This document shows positions 1 through 64,000 of a stretch of DNA of 64,000 nt, piece by piece. Source of the DNA: Helicostylum pulchrum (lineage: Eukaryota > Mucoromycota > Mucoromycetes > Mucorales > Mucoraceae). The notes beneath the pieces are model-generated. The model was not told the DNA's origin. It searched no databases and worked only from the letters and a program-made list of their open reading frames with translations. The position numbers were made by a program, and so were the translations under genes. The DNA lies in the NCBI GenBank assembly GCA_025677825.1, contig JAIXMO010000040.1, forward strand, positions 124,001 to 188,000. Direction: 5' to 3'. Each line of letters begins with the position of its first letter. Positions within the stretch are counted from its first letter, which is position 1.

Positions 1-405
1 GAATAAATGTCTTTGAAGCTGCGAGATGTTTTGAAAGCTTATGAATCAAATACTTATCAGATTGAAAAATCTCTTTTGTAAAGAACTCATAACAGTCGTG
101 GTCTTGTTTGGTATGGCCTTTCTTAAGTTTGCAGGCAAGTTTACTGTCGAGAAGCTATTGGTTATTATCGGTAAGGCTCCAGTCTTCTTTCTTGTCGCCA
201 TGAAAATAATCAAAGCGGGATTGTATAGTTGGATGTCTATCAATACTTTCAGAACTAAGATCTTGGCTAGAAACATTTTCTTCATCTGTAGCAACATTTC
301 CATTTCCCCCTAATGATTCTTCTTCTACTACTGACTCATTAATTGTAACATTCGATTTCTTCGACTGATTGATATCTTCTTTTGCTAGATCCTTGGTTTT
401 TTTCT
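1..405 (-). pseudogene. Broken ORF running off the left edge, one in-frame stop
   Basis: On the minus strand one reading frame is open from about 405 to 1, interrupted only by a TAG at 157-155. Before the stop the frame encodes an acidic, Ser/Asn-rich stretch ending in DWSLTDNNQ. After it the same frame continues with ACKLKKGHTKQDHDCYEFF and IHKLSKHLAASKTF, which looks like genuine protein. A branch-like TACTAAAC and an AG just upstream (about 405-420) suggest this is a downstream exon. I do not recognise the family. The single stop inside an otherwise open frame suggests a decayed gene, or a gene that ends here with coding-like sequence beyond. The dispersed repeat at 682-800 lies close by. 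Confidence 0.4.
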
Positions 406-1177
406 TCGTAAGTGTTTAGTATTTTACAAAAAAAAAAAGCTTAGTTAAAGAAAATAGTCCAAACTTAAGTAAATACGAACCATCATTCTTTTTAAGCAGA
501 CTTTTCCAATCAGTGCGCCTTGCTCTGTGGATTAAACGATAGTAATTGATTGAGATTACTTTTTCAACGTTTTTTTATTCATCTTTGGTCAGTGTTTGAG
601 CTCATTTTGACGATAATATTTGATGAACTGTCTTTGAATGTTATCTTCCTTATAAAATTTGGGAAAATCTTGACACAAGGTCAATTTACATGGTCGATTA
701 AAAAAAGTATGCCATATTACTTTTCACTTACCTTTATGAATGATCATTACTCAAGAGGAACCGTATCGGTTTATAAGAACATAAAATAAAATAGAAACAT
801 AAAAACAGAAATAAAAAGCAAAGTAATATGTGAAGAAGAAAGAGGAAGAAAAAAACGCGTCTATTTAGTGATGTAATCTATTTACTATTTGTTTCATATA
901 CGTTTGCTAATCATTCAATGATACATAATTCCTTTTTATGCGGATCGACCATGTGGATCGATTGTGTATCAATAATTCCCCTAAATTCAATTAGACGTCT
1001 ACAATAACTAGAGAGAAGATTGTCTGTAAGTGAAGAATTCTGATAACTGGTCTAATACATTATTATCATAACGGTAAAAATGGATCAATAATCATTTAGC
1101 AACATTTTAAAACTCAATAATGTAACACAAGAATGATGCAATTTAAACAATAGAAAAATATTTTATTAAAAGTATGC
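406..1177. other. Intergenic, repeat-bearing
   Basis: No convincing gene. A plus-strand frame at 550-789 has no recognisable domain. From about 682 to 900 the DNA resembles 61705-61960 near the other end of the window, with a shared segment beginning at CAATTTACA and GTCGATTAAAAAA. See the repeat entries. Confidence 0.5.
682..905 (+). repeat. Dispersed repeat, copy A
   Basis: This is similar, with substitutions and small indels, to 61705-61960. Both copies run in the same order: CAATTTACA, GTCGATTAAAAAA, a diverged segment, a run ending in GAACATAAAA, an A-rich stretch, then TCTATTTA with a nearby TATTTACT. The two copies are too diverged to define ends by eye. A third, partial match to the downstream portion lies at 51425-51503. 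No terminal repeats or ORF could be tied to it, so the element class is unknown. Confidence 0.5.
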
Positions 1178-2895
1178 TTACGTAGAAGATGACGACTCTA
1201 CAATTAATCCAGTATTATCACCTCTAAATAACTTTTCAGATGTAATATACTTTTCTTGACGGTTTAATAATCTTTTAACGCAGGCCAAAGTAGAAGGTAA
1301 AGTCATAAACAGCCAAGCAGCAACAGGTAAATTAATATAATCAATCAAGTTAGACCATTTTCTACTTTCCGCTTTTGTTTTATGCAAGAACTCTCTATCG
1401 ATGGTACGATGCAGCTGTTCATACACGGCCAAGGTACCAAATAATGGTAAAGGCAAACAAAGCGTAATGACCTTAATTACACTCCAAAGACGCCCAAAGA
1501 ATTCGGAAGTCAATATAGGGTTATCGGAAGGAGCGACCAATTGCAACGATTGAAAGGGCGGGAACAAAATAAACTGCATTAAAGGGACGGCTGCAAACAT
1601 TAGCCAACCTGAAGTAGCAGGTACCATATGTGCCTCCAAGATGATAAAGCAAACCTTGAGTCGTTCAAATAAACTGATACAAGCAGAAGATGTTTGAAAG
1701 GCGTTTTTCAAGGTATATGCAACATCTGCCACTCCATTGTAATGACGTTTGGCCTGTACATAACGTGCACTGACGTTAGATAGATAACTTTTAGTTTGAA
1801 CATTGGTCAGGTTGATGGGGACGTAAATAGGAGCGGTTCTCACTTGACCTTGTGTTTTCCAAAAACATTTCAACCACATATGCATATCTTCACCTACTGC
1901 ATCAGCATCTGTATCCCAATAACCAACTTTATCTGCCAAGACCATAGAGAGTGAATAGTTAGAGCAAGGAATACACATGCCTCTACTGTTGGAAAGATTG
2001 GACATGACCATAGCTGACCAAGTAATATCGGTTACCCTAACGGCAGCTGGTACATCGAAGCAATTTCTAGAAAAGAAAATAGGTGGAGCGCATAACAAAT
2101 GATAAGGGTCATCGGCTTTAGCTAAAGCTTCTTCTACTTCACGGATATACAATTCTGGTATAGCTGAATCCGAATCTGATACAGTGATAATAATCCGTTG
2201 ACGATCAATATTGTATTTCTCAACCAGTTCCAAACAACCATGTCTTGCAGCGTAAGCAACATTAGATCCTTTACCACGAGATTCTCCTGGAATATCGCTT
2301 GGATGTCCTGTAACCACAATTTGACAAAACCTATCCGAGAAATGATCTTGTAAGCCACGAGCTTTTTCTTCCCAACCAACTTCTGATTGTTCCATTGCCA
2401 AAATAAGTCCATAATGCGTTTGTGCGTTACTAAATTAAAAAAGTATATATAAATCATATGTACGTCATTGATGTATATTACATTTGTTTACCTGTGACTT
2501 GCGATACGTTCGATAGTATCCTTCAATAGTTCTTCAGGCTCACAATAATTTGGAATGATAAACGTATGAAAATAATGAGGGTCTTGATAATACTGTAATT
2601 TTTCTTCTACGTCGTCTAAAGTTTCTGTGTACTCTGTGTCGTTTTTCTTTGTACCACTTGTTTCTCTGTTGCCAAGTCTTTTGTTCCATTTACCAATTGT
2701 CATTCTAATCTTACGAGACGTTAACCAGAACTTACGAACATGGTCTAGTTGTGTGTATAAGAACACGGTGAAGTAAGTGAATAGTACAAGTAAGTAAATA
2801 CGTGGGAAAAAAAGGGGTCCTAAAGGAAGTACTGCAAGTGAAGCTATTGGAACTAAAGGCGCTACCCACTCTGAAGGTGAATAAAGGTGAGACAT
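1178..2895 (-). CDS. Membrane glycosyltransferase, family GT2
   Basis: Two exons (2895-2492 and 2429-1178, intron 2491-2430) encode about 551 residues. The ATG at 2895 is preferred over one at 2940, which lies in a pyrimidine tract. The N-terminus has hydrophobic segments (residues about 10-50). The catalytic part shows IIPNYCEPEE, RGKGSNVAYAAR, the DSDS metal/sugar-nucleotide motif in ITVSDSDSAIPELY, and the acid/base region AVGEDMHMWLKCFW. QAKRHY sits where many processive GT2 enzymes have QxxRW, here with His for Trp. C-terminal hydrophobic segments follow (for example the stretch around GWLMFAAVPLMQFILF). The family uses nucleotide sugars at membranes to make glycolipids or polysaccharides; the acceptor cannot be told from sequence. 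It is distinct from the ceramide glucosyltransferase at 22858. Confidence 0.8.
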
Positions 2896-4002
2896 TATTA
2901 TGTTATATGTGTAAAAAAAAAAAGAGAGAAAAAGAAACAAACAAGAAAAAAAGGGAGAAGTTTAAGCAAATAAATAATAAAATGCACAGCCTTTTTTTTT
3001 TTTGATTCATCGCTCGGTGAAAACAAACACATAAAGCTTTAATTCGCTTCTTTTTCTTTTCCTCGGTGGATCTGTTTAATACGTCAAAAAGCAAGCTTAA
3101 GAAACTTTTTGGATTCCGTCAAACCTTCACTGACGGGTCGGTGAAACCAAGTCAGTAAAATAAAGTTATATGTAGAACGTTTGTTCTACATTCGACCGTC
3201 ACGCTCCGTAAAGGGGAAAAGCAACGTACATAAACTTAATCGCCACAAGATGATCATTGGGGATATTTATCTAAAGCATTCAATGTTCTAAAATGGTATA
3301 AACTCATTAATGCAGAGTCAAATAAAAAAAGGGTATCCGCACTTCTCTTTTCGTTAAGCAAAAAAGGTTGAGACTCGTAATAAACTGATAAAAGTAGTAT
3401 GGTTGAAGTTGGTGGTACAGATTATAATATAAAAAATGATTTATTTAAAAATATTGGCATGCACAAGTCTAAATATTTTTTATCCTTACTGAAAACAGAT
3501 AAAAAAGGCGGGAAAGTTTTTAGCAGGAAAAAAAAAAGAATACATGCATATTTTTGGTACATGTATCTCAAAATTAAAATTACATCTTTTGACGGATGTT
3601 ATTTCTACAAAAGAACGCTAGTAGCTGTGGAAAAGCCAAGAATAAGCTTTCCCTTCACAATAGGCATTAGCGTAGCTAGAATTCATCATCGGTGTATAAA
3701 CTTACCCAACAAACGTTTTTTGCTTTTTTTTACCACTTTCAAAGAGAAACTTTCTATATTTTTGGATCAAAGGCTCCATAAAATGACTCTTAATTATCAT
3801 GACGAAAGTGTACATGTGTATTTATAGACATATGTAAATGCATAAAAAGTACTGCTTACCAATATAGCTTTCATGAACTTTTTTTTCTGTAAACTTTTTA
3901 AACCTCAGTTTAACTTAAAAACCAAAACTGTTAAATCGACCAAAAAAAAAAGAAACATGATGTTGGGTATCTTTTTTAGCTTTTAGTTTTTTTTTATAAA
4001 AA
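2896..4002. other. Intergenic between divergent genes
   Basis: This about 1.1 kb stretch separates the divergently transcribed GT2 and LIM genes and should hold both promoters. It contains pyrimidine- and purine-rich tracts near 2920-2960 and 3040-3060. A plus-strand frame of 142 codons at 3399-3827 has no homology I recognise and no low-complexity signature of a real gene, and I do not call it. Confidence 0.5.
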
Positions 4003-5607
4003 ATGAAAAACGCTCAAGATCCGTTTCTTTCTACAATTTATTGCTCCAATTGCGAAATTTATATTGATATTCGTCAATTAGATCATCATCGATGTCTAGA
4101 TATTGGTAATAAAAACTTATTAACGTATAAATAATTTTGATTTGTTAATTGAAAATAATTATAATAAATCAGTTAAACAAGGTCTAAAATTTAAAAGATC
4201 TGTAAACAAACCACCAGTGATCAAGACGCGATTCAGTGAGAGATCAATTAAATCCAATCACACATACAATGGAAAAGACACGCCTTCAATGATCTCGTCT
4301 TCCTATTCCATGTCATCTGTATCCCCATCGTCTTCATCTACTCCCAGGTACCTATAGTAACAATTTATTTTTCTAAATTAACATTAATTAAATCGGACTT
4401 GTATATTAGATCATCTACCGATTATTTTGAACGGTTCTTACAACAGCAAGGTAATTAACAAACAGTAGAAATATTTTTTTAAAGGTACAAATTTTCTAAT
4501 ATCCTTTTTCTAAAAATAAAAATAGATGTAGATTTCTTTCGCTCTCAAAAATCTGTAGTACGGATAAACTCTAGAGGTCATAGAAAAAGTATGTGTAAAA
4601 ACGTCAAAAATCATTACACAATTTCATTCAAATTGTTCTAATTCCCTTTTTCGTAACTTTAAAAAAAGAAGCTTCGGAACAAAGCAATTACGACTTACAT
4701 ACTATGATCGAGGAGTTAATTGAAGAGATAAACAGTACTTGTGCTGCATGCCGTAAACCTATTGTGTCCGGTATCATCAAGAAAAACAAAATATGCTATC
4801 ACCAGTCATGTTACTGTTGCACTCTATGTAGAATTCCACTTTCATTAGAAGCTAGTTTTGAATTTGAGAACGGAAAAATCTATTGCCAAAGAGATTACCA
4901 AGTTATGAAGTCTAGGTAAAATAAAAACTTTGTGTGTGTGTGTTCATTTTAAAATACTAAACTAAAAAAAAACAACTATTTAGATCAAACATTACTCCCT
5001 TGGAAAAGACTTGCTATAAATGTCGTATGACTTTGGAAAACGCCGACTATAAAACATTTAAAAACCGCATGTACTGTAAATCCGATTTTGAAGATTTGTT
5101 TTGCAGAGGATGTTCAAAATTTGTTGACGATAAAGTTATTTCCGCGACAGATGGAAAATTAAAAGGAAAATGGCATTTCGACTGCTTTAATTGTCAGGTA
5201 TTAAATTGTCAATTTCCCTTTTTTTTGTTATTATATCAAGTAACCGTATTTTGTATTTCTAGATGTGTCGTCAACCTTTCCCAGATAATCGATTCTATGT
5301 GTTTAATGATTTACCGTACTGTAAGAGACACTACCATAAAATGAACAATACGTTATGCGTTAGGTGTTATAACCCGATAGAAGGACAATGCGCGTATATT
5401 CCTGGTCAAGAATGGAGGTTTCATCCCAATTGCTTTCGCTGCGACGTAAGGAAAAGAAAAATACTTCTCTCTTTTTTTTTAACAAAGTACTGATTAATTA
5501 TTTTTTTTTAGGCTTGTAAAAAACAATTAGATGATACATACCACATGTTAGGTGGAAGAATTTATTGCGATGCTCATATCAAACGTCAAAATAGCAATTC
5601 CTTCTAA
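4003..5607 (+). CDS. Paxillin-like LIM-domain protein
   Basis: Eight exons (4003-4105, 4173-4347, 4410-4450, 4526-4588, 4672-4915, 4984-5197, 5263-5445, 5512-5607) give 372 residues. The N-terminal third is Ser/Thr-rich and apparently disordered, after a short CSNCEIYI knuckle. The rest holds consecutive zinc-binding LIM units: CAACRKP..CYCCTLCR..CQRDY, then a half unit (CYKCRM..YCKSDF), then CRGCSKF..CFNCQMCR..CKRHY, then CVRCYNP..CFRCDACK..CDAH. LIM pairs bind protein partners, and fungal paxillin-like (Pxl1) proteins act at the contractile ring and polarity sites. Assignment to that subfamily is inferred from the multi-LIM C-terminal arrangement. The acceptor of exon 5 was chosen as the one that keeps the frame open. 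Confidence 0.8.
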
Positions 5608-5894
5608 TCAAAATCTCTTTTTCCCCATCTTTTTTTTACTTTATACCTATTCATCACAAACTATATCATTTTTACAAATCCTTCATATTTAGTAGATTTA
5701 AGTCTAATAAATCATCCCCTTCTTTTTTTTTTAACAATTTTTAATGGCTATTACTTTTATACCAAGGTGCCACGAAGGTATAACTCGACCAGGTAAATAA
5801 TTTTTACCTCGGCCTAGGTATTTTTAGTTAGACGTATAATTAACGTAAGTAGAATGACCGTTATAAATATAAGTACACTTTTTTTTATTGTTAT

Positions 5895-7387
5895 TTACGA
5901 GTGAGATTTAGGAAATACAAACCACCACACTAAGAAAGTAGTAACAATTAACACTATTAAAAATATAAAAAAGCAACACCATTTTTTCTACAAATAAATT
6001 AATTAAAATAAATCCTTATAAACAAAACAAAAAAAGTTTTTACCTTTCGAGTAATTCTTGATCTTTTGACAGCTACATTCACCTGCTTGTTGCCTTTTTC
6101 TAAATCATATACAACACTTTCGGTTGTTTTCTCAATATCGTGTAATGTCTCCTGCTGTAACTCGATCATTGTCTGCATATCCAGAAATAAATTATGTAAT
6201 TCCTATAATACGCGTAATTTAACAACAAAATGCTTCTTACGCACATACACACAATATTTATTTACCATGATGGTTTTTTCGATTCTCTTGATATCTTTAT
6301 GACGAATTTGAACCTCATCTAATACTTGGCTTGCATTACCTGTTCGAGTAGAATTTAAAAGCTAAAAAAACACCCGAGTTATTTTAAATACGTTTTGTAT
6401 ATTTGTATAACAAGAGTGACTTACAGAATGTGCAAAAATTTGTGTCGCTTCATCTGAATTAATAACTAATTCAATTTCATCAGGCGTTGCTTCAGGCTTT
6501 ACTATTTTTCACAAAAAAAAAAAAGTTGAATATAATACTGTATATGTATTACTTTTTTTTTCGTTTTACCAATTAGAATTTGTCTTTCGATACGTTGTCT
6601 ATGGTTTTTCTCAAATTCGCGTTCAACATCTTGGTACCTTTGAATTGTTTCTATAAACTTTTTTTTTACTGCATCCAACTATTCCCACCCCCAAAAAAAA
6701 TATTAGATTTTCTACGAGTTGAATTCTATCTAGGTCCTTACCTGTAATCTTCGCATTTGTCTATCACTGGTACTAGTAGGCAATTTAGCGATACTCACAT
6801 CCGTTTCTAAAAGTTACACGTTACGATAAGCCCAAATGCGAGGCAAGAATATCTATACACTTACCTTTGATACAATCTTTGAGTTCCTTGTTTAATTTAC
6901 TAGTTTGATTTACTAAATCGTCCAAAATTTTACTAAACTGATGTGATTTCTCTCCGTTGATACTAGAGAGTAAAGCCGTGTGTAACGATTCCATTTCTGA
7001 CACATTTTCATTGATCTTTCCGATACACCATTTAATATCTTCAATCTAAAAAATATATATATTAGTATATTTTCTTTACTAATCCAAAGTAATTTTTTTT
7101 TTACTCTTTGAAAGAATGCGTCAGTAGATAATAAGGAACTATTTGGTTGATACTGTATTGGTGTTTCTTGCGCACTTGATCACGCACACAAAAAATTAAT
7201 TTACTTGGATAAGGAGTACACTACAAAAATATATTTTACCTTGGGGCTCCTGAATCAAGAATAGCTGAATTCTATGATATATAAAATACTTAGTTCTTTT
7301 TTTTTAATCGCGTATTCATGTTATCATTCTAACTCTTTTAAATTCAGCTAATCTATCACGACTGACAGTCATACGGGTATTTTTCAT
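5895..7387 (-). CDS. Syntaxin, Qa-SNARE of the Sso1/plasma-membrane type
   Basis: Ten exons encode about 311 residues. The first exon is MKNTRMTVSRDRLAEFKR, using the GTTAGA donor at 7333; an alternative start is the Met at 7372. The order of parts fits an Sso-type syntaxin: short N-peptide, three-helix Habc region, linker with VKPEATPDEIE (compare the NPEAT linker of Sso proteins), and a SNARE helix with the zero-layer glutamine in IELQQETL. The last exon is a single C-terminal membrane anchor, KKWCCFFIFLIVLIVTTFLV, ending PKSHS. The role known for the family is fusion of secretory vesicles at the plasma membrane, with a Qbc SNARE and a VAMP. The 3' end faces the LIM gene about 290 bp away, in convergent orientation. 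Confidence 0.88.
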
Positions 7388-7815
7388 AATGTATAAAGGG
7401 AAAAAGGGGAGTGTATAAAGGAATGAAGTGGCACTTTTTTATATCTAGGAAAGTAAACAATAACAAATGACTTAAAGAAGAGTCGAAATGATAATTTACA
7501 TACATTTTCATGTTAATACATTTGATATTAAAAATGACTTGATTTGGGTTTAATTCTCCCCTGAACGTAAAAAAAAAGAGTTCATGCATCAGGTATTGGA
7601 AGTCACATTTTCCTCCTAAAGATAGAACCGGATACTTGTTCCTGGTATATTGACTAGAAATGTATAAATATACTTGCTATGTTAGTGTCAAGTGGTATCG
7701 ATACTGCTACTTGAAAAGGGAGGAAGGGCATTTGTGCTACACCAGCGCTGACTGGATACATAGCCTTTATCTCATTCAAAACCAATTCAAAATAATAATA
7801 ATAAAATATCTTTTA

Positions 7816-8372
7816 TTATGATCTTTGCTTCAACGCAAAAAGACAACCAAGACAGTCTGCTAATTTAACAGGATGCGCTTCTAAATTTCGAAATAATTCT
7901 TCTTGTACAGCCTCACAGTTTATATCGATTGAAGGCACAGTATAAGGAAACAAGCGCCTCAAAAAGTTATACAGTGTATCAATTTCACCTTGAAGAAAAG
8001 AATCTTTTACATTACCAGCTGCCTTTTCCAATATACGCAATACGTAATAATGTATTAAAGCAAAAGTCATTTTTTCTCTATACATTTTGAAATCAATTAG
8101 CCTTTGTTTTTAGTGAATCAATACATCAACACTTACACAGTATTAAATTGTTCAAATAGGACACTATCCTCCTCCAACTTTAGCATGTAAATTAATTTTT
8201 TTACTTTACTAAACACCAGTTCTGCCGTAACGTTTTTGTACCAGTCTATTTTTCTTGTTATGTTTTTTTTAGTTGCTTTTGCTGCAATCCTTTTCTTGTG
8301 CTTTCTATAATATCGTTGTTGACGAGTCAAACCATCATTGATCCTTTTCTTTTTTATAATAGGAGAGTTCAT
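7816..8372 (-). CDS. Small basic-helical protein, unknown
   Basis: Two exons (8372-8137 and 8101-7816) give 173 residues if a 35-nt intron (GTAAGT..AAAG) is removed. The exon junction then keeps the frame open: FEQFNTV joins LIDFKMYREKM. The N-terminus is strongly basic (QQRYYRKHKKRIAAKATKK), followed by predicted helices and a C-terminus containing LGCLFALKQRS. I do not recognise the family. Basic N-terminus plus helices would suit a nuclear or RNA-associated protein, but that is only inference. Without the intron there are two overlapping short frames, and the intron length is at the low limit for this window, so the model needs cDNA support. The gene lies about 430 bp upstream of the syntaxin start, on the same strand. 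Confidence 0.5.
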
Positions 8373-9381
8373 ATTTATTATTCTAATAGGAAAAAAAAAG
8401 GAAAAAAAAGAGGACACGTAAGGTTTTTTTTATATCGTTCCATTGAATAGTTAGGTACTACAAATGCGTAAAAACTATATTAAAATGCATGACACTTATA
8501 TACTTTATCGCATGACTCTCGTAAAGTTACAGCGAATGACTCTTTTTTAAAAGTAAAATTACAGAACACTTTTGTATTCTTGTGTTTTGATCATGCAATT
8601 TCTACTATATAATTAAATCTTAATATAAATTAGATAGTTATGAATCGACACACTCTCTGTTACTTCGTCATTTATCCTACAGGACCCTATTTTGTTATAT
8701 CTTCATTTTGTACTTGGCATATCCCAGAAGCAATCTAGCAAGGCTATACATTTAAAATTCAAGGATACAGTTTATCAATAACGTGTACGTTACTTTTTGT
8801 TTAGCTGCGTTTTCATCTTGTAATTTCATCCTGTGATACGATACTATTTAATTTGGATGAGAGGAAAGCCTTATTCCGTCGTAACAAACACTTTTTTATT
8901 CCCCTTTTTGAAAGAGAGATAAAAAAAAGGGCTAAGTTAGAAGAAAAAAAATATTAGACTAATTTTAATTCAACTATAACAATAGATACATAAACGTATA
9001 TATTCAGGGACATTATATGAATAAGGAGATTATATATATTTATACAAATATATCAAATCTCGGTATCAAGGAGATTTTGTACACGCAATAAAAGAAAGGT
9101 ACAAACCATTCAAATACAAACCAGCCACAATAGCATTTAAAGTTTTTTTAAAAAAAAGGGTTAATATTTTATACGCTTTTTAATTTGTATAACAATATGT
9201 CGTGTTTATAAACATCTTTTGTTTGTCATTTAAAAGGAAATATATTTCGTAGATCAATCCAAAAAACCTTTTGTTTTCTTTTGGTAAAATTTGTCAATTA
9301 CTCCGTGGCTGAGATACAATACTCTAAACTGCTTGTTACCAGCACCAAAAAAAAGCAAACGACTTGTTTGAAAAAAGAAAA
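8373..9381. other. Intergenic, nothing recognised
   Basis: AT-rich spacer between the divergent orphan (-) and the TMEM128-like gene (+). No ORF of note, RNA gene or repeat was seen. Confidence 0.5.
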
Positions 9382-9917
9382 ATGTATAAAAGACAACAAA
9401 AGAGAAATACCAGCTCAAATGATAAACTTGACGATAGAAAAAATACTACGAAAAAGCATCCTATACAATTAATCGTATCGACATTGCCTCAACTTGCTAT
9501 TTCTTGCGCATTTTTATTTTGCTTCATTTCTTTTTACAATGTCAGTCTTAATGATGTCAGGTAAAGTACCCAAAAAAAATACCTCTTACAAATAAAAACC
9601 CTGTCTACCAAGCATGTAAGATAATAATCATAAAAAAAACTTGCAGCGGAACTGTATTCCTGGTCTCTTTAGTAGCTGGCGTTGTTATTTGTGTCATATT
9701 CGTTCTGCTTCAACTTGGAGGAGCTCAATATGAAAACTGGCAGCAAGAACCAAAAACCCGACAGTATATCCAAATCGCCAGTGTTTGTTCGCTTGTATCA
9801 TTTATAGGATTTATTAGTTCGTTATGGGCTGTATTTGGTATCCTTACACCGCTCGTAATTATATCTGGCTTTTTATGTATATTGTCTATTCTGATCATTG
9901 CAACTGCCCTTTTTTAA
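9382..9917 (+). CDS. Four-helix membrane protein, TMEM128-like
   Basis: Two exons (9382-9560 and 9647-9917) give 149 residues. After a basic, polar N-terminus (MYKRQQKRNTSS) come four hydrophobic segments. The second half reads GAQYENWQQEP, then a hydrophobic helix, then SLWAVFGILTPLVI and another helix. This order (YExW..P, helix, LWxVxxxLTP, helix) matches my recollection of the TMEM128 family, endoplasmic-reticulum membrane proteins of unclear function. The first ATG in frame is at 9382. The stop is only about 200 bp before the P4-ATPase exon on the same strand. Confidence 0.6.
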
Positions 9918-10012
9918 TTGTTGTGCTACACTAAATTTTTTGTGTGTCCTTTCCTTTCTCCTGTTGCACACTAATTATAATAAAAAAAGGGGGAACTTGT
10001 TAAAAAATATTT

Positions 10013-10043
10013 TCTTTTTCTCTCTCTCTCTCTTCTCTCTTAT
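10013..10043 (+). promoter_or_regulatory. Pyrimidine tract upstream of the P4-ATPase
   Basis: A run of T and TC repeats (TTTCTCTCTCTCTC) lies about 80-110 bp before the flippase coding start. Such tracts often mark fungal core promoters, and it fits a transcript starting between the two genes. No TATA box is obvious immediately upstream. Confidence 0.35.
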
Positions 10044-10121
10044 AGTTGTATCGACGTATATAACTTTTTTCTTTAAGCTTTTTTTTATACGCATATATAA
10101 GCTTACAGAAATCTATATAAA

Positions 10122-13100
10122 GTGGCGTCAAATAATAATAATACTCAGAACCCTTTTGAAGACTCATCCGAGTCCGGGTTGAGTCAATCTCGGTATGATT
10201 ATTCACCATCTCATCAGGCACCAACTCAAGATCTGATTGACTTGCAACAGAATCGTTCGGCTCAATCCCAACACCAAACATTTTCTAATTCAACTTCTTC
10301 TTCTACTTTGAATCCTCAGCAACCTGCTTATACTCACCAAGTCAAAAGAAACGACTCTTCGTTTGCTATCGATGAAGGTAAAAGGGAGTACTAAATACAC
10401 ATATAAAAAAAAAAAAGAGGAGGAGGAGAGTGTATATAGATCTTATAAGGGGGCAGGACTTAATTTTTTTTTCTCTCTTTGTATAGGCTCGTTCTATGAT
10501 GATTCAGTCATTGTTCATGACGATGATGATAATTTACAGTTGTTAAACAATCGAGCTCAAATTGCCGGTAGATATGATAAATCCAACGCTTCAGCAGCCA
10601 CAATGGATATTCCTTTACATCGACCTACATCACAACCTCAGCCCACAAAGACCAAGAAAAAAAAGACCAGTTTTAAAGATCGAATCAACGCATTGTTAGG
10701 CAAATCAAATACTGTTTCTGGCACTGCGGGTGAAAATGGAGAACGAATTATTCATATTAATAACAACGACTTGAACGATCAACAAAAGTTCTTACATAAT
10801 CGAGTCTTTACTGCTAAATATACAAGTTATAACTTTTTAATCAAGTTTTTATATGAAGAGTTTTCGAAATATGCAAATTTATTCTTTTTGTTTATCTCGG
10901 GTATTCAGGTAAAATAATGGTTTAAATTTATTTATTTTTTTAGAAAAAAAAAGTACTTATGGGTTAAATATTAGCAAATTCCTGGTATTTCACCTACCTC
11001 TCGATATACAACTTTGGTACCTCTCGTTATTGTATTATTAATTACTGCTGTCAAGGAAATAGTTGAAGATATGGTACATTATATATAAAAAAAAATGTTA
11101 TCTCTTAAATCAAGACTAATAAAACCGTAGGGAGTACATCGATCTGATGCCGAACTAAATGCTAGAAAGTGTAAGGTATTAGTAGGTACACAGTTTGTAG
11201 AAAAGGCCTGGCGTGATATCAAAGTCGGAGATGTGTTAAGAGTTGAAAGTGGCGAGAATTTCCCAGCGGATATTATATTGATTAGTAGCTCCGAGCCAGA
11301 AGGACTTTGTTATATTGAAACCAGTAACTTGGATGGTGAAGTTAATTTAAAGATCAAACAAGCTCTTCCACAGACCTTTAATATTTTAAATCCGGTTGAC
11401 ATGACTCATTTGCAAGGAACAATCCGTAGTGAACAACCTAACAATCGTTTGTATAATTATGATGGTGTATTCTGTACTTCTTCCATGAACGAAGTAGGAA
11501 AAAATAGAGATTATGCTTTAGACCCTAATCAGTTGTTGTTACGTGGTGCTCAACTTCGTAATACTTCTTGGATTTATGGTATTGTTGTATTTACCGGACA
11601 TGAAACAAAATTAATGTTAAATTCCAGGTACTGTACCTTCTTTTTGTTTTAACGTTTAAAAATTACATGCTAACTTCTTTTTTAAAAAAAACTAGTAAGA
11701 AACCATCCAAGATTTCCAATGTCACACGTATTACCAATCGTAATATTCTATACTTGTTTTCCATTTTGGTTATTATGAGTGTCGCATGTGCTATTGGTGG
11801 TCTAGTATTTACCATTACCAAGAGTGCTTATGTAGACGGATACCTTCAATTAGCAGCTGGCATGACTCGTCCTCAAGCATTTGGTTACGATATTCTTACT
11901 TTTTTGATTTTATTCAACAGTTTTATTCCCATCAGTTTAATGGTCACCATGGAAATCGTAAAGTTTATCCTTTCCTTCATGATCCAAAGCGATTTAGACA
12001 TGTATTACGATGTAACCGACACAGCTGCTGTAGCACGTAGTAGTAGTTTAATTGAAGAATTAGGTCAAGTCAAGTTTGTTTTCTCTGATAAGACGGGTAC
12101 TTTAACTTGTAACGAAATGCAATTTCGAGAATGTTCCATTGCTGGTATTTCTTATGCTGAAAAGGTAGAATCTGATAAACAAGCTAGAGAAGGTGTAGAA
12201 GATCCTACTTTACAATACAACTTTACTCAATTGAAAGAGCACTTGAAGACGCATTCTACCGCAAATGTTATTAATGAATTCTTGACTTTATTGGCTACTT
12301 GTCATACTGTTATTCCTGAACCTCAAGAAGGGACTGATGAAATTATTTATCAAGCTTCGTCTCCTGATGAAGGTGCTTTAGTAAAAGGTGCAAGTGATTT
12401 AGATTATATCTTTCATGTAAGTTTATTTTTTAAATGTAAATTTAACCCTTTCGCTGACTTTTTATATATACATAGACCCGTCGTCCCAACTCAATTACTT
12501 GTACTCAACGTGGCGTAGAAGCAGAATACCAAGTACTTAACGTCTGTGAATTCAACTCTACTCGTAAGCGTATGTCTGCTATTGTCCGTGGACCAGACGG
12601 TACAATTAAACTTTACTGTAAGGGCGCCGATAACGTCATCTTGGAAAGACTTGCAGAAAACAACCCATTTGTCGAGAACACCTTAATTCATTTAGAAGAA
12701 TTTGCATCTGAGGGTCTTCGTACACTTTGTATTGCTATGCGTGAAATTCCCGAAGAAGAATACGCTCGTTGGTCTCAAGTATACGATAAAGCCTCCACCA
12801 CCCTAGTAGACCGTGCAGATGAATTAGATAAAGCTGCCGAAATGATTGAACAAAACTTGTTTTTACTGGGTGCAACAGCTATTGAAGATAAACTTCAAGA
12901 AGGTGTTCCGGATACTATTCATACCTTGCAAGAGGCTGGTATTCGTGTTTGGGTATTGACTGGTGATAGACAAGAAACAGCTATTAATATTGGTTACTCC
13001 TGTAAGTTATTAAATGAAGAAATGAGTTTAATTGTCTGTAATATGGATAGTCATTGGGAAACCAAAAGCTTTTTGGAATCAAAGTTAAAAGATGTTACTG

Positions 13101-14503
13101 GTGCAATGGAAAGAGGTGAAGAATTGGAACCTTTAGCGTTTGTTATTGATGGAAAAGCATTGACTTTTGCTTTGGAAAAGGATATTGAAAAGATTTTGTT
13201 TGATTTGACCGTTATATGTAAAGCTGTTATTTGTTGTCGTGTATCTCCTCTTCAAAAGGCGCTTGTGGTTAAACTTGTAAAGAAGTATGATAAGTCTATC
13301 TTGTTGGCTATCGGTGATGGTGCAAACGATGTTTCCATGATTCAAGCTGCTCATGTTGGTGTTGGTATCAGTGGTGTCGAAGGTCTTCAAGCTGCTCGTA
13401 GTGCTGATTTTGCCATCTCTCAATTTAAATTTCTTAAGAAACTTTTACTTGTACACGGCGCTTGGGCTTATCAACGTTTAAGTAAAATGATCTTTTACTA
13501 CTTTTACAAGAATGTTGCCATGTATTTGACGCAATTTTGGGTAAGTTTTTTTATTATTATTATATTATTTATATATGTCAAAAAAAAATCCTTAAAAAAA
13601 GAGTTTCTTTTTTTTTAGTATGCATTCTATAATGGTTTCTCTGGTTCAACACTTTACGAATCTTGGACGATGTCTTGTTTCAACGTTATCTTTACATTTT
13701 TACCTCCGTTAGTTATCGGTATCTTTGATCAATTTGTTTCTGCTAGAATGCTCGATAAGTACCCTCAAATGTATATGCTCGGTCAATCCAACGAATTCTT
13801 TAACCAAAAGAAATTCTGGGGTTGGTTTGGTAACGCCGTTTTCCATTCTTTAATCTTATTTTTTCTTGGTGTTGGAGCTTTAAGTACCGATGGTGTATTT
13901 AGCGATGGTTTAGTTGGTGGTCAATGGTGGGCCGGTACAGCTATGTTTACTGCCGTTTTAGGTTGTATTTTATGGAAGGGTGCATTAATTACTGATGTTT
14001 GGACAAAGTATACGTTTATTGCCATTCCCGGTTCTATGCTCGTTTGGTTTATTTATTTACCAGTTGTTGCATTTATTGGTCCCGCGATTTCGGTCGATGT
14101 GTTCCCTGAATATTACGGTATTGTTCCTATGCTTTGGGGTAACCTTAACTTTTGGTTATTTGTATTATTGGTACCTTTTGTCTGTAATTTACGTGATTTC
14201 GTTTGGAAGTAGTAAGTAAACCTTATATACACGAAAAAAAAAAAAGTGAAACTAACTATTTTTAAAAATAACAGTGTAAAGAGAATGTATGTTCCTTTAC
14301 CGTACCATTTTGTACAAGAAATCCAAAAATACAATTTACCAGATTATAGACCTCGTATGGATAGGTTCCGACAAGCAGTTAACAAAGTACGTCGGATACA
14401 ACGTCTCAAGAGAAATCGTGGTTACGCTTTCTCTCAAAATGATAGTGATCAAACAAAGATTATTCGTGTTTATGATACCACTCAACAAAAGCCTCTTGGT
14501 TAA
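10122..14503 (+). CDS. P4-type ATPase, Drs2-like phospholipid flippase
   Basis: Eight exons (10122-10377, 10487-10908, 10975-11073, 11131-11627, 11696-12416, 12476-13540, 13619-14211, 14275-14503) give about 1,293 codons, the usual Drs2 length. P4-ATPases move aminophospholipids to the cytosolic leaflet at Golgi, endosome and plasma membrane, usually with a Cdc50 subunit. Visible motifs are actuator DGEVNLK, phosphorylation [11 protein letters not shown] (about residue 555), nucleotide-binding KGAD, hinge TGDRQET, and GDGANDVSM (about 944). Membrane helices lie in the expected places, and the C-terminus [20 protein letters not shown] ending RGYAFSQ is typical of Drs2. Odd point: the N-terminal frame has no ATG. 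The codon at the expected start is GTG in AAAGTGGCG, with an in-frame TAA at 10098 and no ATG from 9904 to 10194. The start is therefore uncertain. Confidence 0.92.
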
Positions 14504-15016
14504 AAAAAATGCTTTTTTTTTCTTATATACAAATTTTTACCCCCCCCCCCCCCCTCAAGATTTTATATCTTATTTACTTTTTAGCAAATACTTTTTATTG
14601 TTTATTTTTTACATATTAAAAATTCTTTTTATTAGTTTTTTAATTTTTGTTGCACTTTATGAAATCTAAATGCAAGCCATGCCTCTCAGAAGAAAAGAAA
14701 GTTAGCATGAGTGCTATTTAGAACATAAATAAAGAATTACAGCCATCACATGACTTTTATAGCTTCATGCGTCAAGTTTTTTTTTAAGATATCGGCGATG
14801 ACAGGGTTAACATAACGACAACTATTATGACCTTTTTCGTATCATTTCTTTATTCGAGAAAGCACTTTATTTACTAAAACAATCTGGTTTCACATTTCAT
14901 TAAAGATCTCGCTATGTAATATTTTGGACTAATTTACTCTTAGGAGGGAGTATAAAGAGAAGAAATGTACGCATTTCTCTCCTGAACATAAAAACAACAG
15001 AATATCTACTTAAATT
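14504..15016. other. Intergenic with poly-C run
   Basis: This is the 3' flank of the flippase. It has a run of about 15 C residues near 14541-14555, unusual in this AT-rich DNA, and otherwise no gene. The promoter of the first hydrolase copy must lie near its end. Confidence 0.5.
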
Positions 15017-15868
15017 ATGCCTGAATATTACTTGCAAGTTGATAATACCAATCTCTGCTACAAAGTTGATGGTACTGGTCCTTTTATTGTGATTGTTCCT
15101 GGTGGAAATGGAGGTTCTAGGCTCTTTAAAGGCTTTCGAGACCTTCTGGTCAAACACTTTACTGTTGTCTTATATGATCGACGAGGCTACTTTCGTAGTA
15201 ATCTTACTGACACTCAAGATTACTCCAAACGTCTGGAAACAGATGTTGGAGATTTGCATAGAATTATGGAAAATGTAACTCAAGAAAAGTTTATTATTTT
15301 TGGGATTAGTTCTAGTGGTGTTATTGTAATGACTTATTTGAACAAGTACCCCGAAAATCTTTCAAAAATCATTGTTCATGAACCAATGCTTTACATAGAC
15401 ACATTTGAAGGCAGAGATGAATTACAAAAATTCCATCTTGAGACATATAACACTTATCGAACCAAAGGTAAAAATGCTGCTATGGAAGAATTTGGGAACA
15501 AGCATTTTAACGAATTGGATTACAAGTTCGTGGCTCGAAAGCAAAAAGACGGCATAGTGAACAATTGGGACTATTGGTTCCAGTACGAGTGGAGAGAATA
15601 CCCTTTTGCAAAGATAGATTGGAAGACCGTTAAATCTCATTAAAAAAAAATGGTGTTATTATATGGTGTTGATTCTAATGGGTACAATATACATAAACTA
15701 GGAAAAGCCATAACAGATTATTTAAACGTAGAATACTTGCAATTTTCTGGAGGTCATATCGGCTTCCATTTTGAACCGGAGAGATTCTCTGCGGGTTTTG
15801 TTGAACTTTGTAAAAACACTCTCTTTTGCCGGACCAACAAAATTGCAAATCTTTATAAATTTTTTTAG
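15017..15868 (+). pseudogene. Alpha/beta hydrolase copy 1, nonsense-interrupted
   Basis: An intronless frame starts MPEYYLQVDNTNLCYKVDG and follows copy 2 residue by residue for 208 codons. It then meets TAA at 15641-15643, where copy 2 has CAA (Gln 209). The same frame stays open afterwards and still encodes MVLLYGVDSNG and FSGGHIGFHF, with only a diverged tail. The product made up to the stop would lack the GGHIGF segment that should carry the catalytic histidine, so it is probably inactive. The break is a single C-to-T type change beside a run of A residues. A recent loss, or a sequencing error in that run, are both possible. Confidence 0.8.
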
Positions 15869-16802
15869 AGGCACACTATCATTTTCTCATAAAATAAAGC
15901 CATCTAAAACAAAACAAAAAAAATCTTTTATATTTTTGTTTATTTTGATAAAGAGGAACGAAGGTCATTAATAAAAATAAGTTTTAACAAATACGCCGCT
16001 TGTTTTTCTTGAGTATCCCTTTATAATATTTCCCTGAATAACTCCTATTCGTAAAATAATACATCTCTTAGAGAACCACAGACTCGGGATTAACTGCTGG
16101 TATTCTATTATAATAATTCTGTAACGCCTATTTAACTTTTATTCTTTGTAAATAATCTATTTGTATTTCCCACTCTCGTTGAATTGATATGGTCTCTCGT
16201 AAATTATACTTTGCTTGAAATATTAGTACTTTATCAAAGACCAGTTGCCGAATACCTCTTTTCATGAATAATATAACCTTAAGTCTGAATTCAATTGACA
16301 ACTAATAGTCCAGTGCTCTCTGCTTTATTACTGCTATAATTATCTGTGGTTTTTCTATATTTAATAATCTCCTCCAAATTTTACGTCTTCTTATATTAAG
16401 CTGTATCAATACATAATAAAAATCACAATTATATTATGCGTTGTCTTCGGTTAGGTTATAAACATACTTTCTTTTTTGTACGCTATCTGGATTGTATTAT
16501 GACACGTAAAAAAATAATAAAAAATCGTTTTTGAAGCCGAAAACTTTTACTCTGACCTAAGCGTACGTTATCGCGGTTTTAGTGATAATTTTTTTTTTCG
16601 GTAACAGAAGCGAGACCTAGAATTCGATTCGATTCTGATACCTTCTCATTTTCAATAAAATAAGCACGGTATATAGCGCATACTGCTGAATATACGTAAT
16701 TGAGCCTTTGTACATTTTCAAGTAAAAATCGTATTTAAGTAACTTTCTTCAAAGAAAAAATATCTAATTATTCTTTTATTGAAAAAAAATAACAAAGTAA
16801 TA
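15869..16802. other. Spacer between hydrolase copies 1 and 2
   Basis: About 0.9 kb of AT-rich DNA with stops in all frames. No gene or repeat was recognised. It should contain the promoter of copy 2. Confidence 0.5.
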
Positions 16803-17624
16803 ATGCCTGAATATTATTTACAAGCTTATAATGCCAATCTCTGCTACGAAGTTGATGGTACTGGTCCTTTTATTGTGATTGTTGCAGGCGGAAACGGAGG
16901 TGCTAAGCTCTTTAAACGCTTTCGAGACCTTCTAGTTAAACACTTTACTGTTGTTCTGTACGATAGACGTGGGTTTTTTCGCAGCAAATTGACTGGACCT
17001 CAAGATTATTCTAAGCGTTTAGATACGGATGTTGATGATTTGTACAAGATCATGAGCAATATTACCAAAGAAAAGTTTATTCTTTTTGGGATTAGTTCCA
17101 GCGGTGCTATTTTGATGGATTATTTGAACAAGTACCCAGAGACTCTCCTTAAGTGTTTCGTTCACGAACCGATACTTTATATGGAAGGTTTAGAAGGCAG
17201 AGAAGAGATTCGAAATTACCATCTAGATATATATAACCTGTATCAAAACGAAGGTAGAAATGCTGCTATGCGCATGTTTGGAAGTTTGGGCTTTAACGAG
17301 GTAGATTCCAATATCTTGGTTGAGCGTCAAAAAAACGACAAGGAAAATAACTGGGATTATTGGTTCAAGCACGAGTGGATGCAATATCCTTTTGCCGAGA
17401 CGGACTGGAATGCTGCTAAGTCTCATCAAGACAAAATAGTGATGTTGTATGGCTTGAACAGCGTTGGGCTTTTCACTTGCGAACCAGGAAAAGCCATAGC
17501 ACAGCATCTAGGAAATGAATACGTCCCCTTTTCTGGGGGGCATATTGGTTTCTATACCAACTCTCAAAAATTCTCCGCAGAATTTCTCCAGTTCTGCAGA
17601 GAGCATACTCTCCTATTGAATTAA
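16803..17624 (+). CDS. Alpha/beta hydrolase copy 2
   Basis: An intact, intronless gene of 273 codons. The ATG at 16803 is chosen because all four copies begin MP[ED]xYL there. Core features of the fold are the oxyanion-side GGNGG after strand 3 (about residues 29-33), VVLYDRRGFFRS (50-61), a nucleophile-elbow-like FGISSSGA (95-102), VHEPIL near 120, and SGGHIGF near 244-250 for the catalytic histidine. The canonical G-x-S-x-G is relaxed to G-x-S-x-S-G. The layout (YDRRG, HEP, GGHxGF) resembles bacterial hydrolases of this superfamily. The substrate is unknown. The lack of introns contrasts with most neighbouring genes and is compatible with bacterial ancestry or retrocopying; only a phylogeny can decide. 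Confidence 0.85.
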   Translation: MPEYYLQAYNANLCYEVDGTGPFIVIVAGGNGGAKLFKRFRDLLVKHFTVVLYDRRGFFRSKLTGPQDYSKRLDTDVDDLYKIMSNITKEKFILFGISSSGAILMDYLNKYPETLLKCFVHEPILYMEGLEGREEIRNYHLDIYNLYQNEGRNAAMRMFGSLGFNEVDSNILVERQKNDKENNWDYWFKHEWMQYPFAETDWNAAKSHQDKIVMLYGLNSVGLFTCEPGKAIAQHLGNEYVPFSGGHIGFYTNSQKFSAEFLQFCREHTLLLN

Positions 17625-17928
17625 CTGTGATTGCATATCTTCTTTATAATTCATTTCAGATATATTTTATTTGCTTTAATAAAATGAATTCTTTACTCCA
17701 CTATCATATATAACATGAGGATACGTAATTAGTTTGTCTATCTTTTGATATAGTTATTAGGCTCTGTATACTGGCCCTGTGCTATTTGTGCATATATCAC
17801 TTCAAAATAAATAACCAAATTAGGACTGAAGGTAATTCGACATACTCGTCCTATCTCTTAATAACGCATATATTAATAAATAGCACAGCTGCTATACTAT
17901 GTGTTTTCGGATTGATTTGCTGCTTTTT

Positions 17929-17973
17929 TTTTCGGTTTGTTAATATTTACTAGGTTTACTAACAAACCGAAAA
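17929..17973. repeat. Perfect 14-bp inverted repeat, 17-nt loop
   Basis: The arms TTTTCGGTTTGTTA (17929-17942) and TAACAAACCGAAAA (17960-17973) are exact reverse complements, so transcripts from either strand can fold into a hairpin. It lies between the 3' ends of convergent hydrolases 2 and 3. A shared 3'-end or transcript-stability signal, or a mobile-element remnant, are possible readings. Confidence 0.7.
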
Positions 17974-17974
17974 C

Positions 17975-17993
17975 GACCAATTCAAAATTGGTC
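17975..17993. repeat. Small inverted repeat GACCAATT/AATTGGTC
   Basis: Eight-base arms with a 3-nt loop, 1 nt downstream of the larger hairpin. It may belong to the same structure. Confidence 0.6.
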
Positions 17994-18118
17994 AATATTT
18001 TGTTTCAAATAAAGGTTCTTAGCAAACGTAGTTTATTTTGATAATGATAATAATAAGAAAGAAAGAGTTTGGATTAAGTATAAGATCATTTAGAAGTGTT
18101 TCATTTAATGGGGCCTAT

Positions 18119-18952
18119 TTACAATCTCGGTTGCTCCGATATAAGTGAGTGCTCGCGACATAGTTTAATAAAACCCGAATAGAATTTTTCACATTCAGTA
18201 AAGAAACCAATGTGTCCTCCAGGAAACTGTAGTGTTTCTTTTCCCAAAGATTTGGCAAAAAGGGCACTTGGTCTATATACAAAATAATCAGTACATTCTG
18301 CGCCATGTATGAATACAAGTTTATCCTTGTAAGGCTCTATTTTATCTGTTTCTACATCGGTAAACAAATATTCAAGCCATTCATGCTCAAAAAAATAATC
18401 CCAGTTATTAACTCGGTCATTGGACTGTTTTCGGACCAGTATATCTTCATCAAGCTTATTAAGATAGTACTTCCCAAAAAGAATCATGGCAGAATTTCTT
18501 CCGAGACTTTTGTACGTGTTGTAAATAGCTTGGTGACCTTCCCAGACTTCTTTCCCATTGGAGAGAGTAAACAGATTAAATACCGGCTCGTGTGCAAACA
18601 ATTTGTGGATTGTATCCGGATACTTTTTCAAATAATTCATCAAGACTGCTCCGCTGGAGCTAATACCGAATATTATAAACTTTTCTTTAGTAATACTTCT
18701 CATCAGGTTGTGTAAATCATCAACATCCGTGTCAATACGTCTAGTGTAGTCTTGTGGGCCAGTAAGTTTGCTTCTAAAGTAACCTCTTCTGTCATATAAA
18801 ATAACTGTGAAATGTTTCACCAATCGATTGCGAAAGGGCCGAAAAAGAATGGAACCGCCGTTTCCGCCAGCAACAAACACGATATAAGGCCCAGATCCTT
18901 CAATTTCGTAGCAGAGCTTAGAACCATCGACTTGTAAATATTGGTCTGGCAT
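18119..18952 (-). CDS. Alpha/beta hydrolase copy 3
   Basis: An intact, intronless gene of 277 codons on the opposite strand to its paralogues. The start at 18952 (MPDQYLQVDGSKLCYEIEG) aligns with the other copies; an upstream in-frame ATG at 18967 would add five residues. It keeps GGNGG, VILYDRRGYFRS, FGISSSGA, AHEPV and PGGHIGFF. The middle cap region is the most diverged part (for example LFTLSNGKEVWEGHQ). The inversion relative to copies 1, 2 and 4 shows that the array did not arise only by simple head-to-tail duplication, or was later rearranged. Confidence 0.85.
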   Translation of the reverse strand: MPDQYLQVDGSKLCYEIEGSGPYIVFVAGGNGGSILFRPFRNRLVKHFTVILYDRRGYFRSKLTGPQDYTRRIDTDVDDLHNLMRSITKEKFIIFGISSSGAVLMNYLKKYPDTIHKLFAHEPVFNLFTLSNGKEVWEGHQAIYNTYKSLGRNSAMILFGKYYLNKLDEDILVRKQSNDRVNNWDYFFEHEWLEYLFTDVETDKIEPYKDKLVFIHGAECTDYFVYRPSALFAKSLGKETLQFPGGHIGFFTECEKFYSGFIKLCREHSLISEQPRL

Positions 18953-20447
18953 TTGATTTTTATTCAATTATTTTTAGATAAGGAACTAGTGTTTGGCAAC
19001 ATTTATGAATCTCTTGCCATTATATATAATTATAGTTTTCTCGGTTAAAGTATTAGTTAATCGGCAATGCTTCACTAGTGCATCTAATAAATATGCTCTC
19101 ATGTTATTTATCAGTTTGCATTGCTACTAAAGATTGCGACCTTTTTTTTAACAAGTGGAAATTACGGGAAGTTCGCAAACCTTAAAAAATATTTTCATAA
19201 TCGTAAACGTTCTATATATAACTATTATAGTATGTATGCGTAAGCGAGCAATATTAAAAGTATCAGGTGCTTTCTACGGCCTTACAAGCTTTTTTTTTTT
19301 AGTTATAGATTGTATAGTGGTATAAGGTACTCGAGTATTTGAAGAATAATTTTAAACGCTATCGCGTTGAACGTTTCAAGGTTTAAGACTGTATATTGGT
19401 TTAGTAAAAAGAATAGATAACGAATTTCGACTACTAACTATTGTGGCCGAAGACTGGAAAGTTTTTTTAAAGAAATATCCAACAGAACGGACGTTATCTT
19501 AATTCGTTTATCTCGATAAAATCGGTGTGTATTCTTTGAGCTGATTCTTAGTGTTACAAATACTTATATATCGTTGCTTTAATAAGCTTACCTAATTTTA
19601 TTTTGAAATCATTCAATAATTATAGCAGTAGTTTGTAACTTTAATGCAAGTGAAAGCGCAGCAGTTCATAATTACATTAAGATTTACTAGAGTAAAAAAA
19701 GTCAAATGAGTAGCATCGTGTTATAAAATCAGGTTTGAAACAATATTTACACTTATGAATAAGGCTTATTTTAGCGCCATGGAGTAAAACAACTGCTATA
19801 ATGGACGCTTTGTTGATAATTTATCATAATGTTACCGGCTGAAATAAATATTAGTAAGATATTACTTTATTTAGCCTATGCGTAGATTTTATCAACTATT
19901 ACACAATTCACTCTACAAGTTTTTGTATCTAAATCGGCTGAGATCCACATAGATAAAGTTTCAATTTTTTTTTAAAAAAAAAGAGAGCACCATTTTTATT
20001 TTCTAAAAATATATAATATCATGCCTTCAATTATATCCTATACGTATAAGGATTAGATATTTATTACTGTATTTCAATAATATCTAATATAAATTATATT
20101 AGAACAAAAAACTTTCCGCATAGGTATGTATTAATATCGTGGACCTTCGCCATAATGATGTCACATGTAAAAACTGCCAAATGACTGAAAAGGTTTTAGC
20201 TGCACGATATGTTCTACCGAGATTCGTACACCATATTACTGCCATACTTAATCGATATAGTTTTTTTTTTTTTTTCCTTTTCGTAGACATGGTTATTTTA
20301 GTTACAAAGTATATACCTTTACTAACAAAAAATACACACAATCACATTTATGTTTCTCAAAAAAAAAACATGCGTGACTAACCTCGAAATTGTATAAATA
20401 TAAAATCGAGATTATCTTTACCCTTTACTTTTAAGTAACGGATTCTA
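18953..20447. other. Spacer between divergent hydrolase copies 3 and 4
   Basis: About 1.5 kb of AT-rich DNA with no supportable gene. It holds both divergent promoters. A TATA-like TATAAATATAAAA lies at about 20392-20404, roughly 45-55 bp before the copy 4 ATG. Overlapping short frames at 20099-20381 have no coding character. Confidence 0.5.
20392..20404 (+). promoter_or_regulatory. TATA-like element before hydrolase copy 4
   Basis: TATAAATATAAAA lies about 45-55 bp upstream of the ATG at 20448. Position and sequence fit a core promoter with a short 5' leader. Confidence 0.45.
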
Positions 20448-21314
20448 ATGCCTGAACACTATTTAAAAGTCAATAACGCTGATCTCTGCTACGAAATTGA
20501 TGGCACTGGTCCTTTTATTGTGTTTGTTCCTGGTGGAAATGGCGGCGCTAAGCTTTTTAGACGTTTCCGAGACCTTCTAGTTAAGCACTTTACAGTTGTT
20601 TTGTATGATAGGCGTGGCTACTTTCGTAGTCGGTTTACAGGTCCTCTAGACCATGCTAATCGTATCGCCACCGATGTCGATGATTTGTATCAACTTATGA
20701 CGCACCTTACAGATGAAAAGTTTATCATCTTTGGTGTCAGTGCTAGTGGAGCTCTTTTAATGAAATACATCGAAACTTATCCAGAAACCATTTCAAAATT
20801 GTTCGCGCATGAACCGATGCTTTTTGTAGACACTTTTAAAGACATAGATAAGCATTTACAGGATCACCACCACTTACATAAAGTGCTTAGGACAGAAGAT
20901 AAAAACGTATCTTTAGATATATTGGGCAATAAATACCTCAATCGTTTAGACCGAGGTATTCTAGTCGATGGACAAAGACATGAAAAGTTTAATAATTGGA
21001 ACTATTGGATTGAGCATGAATCCAAACAATACCCTTTTGCTAAACTCGATTGGGATACAATTAAAACTCGCAAGGATATATTGGTAATATTGTATGGTAT
21101 AGACTCTGTTGGATTTCTTATCACTGAACTAGTAGCTGGTATCGCAAAGCGCTTGGACAAAGAAACATTCCCATTGCCGGGAGGACATATTGGATTTTAC
21201 ACTCACCATAAAGCATTTGCTGCCGAGTTTATTGAGATTTGCAAGGCTCATTCACTTTTTTTGAAACCTTCCCCTTCCTCGGATCCCCTTTTATTGGATC
21301 AATCGAAACTATAG
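20448..21314 (+). CDS. Alpha/beta hydrolase copy 4
   Basis: An intact, intronless gene of 288 codons, the longest copy, because a Ser/Pro-rich tail (SPSSDPLLLDQSKL) follows the shared end CKAHSLFL. It retains GGNGG, VVLYDRRGYFRS, AHEPML and PGGHIGFY. The elbow is FGVSASGA rather than FGISSSGA. The cap region differs from copies 1-3, with HLQDHHHLHKVLR, suggesting a different substrate pocket. Copies 1 and 2 look closest to each other, and 3 and 4 more distant. Confidence 0.85.
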   Translation: MPEHYLKVNNADLCYEIDGTGPFIVFVPGGNGGAKLFRRFRDLLVKHFTVVLYDRRGYFRSRFTGPLDHANRIATDVDDLYQLMTHLTDEKFIIFGVSASGALLMKYIETYPETISKLFAHEPMLFVDTFKDIDKHLQDHHHLHKVLRTEDKNVSLDILGNKYLNRLDRGILVDGQRHEKFNNWNYWIEHESKQYPFAKLDWDTIKTRKDILVILYGIDSVGFLITELVAGIAKRLDKETFPLPGGHIGFYTHHKAFAAEFIEICKAHSLFLKPSPSSDPLLLDQSKL

Positions 21315-21621
21315 TTGCGTACTATCTATTATAAATATTTACATCTATTCCTCTTTATTCGTTTCTATTAATAAATTTACGTCGTTTCGGCTTTAGTTTC
21401 TACTTGTTTATAAAATGAAATCTAGAACGGTATAAAAGCAACCGTCTTCCAGGGAAAAAAATGGTCCAAGTAATTTATACTACAATTAAGATCGTAGTAA
21501 TCTAACTACTCGGTAGGCCGAACAAGCCACCTACTTATTCGAAGCCAAAAGGATGTTATTTAATTTCCGCTTATTTTTTTTTGATGTTAACCTTTTCTTC
21601 CACAGTTCAAAAATAAAAATC
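21315..21621. other. Intergenic, promoter of the MAM33-like gene
   Basis: Short spacer between two plus-strand genes. No other feature was seen. Confidence 0.4.
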
Positions 21622-22651
21622 ATGGCAGCTAAACTTTTTGCTAGAACAGCTTTCAATGCCCGTTCGTTACGCTTGGTAGGCAAAGCCTATGTATCTCGAC
21701 CTACTATGGTCTATAGAACCATGTTACCAAGCTTGAGTTCTACACTTCCTCAAACTAGAGCTTTTAGCTTGACGTTTCCTCGTTTTGGAAGCGGTGAAGG
21801 TACGTAACTTTATTACTCGATAAGAACAAAAGCTTACTTATATGTAGCTGATTCCGAACTTGTTCATCAGTTGGAAGAAGAAATGCAATTTGAAGAAACC
21901 GATGAAAAGAATGAAGTACCTGCTTTCGTTAAAGAGTTTTTGGATACCAAGTTATTTGAGGTATACATATACATATATATCTATATCAGTAGAAAGATAT
22001 TTATTGTGAGTCATATATAGATTGAGGATATTTTAGGTCACGATAAAGTTACTTTAACACGTAATTTTGGAAACGAAAAGTAAGAACCAAAAAAAAAAAA
22101 GAGAGTTTAAATGCAACAAGGTGATATTGACACGTAAACAAATAATTAGAATTAGTGTCATTTTCTCTATTTCGGATATTAACAATACAGTGGAAGAAGT
22201 TATTGAGGAAGATGAAGAACTTGTTATCGAAAAAGATGAAGAACAAGAACAAGAAAAGCCAAAGGAAGAGGAAGAGGAAGAGGATGAACTTGAATCGTTC
22301 CCTGTACGTGCTACTGTCATAGTAGAAAAGGAAGGAAAAGGAAGCTTAGTAGTACATACAGTAGCCCAAGATGGCTATTTGCATATCGATGCTGTGAGAT
22401 ATTTCAAAGAAGGACAAGTAGCAACACATGATATCACTGTACATGATATTGGCGAACAAAGACAAGATCTTTATATGGGACCTGTATTTGAAGAGTTGGG
22501 TGAAGACCTTCAAACAACATTTAGCAAATACTTGGAAGAACGTGGTATCGATACTGCTTTAGCTAACTTCTTACCAGACTATGTCGACTATAAAGAACAA
22601 AAGGAATATATGAACTGGTTAAAGGATGTAAATGACTTCGTCTCTGCATAA
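21622..22651 (+). CDS. Mitochondrial matrix acidic protein, MAM33/p32 family
   Basis: Four exons (21622-21799, 21848-21960, 22021-22079, 22150-22651) give 283 residues. The N-terminus MAAKLFARTAFNARSLRL, rich in Arg and lacking acids, is a typical matrix-targeting sequence. The mature part has the family's pattern: a first helix (ELVHQLEEEM), the acidic loop (VIEEDEELVIEKDEEQEQEK), a sheet with VHTVAQDGYLHIDAVRYF, and the C-terminal helices ending YMNWLKDVNDFVSA. MAM33/p32 proteins form doughnut-shaped trimers in the matrix and support mitochondrial translation and respiration. Confidence 0.9.
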
Positions 22652-22857
22652 ACCAATTATAAAAATGACATTTACGCGTAAAAAAAGAGCCGTAAAATAA
22701 AATTAATACGTTCACCTGAAAAAATTAAAAACCCTCACGATTTTATTTCTGTGGTTCCATGTCCCTTTTTTCTTTTCTTCTTTTTCTTCTTTACATTATT
22801 GTTATCCAGTAACAATACAGTATTCTTGAGTTTTAAAATAGTGAATGTCAATATAAA

Positions 22858-24258
22858 ATGGAAGTAGAATCGTCACTCGTGTCAATGAAGACCATCTTGT
22901 TGGTACTTAACTACGTACTTGTTGTTTGGTATTGTTTTATGGTCGCGTTAAGTTTATTTGGACAGTATATAGGGTACGTTAAAAGTAAAACTACAAAACC
23001 AAAAAGTGTTAATTTTTTTGTTATTTATGCACTTAGACAGTCGAGATATAGACATAAGCCTGAAGCAAAATCATCGAAATTACCATTTGCAGAAGCAGAA
23101 GGCGTATCAATTATTAGACCCTTAAAGGGGGTAGATTTAGAGCTAGAAGCAAACTTACGGTCCTCTTTCATTCAAAATTACCCAAAGTTTGAGATTATCT
23201 TTTCTGTAGCCTCGCCGGAAGACCCTGCAATTGCCATTGTAAATAGTTTGATGCAAGAGTTTCATAATGTAGATAGTCGACTTATTATAGGTAAATAATA
23301 AACAATCACCCTTTTTTTTTGTTACCATGTGATTATCTGACATAACCCAATAGGCGATCACCAGGTTGGTATTAATCCCAAGATCAATAACATGGTCGAA
23401 TCTTATCGTACAGCAAAATATAATGTTATTTGGGTATTGGACTCAAATGTCCATGTGGATAAAGACACCCTAGGCCGTTCGGTCGATCAATTAATGTTGC
23501 CTGGTATCGGCTTAGTTCATCATTTACCCATTGCCGTCCAACCAGCCACTTATTCCGCTGAAATTGAACAAATATTTTTGGACACAAATCATGCAAAGAT
23601 GTATTTAGCTATTAACGGCGTTGGTATCGCTTCTTGTGTGATGGGTAAATCAAATTTATATCGTCGTTCTGACCTGGATAAAGTAGGAGGATTAGAAAAG
23701 TTCGGTAAATATATGGCCGAAGATAATATCATTGGTGAAGCCTTGTGGCACCAAGGACTTCGACACAGAATGAGTGCAGATACTGCTTGTCAGGCACTGG
23801 GTCCCATATCTTTAAAAGGGTATTGTGCTCGTCGTGCTAGATGGGTCCGTCTTCGTAAATATATTGTAACTGCTGCTACACTGGTTGAACCGTTTACTGA
23901 GTCCGTAGTATGTGGTCTCATGGGTGCTGTAGGCGCAAGAAATATCTTTCAGGTCCCAATACCTGCTTTCTTTTGTGCTCACTGGACTTGGTGGTTTATC
24001 AATGATTGTTTACTCTATAGAACATTGGTCTCTTCTTCATCATTATACACGCTAGATGCACAAAAACCTTTAAAGATTTGGCGTTTTTTACGTGCCTGGG
24101 TTTCAAGAGAAGTATTGGCTTTACCTCTTTATTTATACGCTATGGCAGGTACTAAAATTTCATGGCGAGACCAAGAATATAAATGTATATCTGATGGTAC
24201 TGCTATTGCGGTTTCCAAAGAGACTGATACGCAGCCTTTGTTAACTACTGTAGCTTAA
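22858..24258 (+). CDS. Ceramide glucosyltransferase (glucosylceramide synthase)
   Basis: Two exons (22858-23290, 23354-24258; 63-nt intron) give 445 residues. The enzyme moves glucose from UDP-glucose to ceramide on the cytosolic face of the Golgi. Diagnostic motifs are an N-terminal membrane segment, IIRPLKGVD, NPKINNM just after the intron, the first catalytic acid in WVLDSNVHVD, KYMAEDNIIGEALW, and the RRARWVR version of (R/Q)xxRW. C-terminal hydrophobic segments follow, with WTWWFINDCLLYR. In fungi the product, glucosylceramide, matters for hyphal growth and polarity. An upstream ATG at 22858 in good context supports the start; a second Met is at residue 10. Confidence 0.93.
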
Positions 24259-26106
24259 GAACTAAAAAAATTATTATTATTATTATTATTACATTGCCAT
24301 TCATTAATATTACTCTTCTCCCAATAAATTTTATAATGTATAACTTGTATATATTCTTGTTGTTGCCTAGCTTTTAAATAACAAATATGTCGTTCTCCCA
24401 ATTTTAGGGGGAAAAGGGCTGAGTAAAGTGATAGTAACAATAGACTTTTTTTGTTTCAAAAAAAAACAACGTTATAAAAAAAATAACAAATAGATTCGAG
24501 TATGACTTTTGACGATACATAAACCAATTTATAACCGTCATCTCTTTTAGAGTTTTGTCAAGTTTTCGTTGCTTCTGAAACAAGGCCCTTGATAGTTAGT
24601 TTCTTAGTCTGCAACCAGGTATCATGTAATACAGCAGATCATTGGTCTATCCGGCTATAAAGCGTTTTTTTTTTCACTGCAGAAATCAATTATATGTACT
24701 GTAACTACCTGTTTTTATTTAGTAGTTTCTTGAACAAGTTAGATTTCCTTCGTATATAAATAATTATGCTTAAACGAAACTTTATCTAATTTTCTCCTCA
24801 TGTTTTACGGATCAGTTTTAAGTGGTTAACTCGATCTTGATAGATGACGATAAACATTTGCTTTTATTAAATTTTAAGAGAATCTAGGCCTAAAGTCTAG
24901 CTTCAAGTAATTAACATTAAGAGAAACTGTATATTTTCTATTATATTCTATCTAGTAAACCATGAGATTCGCCTATTTGAAGTAACAACCCGCGCATTTG
25001 AGAAGATTAAGAGCTAACACGGATATAATTTCTAGCATATAATAATACATTTCACTACCTATATACTACTTACAAGAACTAAAAAAAAACTCGCATATAG
25101 AATAAAAGGGACCCCAGTATAGAGTTAGTTGGATATAGCTCCTTTTTGTTTTATATGCCAAATGGTCGATTAAACAAAAAGTGTTTTTATTTTTAGAAAG
25201 TACGACATTTTTATTTAATAGTGCATCATAAATTGTTAGTTTACGGAAAATATAAGATGATTAATTGAAGCTACTTTTCCATTTTAAGAAATGATTTTCG
25301 TGTTTTTTTTTGAGTAACCTGACGTCTTTGAAGAAGAAAATATAAAAAAAACCCCAAGTTCATCTTGAAAAATAATCTCGAGGATTTTAACTATAGAAAT
25401 CTAATAATAAACGATATTTCTTACTTGGCAAAAAAAAATATAACTTTATTTAGGACATAACGCCGCCAGTTACGTTATGGACCGGTCGGCTTCCGTATCT
25501 TTCTTTTGCTCTCTCTTTATTAAAGATGACGTACCACTACTTACGATTGCAATATTTCTAATTAGCACGATGCATTTATCTCGAAAAGAAAAGGGGGTAT
25601 ACGCTAAAAGAATACAGATCTTGTTATCGTCATTATTCTCGAAATTAAAAAATCCAAAACATAAATGCACGAGTGTTTCAAAGTGGCCAGTTTATCGTTT
25701 GCAAATAGAATCCCGGGATCTTTTTTATGTACGTACAACTGGGTCTATCATCGGCGCCCCTCTTTATTACAGTGATATTCAACACTAAATAGATGAGAAT
25801 TGACTAAATTTGTATCTTTCCGGGATTACAAAAAGAAAATAATGTTTCCCACGAAAAACTGCATTGCTTTTCTTTTATAAAAAAGTAGAATATAATACAT
25901 GAATTTGAAACAAAGTACGTGATTTTTATGTGTATATTGTAAGCAAAAAAAAACTAAATAGTTTTTTTTTAAAAGTATTTATTATTTATCATAAAAAGGT
26001 ATAAATAAAAAAAACTATGTGGGTGTGTTTTTTTTTTTTTGGTTGGTTTATATAATAACTATGTTTATGAAACAATTTTTTTTACAGGAAAGTGAATTGA
26101 GAGAAC
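24259..26106. other. Long intergenic region
   Basis: About 1.85 kb. It begins with a (TTA)n microsatellite at 24269-24290. A plus-strand frame of 103 codons at 25477-25788 has no recognisable domain or intron signals and is not called. No RNA gene was seen. Confidence 0.5.
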
Positions 26107-26508
26107 TTAAGCGGGAGAGAATTGAACAGAGAAGTGAACTTCACCATGGCTGGTAAGACCCAACTTGGCAGGGAGCTTGGTCCAGGTATCAAGAGGCTCA
26201 CCCTTGAAGACATCAGCGACATCCAACTTACCCTCACCAATCTTATCAGTACCAACGGTATCCTTATCGAGGACCTTGAAGTGGATCTTGTGATCAGAGC
26301 TACCTTCGGCAACGTTGAAAGTGAAAGTTTCGTTGAAAACGGGGTTTTCGGTATCCTTGACGGTAGAGGTACGTTGCTTGTATTCCTCATCTAACCAGAG
26401 CTCAATATAGGAGTCGTTGTGACCAGCGAGATCTTCCTTGTGGAGGTTACGGGCTTCGATAACAGTGACAGTGAGAGTACCTTGGGGAGCAGAGTGAGAA
26501 CCGAACAT
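26107..26508 (-). CDS. Single C2-domain protein
   Basis: An intronless gene of 133 codons that is essentially one C2 domain. The order is GTLTVTVIEARNLHKEDL, DSYIELWLDEEYKQRT, ENPVFNETFTF, HKIHFKVLDKDTVGTDKIGEG and DTWTKLPAK. The calcium-loop acids are only partly present: Asp in KEDLAG and HNDSY, and Asp in VLDKDTVGTDK. So Ca2+-dependent membrane binding is plausible but not certain. Its codons are clearly richer in G and C (GTCACC, AAGGTC, GACACC) than its neighbours, as in highly expressed genes. It resembles the small stand-alone C2 proteins seen in plants and fungi. Confidence 0.88.
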   Translation of the reverse strand: MFGSHSAPQGTLTVTVIEARNLHKEDLAGHNDSYIELWLDEEYKQRTSTVKDTENPVFNETFTFNVAEGSSDHKIHFKVLDKDTVGTDKIGEGKLDVADVFKGEPLDTWTKLPAKLGLTSHGEVHFSVQFSPA

Positions 26509-26576
26509 TTTTTTATATATTAAATTGATTTAATGAAGAGAAAAAAAAGAAAAACCAATTGGCGAAAAAACGCGAA

Positions 26577-26588
26577 CCTTTATATACA
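26577..26588 (-). promoter_or_regulatory. TATA box of the C2 gene
   Basis: On the minus strand TGTATATAAAGG lies about 70-80 bp before the ATG. A palindromic CCAATTGG follows at 26562-26555. A strong TATA fits the high-expression codon use of the gene. Confidence 0.6.
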
Positions 26589-27701
26589 TTTTTTGTTTGC
26601 ATAAAAACCACTTTTTTTTTTTTGACATCACACACTTGTCTAAATGAAGAGGATTCGCCGGTATATGGTTACTCCAATAATTTATTAGCCGACTCTGCAA
26701 CTAAAAGGTTCATCATGACGTTTTCGTATACTCATAACCTTTTTTTTTTTTTTTTTACCAACCAAAAGAAGTTTCGCGTTTTTTTTTTTAATAAAGTATT
26801 GTATTCTTTTTTTAAAAAAAAAGAATCAAAGATTTTATTACATCATGATTATTTCAGTGATTGAAAAAGCAATTCATCGTAGTTAGCGAAAGAGGTGCTG
26901 TGGCGTATTTCGTTTAGAACTGAGAAAAAATGCATGAACAATTCGAGCTACGATCAAACGGGTCAATTCTCTCCCTGCAAATCAGATATATAAAAAGTAC
27001 CACCAAAAAATATGCTCGATTTAAAACTATGTGGGAAGAAAAAAAAAAAGGAACAATTTGAAAATCACAAAACTGTTTTTTCCATCGCCGTGTAACAAAC
27101 CATCACGTCAGTGTATTACTTTAGCACTTGAAACACAGTCCAAAAGTATTATATATAAAAAAAAAAGAAGCTGTTTATAACACGTGTGGGATAATAAAAA
27201 TTCAATACGTTTCAAACAAAAAAAACGCATTTTGTCTGTGAACAAAAAGCAAAAATAAATTTTCTGCAGACTAGAGACACTAGTCTAGATCTATTTAGCA
27301 TATATGTCAGTGTACATTCTGTTTGCTATTAGTATAAATATTTTTCTTCGGGATTCAGGGTAAATAAATCATTGCTGGTAATACCAAAACCCCCCAATGC
27401 CGTAACTCAAACTAAAATACTAGTATGCGTAATCTTCGCAATAGCACATGAAAAAAAAAGCCGCTTTTCTGTATTTCTTACATTGATGTACATAAACAGT
27501 ATGTCTCCCGCTTCTCTTTTTCGCTACTTTGGTACATGTAAAAAAGAAAACTTTAGAACAAAGTATAAAAAATACAATGGCTGCAATAGGAGACTACTCG
27601 ATACGGCTAATTATAAAAAAATGCTTGGCAAAAAAAAAAAAAAAATCCAAGTTGTGCTACTTTCGCTTTCTTTTCTAATATTTTAGTCCGTTTCTTTTTC
27701 T

Positions 27702-27725
27702 CGGGCGCGCGGGGGGCGCGCGCGA
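27702..27725. other. GC-only patch in AT-rich DNA
   Basis: CGGGCGCGCGGGGGGCGCGC followed by GCG is 24 bases with no A or T, flanked on both sides by T-rich DNA. The GCGCGC blocks around G6 are self-complementary. Its function is unknown. Confidence 0.5.
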
Positions 27726-30700
27726 CTTTCTTTATCAAATGCCACACAATTTGAGGCAGTTGTGCGTTTCAAGGTTCCAAATAATTTACATATTATTAAT
27801 TACAAAAAAAATAAAAAAATAAGAAAAAATTTAAAATAACTTTTTTTCATAAATAATGCATGAAAGAAAAAGAAAAAGGAACCAGCACTGAGTACAAGAA
27901 ATGCTCTTTTAGTTTTTTAACTTTCAATCCAATCAAAGTGTTCCGTTTGTATTTGTTCACTTTGATCAGCATTTTCTTTTGGTTTGTTGTTCCAGTTTTA
28001 ATTTTGGAAGATCTAAGCCAATCTCAAACTTTGGGCTAGAAGGATGTTTCAAGTGGGTCTTACATGCATGAGCTAAAACCCTGATTCTCGTTAATCTAAA
28101 TTTTAAATATTAGACAAACTTGTCAAAATATGCAACTTTATTTTATGAAATCTGTTAAATGATAGAGTAATAGTAAACCTGATAATAATACGCGATATTA
28201 TTATTTTCCCAAGTGTACAAAATTCGCGGGAACCTCCCTAAATAAAGTATCGTTCTTGACTCAAATATATTTTGCGCACAGCTTTTTCTATAAGATAACA
28301 AGTGACTACCGATAAGATTGTACCCAGTAAATTACAGCGCTACTCTATCATATAAATAGCTGGTCTCTTTTATAAAATAAGTCATTAACAATTGTGGCGC
28401 CAGAATTCCGGGTCCTAGGTACTAACGACAATACCCATAACGCGTAAATGACAACACAACACGATACTTTATAAATATTTTTATTAAATTTTTGCTCTAA
28501 AATGAAAAAAAGACAATGAAATCTGGAATGTTTGTTTTTTTAATTGTATGAAATGGCTAAAAAACTCTATTATCTATCGCCACAAACATCGCTGTGTATG
28601 ACAACCGTCGGTATCGCGCCCACTCTTCCAAAAGGCTTATATTTTGTATATACGTGTTAAAAGATGATCAGCCAAACTACTCTACGTCCACATACATGTC
28701 ACACGTTCCATGGAAACCATAAAATTATTTTCTAATTATTTCAAGCACCAAGATTAACTTTTAAGTCCTCATTGATCAATAGAAAAAAACTCAGAGAAGA
28801 TACTTATTAACTCAAAGGGAAAAACCTCTTATGTACTACTGCTACCAAGTATATCATAGTACTAAGAAATCTTGATTTTATACATCAAAATAAATTGCGC
28901 CTTTTAGATACGCCTTACAGCAATAATATTTGATGTAGTTACTTAAATGTTCGATGTGATGACATTCTATTTGGACGAATCAATTATACATCATGTCATA
29001 TAAGGAGAAACTGACGTTATCGATCGATTCGATGGAGACAAAGGTTTTGGAGGATATTCCAAAACTAGTTATACTAAAACGGCTTTATAGATCTATATCC
29101 CCTCCCCCCTCCCCTCTCCCTTACTCCTTGCTCATGCATGCGAAGGAACTGACGTGATTTCGTATAAAGTCGCATTTATTTGAAAAATACTTGTCTACTA
29201 CTACAAAGTACCCTTAGTTTTTTTTTATTTTTGATTGGTACTATTATTTCTGTTTACCGTTCTTTATTTTATGGGATACAAAGCGAGAATTGGATTCCTT
29301 AATGTGTGTGTATACTAGCTGCGCCCATGAATGGATGAATTTATAATTACTGGATTCTACCGAAAGGGAGTGTTCGTGTTCCTTTATTTGTTGTTATTGA
29401 TCGTTCGCAGTATTATGTAGTAGTATGGAAAAAGCCTTAACTTTCTTTTAAAAAGTCTTGTTTACCGAATTAACTCAGTTCTTGTTTGTCTAAAAGTTTA
29501 AAATTTTTTTTGGCTCGCAGATGTTCCGAGGTATGTGAAAAAGTATTCTCTTTTTTTTAAATTGCCAAGAGAGGCGGAATATCCCAAAGCAGATACTGTA
29601 AAAAAAAAAAAGTTTGAGAGGGCACGCATATCCGCTTTAAATTGGGTACCTATTTACCGTGAAAAAATCGCAAATAAACTGTAATCAGGAGACTGTATGC
29701 TAGGGTAGAAAATATTTTAAGCTTGATTGGACACCGGGAGCGGAAATGACGGATGGCTTACAAACGGGCTAATCGGTCAATCTAAAAGCCTTTTTTTTTA
29801 TTTTATTTTGGGATACCACAGTCCCAGACCCCCCTTAACTAGCATAAAGGTTTTAAGACGTTCTATAGTAGTCTTTTCAAGTATTATTTATAGCTTGTAC
29901 GTACTAACAGACATTTGAAGAGGCTAATTAGCGTACATAAAGTAAAACTATTTATTATAACAGCTTACGCTAATACACGGACTAAATAAATCATGTAGCA
30001 CACAAGCCAAGACTTGTCAACCTGCAAAAAAAAAAAGTTTTTTTAGCGTGCCGACAAACTATCGTTTGCTTAGAAATCGCATTCTTTATATCGACTCAAT
30101 AAGAAAAACATGATCATAAAAATCATAAATCATACAATAAAAAATTGGCAGCCAATTAGCTGTATGAAAGGATAAACAAAAAATAACCTTTTAAAAAAAA
30201 AAGATGTACATGCATGAATGTCAATCAATCTTTTTTTGTGCTTCGCCTTTTTTTTTTTTTGTACAGTCGTTTTATTTGGGTTTAAGCTCTCAGATATAAC
30301 AATACGTCGAAATGAATAGCAGTACGAATAGGAAAATAAACCGCTACCAGCAAAATAAGATAAAAAAATATGTATACAAACTATTTTTAACTCTTTCCTT
30401 CTTCCGAGTATTGTCCGTGAATTCCGCATAAAAGCTTTGTAAACAAACCCAAAAAAAGTCTTGACGCTACGGGATATGCTTATCTTGAACTGCCGCAAAA
30501 AAAAAACAAAATCAGTTATGCATTGTCTTCTAGGAACTTTTTTTTTATATTTATTTTCTCAGGGGGGGCAACAAGTTAAAAGGTGTTTGAATTCACCATG
30601 TGCTTTATTATTTAATCGGTGCGTTTCAAAGATATTACTTTTGTCCTTAAATTGCTATTCGATTTGATAAAATGATTCACTCGTGGTGAGTAATATAAAT

Positions 30701-31501
30701 AAAAAAAGGGGTGGAATGTAGGTGGTTATCTATCTTTGAAAGGACAAAGAATATATGTATAAAACAAAAACAAAAAAGTAAATATTTTGAATATCAAAAA
30801 ACTATGTTTTTTTTTCTCAGTGGAGATACTATTATTACATAGGGTACCTGACTCTGTTCTTCTAGACTTATTCCTTTTTTGAATACGTTAGTGACTGTTT
30901 GGGTGTGTCCTGTATATATCAAGTTCGTCCCCCAGTCCTCGCACTACGGTTTTATTTGGAATTAAATTGTGTGACGGGCGTTCCCCCCCCCCTCCCCTCG
31001 TTAAACATGTCGTAATTCAAGTAAATTATGCGTATAGTAATTAATTATTATTATTTTCCCATGGCTTATGAGAGTCCAACTTGATGTTTTCAAACAAGAA
31101 ACTTTTTTTTTTTAGCTGACACTGACTTCTAAAATGTAATTTCGTCATTTATTATAGTACTACGTAATATTTTGCCTTTTGTTAACATTTTTCACTTTAC
31201 TTTTTCTACTGTAAAAGTGCTCTGCGTAATTAAAACTATATCCTTTGTTTAATTATAACTTTTTTTTTGTTTGAGGGAATTATTACCTTGATTTTAAATA
31301 GAAAGGAGTTGAGTTGTTTTTTGTTGCTAAATCGGACGCCCAAATGATATGACGCAAAGATTTGTGCTAGCCAATCAATGATTTGTGCTTTAGAATGATA
31401 CAAAAAAAAAGTCCATACGTCGCAGGTCTCGATTCCAAAAGTGACACCCAAAAAAAGAAACTGGGGTTAACTTTATATGATCTACACTACAGTTTAAAAC
31501 A

Positions 31502-31510
31502 TATAAAAAG
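31502..31510 (+). promoter_or_regulatory. TATA box of the Ecl1-like gene
   Basis: TATAAAAAG, followed by a long C/T-rich stretch up to the ATG at 31649, the usual fungal promoter/leader layout. Confidence 0.5.
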
Positions 31511-31648
31511 AGCTGGATATTTCCCTTCTCCAAACTTTTTTCCTTCTTTTTTCCTGTTTCTCATACTTTGGATGCTTATTTCATAACCTCTACTATTTTT
31601 TTTTCCCTTCTACTACTACTTCAAACAACGACATTTTAAAAAAAGAAA

Positions 31649-32134
31649 ATGATGTGCGATACAAATTGGTGTACTTTTTGCGATAGTGCTATTAGCCCCT
31701 ATTCCGATTCTCTTTATTGCTCAGAAGATTGCCTTAGACAAGACGCTTTGATGCATCATCCTATGCTTGGCTATGACTACGCTGATCTTAACGGATTTCC
31801 CCATCATAATAGTCAACAATACCAACAACAACAACAACAGCAACAACATAATAGAGAAGAAACAATGATGCCATCGCTAGTTAGAAGAAAATCATCTATT
31901 CCTTCCATGTTAAATAATTTATCAACTTCATCCAACCACGAATACTTTTCGCAGTTACAAAAGATACCCTCTCTCTCCCCTTCGCTGTCTTCTTCGGTTT
32001 CGTCCTATAACTCTGTCTCAAATAACGATACTATCAAGGACACTACCACTTACTTTCAACCAAAGCCACGCAAAGTTTCTGCTAATACCGTTCCATTCAT
32101 GGAACAATTAAATCAAGCATTACTTCGCACATAA
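31649..32134 (+). CDS. Ecl1-like zinc-binding lifespan/stress protein
   Basis: An intronless gene of 161 codons. The N-terminus MMCDTNWCTFCDSAISPYSDSLYCSEDC has the CxxC...CxxxC pattern of the Ecl1 family, small fungal proteins that bind zinc, extend chronological lifespan and respond to sulfur or zinc limitation. The rest is low-complexity: a polyglutamine run near residue 60, then a Ser-rich part with RRKSSIPSML that looks like a phosphorylation site. A second Met directly follows the first. Confidence 0.75.
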   Translation: MMCDTNWCTFCDSAISPYSDSLYCSEDCLRQDALMHHPMLGYDYADLNGFPHHNSQQYQQQQQQQQHNREETMMPSLVRRKSSIPSMLNNLSTSSNHEYFSQLQKIPSLSPSLSSSVSSYNSVSNNDTIKDTTTYFQPKPRKVSANTVPFMEQLNQALLRT

Positions 32135-34969
32135 CTTACCAATATAACACCATTTTTCATATATAGCAAACAATTTTCATTTTAGCATTTTACTCTTTCT
32201 TTTTTTTTTTCCTTTTTCTTTTCCCTTTTTTTTGTACATAAAAAAACCCAAAAATATATCATTTTCATTCAGAATTAATCTAATGTCGCATATTTTATCC
32301 ATGTTTGATATTAAACCAATTAAATTTGCTACGCCTTTGTAAGCGTATCTAATTTACGCCAATCTTAAAAAAAAAAATCCTGGGACTCAAAGGTACATTG
32401 CCCTCTCTTTTTTTCAGCCCAAGTTTATCCCAGTAAAAAAAGGCAAAAAATACAACTGCATCATCGTTAACGATGACGTTCCTTTAAATGCTTACGTCAG
32501 TAGCTTTTAAAAGGTTGTAAGGAAATTTCATCATTATGACAAAGTTAACCGGAAATATCTCATTGAATTCCTAAACGTGCCGCCGGAAGGGCATTATTTA
32601 TAGAACAGAAAGCAGTCTAAGCAACACTTCGTTTCGCCGCAAGACATCAGCTGTTATAGTTTGGCCCAATGCTTGGGTATTTTTAAAGGCGTGCTATTTT
32701 CTGCAGCTAAATTAAGATATTATAATACAAGTTACAAACTAGCCTTGACAGCTTAAAAGCAGTACCCATCTTTTTTTTTCGAAGGCAGGATCTCTTGTTC
32801 TGCGGATCTCTAATTACAGCGTTGTTAATGTTTTTTATTAGAGATGCCTTATCTTTGACTTGTTTGTTTTTTAAGCACTACATGAAATTCATGCATATCG
32901 CTATCAGTTCTACCAGTATGATTCTTCTCTATCAACGTCAAATAATAATTAGATATCTATTTTGCCATTATCGTTGATAAACCTGTTTCAGTTACCCCCA
33001 TATTATTGAGAAGCAAGTGAGCGTATATTAATCCGTGTTATACTATGCTTTAAAACACTTCTTTTTTTTTCACTCGCTTTTGTTTTTCGATAGTAGCTAT
33101 AAAATATATTACAATCATGGGGAGAGAGCAAGTAAGATATTTGCCACTGCACGCGTGCACGAGAATAAGGTTTATTATGATCGACGAGATTTATATTGCT
33201 ACTTCAAAATAAATAAAAATGTAAATTGCTAGATACCAGCTTAAAGTATATGTATAAAGTAAAAGTACTTCTATTTTTTTTAAAAGACCTTTTTTTTTTT
33301 TTGTGAAAGGTTATTTTCTTGAAAGATGTAGGCTTTCTTGTTTAAATATGTATTCAAAAAGTAAAAAGGGAGGAGGAGAAGGTGAGTAAAAGGAGTAATA
33401 TATATAAAGGCCATACTATATAAAATTACAAGCCGACATGTACACTGATGGTGGTTGTATGTTAGCCGTGGCTTCTCATCACCGAATTGTATTTTGTGTC
33501 TGCCAATCGTAATAATTTGATCTGTATAAGGCCTAAAACTATTAGGCAAATATCATTTTTAAGCAGTACGTATACATAAAAATGAAAGATAAATTGCTTT
33601 AAGGGTACCATGTTTTTTTTTCTTTCTTTCGTTTATCTTGTTACATTTTGTAATAGCATACATTTTGTGGTAGCATACATTTTGTAATAGCACAGCCAAA
33701 TGTTAATATCTGAGACTAAATTATTTCTCAATGACAAATACAACAGAGACTGCTAGCTTAGCATTGCGATCAAAAGGGACGACCTCGGTTCAAAGAAGAA
33801 CTGGTTTTCTTCTTTTACTGCCAGAGAAAAAAAAAAGTGTTGTTTAAAGGGAAAATAAAGGAGAAAAGGGAGGGAAACGAGGAGTGAAATATAGGTAAGA
33901 AAGAGAGGAGGATAAGCCATTAATAGGAGAAGGACTAATATTTTATTTGAGCACCCAACACCTACTGTATAAGTTGAATAAAATTTTCTATAAATTTGAT
34001 GTCTATTTGTTTTTTTTTCTCCTTATTTTTTTTCTACCGCGCTGATATTTTCTGTAAGGTATGAAATAAGATGGGCTAATGCAGAAACTTTGCCTCTTTT
34101 TACAAGTATTATTTTTTTGTTTTGTTTGTACCAAGTGTTACTTGATATCTAGAAACAGTTAGCGAATGTTTTATATTTAGATATGTTAGTTCAGCTTAAA
34201 TGCAGGAACACGATACTTTTAGTTTTTGCGATTATAGCTTCGTATTCTTAAATAAATATATATTAGTATTTATTACAGAATGGAGAAGAAAAGTGCATAT
34301 GTATATAATATTCCAAGTAAACAGTAAAATTTGAATATATATGTGCATAATCCATTACTGTAGTTAATTCGAAAGTTTGGTATAAAAAATAGTTCATTTC
34401 GCATGTATTTCAGCCGAGGTTTAAAAGAAAGAAGGGTTCTTTTTTTCCAATCTCAGTTCCTATTGATGACTTGTAATCATTGATGAGTAGTAGTTTTACA
34501 CTGTGTTTTATTAAAAAAAAAGGTATATTTCTCCTATATTTGTAGGTAAACAAACGACATGATAAGCTAACTACCTAGATATAGCAAATGTAATACTCTT
34601 ATTACATTTTTACATTTTTACTTACTTTACTACCCTTTTCAATTATTTTAGAGATAAAAATAATATTGAGTATTTGTTGCACCAATCCCCGCTTATTTAA
34701 AATAAGCCAAAACTTGTTTACACTGGGTGTAACACCTAAAAAAAGTTTTTTATGTTGCAAATACAGCAGTTGTTCACAAGCAGGTTGCCTGATTTGTATT
34801 TTACACCTCGCGTGCGTCAAAATTGGAGGGTGCAATTTTTTTTAAAAAAGGTATTTAATTCAACTTTGCTCTTCTCCTCTTTTCTCTCTCTCTCTCTTTC
34901 TCTCTAATATTTTTCTTTTTTTCCTACTCTCCTTTTTAAATCAACAATTAAAAAAAATCAATAACAAAA
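32135..34969. other. Intergenic region of about 2.8 kb
   Basis: No supportable gene. It contains three tandem copies of a 17-nt unit at 33642-33692 and several T or A homopolymers. A TC-rich promoter tract lies at about 34866-34910, before the Kre9-domain gene. A minus-strand frame at 33280-33549 has no known domain. Confidence 0.5.
33642..33692. repeat. Tandem repeat, 3 x 17 nt
   Basis: The unit TACATTTTGTAATAGCA is repeated three times; the middle copy has GG in place of AA, and the first base of the first copy is T as in the others. There is no associated ORF. Confidence 0.75.
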
Positions 34970-35924
34970 ATGGTTTCTTTAAAGACATTCCTTTCCACTT
35001 CAGTAGCTCTCATTGCCGCTTTCGTTACTGTCGAAGCTGCTGTTGCTCCTACTTATCCTTTCCCTGGTAGCATCCAAAATGAAGGACAAGCTTATGATAT
35101 TACCTGGAGTATGTATATAGAAGCACATCCCACACAATTGGAATTTAACAGTATTTTACTTTTTTTTTTTAGCTTTTGATGGAAAGAACCCTTCTGCTAA
35201 ATACAGAATTGGTAAAAACAAAATTAGATTATTATTATTTTTTGCAATTTAAAAACTAATACACAAGAAATTATTATTAGATTTCATGACAGGATCAAAC
35301 GACGTTCAATCTGTCTTATCTAATGTTGCCACTGTAAGTAACTCTTTAAAAGTTTTATTCGAAAAAGAAATAATGCTAATAATAAATTTTTATAGGATGT
35401 CGACCCTGCTGCTTTGAAATATACTTTTGTTACTCCCGAAGTTGCACCACATGCCGCTGTTTACTTCTTCATGTTCACAGGTACGAATAGTTTTAAAAAA
35501 AGGATTTTTTTTAATGCCACCGATATTAACTTTTTAAAAAACAGGTTCTGATGGTGATGTTGCTTGGGCTACTCGTTTCGGTATTGTCGGAGCTGATGGC
35601 AAGCTCGTTGCTGAAGAGAAAAAGACTCAACCCAATGGTGATAAGATCCCTTGGGGCATTGGTAAGCTTTCAGGTGCTGCTTCCGGCAACACCACTGCAC
35701 CTGCTACCCCCAGCGCTGAAATCACCACTCCTCCTGTCGAAAGCCCAGTCGAAAGCCCAGTTGAAAGCCCAGTTGTAAACGAAGTTTCTCCTCCCGCTGC
35801 CTCTTCTTCTTCTGTTTCCGTTGCTATGGTCGATAATGCTGAAACCTCTGCTAATGGAGCTTCTATGGTTAAGCCTGTTCTTACTTTTGCCTCTGCTGCC
35901 ATTGCCGGTTATCTTGCTCTCTAG
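34970..35924 (+). CDS. Secreted GPI-anchored protein with Kre9/Knh1-type domain
   Basis: Five exons (34970-35108, 35173-35211, 35281-35333, 35396-35480, 35545-35924) give 231 residues. A signal peptide (MVSLKTFLSTSVALIAAFVTVEA) precedes a domain with PTYPFPGSIQNEGQAYDITW, then AKYRIDFMTG, YTFVTPEVAPHAAVYFFMF and TRFGIVG. This is the pattern of the fungal Ser/Thr-rich GPI-anchored (Kre9/Knh1) domain. A Ser/Thr/Pro stalk with three VESP repeats follows, and a short hydrophobic C-terminus (FASAAIAGYLAL) suited to GPI attachment. The family is linked to cell-wall beta-glucan assembly. GC-leaning codons in the last exon suggest strong expression. Confidence 0.82.
35737..35775 (+). repeat. Coding repeat, VESP units
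   Basis: Nearly identical short units encode (VESP)n in the stalk of the GPI protein. Such repeats commonly vary in number between fungal isolates. Confidence 0.6.
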
Positions 35925-37476
35925 ATCAACAAACAAATATATACACAAACAAAAAAAAACAAAAAAAGAAAGGCACACACTATCATAATTTATCTATCTA
36001 CACTTAGTGTAGTGCATATCCGCTTAAAAAAATCCCCTCTCTTTTTTTTCTTTTTTTTTTTTTGAAAAACCCCCCTCTTCCTCCAACTTTGTAACTTTAT
36101 TGAATAATTGTATAACACCCGTTTTAATTTTCTTACTTTTTTGTATATTGTTCCACTATTGTAAACCTCTTTATTGTTAGAATGAATGCATGAGGTTTAA
36201 TGTAATACTGTACCACATTTAATCGATCTAGAAATTTTTCTGTCTAGGTCCTAGTTTCCATTTAGTATTTATAATAGCGTGATTTTGATTACCCGCGAAT
36301 TATATAAATACCTTTTTTGTTTTTTCTTCTTTTCTTCGCAAATATGTATACTGGTGATCCTTTTTTCATCACACTGTTTGTTACACTATGATCTTGGAAA
36401 AAATTATGTAATATTTATTGAAATTCAGCCTCGTCAGCCACACGCAATACTATTACCGTGTAAAATATCAGAATGGTAAACGGAATAGCAAGAAGACTGT
36501 CTTGGAATATTACTCTCTCATCTTTAATTTGTAAAAAAAACTGATTTTGTCAAGATTTTTTTTTTACGTACCCTTAAAAAAAGATTTTCTAGTCTTTGAA
36601 TAATACTTTTTTGTTTTTGTTGCTATAAAAAGAAATAAACAAAAAAGCTAAACAATAACAAAAGAATTTGATGTCAAGTGGGGTGTATCCGCGCCTGTCA
36701 CTTTTTCTTTTCATTGGAGGAACTTCAAAATTCACTTTCTGTACACGCGACTTTTTTTTTTCGGAGTAAATAGCTTTTACCGTCGTCAACAGTAGCCTTT
36801 TTTGCTTACAATATTTCTATTTATAAGCTAAAAAAAAAGGCTTACAGTAGCTCGTCCGTTAAGCCCAAGTTTAGTTTTACAATAATTGCAATTTATCTAA
36901 GAGGCACTAAGCTTTTTCCGTGCGAATCGAACAGGAGGGAAGGCTTTTTACCGTAATATTTCTGAGTCGTGAGACAAACCTATGATACTCTCCTGAAAGC
37001 AACATATTCCCCCCTTTATATACTCGATTTAATGCTTCTGGTTTTCGCAAGTCAGTTGTTAATTATATGCAAAGTGTCAGTATCATAACTAACTTGAGTC
37101 GAAACGAATATATACGCGATTACAAATAGTACTACTATCACCAGTTTATTTATAGTTAACCATAAGCCTCAAGAAAATTTACAATGGCTTTTTTTATTTT
37201 TAAAATTAAACTACTTTAATATGGAATATTTATTCAACGACTCTTTTGAAAATAATACGAAAGTCTGTTGATTTTAATTATAATCTAAAAGTTACTTCGA
37301 TAAATTTTTCTTGTTGACGGGCATTATAAATATTTTTGAGTATGTTTTACGCTCTTATTGCAATTGATTTTTTACCCCAAATCTCATCTTCGGGTTACCA
37401 TCAGGTTTAGTAATTTACTATCGGGAAACACTCGAGAACAGTGTGGGTCCATTTTGCAAGTTTTGAGTCAGAAACA

Positions 37477-37490
37477 GTTACCATGACAAC
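37477..37490 (+). promoter_or_regulatory. RFX-type X-box 1
   Basis: GTTACCATGACAAC fits the X-box consensus GTNRCC(0-3)RGYAAC with one mismatch. It lies 183 bp upstream of the PARP ATG. RFX proteins (Crt1/Rfx1 in budding yeast) bind such sites to control DNA-damage genes. Confidence 0.6.
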
Positions 37491-37519
37491 CAATTTTTTA
37501 AAACCCACACTTTAGAATG

Positions 37520-37533
37520 GTTGCTATGGCAAC
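37520..37533 (+). promoter_or_regulatory. RFX-type X-box 2
   Basis: GTTGCTATGGCAAC is a near-perfect palindromic X-box, and the palindrome extends to ATGGTTGC/GCAACCAT (37518-37537). It lies 140 bp upstream of the PARP ATG and 43 bp after the first site. Confidence 0.7.
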
Positions 37534-37604
37534 CATGCAAGTCTCCCCACAAAACTAAATAAGGTTTTTAGTGTGAAATAAGCTGAGATGTAAAAAAAAA
37601 AAAG

Positions 37605-37612
37605 TATAAAAA
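37605..37612 (+). promoter_or_regulatory. TATA box of the PARP gene
   Basis: TATAAAAA, about 60 bp before the ATG, is followed by a T-rich initiator-like stretch. Its position after the X-boxes gives a coherent promoter. Confidence 0.55.
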
Positions 37613-37672
37613 GAGAAATGAAAAATCGCCTTCACTTCTTTATCTTTTTTTTTTCATTATCAGTTACAGAAA

Positions 37673-40600
37673 ATGACAAAATCCAATCCTCCGCCTTTGA
37701 GAAGTTCCTCTAGAAGAGTAGCCCAGAAAGTATGTTAAATACAGATCACGTTCGACATAAAGCGCTAACCCTTTTTTTTATTAAACAACAGAATAAAGTA
37801 TCGGTTATAAAAGCTCCCAAAAAGCAATTAGCTTTGGCTCGCAAAACAAAGAAAAATGTCGTCAATATTCTCGACTTTAAAAAAAAATCTGTAAGTGCAA
37901 AAGTAATCGTAAATGCATAATTATTAATTTACATTGTAAAAGGGAAAAACAATGTACCTTGTCGAACGCGATGGAACTGGTTTAAATGCCTGGGAAACTG
38001 AAGATATGATTGAAAGCCTTGATGTCCTTACTAACTATCAGCACAAAGTCCAAACTGAATCAGGATACTCTATCAATGAGAATTCGGAAGGGCAGCCCCA
38101 AGTTTCTGAACACTCAAGGCCATCTCGTGCTTCAAAGACTCGCGCAGTCATTGCATTAAAGCAATCTGATTATGTAGAAGATGAATATGTTAGTGATGAT
38201 AACAAAATCAATCGAAAATCAGTCAGAACAAATAGTGGTACAAAGAAACCCGCCAATAAAAAATCTGGAGGAAGAAAGACGAAAGCGGAAGTTCTTGCTG
38301 ATATTCAACATGCCGAGAGATTGGATAGACAAAGGCTTCGAAGCGAATTGAACCCTGAAGATATTACTCAAGGTGTAAATCACTTTTACGGAAAGAATTG
38401 TTGTCTTCAATGTGCTGCAAATACCTACAGAGATAAACTTGAAAGTAATGATTTGAATGGACTGAAGGCTGCTTTGAAAGATAAGGACATCCCCACCTAT
38501 TCTTACGAGGATACGCCCAATGGTCTTAACTTTATTCAGTATGCTATTGTACTTCAACGAGAAGAATTCGCCGAAACTCTTGAAGAGCACAACAAAACAG
38601 CAAATATATCTCTTTACCCTGTTGTTCCTTCAAAGTATACTGTATATGATGGTGGAAACACTGGAAGAAACAGAGGACTTGGAGAATATCAAAACAGACA
38701 ATTCAGGTATAAAAAAAAAGAGAATGAAAAGATAATTTAGCATTACGATCTTAATATTAAATTATATCATATAGACGAGTTGAAGAATCCAGAGGAAATC
38801 GTGTTGGTAACTCTGCTTTTTACAAAGCTGCGGACTCGAAAAGAACTTTTATGAATGTAGAGGATCAAATCAGAGCAAGCAAGTTACGCTCTTTTATGCC
38901 TTATATATCCAAGGACACTTTCCGTGATGAAAACGTTATTGCAAACTACCTGGTTCATTTCAGTAATGGCTCCCATGACGTTTATTATGCTGCCTCCTCT
39001 GGAAGTAGACGTTTAGCTAAAAGTTTATTGGAGCATGTGAATCTTACAGGAAGATCAACTTTTAATCTTCTTCACGAAGAGGTTTTAAAGGTATACATAT
39101 TTGTAACGATTATTTTTTTTAAAAAAAAGTACTAACTTATATTTAGTTTGAAAATGGTCAATCGTTAACAAGCTACAGGAAAACTCAGATTTTGAAAATG
39201 GCATCTGATGCATATAATGTTACACCATATCATTTCTCCGCTATTAATCCTAGTGCAACCTATCTTAGCGAACTTTATGAGGCACTTGATCCCGCTGAAA
39301 GATTACAAACTGATCTTTATGGCAGATCGGTTGCATTTTTTGCTGCAGCTAGTGAAACCTCGGCCTGTTTAGAGTTTCTTGAATCAAAAGCCTTCAATTT
39401 TTCTCTTGTTGACAAGTACAAAATGAGCCCCCTTATGCAAGCTGCTCGATTTGGAAGAAGCCATAACGTTGAAATATTAATCAAGCATCTTAGAGGTGGA
39501 CCTGAAGTAACCGAAACGTCTCCCTTTGTTTTCCAAACCTTGGTTCGTAACAGAAGAACCGCTTTACACTATGCTGCCTTCTTTGGACATGCCGAGACCT
39601 GTAGAGTATTAATTAAGCACAATGCGCCTGTTGAATGTATTGAAAATCTTGACAAGCAAACTCCTTTATTGTATGCTGCTAAAAATGGTAATACCGAATG
39701 TGTACGTGTTTTAATCGAAGAAGGAAAAGCCAACCCAGAAAAAGGAGACAAGTTTTCAAGAACTGCTTTACATTATGCATGTATGAATGGTCATACCGAG
39801 GTTGCCAAGTATCTTTTGTCTCAAGGTGTAGATTCAAATTCTTATGATAGCTCTCATAATGCCCCTATTCATTTTGCTGCTGCTTTTGGTTACATCAAGA
39901 TTGTACATTTGCTCATTGAGTATGGATCTACTGACCCGTCAGCATGCAATGTCTGGAGAAGTACCCCGTGTTCTGTTGCAAATATGAAAGGTCATATTGG
40001 CATTGTCAAGTATCTTCTCGAATTATCCCACACTTCAATTGATGTCAACTTTAAAGATCAAGATGGCTGCATTATGCTACAAAATTGTCTTAATGAATCT
40101 GTTGCAACCCCGCTCGAAAAGAAGACGAATATTGAAAAGATTACTTTGTTACTTGCTATGAAAGCCAATATCAACAGCATCAATCTTGAAGGTATAGACT
40201 TACATTAAAATGAATGATTGATGTTGCATACTAATATTAATCATACATATATTATAGGAGATACCTCTTTACATACTTTAGTTTCAAACACTTCTTTCGC
40301 TAAATTACAACCTAAGGGTTGGGAAACTTTTTATACTGTCCCTAGTAGATATCATACCTACGAATTTATTGAGTATGACGACATTGAAGGTGTCGAATAT
40401 CAAAAAGTGCTTGCAAACCTTCTGATAGAACATGGCGCTGACTTGGATATCCAGAACTTTCGAAAAGAAACACCCTTAGCAACGGCTATGAGACTTGGTA
40501 ATCATCATTTAATAACACTACTTATTGAAGCGGGTGCAAAATTCTGGGTCGATACTGATGAAAAAGGCAATAACTTCTTTCATTACTTTGGTAATTTTAT

Positions 40601-43600
40601 CGCTTTCATCAACGGCCTTCAGCCTCATTACGATTTGGACATCATGATTAAAGAAAGATTATTGGATATTGCCAAGGAAATGTGGGCTGCAGTTGTATCT
40701 TATTCAGCTTCCCATATTGCTGAAGTTCGAAAGATTGTAAGTACTATATACGTTATACTAGGCTATAGGATTACTAATTATTTTTTTATAGATTAATGTT
40801 CGTAATAATGAAGGTTACACGCCTTTGATTTACGGTGTTAAGTCTGCAGTTGAAAAACAAAGAGAAGCAATGATTCGCGAAAAGAAAATGATTCTTTCAG
40901 TTGTTTTCAACAGCTCTACTAACAACCATGGAACATTCATCAGTTACAACAGCCATCAATCTAATGATAACAAGGGATATCCTAGCAAGATGTTTGAAAA
41001 GGCAAGTTTACCATTGAGCGTTAACTTGGCCTTTAATTTTGACTTGTGGGTAAGTACAAAATCTATCGCAAAATACACATTAGCAGTACTAAATGCATTT
41101 CTTTTAGGTTTCAATTATGCGCGAAATTGTAACCCTTTTTAAGCCTAATATGAGTGAATACGTTACCTTACCAATGAAATTTAAGAAGGATAAACCTGAT
41201 GCAAAGAAAGCCAACTACCCTGCTTTAACCGGATATACAGCTCTTCATATTGGTAATTATACAATATTCGAAAACTAAGTTTATATATTTTTTACAAAAA
41301 AAAAAACTCACATATTAATTTAGCTGCTCAAACTCAATGCACTACCTTGATTGACTTTTTATTGGAAAATGGAAGCAAACCTAACGTATGTGTTAAGCTT
41401 AATACTGAAATTCTTTCTGGGGATACTCCTATGACAATTGCCTATCACCATAAGAAGGATCTCTATCAGGAATTACCCAACAAGTCTTTAGAGTGTACCG
41501 AAGTAGTCAAGAAAAAGTTTGTATTGACTAAACCGAATTTTAAAGATACTCTTTACAAAACCGTCAAATCCTTTATTCGATTCAAGGCATGTCCGTATAT
41601 TACAAACAGTTCTGGAACTTCCGTATTGTTAAAAGCTTCAGCTAGTATGGATTCTAGAAATTTAGTTCAAATTTGTAATGTCAAACCTTCTAAAGGTGGA
41701 GATGTCAATACCAAGAACGACAAGGAAGAAACTTCGTTGATGATGGCTGTGAACTCACTGGAGACCGTAATTAAATTGAAGGAAAAGAAGCCCAATGTTG
41801 AAATTATCAAGTATCTTTTAAAAGCTAATGCCGATCCAAATATTCGTTATGAAAATGGTGATACCGTATTGATGAAGATTATCAAAACTATGGATATTAC
41901 CTTACTTGAAACTTTATTGGAAAATGCTGTTATCGCTATTGATCACAACATAAAGAACAAAAGTAAGTTTTTTTTTTAAAAAAAAAATAGGCTACATATT
42001 CTAAGTTTCTTCTCTCTTTTTTTTTTATAGATCAAGAAAATGCATTGATAGTAGCCTGCCAATTGAAGGAACCAAAAATTGCCCTGTTCTATCTTTCGTA
42101 CTTGAAACGTTCCCTTGGATTATGCGAAATCAATACTTTCGACTATGAAAAACATTCTGCTTTGTCCTATGCTTGCAGAAACGCCGAACTTCAAGTTGTT
42201 GAAGGATTACTTTCACTAAATGCCAATCCCAACTTTACTATGCCTCAACATGTACCACTTAACGAAGCTGTCTCTGGTCAAAATATTGATGTTATCGACT
42301 TGTTGTTGAAACAAGGCGCATCCGTAAACGAAAAGAACGAGCCTTATGGAAATACTGCCCTTCATACTGCTATCATTGATGGAAAACATCGTATTGTTAA
42401 ACTTTTATTGGAAAACGGTGCTGATTTCAACATTCCCAATACTCGCTTACAATCACCTATGCATTTAGCTGTTCAAAACACGAAGAGCCAAACCAACCGA
42501 TCCTTCCGTATTGAGCGTCTTTTAATGAAAGCTGGTGCAGATATAAATGCCCTTGATTTCTTTGGTAAATACTTACATAGCAGGTTATAGAAATTATGTA
42601 ACCGATTATTAACTATATATATATTATTTTAATAATAGGCCGTACTCCTCTTCATTATGTATTTGTCGAAAGCAATTTGATTCCGATTACTCGTAATACC
42701 TCCATTATTTCTAAAAAGGTTAAACAAGTAGCTAAAGAAATCAAGACTGAAAAGGATAGAATGAAAGCCCTAAACAGTTTCTCTACCAAATTTGGCCTTG
42801 GTGAATTTTCTGAAGATAGTAAGCATCTTAATGCCTGGATGAAAGCAGCCAAAAAGATACAATTAGATAAATCCGAACTTGAAGAACAAAAAGAAAATAT
42901 GGAGCGTGAAAGGAAAGATGAAGAAGATATACTTATTTTGGATGAAGAAAGAGATTTGTTGAAAGTATATTGTGATTATAGTTGGGAAAATGTGAATCCT
43001 ATAAGATTCGATCCTATTGATATTCTCAAGTATTTGTCCGATTCTGAAGATCTGCATTATGACATAAAAGACGAATTTGGAAGAACTCCACTTCATTATG
43101 CTGCTTGTGTAGGTGCTTTTAGTTGTACTTCATTACTCGTTGAGAAAAATGTAGACATCAATGCAATTGATTCGGATAAGGTAAGAATTTGTAAAATAAA
43201 GAGACTTATAATAAGTACATTAACACATTTATTACTTATTATAGAACGGCCCTGTTCAGTTAGCTCTCCGAAACAATCATGTCGATTATTCAGTTATGCT
43301 TTGTAATTTCGGAGCAACTGTAAACAGTGATATTGTTCTGAAAGATGGTGAATCTACGTCTACATTTGGCTTTAGTTTATCGAAATCGCTTATAAATGTA
43401 GCCTATTTAATTATGGATAAAGGTGCAATTCCTATTGGTAAGAAATACTAGATAAAATTATATTAAAAAGTGTTTATATAACTAACTTTAAAATACTATA
43501 TAGAATCCATTAGAGAGTCATTAAAAAATGGTAAAATCAATTCTGTTTTTTTTTATATACTATCATTTACTAACCACTTCATATAACTAATAGGTAAATT

Positions 43601-43967
43601 CCATATGGCTGAAATCTTACTGCATTCTATCGAAGACGAAAATCTTTCCGTTACTTTACCTATTGTAAATCAAAATGTCTGGCACGTGTTATCCGATTTC
43701 AAGCCATTCAGTAACGAAGTCTGGGAAGAATACGTACAAGAATTTATTGAAAAACTCTTGCCACTCAACCTTTCTATTTTCCAAGATAGTTATGGTAGAA
43801 CTCCTATTCATTACGCTGCCAAACATGGTCAAACTGTTTTACTTCGCCGTCTTCTTTCTATGCCAAATGTTTTAATTAACATTATTGACCAGGATGGATA
43901 TTCGGAACTTGATTACGCTGTCGAGAGTGAAATCTTTGAAAGTGTCCAGGTGAATTTTTTTTTTTTG

Positions 43968-44002
<35 letters not shown>

Positions 44003-47000
44003 TTGATAAATGCTAATTATGATATATATTTTTAGGAACTGTTAAATGCAAGAGCTAGTGTAACAGGCATTGTAAAAAATCAAAAGCCATCTCTCGTTTT
44101 GAAATCTGTACAATCAAATCACTATAAAATCACTGAACTTTTGTTGAAACATGGTGCACCCTCTGATGAAGACAGCAGATACGGTCGTGTTAATTCTGTC
44201 ATGGTTGCATGTCAAAACAAGAATTTGGAGATGTTGAATCTTTTGGTCTCTCACAACGCCGATTTAAATACACCTAGTCATGTAGAACGCAGAGACGACT
44301 TTGGAAAGAAGTACACTGTGCTTCTCTATCCTATCTTTGCAGCCTCATATTTCAACTCTACTCTATTAGAAGTAATGTTAAAAGCCGGTGCAAATCCAAA
44401 TGTGTATGGTCCAGACTCAAAGCCAGAGTACGGTAGATCTTGTTTTATGTACAATGTTTCTATCGAAACAACTCAAAACCAACAGGTAATGCAATCTTTT
44501 GACATATTTATTAGCTGTTTGCATTTTTTTAATCTTTTTTTTTTTTTAATAGACGCTTCTTGAATATAATGTTGACTTAAGCGCCAAGGACCCAAAGACA
44601 ACCAGAACTATTTTCTATCAATTCTTTTTTGGGAAGATGAAATATGGCCAAGACTTTAAAGATACATCTAATATTGATTACGATCGCTTGAAATTTGATG
44701 ATGTTATCTATGAAAAAATGATTCAAAAGTTCAAACCAGATGTCAACTTAGTTGATGAAGTAACAGGCATGACTCCATTAGAACTCGCAATTCGTGAAAA
44801 GAACCTAATTATTGTAGAGGTATAATGACCTAAAATAATACTCTTTTTTTTTTCTTACGTCTTAACTAACCATCAACTCGTAGCGTTTATTATCATTGGG
44901 TGCCAGCATCAATACTGAAAGTTGCAACAAGGTCAACAACTTATTATCTTCGAGTGCTTTAAACCCAACTTGTCAAAAGATTCCTGCTATCATTCATGCA
45001 ATTATCCAAAACAATTTGAAATTGCTTCAATTTATTTTTGAACATGCTCAAGATGAAATGAATTGGATTTGGCAAGATAAAGAAAATCGTAACGTTTTAT
45101 CATTTATCGCTGGAAGTGTCGGTGGTATTTCGCATGAAAGCGTTGGTATTTTAGAGTTTATTGCTGAAAAAATGAAGCCCAAGATTTTCAAGAGACTCTT
45201 ACAAATGCGTGATATACATGGTAATTATTTAAATTGTATTTTATTTATTGTACTATTTTTTAATATATATGTATATATCTTTAGGACTTACACCGACCGA
45301 GTATGCTTATCAAAGACATAACAAGAATCTTTATAACACCATCATTCGTCTCGAGCCTACAGTCACGATTACTCAACCTCTTCAAAATCCTCATGAAGAG
45401 GAAGATTCTCCTATGGACGTTGACTACATCTCCACTGAATCCATTGACGAAGACGCCAGAATTGAAAGAGAAATCCTTCAAAAAGAAAAGGACGTTGAAA
45501 AGACTAAAGACAAGGCATTTTCTACCAAAACCGATGATGGTACTGTTAAAGTAGATTCTTATTCTAAGTTGGGCAAAGTAGGATATGTCATGTTGGATGA
45601 GAATAACAAGCCATATGATATTATGTTGATCAAGGTGGAACTTCGAGGATGGGGAGTGTATACAGATACATCGTAAGTATATAAAAATTTGTCATCCTAT
45701 ACAATTGCAACATCTAAGCATATAATATTTACATTTAGGTTCTACAAGATGAGTATTATTCATAACAAGGTTTTAAACCTCAATATTCTCTGGACACGTT
45801 GGGGCAACTATGGCGATGAAGGTCAACACCAAAAGACTCCGTTTTTACATCTCGAAGAAGCCATTACAGAATTCAAATCCATTTTTAAAGCCAAGACTGC
45901 CAACACCTGGGAGGATCGTTTAACATCCTTTGTACAAAAGCAAGGTCGATATGGACTTCTCAAGATTTCTCAACACCCACGAGACGTAATTGTTAAAGAC
46001 TTTGACTTTTTAAAGTCCTCTATTCCTGCTCAGTTACCTCAACAAGTTACAAACGTGATGAAACTTATCTGTAATCATACTTATCTTACAAGAGTGTATG
46101 ATGATTCTCATGTTGATATGCCTCTTGGTCAAGTACCCCAATCTACTATTGAATCAGCTCGTAAAATTCTTTTTGATGTACAAAAAATGAATCTTAAGCT
46201 TCAAGAATGCAGAAATCAATACTCCAATAAAGTAAAAGTGATGGAATCTAGAAGTAAGTAATACATAAAATTAAATCCTTTTGGTGACTCTCTAACCCAC
46301 TCTCTCTCTTAATTTAGCATGGGAGTTTAAAATTGCTCAAAAATGTGTCGACTATGCTCGCTTGTTACCTCGTAACGACGATCGAAACCAACCATTCAGA
46401 AACCTTCTTGAAAACTACAACAACAACTTCAAGGACGAATTATCACGTATGGAAGATTTAAGCTATGTTGGATTTGCAGCTAATGTTATCTTGGCCGCCA
46501 AACATCACCTCAATACCATCAACCCATTACAATACGCTTACCACGCATTAAACTGCTCTTTAAGACCCATTGAACCTGAATCTACTGAATACCAACTTAT
46601 CCATAACTATATGCAATCTACAACAACTGGAACATACGAACTTGTAAATTTGTTGGCTGTCAACCGTGCTGATGAAGAACAAAGGTTCCGTCCATTTGAA
46701 CAAGAGGCCAATCGAAAGCTTTTATGGCATGGATCACGCATTGGTAACTTTATGGGTATTTTAAAGCAAGGGCTTCGAGTTAGTCCGCGTACATCTACTT
46801 CAAATGTAAGTTATATATAAATATACGTAAGAGAGAGAGAGAGAGAGATTACTAACTTTATTTTATTTTACAGGGTGCAATGCTTGGTAGTGGTGTTTAC
46901 TTTGGTGATACTTTTGCAAAATCATTAAACTACTCTACTGAAAACTACGGTACATACCAATCTGCCTACCGCCTCTTATTTGTATGTGAAGTTGCATTAG

Positions 47001-48004
47001 GATCCAAGACCGCTATCTACGACCAAAGCAACTACAATTTCACAACCGATAATTTAGATTCCATGAAGGGAGAAGGAAGTAGTACACCAGATCCTGACAA
47101 TGCCGTCTATGACCGCAACGGTGTATGTATACCTATGGGCCCTTGTATCCCCTTTACCCGTACTGCTGGCGAAAACGGCCAAATCAACTCAACACCTTTC
47201 CTTAACCACAACGAGTTTGCAGTCTACGATCAAAACCGAGTCAAAATTCGATACTTGCTCATTATTCGAGACTCTACCAGTTGCTTTTTATGTTCCAAAC
47301 CTGAAGAAAGAAATTTAAAGCCTTTGCAAGAACGTAACTTCAAGAGTTTTAATTATATTCGATTTAATGAATTCGAACGAGAAGTAATTGAATCATATAT
47401 GACTTATCAAAACCTTTCTCCTCAAGATATCTTTGATCAAGACTTGAACGAGTTTATAGAATCCGGAATTTACAGTAAGTTTTTTTTTTTTTTTGAAAAT
47501 TATTGGTACAAGACAAAAACTAATTTTTTTTTTTTTTTTGCATAAATAGAGAAAAAATGGGATACACCTCTTGATTTATGTTACGACAGTAAAGTATGTC
47601 GTAAATGCGCAAATATCATTGTGGCTATTATGTTAGAAAAGAGAGTAACCAGTAAAGTTGCTGATATTCCTGGTAAGTTTCTATTATTTTATTTTACTTT
47701 TTAAATTCTTATTCTAATATATTATATTATAGAATTCCTTAAAAGTAAACCTCAATGTATGTACGGTAAAGAATGTCGTACGCAATCAACGATGAGCCAT
47801 ATCAAAAAGTATCAACATTGGCTTAAAGAAGACGTCTCTGGTGAATGCCAGTTCTCTATTAAAAAAGTAGGACTCTCTGAATCTGATATGGAGACTGAAG
47901 AAGAAGCAGAACATACGGGAGATGAAACCGAAGAAGAAGACGGTGATTCTGATGACCATTCAGAGAGTGGTTCTGATGATTATATGGAAACCGATGAAGA
48001 GTAA
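37673..48004 (+). CDS. Giant ankyrin-WGR-PARP protein with PBZ-like C-terminal finger
   Basis: About 23 exons join in frame to 2,964 codons, including a 27-nt exon at 43504-43530. The N-terminus is basic (NKVSVIKAPKKQLALARKTK), suggesting nuclear or DNA contact. Residues about 250-2150 hold many ankyrin repeats, for example RTALHYAAFFGHAETCRVLI and NTALHTAIIDGKHRIVKLLL. A WGR domain follows at about 2260-2365 (VELRGWGVYTD..LWTRWGNYGDEG), then a helical PARP regulatory domain. The catalytic domain has the complete triad: His in LLWHGSR (about 2608), Tyr in SGVYFGD (2642) and Glu in NHNEFAVYD (2747). It therefore should make poly(ADP-ribose) from NAD+. Near 2883, KPQCMYGKECRTQ...HIKKYQH resembles a poly(ADP-ribose)-binding PBZ finger, followed by an acidic tail. 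WGR points to activation by DNA breaks. Ankyrin plus WGR plus PARP is also known from a nematode tankyrase-like PARP. BRCT domains usual in fungal PARPs are not seen. Confidence 0.9.
43967..44000. repeat. (TA)n microsatellite in a PARP intron
   Basis: A run of TA dinucleotides inside the intron 43950-44035. It is likely polymorphic. Confidence 0.8.
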
Positions 48005-48409
48005 ATTCTATTGTAATTTATTTTATGCCTATGCAATATTTTTTTAAAAAATGAATAAACTATCTTTTTTAAACTATTCGGTAGACAGATCTGCATACAT
48101 AAAATGCGGGATCATAAATATGAGAGATTAAAGTATCATTGTAATATTTTTATATTCGGCCTTTTTCTATTGCTATTTTTCTATTCAAATATGTATTTAA
48201 CCCATTCACTCACCCAACCACTAAAAAAAATAGTTTTAAACCATGCTGCCCTGAAAACTAGTATACAACAGTAGATTGCTACGTGTTACTGAAACGTCAA
48301 AAAACTTTAAAACGCCGGTACCTAGGTGACTGCCCCCTTCTTCAAGAGCTTGGGGGTGTTTAAACAGACCTGGTAACCCGATACTCATTTCTCTTTTTTT
48401 ACATATACA
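48005..48409. other. Intergenic, PARP 3' flank and ThrRS promoter
   Basis: About 400 bp between two plus-strand genes. No other feature was seen. Confidence 0.4.
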
Positions 48410-50022
48410 ATGTTTCCTCGACAATTGACTCGATCTTTGCAAGCCAATTCTCGTTCGTATTAACCTTACTAAACCAAAAGCGAAAACAAAAACAAAAACT
48501 AACCAAAGTTTTTCTTTTATACAGGTGCTTTATTACAAGCATATGCTATCACAGCTCGTTCATTGCATACCTCTAAAGGTTGCTTAAACAAAGTATCTAA
48601 AGTCAACGGTAAAAGAAAAATTCGCCAACTTCAAAAGTTCCAGAATATTAAACCAATTTTTTTTTATTTTTTATAGATGTTTCAAAGACCAACGAACACG
48701 ACCACCGTGCTATCGGTAAAGCACAATCATTATTTATGACACACGCCGTCAGTCCCGGTTCAATTTTTATGTTACCACACGGAACCCGTATTGTGCATAA
48801 GCTTCAAGAGTTTTTGAGATCCGAGTACGCACGATACGGATACCAAGAAGTAATGACACCTTTGATTTACAAAAAAGATCTTTGGGAGACCAGTGGTCAC
48901 TGGCAAAATTATAAAGACGATATGTTTATGGTACAAAGTGGACGAGACCAAAAGTGTTCTCATAATCATGGTGAAGTGATTGATACTGATGAAGGATTAT
49001 TTGGGTTAAAACCAATGAATTGTCCTGGCCATTGTTTAATTTTTGACAGCACACCCAAATCCTATCGTGATTTACCTATTCGTTTAGCTGACTTTAGTCC
49101 TCTCCACAGGTAAAGAAAAAAAAGATGTTTTTTTTTTGCTTATTTATTTATATAATTTTTATGCAGAAATGAAGCTTCAGGTGCACTTTCAGGATTAACA
49201 AGAGTGCGTCGATTCCATCAAGACGACGCCCACATCTTTTGTGCTGAAGACCACATTGCATCCGAAATCACATCGTGTCTTTCTTTTGTCGACCGTGTCT
49301 ACTCTGCATTCCAGTTCCCTAGCTACGACTTAACACTTTCTACCCGGCCTGAGACACAATATATGGGTAGTCTTGAAGAATGGACACACGCGGAATCATC
49401 TTTAACCAAAGCTTTAAATGCCACTGGTAGACCTTGGTCAATTAAAGAAGGTGATGGTGCATTTTACGGTCCCAAGATTGATATCATGGTCAAAGACTCT
49501 AGTGGAAAATCACATCAAACTGCCACTATCCAACTTGATTTCCAATTACCACAAAGATTTGGACTTAAATATGTAGATGAAAACGATGTAGAGCGCACAC
49601 CTGTGATTGTGCATAGAGCCATTTTAGGGTCTATTGAACGTATGATGGCTATTTTGATTGAACATACAGGAGGTAAATGGCCATTCTGGTTAAGTCCACG
49701 TCAAGGTGTAGTTATCCCCGTCTCTACACAGTTTGGAGAATACGCTCAAAAGGTAGCCAAGGAATTATCATTAGGAGAGAATGCAGAGACAACAATTAGA
49801 GAACAGTACTATGTAGACGTTGATAAATCACCTCGTGACAGATTAAACAAGATGATTCGTCAAGCACAACTTGATCAATACAACTTTATTTTTGTAGTTG
49901 GACAAAAGGAAATGGACCAAGGTACTGTTAATGTTAGAACCAGAAAGGGTGAAGTGCTAGGAGCAATGACTGTTGATGAAGTCCGTAAGATGTTTGGATC
50001 AATGGCATCTAAATTAGAATAA
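48410..50022 (+). CDS. Threonyl-tRNA synthetase, mitochondrial type
   Basis: Four exons (48410-48452, 48525-48608, 48677-49109, 49167-50022) give 471 residues. The enzyme charges tRNA-Thr with threonine. A matrix-targeting N-terminus (MFPRQLTRSLQANSR) leads directly to the class II catalytic core: MLPHGTRIVHKLQEFLRSEY (motif 1), KPMNCPGHCLIF, TRVRRFHQDDAHIF (motif 2), and VHRAILGSIERMMAILIE (motif 3). The anticodon-binding domain ends in MTVDEVRKMFG. The N-terminal TGS and editing domains of the cytosolic enzyme are absent, as in yeast Mst1, which supports the mitochondrial assignment. The first donor (GTTCGT) was chosen for frame and is weaker than a nearby GTATTA, so exon 1 could be slightly different. 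Confidence 0.92.
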
Positions 50023-50130
50023 ATAAAAAATGAAATAAATTGTGTACATATATTATAATTATCAGACAAGTTTATAATTTTATTTGCATCAGCAGATTTC
50101 TCTCGTTCTCTTGTTATCTTACAGGAGAAA

Positions 50131-50174
<44 letters not shown>

Positions 50175-50198
50175 CAGAGAGAGAGAGAAAAAAAGAGA
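50131..50198. repeat. Compound microsatellite (CA)n(TA)n(GA)n
   Basis: Consecutive CA, TA and GA dinucleotide runs just downstream of the ThrRS stop, probably in its 3' untranslated region. Confidence 0.85.
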
Positions 50199-50335
50199 GA
50201 GGGAAAAAGACTTCCTTTGTATCCTGCATTTAAATTGAAAAAAAAGGGGTTGAAAAAAAAAAGTGTATGTGTATAAAGGGAGATCTTTAAACGACATAAT
50301 AAATCGTTTTTCTTTTTATTATTCTTTGTTATTCA

Positions 50336-50941
50336 ATGTTCAATCGTCAAACTACTTGGGTTGCTGCTATTTTCCTTGTACTCCAATTTGGTGTGTACAC
50401 TGTATCTGCTGTCATTGGTTGTGCAGCAGAAGCAAAGTAAGTACTTTTTTTTTTCATTATTATTTCGCTACGATAAAACCTTAAACCAAAATGAATTAGT
50501 TTCCAAGCATGTAAAGCTATTGAAGAAAGCTTACTTCATGGATGTGGTCCAGCTGATTATAGCTGCCAATGTGGAGCACAGGTAGGCTTTTAAATATATA
50601 TGTGTGTATACAAATATATTAATTATTTTTTTATTTATTAGCGCTTGATTCAACAATGCTTTAATCTTTGTCCTGAATATAGTATTGATGCAAACGAACA
50701 ATCCAGAATAGCAACAGGTATTTGTGCAGCTGTGCCTACTACATCAATTGCTCCTTTACCATCTGGATCTGGAGTAGGACCAACCCAAGTGTCTCCTACC
50801 TGGACTGCACATACCACAACTGGTTCCACCAGTGCCCCTTCGTCTAGTCAGTCGGTTTCATCTTCATTTGGTATTCAAATTACACCAGCTACTGGGTTTA
50901 TGCTTGTTACATTAATCATGGGTCTTGTACTTCAATTATAA
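50336..50941 (+). CDS. Cysteine-rich GPI-anchored surface protein, CFEM-like
   Basis: Three exons (50336-50436, 50500-50581, 50642-50941) give 160 residues. A signal peptide (MFNRQTTWVAAIFLVLQFGV) is followed by a compact domain of eight cysteines: CAAEA, CKAIEE, CGPADYSCQCG, CFNLCPEY and ICAAVP. The CxC step and spacing resemble the CFEM domain of fungal surface and haem-scavenging proteins. I did not see every CFEM hallmark, so this is a resemblance. A Ser/Thr/Pro-rich stalk and a hydrophobic C-terminus (GFMLVTLIMGLVLQL) indicate GPI anchoring in the wall or plasma membrane. Confidence 0.7.
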
Positions 50942-52335
50942 AAAAATCAGTGTACTCTCTTTATTATTCCTTTTTTTCCTGCATAATAATACTAAATAAA
51001 AAAAAAACCTCTCTTGTTTTTGTACTCTCTCGTCCCCCTTTCTTCGCCAAATAGGTAACACAACAAGTATAGGTAGTTCTGTTTTTAATTTTTTTTTTGG
51101 GGGGGAGCTAATTCATGCAAATTCACACGAAAAAAGAAAGAGTTTATGAATGTTTCACGGCTTTGACGTTTCTCTTTAAGGTTTGTTGGTTAGTACAAAT
51201 TGGATAATTTTTATCGATTGCTCTTCTTCCGTATTGGCTTGTGTTTGGTAATTCCACCAAAGTATAGGAACATAATACGTTGGCTTGTCTATAGCGCGTT
51301 TGGGAATGATTTGAGAGATTCTAATGAAGCTGGGTGTACGGACATAAAAGGAAACATATTTACACATGTTAGTACTTACTGGTATACATATTAAAAAAGA
51401 ATAAGTGGGTCACTTTCACCTCATCTCATGATAAAATAGCGGATCTATTTACTCATAATGGCGTAATATACTACTATCTGTTTCATATACTTTTATTTAT
51501 ACGCTAGTTGATCCTGTCGTTCCAACTTGATTTCTTTTTATGTAAATAAAACAAAGCTAAGTGAGCGCACGAAAAAGTGTAATAAAATATGTCACTTTTT
51601 TGGATCGCCCGCGCAAATAGAACCGTGCAACAAGAAATTTTCCCTTTATTAATTCAGAAAGAAAAACTGCTTTTAGGCAACAAATCTAATTTTCTCTTTT
51701 TGTTTTCTTTTATCTCTTACTTTCTCATCTCAGTTTATACTTTATACTAATGTCAATGATAAACATACTTTGAATATCTTGAATTAGTACATAACTATTA
51801 TTTATTTTTTTGGGGCGAGGGTTCTTTGATATAACCCTTGAACTCTAATGTGATATTTCTTAATGTATACCTCTTTATATCACTTATTCGACAATAATTG
51901 ACTTCCTGAAGGACACTATTATATCGTCGTCGAAAATACCCTCCCATTCATACTCATCAGTATCTATATTGATCAAAGAGTTTATCTTTTTTTTTTTCGT
52001 ATTCTCCGGAGCTCAATAGTATTCATTATACAAGAGTAAATTCAAAAGAGAGACATCCAGAATTGGTGAGGCGTGTTACGATTTTTTTTTTCTTAAGTGC
52101 ACGAAAAAGGCGTAGACTAATGACGTAAAAATAAGCACTCTTTCTCTTCTGTTTATTCTCTTTTATGAATCATATGATTTTGCCCTGGGAACTCGATCCC
52201 TAAAACAGCAAGATAATAATGGGGGAACATCATGAGATCTAAAACGGTGACTTGTTATATACAAAAAAATAAAGGGACCATTTTTTTTGCGCTGGTAAGT
52301 TACGGAAAAGTATAAAACCTTCTTTTTCAGTGCGT

Positions 52336-52366
<31 letters not shown>

Positions 52367-52395
52367 GCAAAACAACTATCTTTTTTTTTTCCAAC
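50942..52395. other. Intergenic region with repeat copy C
   Basis: About 1.45 kb without a supportable gene. The segment 51425-51503 resembles the downstream part of the dispersed repeat. A TATA box (TATAAAA, 52311-52317) and a T run of about 22 bases precede the next gene. Confidence 0.5.
51425..51503 (+). repeat. Dispersed repeat, copy C (partial)
   Basis: ATGATAAAATAG..TCTATTTACTCA..ATG.CGTA matches 61890-61930, and GTTTCATATAC matches 890-905. It corresponds only to the downstream part of copies A and B. Confidence 0.45.
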
Positions 52396-53088
52396 ATGTC
52401 CACTTTCTCTCCTCCTCAAGAAAACCCATCAATTGATACTTTTTATCGCCGCAAGAGTTCAGTTACATTTGATTTACCACCCACGCCTAATGAGGAATTA
52501 ATGTCATCTTCTTGTGCAGTTTCATCACCTACAATTGATATTACAGCGCAGGTAGTGCCTGATACAATGTTAGTAGCATTATTCGATAGATCAAGTGAAA
52601 TGAAGGGTTTAGTACGTCATAACAAGACCTACTTTCAATCACTACAACACCACCTCGATGATAAATGGTCACGCTTTGAGACAGTTGTATATTGTGAACG
52701 AAGCAAGATGTCCGATAAAGAATGGTTGAAACGTATTTCATGTGCGTTACAAGGCTTACCATCTCAATTAGAAAAGTTTAAAGAACTAGTTGGATATTTA
52801 GGTGAAGAAACAGAACAAGAAAACCAAGATTATTTTTCAAATGTGAATATTGGTTTGATTAGAGATTACCCTGAACGTTTATCGACTGATTCTTACCCGC
52901 AATTCTTTATTAATTGTGAAAACTGTCTCTGTAACGAAAAAGAATATAATCAGTTTATTTCAAATTTGTTTTCAAAGGATTTAACTAACTCGGAATGGGA
53001 AACAAGGGTCTTTAATATATTAAATCAGTATCCAAATTTATTAGAACAATTACAAGAGATTGTTGCATATGAAACTGAATTAGAATAA
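52396..53088 (+). CDS. Orphan protein with a duplicated helical module
   Basis: An intronless gene of 230 codons. The first 50 residues are polar and contain RRKSSVTFDLPPTP, a likely phospho-regulated stretch. Two related modules follow. The first ends SDKEWLKRISCALQGLPSQL then EKFKELVGYL. The second ends TNSEWETRVFNILNQYPNLL then EQLQEIVAYE. The alternating hydrophobic pattern recalls paired amphipathic helix (PAH) modules of the Sin3 type, which bind transcription-factor peptides, but the match is weak and I make no firm assignment. The ATG at 52396 is the only one after the T run. The stop is 22 bp from the stop of the next, convergent gene, so their 3' ends probably overlap. Confidence 0.7.
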   Translation: MSTFSPPQENPSIDTFYRRKSSVTFDLPPTPNEELMSSSCAVSSPTIDITAQVVPDTMLVALFDRSSEMKGLVRHNKTYFQSLQHHLDDKWSRFETVVYCERSKMSDKEWLKRISCALQGLPSQLEKFKELVGYLGEETEQENQDYFSNVNIGLIRDYPERLSTDSYPQFFINCENCLCNEKEYNQFISNLFSKDLTNSEWETRVFNILNQYPNLLEQLQEIVAYETELE

Positions 53089-53110
53089 ATAAATACTTTT
53101 TTTTTTAATG

Positions 53111-54257
53111 TTACGTTTCAATGATAAATTGTGTACCATCTTGTTGAATTAAATGTAAATGTAATAATACGATTAAAATACTAGTTAAATTGTGTCTTTC
53201 ATCTTCTGCCCACGGAAACTCTTTTGATAATTCATCCACCGTAACTTTATCATCCAGTAGTATAAATTCAAGTACATTACCCATCGTCCTACCACTAATA
53301 TGATTAGCAAATACCAAGTAACATAAACTCTTTACTTGTTCAACTGCCATTTTTAATTTGCTATCATCTACTGTAATATTTTCGTTTTTCAACGCCTCTA
53401 GATACTCGATGCATTGCGATTCACACTGTGTTGTACTACCACTACCGATCCGACCCAATTGATTTAAAACGTTTTGGATTTTATCCAAATGTGTCTTATA
53501 CAACACCTTTAAGTCTATTATTATTGTTATTATTATTATTATTGTTTACCTCTTTGTGTGTGTGCGTGGTACCTGATTTTGTCTTTTTAACATTTGATAA
53601 TTGTTTTATTTCGCATTGTTTCATCTTTAAATCCGCTTCATCTTCTAATCGTGATAATTCTTGTATTAACTCATTACGTGTTTCTTCATACTCTATGTTC
53701 GATTGAACTTTATCCTTTCTCAATTCCGCATTTTTAGCTTTAATATTTGCAATATCCAAATTGACATTATGATTCTTTTCTTCTTCCACATGAACTAAAT
53801 ATTCTAATTGCTTTTTTTTACGTTCAATTTCTTCTCTTCTCGATGTACGTTGTCTGGTATCAAGAAACACGGGTTGTGTTTGTGGGCTTTGTTTTAAAGT
53901 ATGTACCAATTGAGTTTGTCTGTCTAAACTTTTTAATATATCTAATTCATCTTGTCCCAACTTGTGTAGTAAGCCATTCACTTTAGCAAGTAGCTTTTTA
54001 CAGTCAGGTAATAAAGTATGTGAAACCTCTAATCGCGCAATGGCTATATCTCTTTCAGTTACTAATTCATAAGGTGTTGTATATGTTGTCACTTGTGATT
54101 GTCGAAGCGATTCTTTATTGATTGTGTCTAATAATTGTAACATTGAATTAATTGAATTTAATGACTCAGAAAGGGTAACAATACACCCATTTAAATTCTC
54201 TTTTGTTGATAATGTTTTTGTCCAAGATTCAGTTAATTTTATTTTTTTACGCAACAT
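53111..54257 (-). CDS. Coiled-coil protein with C-terminal globular domain, unknown
   Basis: Two exons (54257-53550, 53494-53111) joined over a 55-nt intron give 363 residues. The intron reads through the (AAT)n run that would otherwise encode polyasparagine and then a stop. Residues about 1-230 are helical with long charged coiled coils (RREEIERKKKQLEYLVHVEE and NELIQELSRLEDEADLKM). The last about 90 residues (GNVLEFILLDDKVTVDELSK onward) look like a small winged-helix-like fold. That layout occurs in kinetochore and vesicle-tether subunits, but I cannot name the family. It starts only 67 bp after the stop of the sterol-transfer protein, on the same strand. Confidence 0.7.
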
Positions 54258-54324
54258 ATTTTGTGTGTGAAGAAAAATATTATTTTTTTTAAAAAAAAAA
54301 AAAAAGATATGCGTATAATTTTTT

Positions 54325-57300
54325 TTACGCGTCACGTTCTTTATTAACTACTTCACATACACTGACCATATTCTTTCCATTTAAGCACTTTAGTTTCTGA
54401 TCCGACAACCAATTCCAATACTCAATTTCCAATAGCTGATACTCTACTCTATTTAGTATTCTAAACGTGGATAGTAATTCGTACCGAATAGCACCTAGCC
54501 TTTCTCTTGAGTAACCTAATTCATCTGCCATATTTCGATGCAATTTATCAAACCAAGTGTACTTCCATTGTTGCGTAGTACCGTTGGCTCTAGCCTCTTG
54601 AAATAACCCATACACACTAGGATCGACATGACCCAACACAGCTCCTTTCTCTGTTACTTTATCCTGTATATCACGTAAATAAACCCCTCTCCAGACCATA
54701 CTTGTATCGTTTTCAGTTTGATGTAGAAGTGATTGGCATCGTCTTGATAGATACACTTGATGTATCATAAACATCATATAGACCACTCCAAACACCAAGA
54801 AAACGATCGACTGAATATATCCGCTCTTCTTCTTTTTTTTATTATCTTGTACATTATCTTTCGGGGGCACCGGTAACCCATCTGACTTTTTGGCCGCTTG
54901 TTTTATAGGTTGATCGATACTTGTATCCTTTACAATTTCATCTTGTATTACAGGTACCAACGCCTCGATTGTCTCTATCATCCCTTTTGTCGCAGCCTTA
55001 TTCACAATTCCCTTTACAAATATACTCTTGATCCATTTCACACCCATGGAACACGCCAACCTACAACTGGTAGGCGTCTCATACGTAATACAATACTTGA
55101 TACGAGGTATAAACGCATCCGCGTACGGTAAATTCGGCGTCCTTGTCGTCACTAGTATCACATAGCAGAGATACTCATTTTGGCACAATACCTGTTGCGT
55201 TTCAATCACTTGAGTTTCTTTTGCTTTTACCATAGGTGCATTGACCGGCATCACATAACTTACTACTCTTTCCATACATGATTCGTCATTTGGTTTCCAC
55301 TCTGTAAAACTCGGTGGTTCGTATTTTTTAACTTGGTTTAATTGTTTCCAAATCTCAGTATCGTACATTAATTGAAAGAGTTGTTTTGCAGTGATGGGTA
55401 ACACAAGTTCCGATTCGGTTTTATCTAAATGATCTGTGCAATCACATTGAACTCTTTCTTTGGGTTTCGTAATGTGATCAGGCCATGAAGGTGATGGTGA
55501 TACCGTACGTTCCGCAGGCTCCGCAGGTTTGGAAGAGGACGTTGATTTTCTTTTTTTCTTGGATGCGTTGTATACCGCAGTTAACGCACCTTGTGCTGGC
55601 GACCCTCTATGTATTGTGGGTGGTGTCACTGCTTCTTCTTCCTTTACAATAGAAATATTCTCGGTTTCTTCGCTTGAACTATTGGTAGATGAAGACACAG
55701 TTTGCATCGGTTGTTGTTGTGCCTGTACTGTAAGTGGTGTCACGGACGCATACAACGCACTGGATGTAGTAACATGACTGGTAGGCGTCTTTGATTTTTT
55801 GTAAGTTACCTGTCGAACCAAATCGAACAAAGATTGAATATCCACTTTATCATAATTTTCAATCACTGCTTTTAACCTTTCCGATATAAGTTCTGCAGGT
55901 TCTAACCATAGTCCAAAGAAAAAAGGTCGCGTTGATTTTATTTCAATTTCGAGCAACATGTTGTTTGAAAATGCTGTCGTTTCTAATCGAATTGATTTTA
56001 TCTTTTTTAAAGGGATGACAATCTATATCAAATGTGAGTAAAGATATATATATAGTCTTAATATATAAAATAAAATTTACCATGTTGACACAAGTCATTA
56101 ACATACAACTATAGAACCATATACTCTTTTGTGTCACATAAACAGTACCGCTATACCCATAACAAACATGTGGATCTACACGCTCATCATGTGGTTTCCG
56201 ATACAACGAAGCAGAAAAATCTATTGGAGATTACATAAATAAATAAAAGCTACCCTCATCACCATAAATAATAAACTTACATTCAATCACAATTTCATCT
56301 TCAGGAACATTAGCAAACAGCTTTCGTAACTCACGTTGGCCTGCTACTAAATCATCGGTATAATGTGAGAGTGTCGGCGTCGGCGTATCCATTTCCAATT
56401 TATTTGGCCATACGATCAAGGACGCTGCACAAGACGACGACGCCGATGCCGACTTTTGGCTAGGACTGTTTGATAAGTCCTCTTCTGATGAATTAGAGAG
56501 CGCGTTGATACCTGTACTAAGCCATGGTACACCCCAAGAGTACAATTGATTTGAAACGGGGTTACTATCCTGCTGCATAGTGACCTGTGGTATATTATCT
56601 GTTGTGTTCTCTCCTTCTCGTATCAGCAGTGCTGTTAGTGAAGAACTAGTGGTTGAAACAACTGGTGTTAATGAGCCTTCGCCATTTGGACTAGGTAAAG
56701 GAGAACTTGACATGGCGACTAAAGAAGGCGAAGACGAAACATTATTTACCATTAACGGAGATAAAAGTACTTGTGGTGAATTTAACACTGCCGGTGATGG
56801 ATCTTGATGCTGCATATTGTATTCGATCGATTTTAACCACTGTTGCATTTCTTCTTCGTTTTCAGCTTGTAAATAGTACGAACATTTAGGGTGGACTACT
56901 TCAAAGCAAAATCTTCGATCGCTACCAGTAGTTATACGAGTGACAGCCCTCTTTATGGATATTCGGTGGTCTAATGTAATACATCCCTTTTCTTTATTGA
57001 TTGTGGTTACTGTACATGTGCCAAACCATCCTTGTTGTAAAAAAAACCATTTTCGAGACCAAGGAGGTCGAGCCGATTTACCAGTGATCATAATCCTACT
57101 ACTTAAATAGCCTTGTTTATTTTCCAATTTTTTTGGTTGCGTTATATCGTCATCCTTTATCGCTGCTGTTGCTGCTGTTGCTGCTGTTGCTGCTGTTGCT
57201 GCTGTTGCTGCTGTTGCTGCTGTTGCTGTATCGTCTGAAGTTGTTGTAGTCGGAAATGAATATCGCTTTAAAGAACGATGTGGTTTAACTTGTTCAATAT

Positions 57301-58413
57301 AAACATCTTGTAATTCAGTACACCTACTATTCATTTTGTTTATTTGATACTGACATGTGGCCTTACTCTAATGATATAAATTAGATGACCATCAGACCTA
57401 TCATTTTTTATAGGAAAAAAATACCTCATCCAACCACTGTTTCCAGCCTTGTAATTTTGATTTAGCGGCATTGCAAGCATAAGCTGATTCGTCAATTTCT
57501 TCTATATGAGAACCCAAAGCACCTGAAAAACACTCTACCAAGATATTCTCTAAATTGGCTTTAAATGTAACCAATTTAGCAAAATAATCCGAACTCGTTT
57601 TGACATATAACTTTCTTAACTCGTACATTTGAAAGGCATCTTCTCTTAATGCACTTGCTTCTTTTTGTTTACTAAGTACGTGGTATCGATACAATTGCGT
57701 TTCATACTTGTCCAACATTTTTTCAAATCCTTTTTTACTATCCTACGATCCCAAAAAATGTTAAATTTACTTTTTTTTTTTTTTTTTTGCTCAAAATTTT
57801 AGATGTACCTTGAAACTCTTTAAATCATATTTAATCATTTGTTGTAAAGGATTTAATAGCAAGTCTTCTAAATCAGATGCCTATTATCTATTTTTAATAA
57901 AAAAATATAATTTCATGCGTTTTTTTTCATGTATTTGTGTGTATATGATTTACCATTTTCATACGGTAAGCAATAGTTGACTGTAAAGTTGTTGCAAATT
58001 TATTAATGACATTGCCCGCAATTCTTGAATCTACATGTTGAAAAAAAAAGAGGGCCATTAAGATTGAAAACCAAAATATCGTATGCTTTTTTTTTTCTTT
58101 TTACTAATCAAGGTATCGTCTAAACCGCTGAAAAATGTACGTTTACATAAAGTTGTTGCCAAGTTATTATGCTCTACACACAAAAAAAGGTCAACTAAAA
58201 AAAACACTTGCAAAAAAAGAAGAAGGTCTTACTTATAAAAGCGTCAATATAATTCTTTAGTGCACGTATAAAACCGTCAATCCATTTTTCAAATTGGTCA
58301 ATTTGGTCTTCTAAATGTAATACATTAGCTCTCCAAACGGGAGAGTCAAGTACCACATCTTGTATAGTTAGTATGTTTGTTGGTGAAGAAACAAGCGGTA
58401 CCTCTTGTGACAT
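54325..58413 (-). CDS. BAR-PH-GRAM-VASt sterol-transfer protein, Sip3/Lam type
   Basis: Eight exons give about 1,215 residues. Domains in order are: an N-terminal helical BAR-like region (residues about 1-240, five exons); an Ala/Thr repeat (about 290-312); a PH domain (about 324-425, KQGYLSSRIMITGKSARPPW to QQWLKSIEY); a Ser-rich linker; a GRAM domain (about 600-700, FSASLYRKPHDERV and YGYSGTVYVTQKSIWFY); and a VASt domain (about 840-1010, LPITAKQLFQLMYDTEIWKQ). A single transmembrane helix (IQSIVFLVFGVVYMMFMIHQ) and a lumenal tail follow. This is the Sip3/Lam1/Lam3 architecture. These proteins sit in the ER at contact sites with the plasma membrane and move sterol through the VASt cavity. 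Together with the Drs2-type flippase and the glucosylceramide synthase it adds to the lipid-handling genes here. Confidence 0.92.
57162..57229 (-). repeat. Coding 9-nt repeat (Ala/Thr)
   Basis: Seven or so copies of a GCTGTTGCT-type unit on the plus strand, read on the minus strand as (T-A-A)n between the BAR and PH regions. It is likely polymorphic in length. Confidence 0.85.
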
Positions 58414-59526
58414 TATATATTAAAAAAGATAAAAAAGATATCTAAAAAAAAAGAGGGAGAAACACAAAATTATGCAAAAAAAAAGAGATTATTTTTTCCC
58501 TCCTTCCAATTTGATCATTTTTATACGTTTTGAAACGTTATCCTTATGTCATTGAAAAAGTCACTATGATTTCAGTAGACAAACCTTCCTCTTCTCCCTT
58601 TTTTTTTTGTACAGCATAAACTTTAACCCTTTTTTTTTTACTCGGCCTCTAGTGATATCACTACTTGTTGTTAAACCTAAGAGAGCGTTTAATTACGCCA
58701 CATCTATAATTAGTTATTTATTAGTTTCTTTGTGTAAGATCTCTTCTTCTTTTTTATACATAAAAGACTTGAAAAGTTATATAAAGTTTACTCGGTTTGG
58801 AAATATGTGCGTTTACACATATTTAAAAATATCGGTATGCATGTTTGCTCCTTTGTTTTCATTTTTTTTCTTCGCCACTCTCTATCACTTGTAATAAAAG
58901 AGAATATCTTCTCCATAGTATATAAATCTAAATCACTTATTAAAAAAAAGAAAAAAAGCAGTAATCTAATAGAATCATGGAAATAAACCGTGCACTTTTT
59001 TTTAAAAAAAAACAGTTATCATACTACATATTAATGATTGATAAAAAAACCAAAATAATAACAATGGCTCCAAATGAACCAAAATTATGTTTACTATAGT
59101 ATACTTTATTTATCCGTATCATTTAATTTATATTTTTCGGTTGTTTTGTATTGAAAACTGATCATTCAATCATCACTTTATATGTCTTGTATCACGATCA
59201 CTTCTATTTAAAGTTAAGCTACAGTTATAAAAAAACAATGTACTTAATCAAGTAGATTCTACTTCTTGATATACTACAATACATATTAATTACGATATAC
59301 ACTGATTTATCATTTTTTAAAAAAAAATCTTCCTTGCATCTAGTAAACGGAGTGCATGAACACAAGTTACAAAAAGTAAATTTCTCGTGTTTGGTAGCAT
59401 GTCAAAAATAACAAGACCCGAAGAAAGTCCCACGAGGTTTTAATATGCATACATTAACTTCATTTCCTTTTTCTTTTCAATAAATACCAAAAAAAAAATA
59501 GGAAGATCGTTAAAACAAAACGTTTT

Positions 59527-59750
59527 ACGTCTACAATTACATAAGCCAAAAAATTCGAAAAGCTCAACGGGGAGTTGAACTGTCAGTTCTTATACTGAAT
59601 AACCTTATACAATAATGTAGAAAATAAAATATCAATTGAGAGCATATATACGGCTCTACAAATATATACAAGCACAGGTCTTTATGATAGGATTAATGCA
59701 CACACAAAAACATGAATAAACACTTTAATAATAAAAAAGGATGCGAAAAA
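59527..59750. repeat. Duplicated tRNA-Glu locus, decayed copy
   Basis: The start (ACGTCTACAATTAC), the tRNA T-arm side (TCAACGGGGAGT) and the downstream flank (GAGCAT..CTCTACAA.TATA.ACAA, ATAGGATTAAT.CACACA) follow 63019-63345 in order and orientation. The duplication therefore includes flanks on both sides of the tRNA. Confidence 0.65.
59562..59620 (-). pseudogene. tRNA-Glu remnant
   Basis: TCAACGGGGAGTTGAAC at 59564-59580 corresponds to the acceptor/T-arm of the intact tRNA-Glu, but the anticodon and D arms are no longer recognisable. It is not functional. Confidence 0.55.
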
Positions 59751-60140
59751 AAATGTTACTTAAAAAGGATAAAGATTATAATTTGGAAAGGGTATAAAAA
59801 ACGATACTTGGTAATATTTATCCGATTCAGGATTTAAAAATATTACAAACAGTTTTGGCAATCTTTTGATTATCCGTTGATATACCATTGTTACTGTAAT
59901 GTATGCCGGTAATTGAAAGTCTCTGGTCGAAAGGTATTGACGAAAGAGAATAGTAATAAAATGCAAGATAATTGTAACCTGTTTGATGTAGTTACTGATA
60001 CGTTCGAGATGATGTTTCAAACAAAAAAGATAGAATATTTGTGGGTTGCAGCTGTAGGTTCCTCTTTCTATATTAATGGCTTATTCTGCTTTTATACCAC
60101 AAAAAGCTAATAACCTCCAAAAATATTAAGACGGAAAGAA

Positions 60141-60721
60141 CTAGTGTTTTACTCCAGTCTTCCTCAAACTCACCACATTACTAACAAATTGAATGGGTAA
60201 TTCAAGTACGGCATTCAAATAATTGTTATTAATTACTTCGATATGATCTTCACCCTTATACATTTTTTCAATGGAGTTTATACAAAGAGAGACCGTTGAG
60301 TTGATATCTTTGGGCAAAAGGGAAATAATGTTCTTGAATTCCTTGATACCAACTTTTCCTTCGCCTTCGAGTACACACCAGGCAACTTCTTGTAAAATAC
60401 TTGATGCAACTTTTGCCCCTACTTTATTACTTATATGTCTACAATCTTGTGCCGTGAAAATAGTTACAGGTACGTTTGATAAAGAATGTGTGAATCGAGA
60501 GAATCCCCTACTAAACGAATACCTGGAAGCGTGGTGTAGTTTTGATCTTATTTACTTCAGGTTTACATAAGCCTAGTTCTATCTGTTATGTTAAAGTTCG
60601 CAGTGGTGGGACCCAGCTTGGAAGTCATGAGGAAATTTGAAATTTTTGAACCTATTATCAGCTTGGTAGAGTTATCATTCTTTATCTTTACAATGGCAAC
60701 ATTATCGTATTGAGAGGACAT
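60141..60721 (-). CDS. Small orphan protein, two exons
   Basis: Joining 60721-60567 and 60507-60141 over a 59-nt intron (GTAAAC..TAG) gives 173 residues with no stop. It begins MSSQYDNVAIVKIKND and contains STKLIIGSKISNFL, VTIFTAQDCRHISNKVGAKV, SILQEVAWCVLEGEGKVGIK and KDINSTVSLCINSIEKMY. There is no signal peptide, membrane helix or known motif. The regular alternation of hydrophobic residues argues for a real protein. It sits in a repeat-rich, decayed region, so it may be lineage-specific or belong to a mobile family. I do not recognise it. Confidence 0.5.
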
Positions 60722-61010
60722 TGTCGGTAAAGAGTTTTCAATTTACGACGCTTCTTTTTCAGCATGAGCATCTAGCAAGAGAACATGAGAATAAACCTCC
60801 AGACAGTTCACTAAAATGGCTCGAGAAATAGAACCGGCAAGCAGTTACACAGAAGAAGACTTCATGTATTTCGTTTTGTTCCAAGTCGTGCCCAGAATAT
60901 CAATATGATCTTGATCTAAAGGAAGAAAAGAGTCTAAAGATAACTAATGATTATACGGACTATGCTGTATAATATATTTATGGCTGAAAGGCTTATAATG
61001 CCTACAGCGA

Positions 61011-61085
61011 GGAACGAGGAGCTAGGGTTCGATTCCGGAGAGGGAGCCTAAGAAGCGGCTACCATATCCAAGGAAGGCAGCAGAC
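61011..61085 (+). pseudogene. Fragment of 18S rRNA outside rDNA
   Basis: TAGGGTTCGATTCCGGAGAG is identical to a universally conserved stretch of nuclear 18S rRNA, and the following bases continue it (GGAGCCT.AGAA.CGGCTACCA, then ATCCAAGGAAGGCAGCAG) with about three transitions. The resemblance decays upstream (AACGAGGAGCTAGGG for AACGGGGAATTAGGG) and stops soon after 61085. It is therefore a diverged fragment of about 75 nt inserted in non-ribosomal DNA, not a gene. Confidence 0.88.
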
Positions 61086-61375
61086 AATGCAATTTTTTTA
61101 CTTGTATCGTCATTCTCCGGTGAACATGGTACTATTTTCATTGTTTTTTTTTGGGATTCCTCCTGCATTTCCAAAGTTCTTTTTATTGCCGAGGATAAAG
61201 AAAAGTACGGAAACCAGATTTCATCCTCTTCATTACCGTAACAAACAGGTTTATAACCGAGCAATTGTAGGATACTCGGAGCAGCGTCATTACCCACTAC
61301 AGGATGCTGTAGTTGTTGGAGTACTTCTTTTGAAGAAGGGGAAGGAGACTTTAACTTGGCAGGGAATTACAAGAT
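61086..61375 (-). pseudogene. Coding-like fragment, truncated
   Basis: On the minus strand one frame reads KLKSPSPSSKEVLQQLQHPV, then NDAAPSILQLLGYKPVCYG, NEEDEIWFPYFSLSSAIKRT and KIVPCSPENDDTSKKIAL. This is well-balanced protein-like sequence without an ATG start. Its apparent C-terminus runs into the antisense of the 18S fragment, so the original gene end is lost. The family is not recognised. It is probably a gene fragment joined to the rRNA piece. Confidence 0.4.
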
Positions 61376-63066
61376 AGTAGGCACGAATATCCGGTCCGCA
61401 GATAAAAGAGATCAGTCAGATTCTTGATTGTTCACTAAAATCTTTATAATAAGTTAAAAAGGCAAATCAAAATAATAATCCACCAGTATTACCAATGTGA
61501 CGCAGCAAAAAATGCTCTTTGTACAGTTTTAGATTATCAAGCTTTACTATACAACAACATACATAGCATTTGCGCTTTTGAGAGGTTAGTTACAGCTACT
61601 TTGTGAAACTGGACATCTTCCATTAAAAAAGTTCTAAAAGGTTTAATACTTACATTTTCTCCTTTAGTTTTTCTATATGAACAATTCATAAAAAGTTTAT
61701 GGGCCAATTTACACTGTCGATTAAAAAATTCTGACGTATCACTTGCCTTTGTAGATAGCTGTTACTCTAAGAAGAGCCGTATAAAGGTTTGTGCGAACAT
61801 AAAAAAACAAAACACGAAAGCAAAAAGACAAAAACAAAGTAATAAAGATAAAAAGAAAAGGGACTTGATAAGTAAATATGGGTGATAAAAAGGATGATAA
61901 AATAGGTCTATTTACTCACCATGACGTATATGTTGTGGAAAAATACTTTTATATTTGACACAGAAAAATTAATAAAACTACATACGAGCTGGGCTGTTTA
62001 CGAAGGAGCTGTGACTTTTACAAGGGAACTGGAATGTTCTATACTCACTCTTAACCACTATAATAAAAATATAATTATCTTTTCGTGTTATTGAGTAGGT
62101 TGTTCCTTTTAAAATCAAAAATATACTGCAAACACGCATATAAATGTTAACAAAGAAATGCATTTTGTCGTAGTCTTTCTAAGTATATAATGTACAACTA
62201 CATATTGGAATATATTATTGGAAATATTATTTACGGGAAGCTTAATACAAAAAAAATATTTACGGGAATAAAAGATGATTTCATTACAATTGACAATTAA
62301 TCCGAGCTTGTATAAAATAAGCTATTGTGGCGATACAGAATGTAGTTTTTAGAGATAATAAAATAAGTTCAAAAAAAAAAAGCAGGTTGCCAGTGAGTTT
62401 TCTATTATATCCAGTTTTTAGCAGTGAACGCCATGTCGTTTTTATATTAATAAAAGATATAAATATATAGAGACGAAACAAGAGAGAATAAAATAAAAGA
62501 TAAAATAGAATTTAAAAGATACAATGAAAGATACAATGAAAGATAGTAATAAACTACTTAAGTTTCAAGGAAATCAAAGAGTAATAAAAGAAATACAATA
62601 TTTGTAACTAAAAGATAAATAAGCAAACAACTTAGTATTTTTTGTTTTTAGGGAATGACCAGTTAACGATCCTATGAATTCTGTAAGAGAATTCAGGGTA
62701 ATAAATCTTATTTAAATTAATATGTAAGAGTCGGAAATATCTGGAAGTAAAGTCTGGATAAATAATCAAACCGAAGCTCAAAAAATCGGATTGTAACTGC
62801 TAAAATTGAATAAGCTGTATACTACAAATTATATTTCAATAAAAGAGCACTGTCGTAGTCATAAATTGTAATAGTCACAAACTGATATAAAAATAACAAT
62901 GTTCGAATTAATAAACTCTATCTATCTTTTAATCTTTTAATTATACTTTTGGTTTTATCCTTTAACCCTTATTAACAAAAGAATTATAATCACCAGCCAA
63001 GACACGACAGCACCATAAACGTCTACAATTACGTAAGACAAAAACAAAACAAATCAAAAGATGTAT
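61376..63066. other. Repeat-rich intergenic DNA
   Basis: Contains dispersed repeat copy B (61705-61960) and A-rich simple sequence near 62460-62600, including a doubled GATACAATGAAA at 62517-62540. No gene was recognised. Confidence 0.5.
61705..61960 (+). repeat. Dispersed repeat, copy B
   Basis: This is the counterpart of 682-905. It shares CAATTTACA, GTCGATTAAAAAA, the GAACATAAAA step and the TCTATTTACTCA part that also appears at 51425-51503. Confidence 0.5.
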
Positions 63067-63345
63067 TCCCCAACGGGGAGTCGAACCCCGGCCGTATCGG
63101 TGAAAGCGATAAATCCTAGCCGTTGGACCATTGAGGAGGATATATATATATATTCTAATTTTTAAATTTAATTTGTAAAGAGCTGTTTAAATCACGTGAT
63201 TTGCACGTGGAAGAACGAGGATTGGCTAATTTGTATTTGAGAAATTCTATTTTTGGGAGCATTACACCACTCTACAAGTATAGACAATCATAATAGGATT
63301 AATACACACATAAAAAACACGTATTAAGTCTTTAGCAATAAAACA
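63019..63345. repeat. tRNA-Glu locus, intact member of a duplicated pair
   Basis: Flanks on both sides of the tRNA are repeated in degraded form at 59527-59750. The shared flanks suggest duplication of a tRNA-containing segment rather than retroposition of the tRNA alone. Confidence 0.6.
63067..63137 (-). tRNA. tRNA-Glu (anticodon UUC)
   Basis: On the minus strand the 71-nt sequence begins TCCTCAA and ends TTGGGGA, forming a 7-bp acceptor stem with one U-G pair. The D arm is GGTCCAACGGCTAGGA. The anticodon arm is TATCG-CTTTCAC-CGATA with anticodon TTC, and the T arm is CGGGG-TTCGACT-CCCCG. No intron and no encoded CCA, as expected for a nuclear tRNA. Confidence 0.95.
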
Positions 63346-63647
63346 AGCGCCTTTGCTACAATAATAATGATATTTCAACATTATTATTAGAATAAAATGT
63401 GTTACAATTTTCGCCTTTTTTGCTCCCTAATAAGCTGTAGTTTATACAATATGGTTCAATTTGGGAAACAAACTCATAACGTAGAAATAGGATGATTAAA
63501 ATAACCATTGAAAACCTCACTTTTAGAATCCCTCAAAATTAAATAGAATCATTTAACTAATAGTCAATAACAATGTAATGAGTATTTTATTGATGTCGCG
63601 TTAAAAAAAAATGATGATGTAGTCTGGTTAAACATTTTGACCGTGCT
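63138..63647. other. Intergenic, tRNA flank
   Basis: This is the 5' side of the tRNA-Glu (it is on the minus strand) plus AT-rich DNA. No gene was seen. Confidence 0.4.
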
Positions 63648-64000
63648 TTAAAATGTTTTTTTTTTTGCGGTATCATTCGCATCTTTCAAACAGTTAGTGA
63701 CTTTTTCAGCTAGTGTTACTAGCGATAAATCAACAGATTCATTAAGTTCGTAATCATCTCCAAATAAATTGATGAAATTTTGTAAAGTTTTCATTATCGC
63801 AGTTTGTTTTTGAGGATTAAGTGGAGGGTCCTACTTCAGGTTCCGTTGTAATGTCTAATTGTAGACTCAAAATGATCAAGGCATTAAACACCAAAGTACC
63901 GATAATAAGTTTTCGACTCTTCTCTTCGTATTTATTGACTATTTTGACTTTTTTATATCTATTATTTACATTGGGCATACTACTTTGCATAAACTCGCTT
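63648..64000 (-). pseudogene. ORF at the right edge with one frameshift
   Basis: From the right edge the minus strand reads ...MQSSMPNVNNRYKKVKIVNK and LIIGTLVFNALIILSLQLDI up to ITTEPEV, then meets TAA at 63819-63817. Shifting by one base within the GTAGGACCC stretch (about 63827-63832) keeps the frame open: NPQKQTAIMKTLQNFINLFG, then DDYELNESVDLSLVTLAEKV and TNCLKDANDTAKKK, to a stop at 63650-63648. One extra G would explain it. A hydrophobic helix near LVFNALIILSL suggests a membrane anchor. It may extend beyond the window. The cause could be gene decay or a sequencing error. Confidence 0.5.

Follow-up and report, generated by a model that had tools for sequence, protein, structure and literature searches.

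In the mucoralean fungus Helicostylum pulchrum, a predicted giant protein should both make and bind poly(ADP-ribose) (PAR). Its gene lies in a window of 64,000 nucleotides, the whole stretch of DNA analysed here. We interpret the protein as a fungal ankyrin-type Clade 1 PARP whose tail joins a CHFR-type cysteine-rich domain (CRD) to a PBZ finger, and which would gather further enzyme by capturing PAR in a positive feedback, its activation by DNA breaks being weaker or rewired; we put the probability of this reading at roughly 0.55. The interpretation offered by an earlier sequence-only reading is partly supported. It had placed ankyrin repeats, a WGR domain, PARP regulatory and catalytic domains with H-Y-E, and a C-x5-C-x7-H-x5-H segment in one gene, and all of these are confirmed in one spliced frame; its PBZ call also stands, and what it had missed is the CHFR-type domain around the finger, the sharing among early-diverging fungi and the loss of the WGR arginine.

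Gene model and domain architecture

The gene forms a single open frame from the ATG at 37673 to the TAA at 48002-48004, predicted with GT-AG introns only in an automatic model that was corrected by hand at three places and at the exon-4 donor, using frame and splice sites (Table 1). The closest database match, a partial record from Mucor saturninus, is 62% identical across the C-terminal part searched, and the fungal proteins P0002 to P0022 from the protein search are 2,153-3,492 aa long. Ankyrin families of Pfam match residues 1-920 as well as two pieces from the middle of the protein, 539 and 629 aa long. A CCLQC cluster near the N terminus (38399-38413, residues 205-209) is given no zinc family name by Pfam in residues 1-920.

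Alignment to PARP2 identifies the H-Y-E residues as H2599, Y2633 and E2738, all three of which are present in every one of the 32 fungal rows of a column scan; the catalytic residues are intact as judged from these alignments, and activity itself is predicted. The same rows hold two further residues that are fungus-specific: Tyr at 2511 in the helical domain (30 of the 32 rows), a position that is Glu or Asp in most of the others, and Asn at 2299 in the WGR domain (31 of 32). Elsewhere in the window, 49204-50022 encodes class II tRNA synthetase core and anticodon-binding domains, and on the minus strand frames for Spc19 (DASH complex; 53496-54335) and a VASt lipid-transfer domain (54325-55959) overlap by 11 bases.

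Table 1. Features of the ankyrin-PARP gene, with positions in the window.
Feature	Position	Strand	Residues	Basis or remark
Whole gene	37673..48004	+		22 exons, 2955 aa; ankyrin-WGR-HD-PARP-CRD-PBZ; database orthologues in same order
Ankyrin-repeat region	39147..45220 (approximate, exons 5-16)	+		Pfam ankyrin families in three pieces scanned
WGR domain	45662..45919	+	2287-2350	Pfam 57.5 bits, cut-off 22; intron 45673-45738 inside
RWGNYG, WGR triad as W-G-N	45797..45814	+	2313	Asn instead of Arg at residue 2313
PARP regulatory (helical) domain	46031..46541	+	2388-2536	PARP_reg 51.5 bits, cut-off 26.8
PARP catalytic domain	46581..47263	+	2550-2754	Pfam PARP 157.6 bits, cut-off 26.7
Predicted CHFR-type cysteine-rich domain	47282..47632	+	CFLC 2761-2764; CRKC 2841-2844	zf-CRD, PDB profile, orthologue fold
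PBZ finger CMYGKECRTQSTMSHIKKYQH	47756..47818	+	2874-2894 (C-x5-C-x7-H-x5-H)	Last exon; 40-aa, 134-aa and 146-aa pieces exceed the zf-CCHH cut-off
Acidic C-terminal end	47882..48001	+		43% Asp/Glu over 61 residues after the finger

The CRD-PBZ tail and its distribution among fungi

PBZ fingers bind PAR, and binding of zinc and PAR by the fungal finger is predicted from its family. A profile search of the C-terminal end against zf-CCHH, which the sequence-only reading had proposed as a check, was significant on the short pieces (PBZ, Pfam PF10283, cut-off 22.7; 40-aa piece 27.5 bits, 134-aa piece 24.5, 146-aa tail 23.9) and fell slightly below the cut-off on a 698-aa piece (21.2 bits). Together with ligands conserved in orthologues and CHFR as the best solved relative, this upholds the PBZ identity. 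A doubt had been raised over spacing one residue off the usual, and it is removed because CHFR has the identical Cx5Cx7Hx5H; the consensus given in the available text of PMC4030884, [K/R]xxCx[F/Y]GxxCxbbxxxxHxxx[F/Y]xH, likewise has seven residues between the second Cys and the first His. Every fixed position of this consensus is matched except the two basic residues, which are T-Q in this protein as in CHFR.

The finger is, on the evidence of sequence and modelled fold, the end of a CHFR-type CRD-PBZ module, whose other known occurrence is in CHFR, a checkpoint protein of animals. Searched as a single sequence, the 146-aa tail reaches 24.6 bits against zf-CRD, below the cut-off of 26.3; a profile of the tail compared with the PDB matches CHFR over positions 31-146 of 147 (E 1.3e-12). 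That profile was built from 16 of the 19 complete-finger sequences then known, with P0003, P0016 and P0019 left out, the last of which departs from the alignment's invariant Gly and Glu and retains its Cys and His. The fold predicted for an orthologue's tail is the CHFR fold, the matching stretch corresponding to CHFR 503-660 only. When the orthologue's catalytic domain and tail were predicted together (pLDDT 74.5, pTM 0.71), the 50 matches listed were only PARP catalytic chains. A database search for other tail-bearing proteins, of about 384-1221 aa, which needed exact five-letter words, gave 29 candidates, none of them significant.

Two protein searches together yielded 90 distinct proteins. 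Of these, 32 bear fungal names; the other 58 are from animals, amoebae, algae, Naegleria and an oomycete or are unnamed metagenome proteins. Besides the window protein, the tail profile picks up 31 of the 32 fungal proteins, 15 of them built into the profile and 16 outside it, and none of the 58 others; the sole fungal non-match (P0034, from an 8.6 kb Rhizopus contig) ends before the catalytic domain. When the window protein is added to the 31 matching database proteins, giving 32 rows, both CxxC pairs are found by pattern in 30 and a complete four-ligand finger in 27, so that the orthologue comparison, also proposed earlier, bears the finger out in 26 of 31 fungal database orthologues. The incomplete fingers belong to P0006, P0008, P0012 and P0015, annotated with earlier ends, and to the partial record P0069. 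The C-terminal end of P0008 resembles a read-through of the last intron, and hence gene prediction may overlook the PBZ exon; in precomputed domain lists only one of the 31 fungal orthologues carries a PBZ label.

By lineage, two tail-bearing rows are from Chytridiomycota and Entomophthoromycota, and the architecture, as predicted from these sequences, is common to early-diverging fungi. In a tree of 78 rows, obtained by a quick search with long branches, a midpoint root and 13 of the 90 database proteins left out, the tail requires a single change, on the branch leading to the fungal rows (branch support 99, SH-aLRT). One tail-bearing orthologue, P0011, is from Phycomyces blakesleeanus, a species in which the available text of PMC2964712 (2010) reports no PARP.

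The finger itself varies. The first aromatic is present in 22 of the 27 complete fingers, the Gly in 26 and the second aromatic in every one; the loop has seven residues in 15, eight in 9, and 6, 12 and 15 residues once each. Of the five fingers without the first aromatic one is without the Gly as well, and long loops occur in two; some lineages may thus have lost PAR binding. Beyond the finger, the Asp/Glu fraction is at least 0.33 in 19 of the 27 complete sequences and the acidic end is absent in 8; such an end could itself be modified or could, by its likeness to PAR, mask the finger.

The WGR arginine and the PAR machinery of the genome

The arginine of the WGR triad is absent from 33 of 33 fungal rows, where it is replaced by S (7), A (6), P, G or D (5 each) or, once each, by K, Y, E, T or N, and is present in 56 of the 58 others. 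The two others without it, P0050 (no WGR in its listed domains) and P0090 (an aligned stretch without the WGR motif), are among the nine database rows left out of the column scan, which compared the WGR, helical and catalytic domains of 32 fungal and 50 other rows. In 54 columns of that scan a single residue accounts for 90% or more of the other rows, and the triad Arg column is the only one of them in which the residue falls to 10% or less in fungi. All 32 fungal rows retain the triad Trp and Gly; at the position of PARP2 Y188, 23 of them have Tyr and the remaining 9 Phe.

According to the available text of PMC4081085, DNA-dependent activity is abolished by R591A in PARP1, R140A in PARP2 and R103A in PARP3, the last two mutations leaving DNA-independent activity unaffected; Phe at Y188 removed the DNA-dependent activity of PARP2, and since PARP1 itself is naturally Phe there, Phe in the fungi alone proves nothing. 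PARP2-R140A foci are described as normal where PARP1 is present, through a PAR-dependent route (PMC9023293, available text). The fungal proteins lack the triad arginine that DNA-break-dependent PARPs of the PARP1-3 type need for their DNA-dependent activity, and because it is gone their activation by DNA breaks is probably weaker or rewired. The retained Trp, with Tyr or Phe at the Y188 position, suggests that binding of DNA, and an effect of DNA on the enzyme, may persist; the missing Arg makes this DNA dependence directly testable. We caution that the gain of the tail and the loss of the Arg are one event each in one group, which places a link between them beyond statistics.

The genome (32.2 Mb, 168 contigs) was scanned exon by exon, a procedure that can miss intron-split domains. 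PARP catalytic matches occur in two exons only, both of the ankyrin-PARP gene, which also holds the single WGR match and the only PBZ match above cut-off (next match 15.9 bits, below cut-off). The zf-CRD scan gave one sub-cut-off match elsewhere (E 0.163), interrupted by stop codons, and missed the gene's own intron-split tail, so a claim that this protein is the only reader is weak. Candidate erasers are a MacroD-like piece, with MACROD2 as its best match, and an ADP-ribosylhydrolase piece matched equally by MJ1187 and ARH3 (both 1.8e-5). PARG and HPF1 gave no match in the genome and none in equally silent control genomes, which leaves their absence not established; the available text of PMC4245714 reports no obvious PARG in Mucor and Rhizopus. 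RING patterns near FHA loci were not found in the short, intron-containing stretches searched. At one locus (L025, G000:C158:613000-619500) a MacroD-like macrodomain piece and an FHA match share a strand about 2.1 kb apart; the FHA match was considered as part of an APLF-like gene and rejected, since to the eye its frame resembles that of a separate, forkhead-type gene.

Self-recruitment, rival readings and known systems

The positive-feedback reading would work as follows. The enzyme would make PAR on itself or on targets selected by its ankyrin array, and its own PBZ and those of neighbouring copies would bind the polymer, holding or recruiting more enzyme and closing a local positive feedback. 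PAR capture would then take over part of a recruiting role that in animals is split between DNA sensing and CHFR-type readers. Self-recruitment is here something we infer and do not read from the sequence, and a point against it is that the PAR-dependent recruitment of PARP2 relies on PARP1, no second PARP having been found in the genome scan. A fuller version, which we hold only tentatively and against the odds, is that the trigger was exchanged at the base of the fungi: the Arg would have been given up and a CHFR-type reader gained, PAR replacing the DNA end as the gathering or activating signal, such that PAR would be a self-spreading mark, written and chiefly read by one protein, with control from the targets that the ankyrin array selects and from ARH3-like and MacroD-like erasers. 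Writer-plus-reader enzymes are how some histone marks spread, and a PARP built as writer and reader would offer a clean test of PAR spreading.

The main rival to positive feedback is a brake, in which the PBZ would capture its own growing chain in cis and limit chain length or hold the automodified enzyme inactive. The tail begins straight after the last catalytic strand, which would keep chain and finger close; this anatomy fits brake or amplifier alike, the sign of the feedback is not separable by sequence, and no relative orientation is readable in the model at pTM 0.71. We consider a brake unlikely. Rather less probable is a scaffolding tail, one whose chief job is to steady the catalytic domain or to bind a partner protein, with PAR reading secondary or partly lost: the joint retention of both Cys pairs and the missing first aromatics would suit it, but the near-constant Gly and second aromatic, and the fact that the rows without a finger are four early annotated ends and one partial record, argue otherwise. 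HPF1 touches the catalytic C-terminal end in PARP1/2, and a tail growing from that same end could be a built-in accessory factor that sits at the HPF1 docking place and shifts acceptor choice, its acidic end perhaps masking the finger until PAR competes. The acidic end of the majority of complete sequences is in keeping with this; however, eight sequences are without it and HPF1 may simply have escaped the scan, and we think such a role improbable. Scarcely credible is a chance motif or a mis-spliced last exon. Chance is ruled out by conservation in orthologues and by shuffles of the protein's own sequence, which gave the loose C/H pattern in 3 of 2000 and, once aromatic-Gly and the second aromatic were required as well, no match in 20000. 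The four orthologues annotated to end before the finger could speak for mis-splicing, but the last intron is canonical (60 bases), its read-through meets a stop within 12 codons, and the orthologues conserve the finger, all of which disfavours a mis-annotated last exon.

The protein can be set beside known systems. Domains, full-length match and tree all place the protein with the ankyrin-type Clade 1 PARPs (Clade 1A or Clade 1-ank, such as Dictyostelium ADPRT3 and C. elegans PME-5), with which it has the ankyrin, WGR, regulatory and catalytic domains in common; most of the non-fungal members retrieved end a few residues past the catalytic domain and keep the WGR Arg, whereas the fungal ones have the CRD-PBZ tail and no Arg. 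Fungal ankyrin-WGR-PARPs have been known since 2010 as Clade 1A (PMC2964712, available text), a class overlooked by the earlier statement that fungal PARPs usually have BRCT-WGR-PARP. Tankyrases also carry an ankyrin array ahead of a PARP catalytic domain, and a tankyrase is ruled out here by the WGR and regulatory domains and by the lack of a SAM match in the pieces scanned.

PARPs with a PBZ have been reported from Dictyostelium, Entamoeba, Capsaspora and lancelet, where, as in the fungal protein, catalytic domain and PBZ occur in one protein (PMC4245714, available text); two lancelet ankyrin PARPs retrieved here have no tail. The same text reports PBZ as not found in Fungi, in contrast to the four-ligand finger of the fungal orthologues counted above, and an earlier fungal PBZ, in Mortierella DNA ligase K (PMC6264785, available text), was published after it. 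Within a partial coverage of the literature, with subscription journals mostly outside, we found no report of a CHFR-type tail on fungal PARPs. The counterpart of the tail is CHFR itself (PDB 2xoc, 2xoy), where the second half of the Cys-rich domain and the PBZ follow each other with the spacing and the fold that are seen or predicted in the fungal tail; the fungal module differs in being joined to a PARP and in holding only the equivalent of CHFR 503-660, and FHA and RING, the marks of CHFR as a ubiquitin ligase, had no family match in the pieces scanned. The CHFR PBZ is reported to interact in trans with PARylated PARP1 (PMC4741567, available text), an interaction with which the fusion of PARP and PBZ in one fungal protein would fit.
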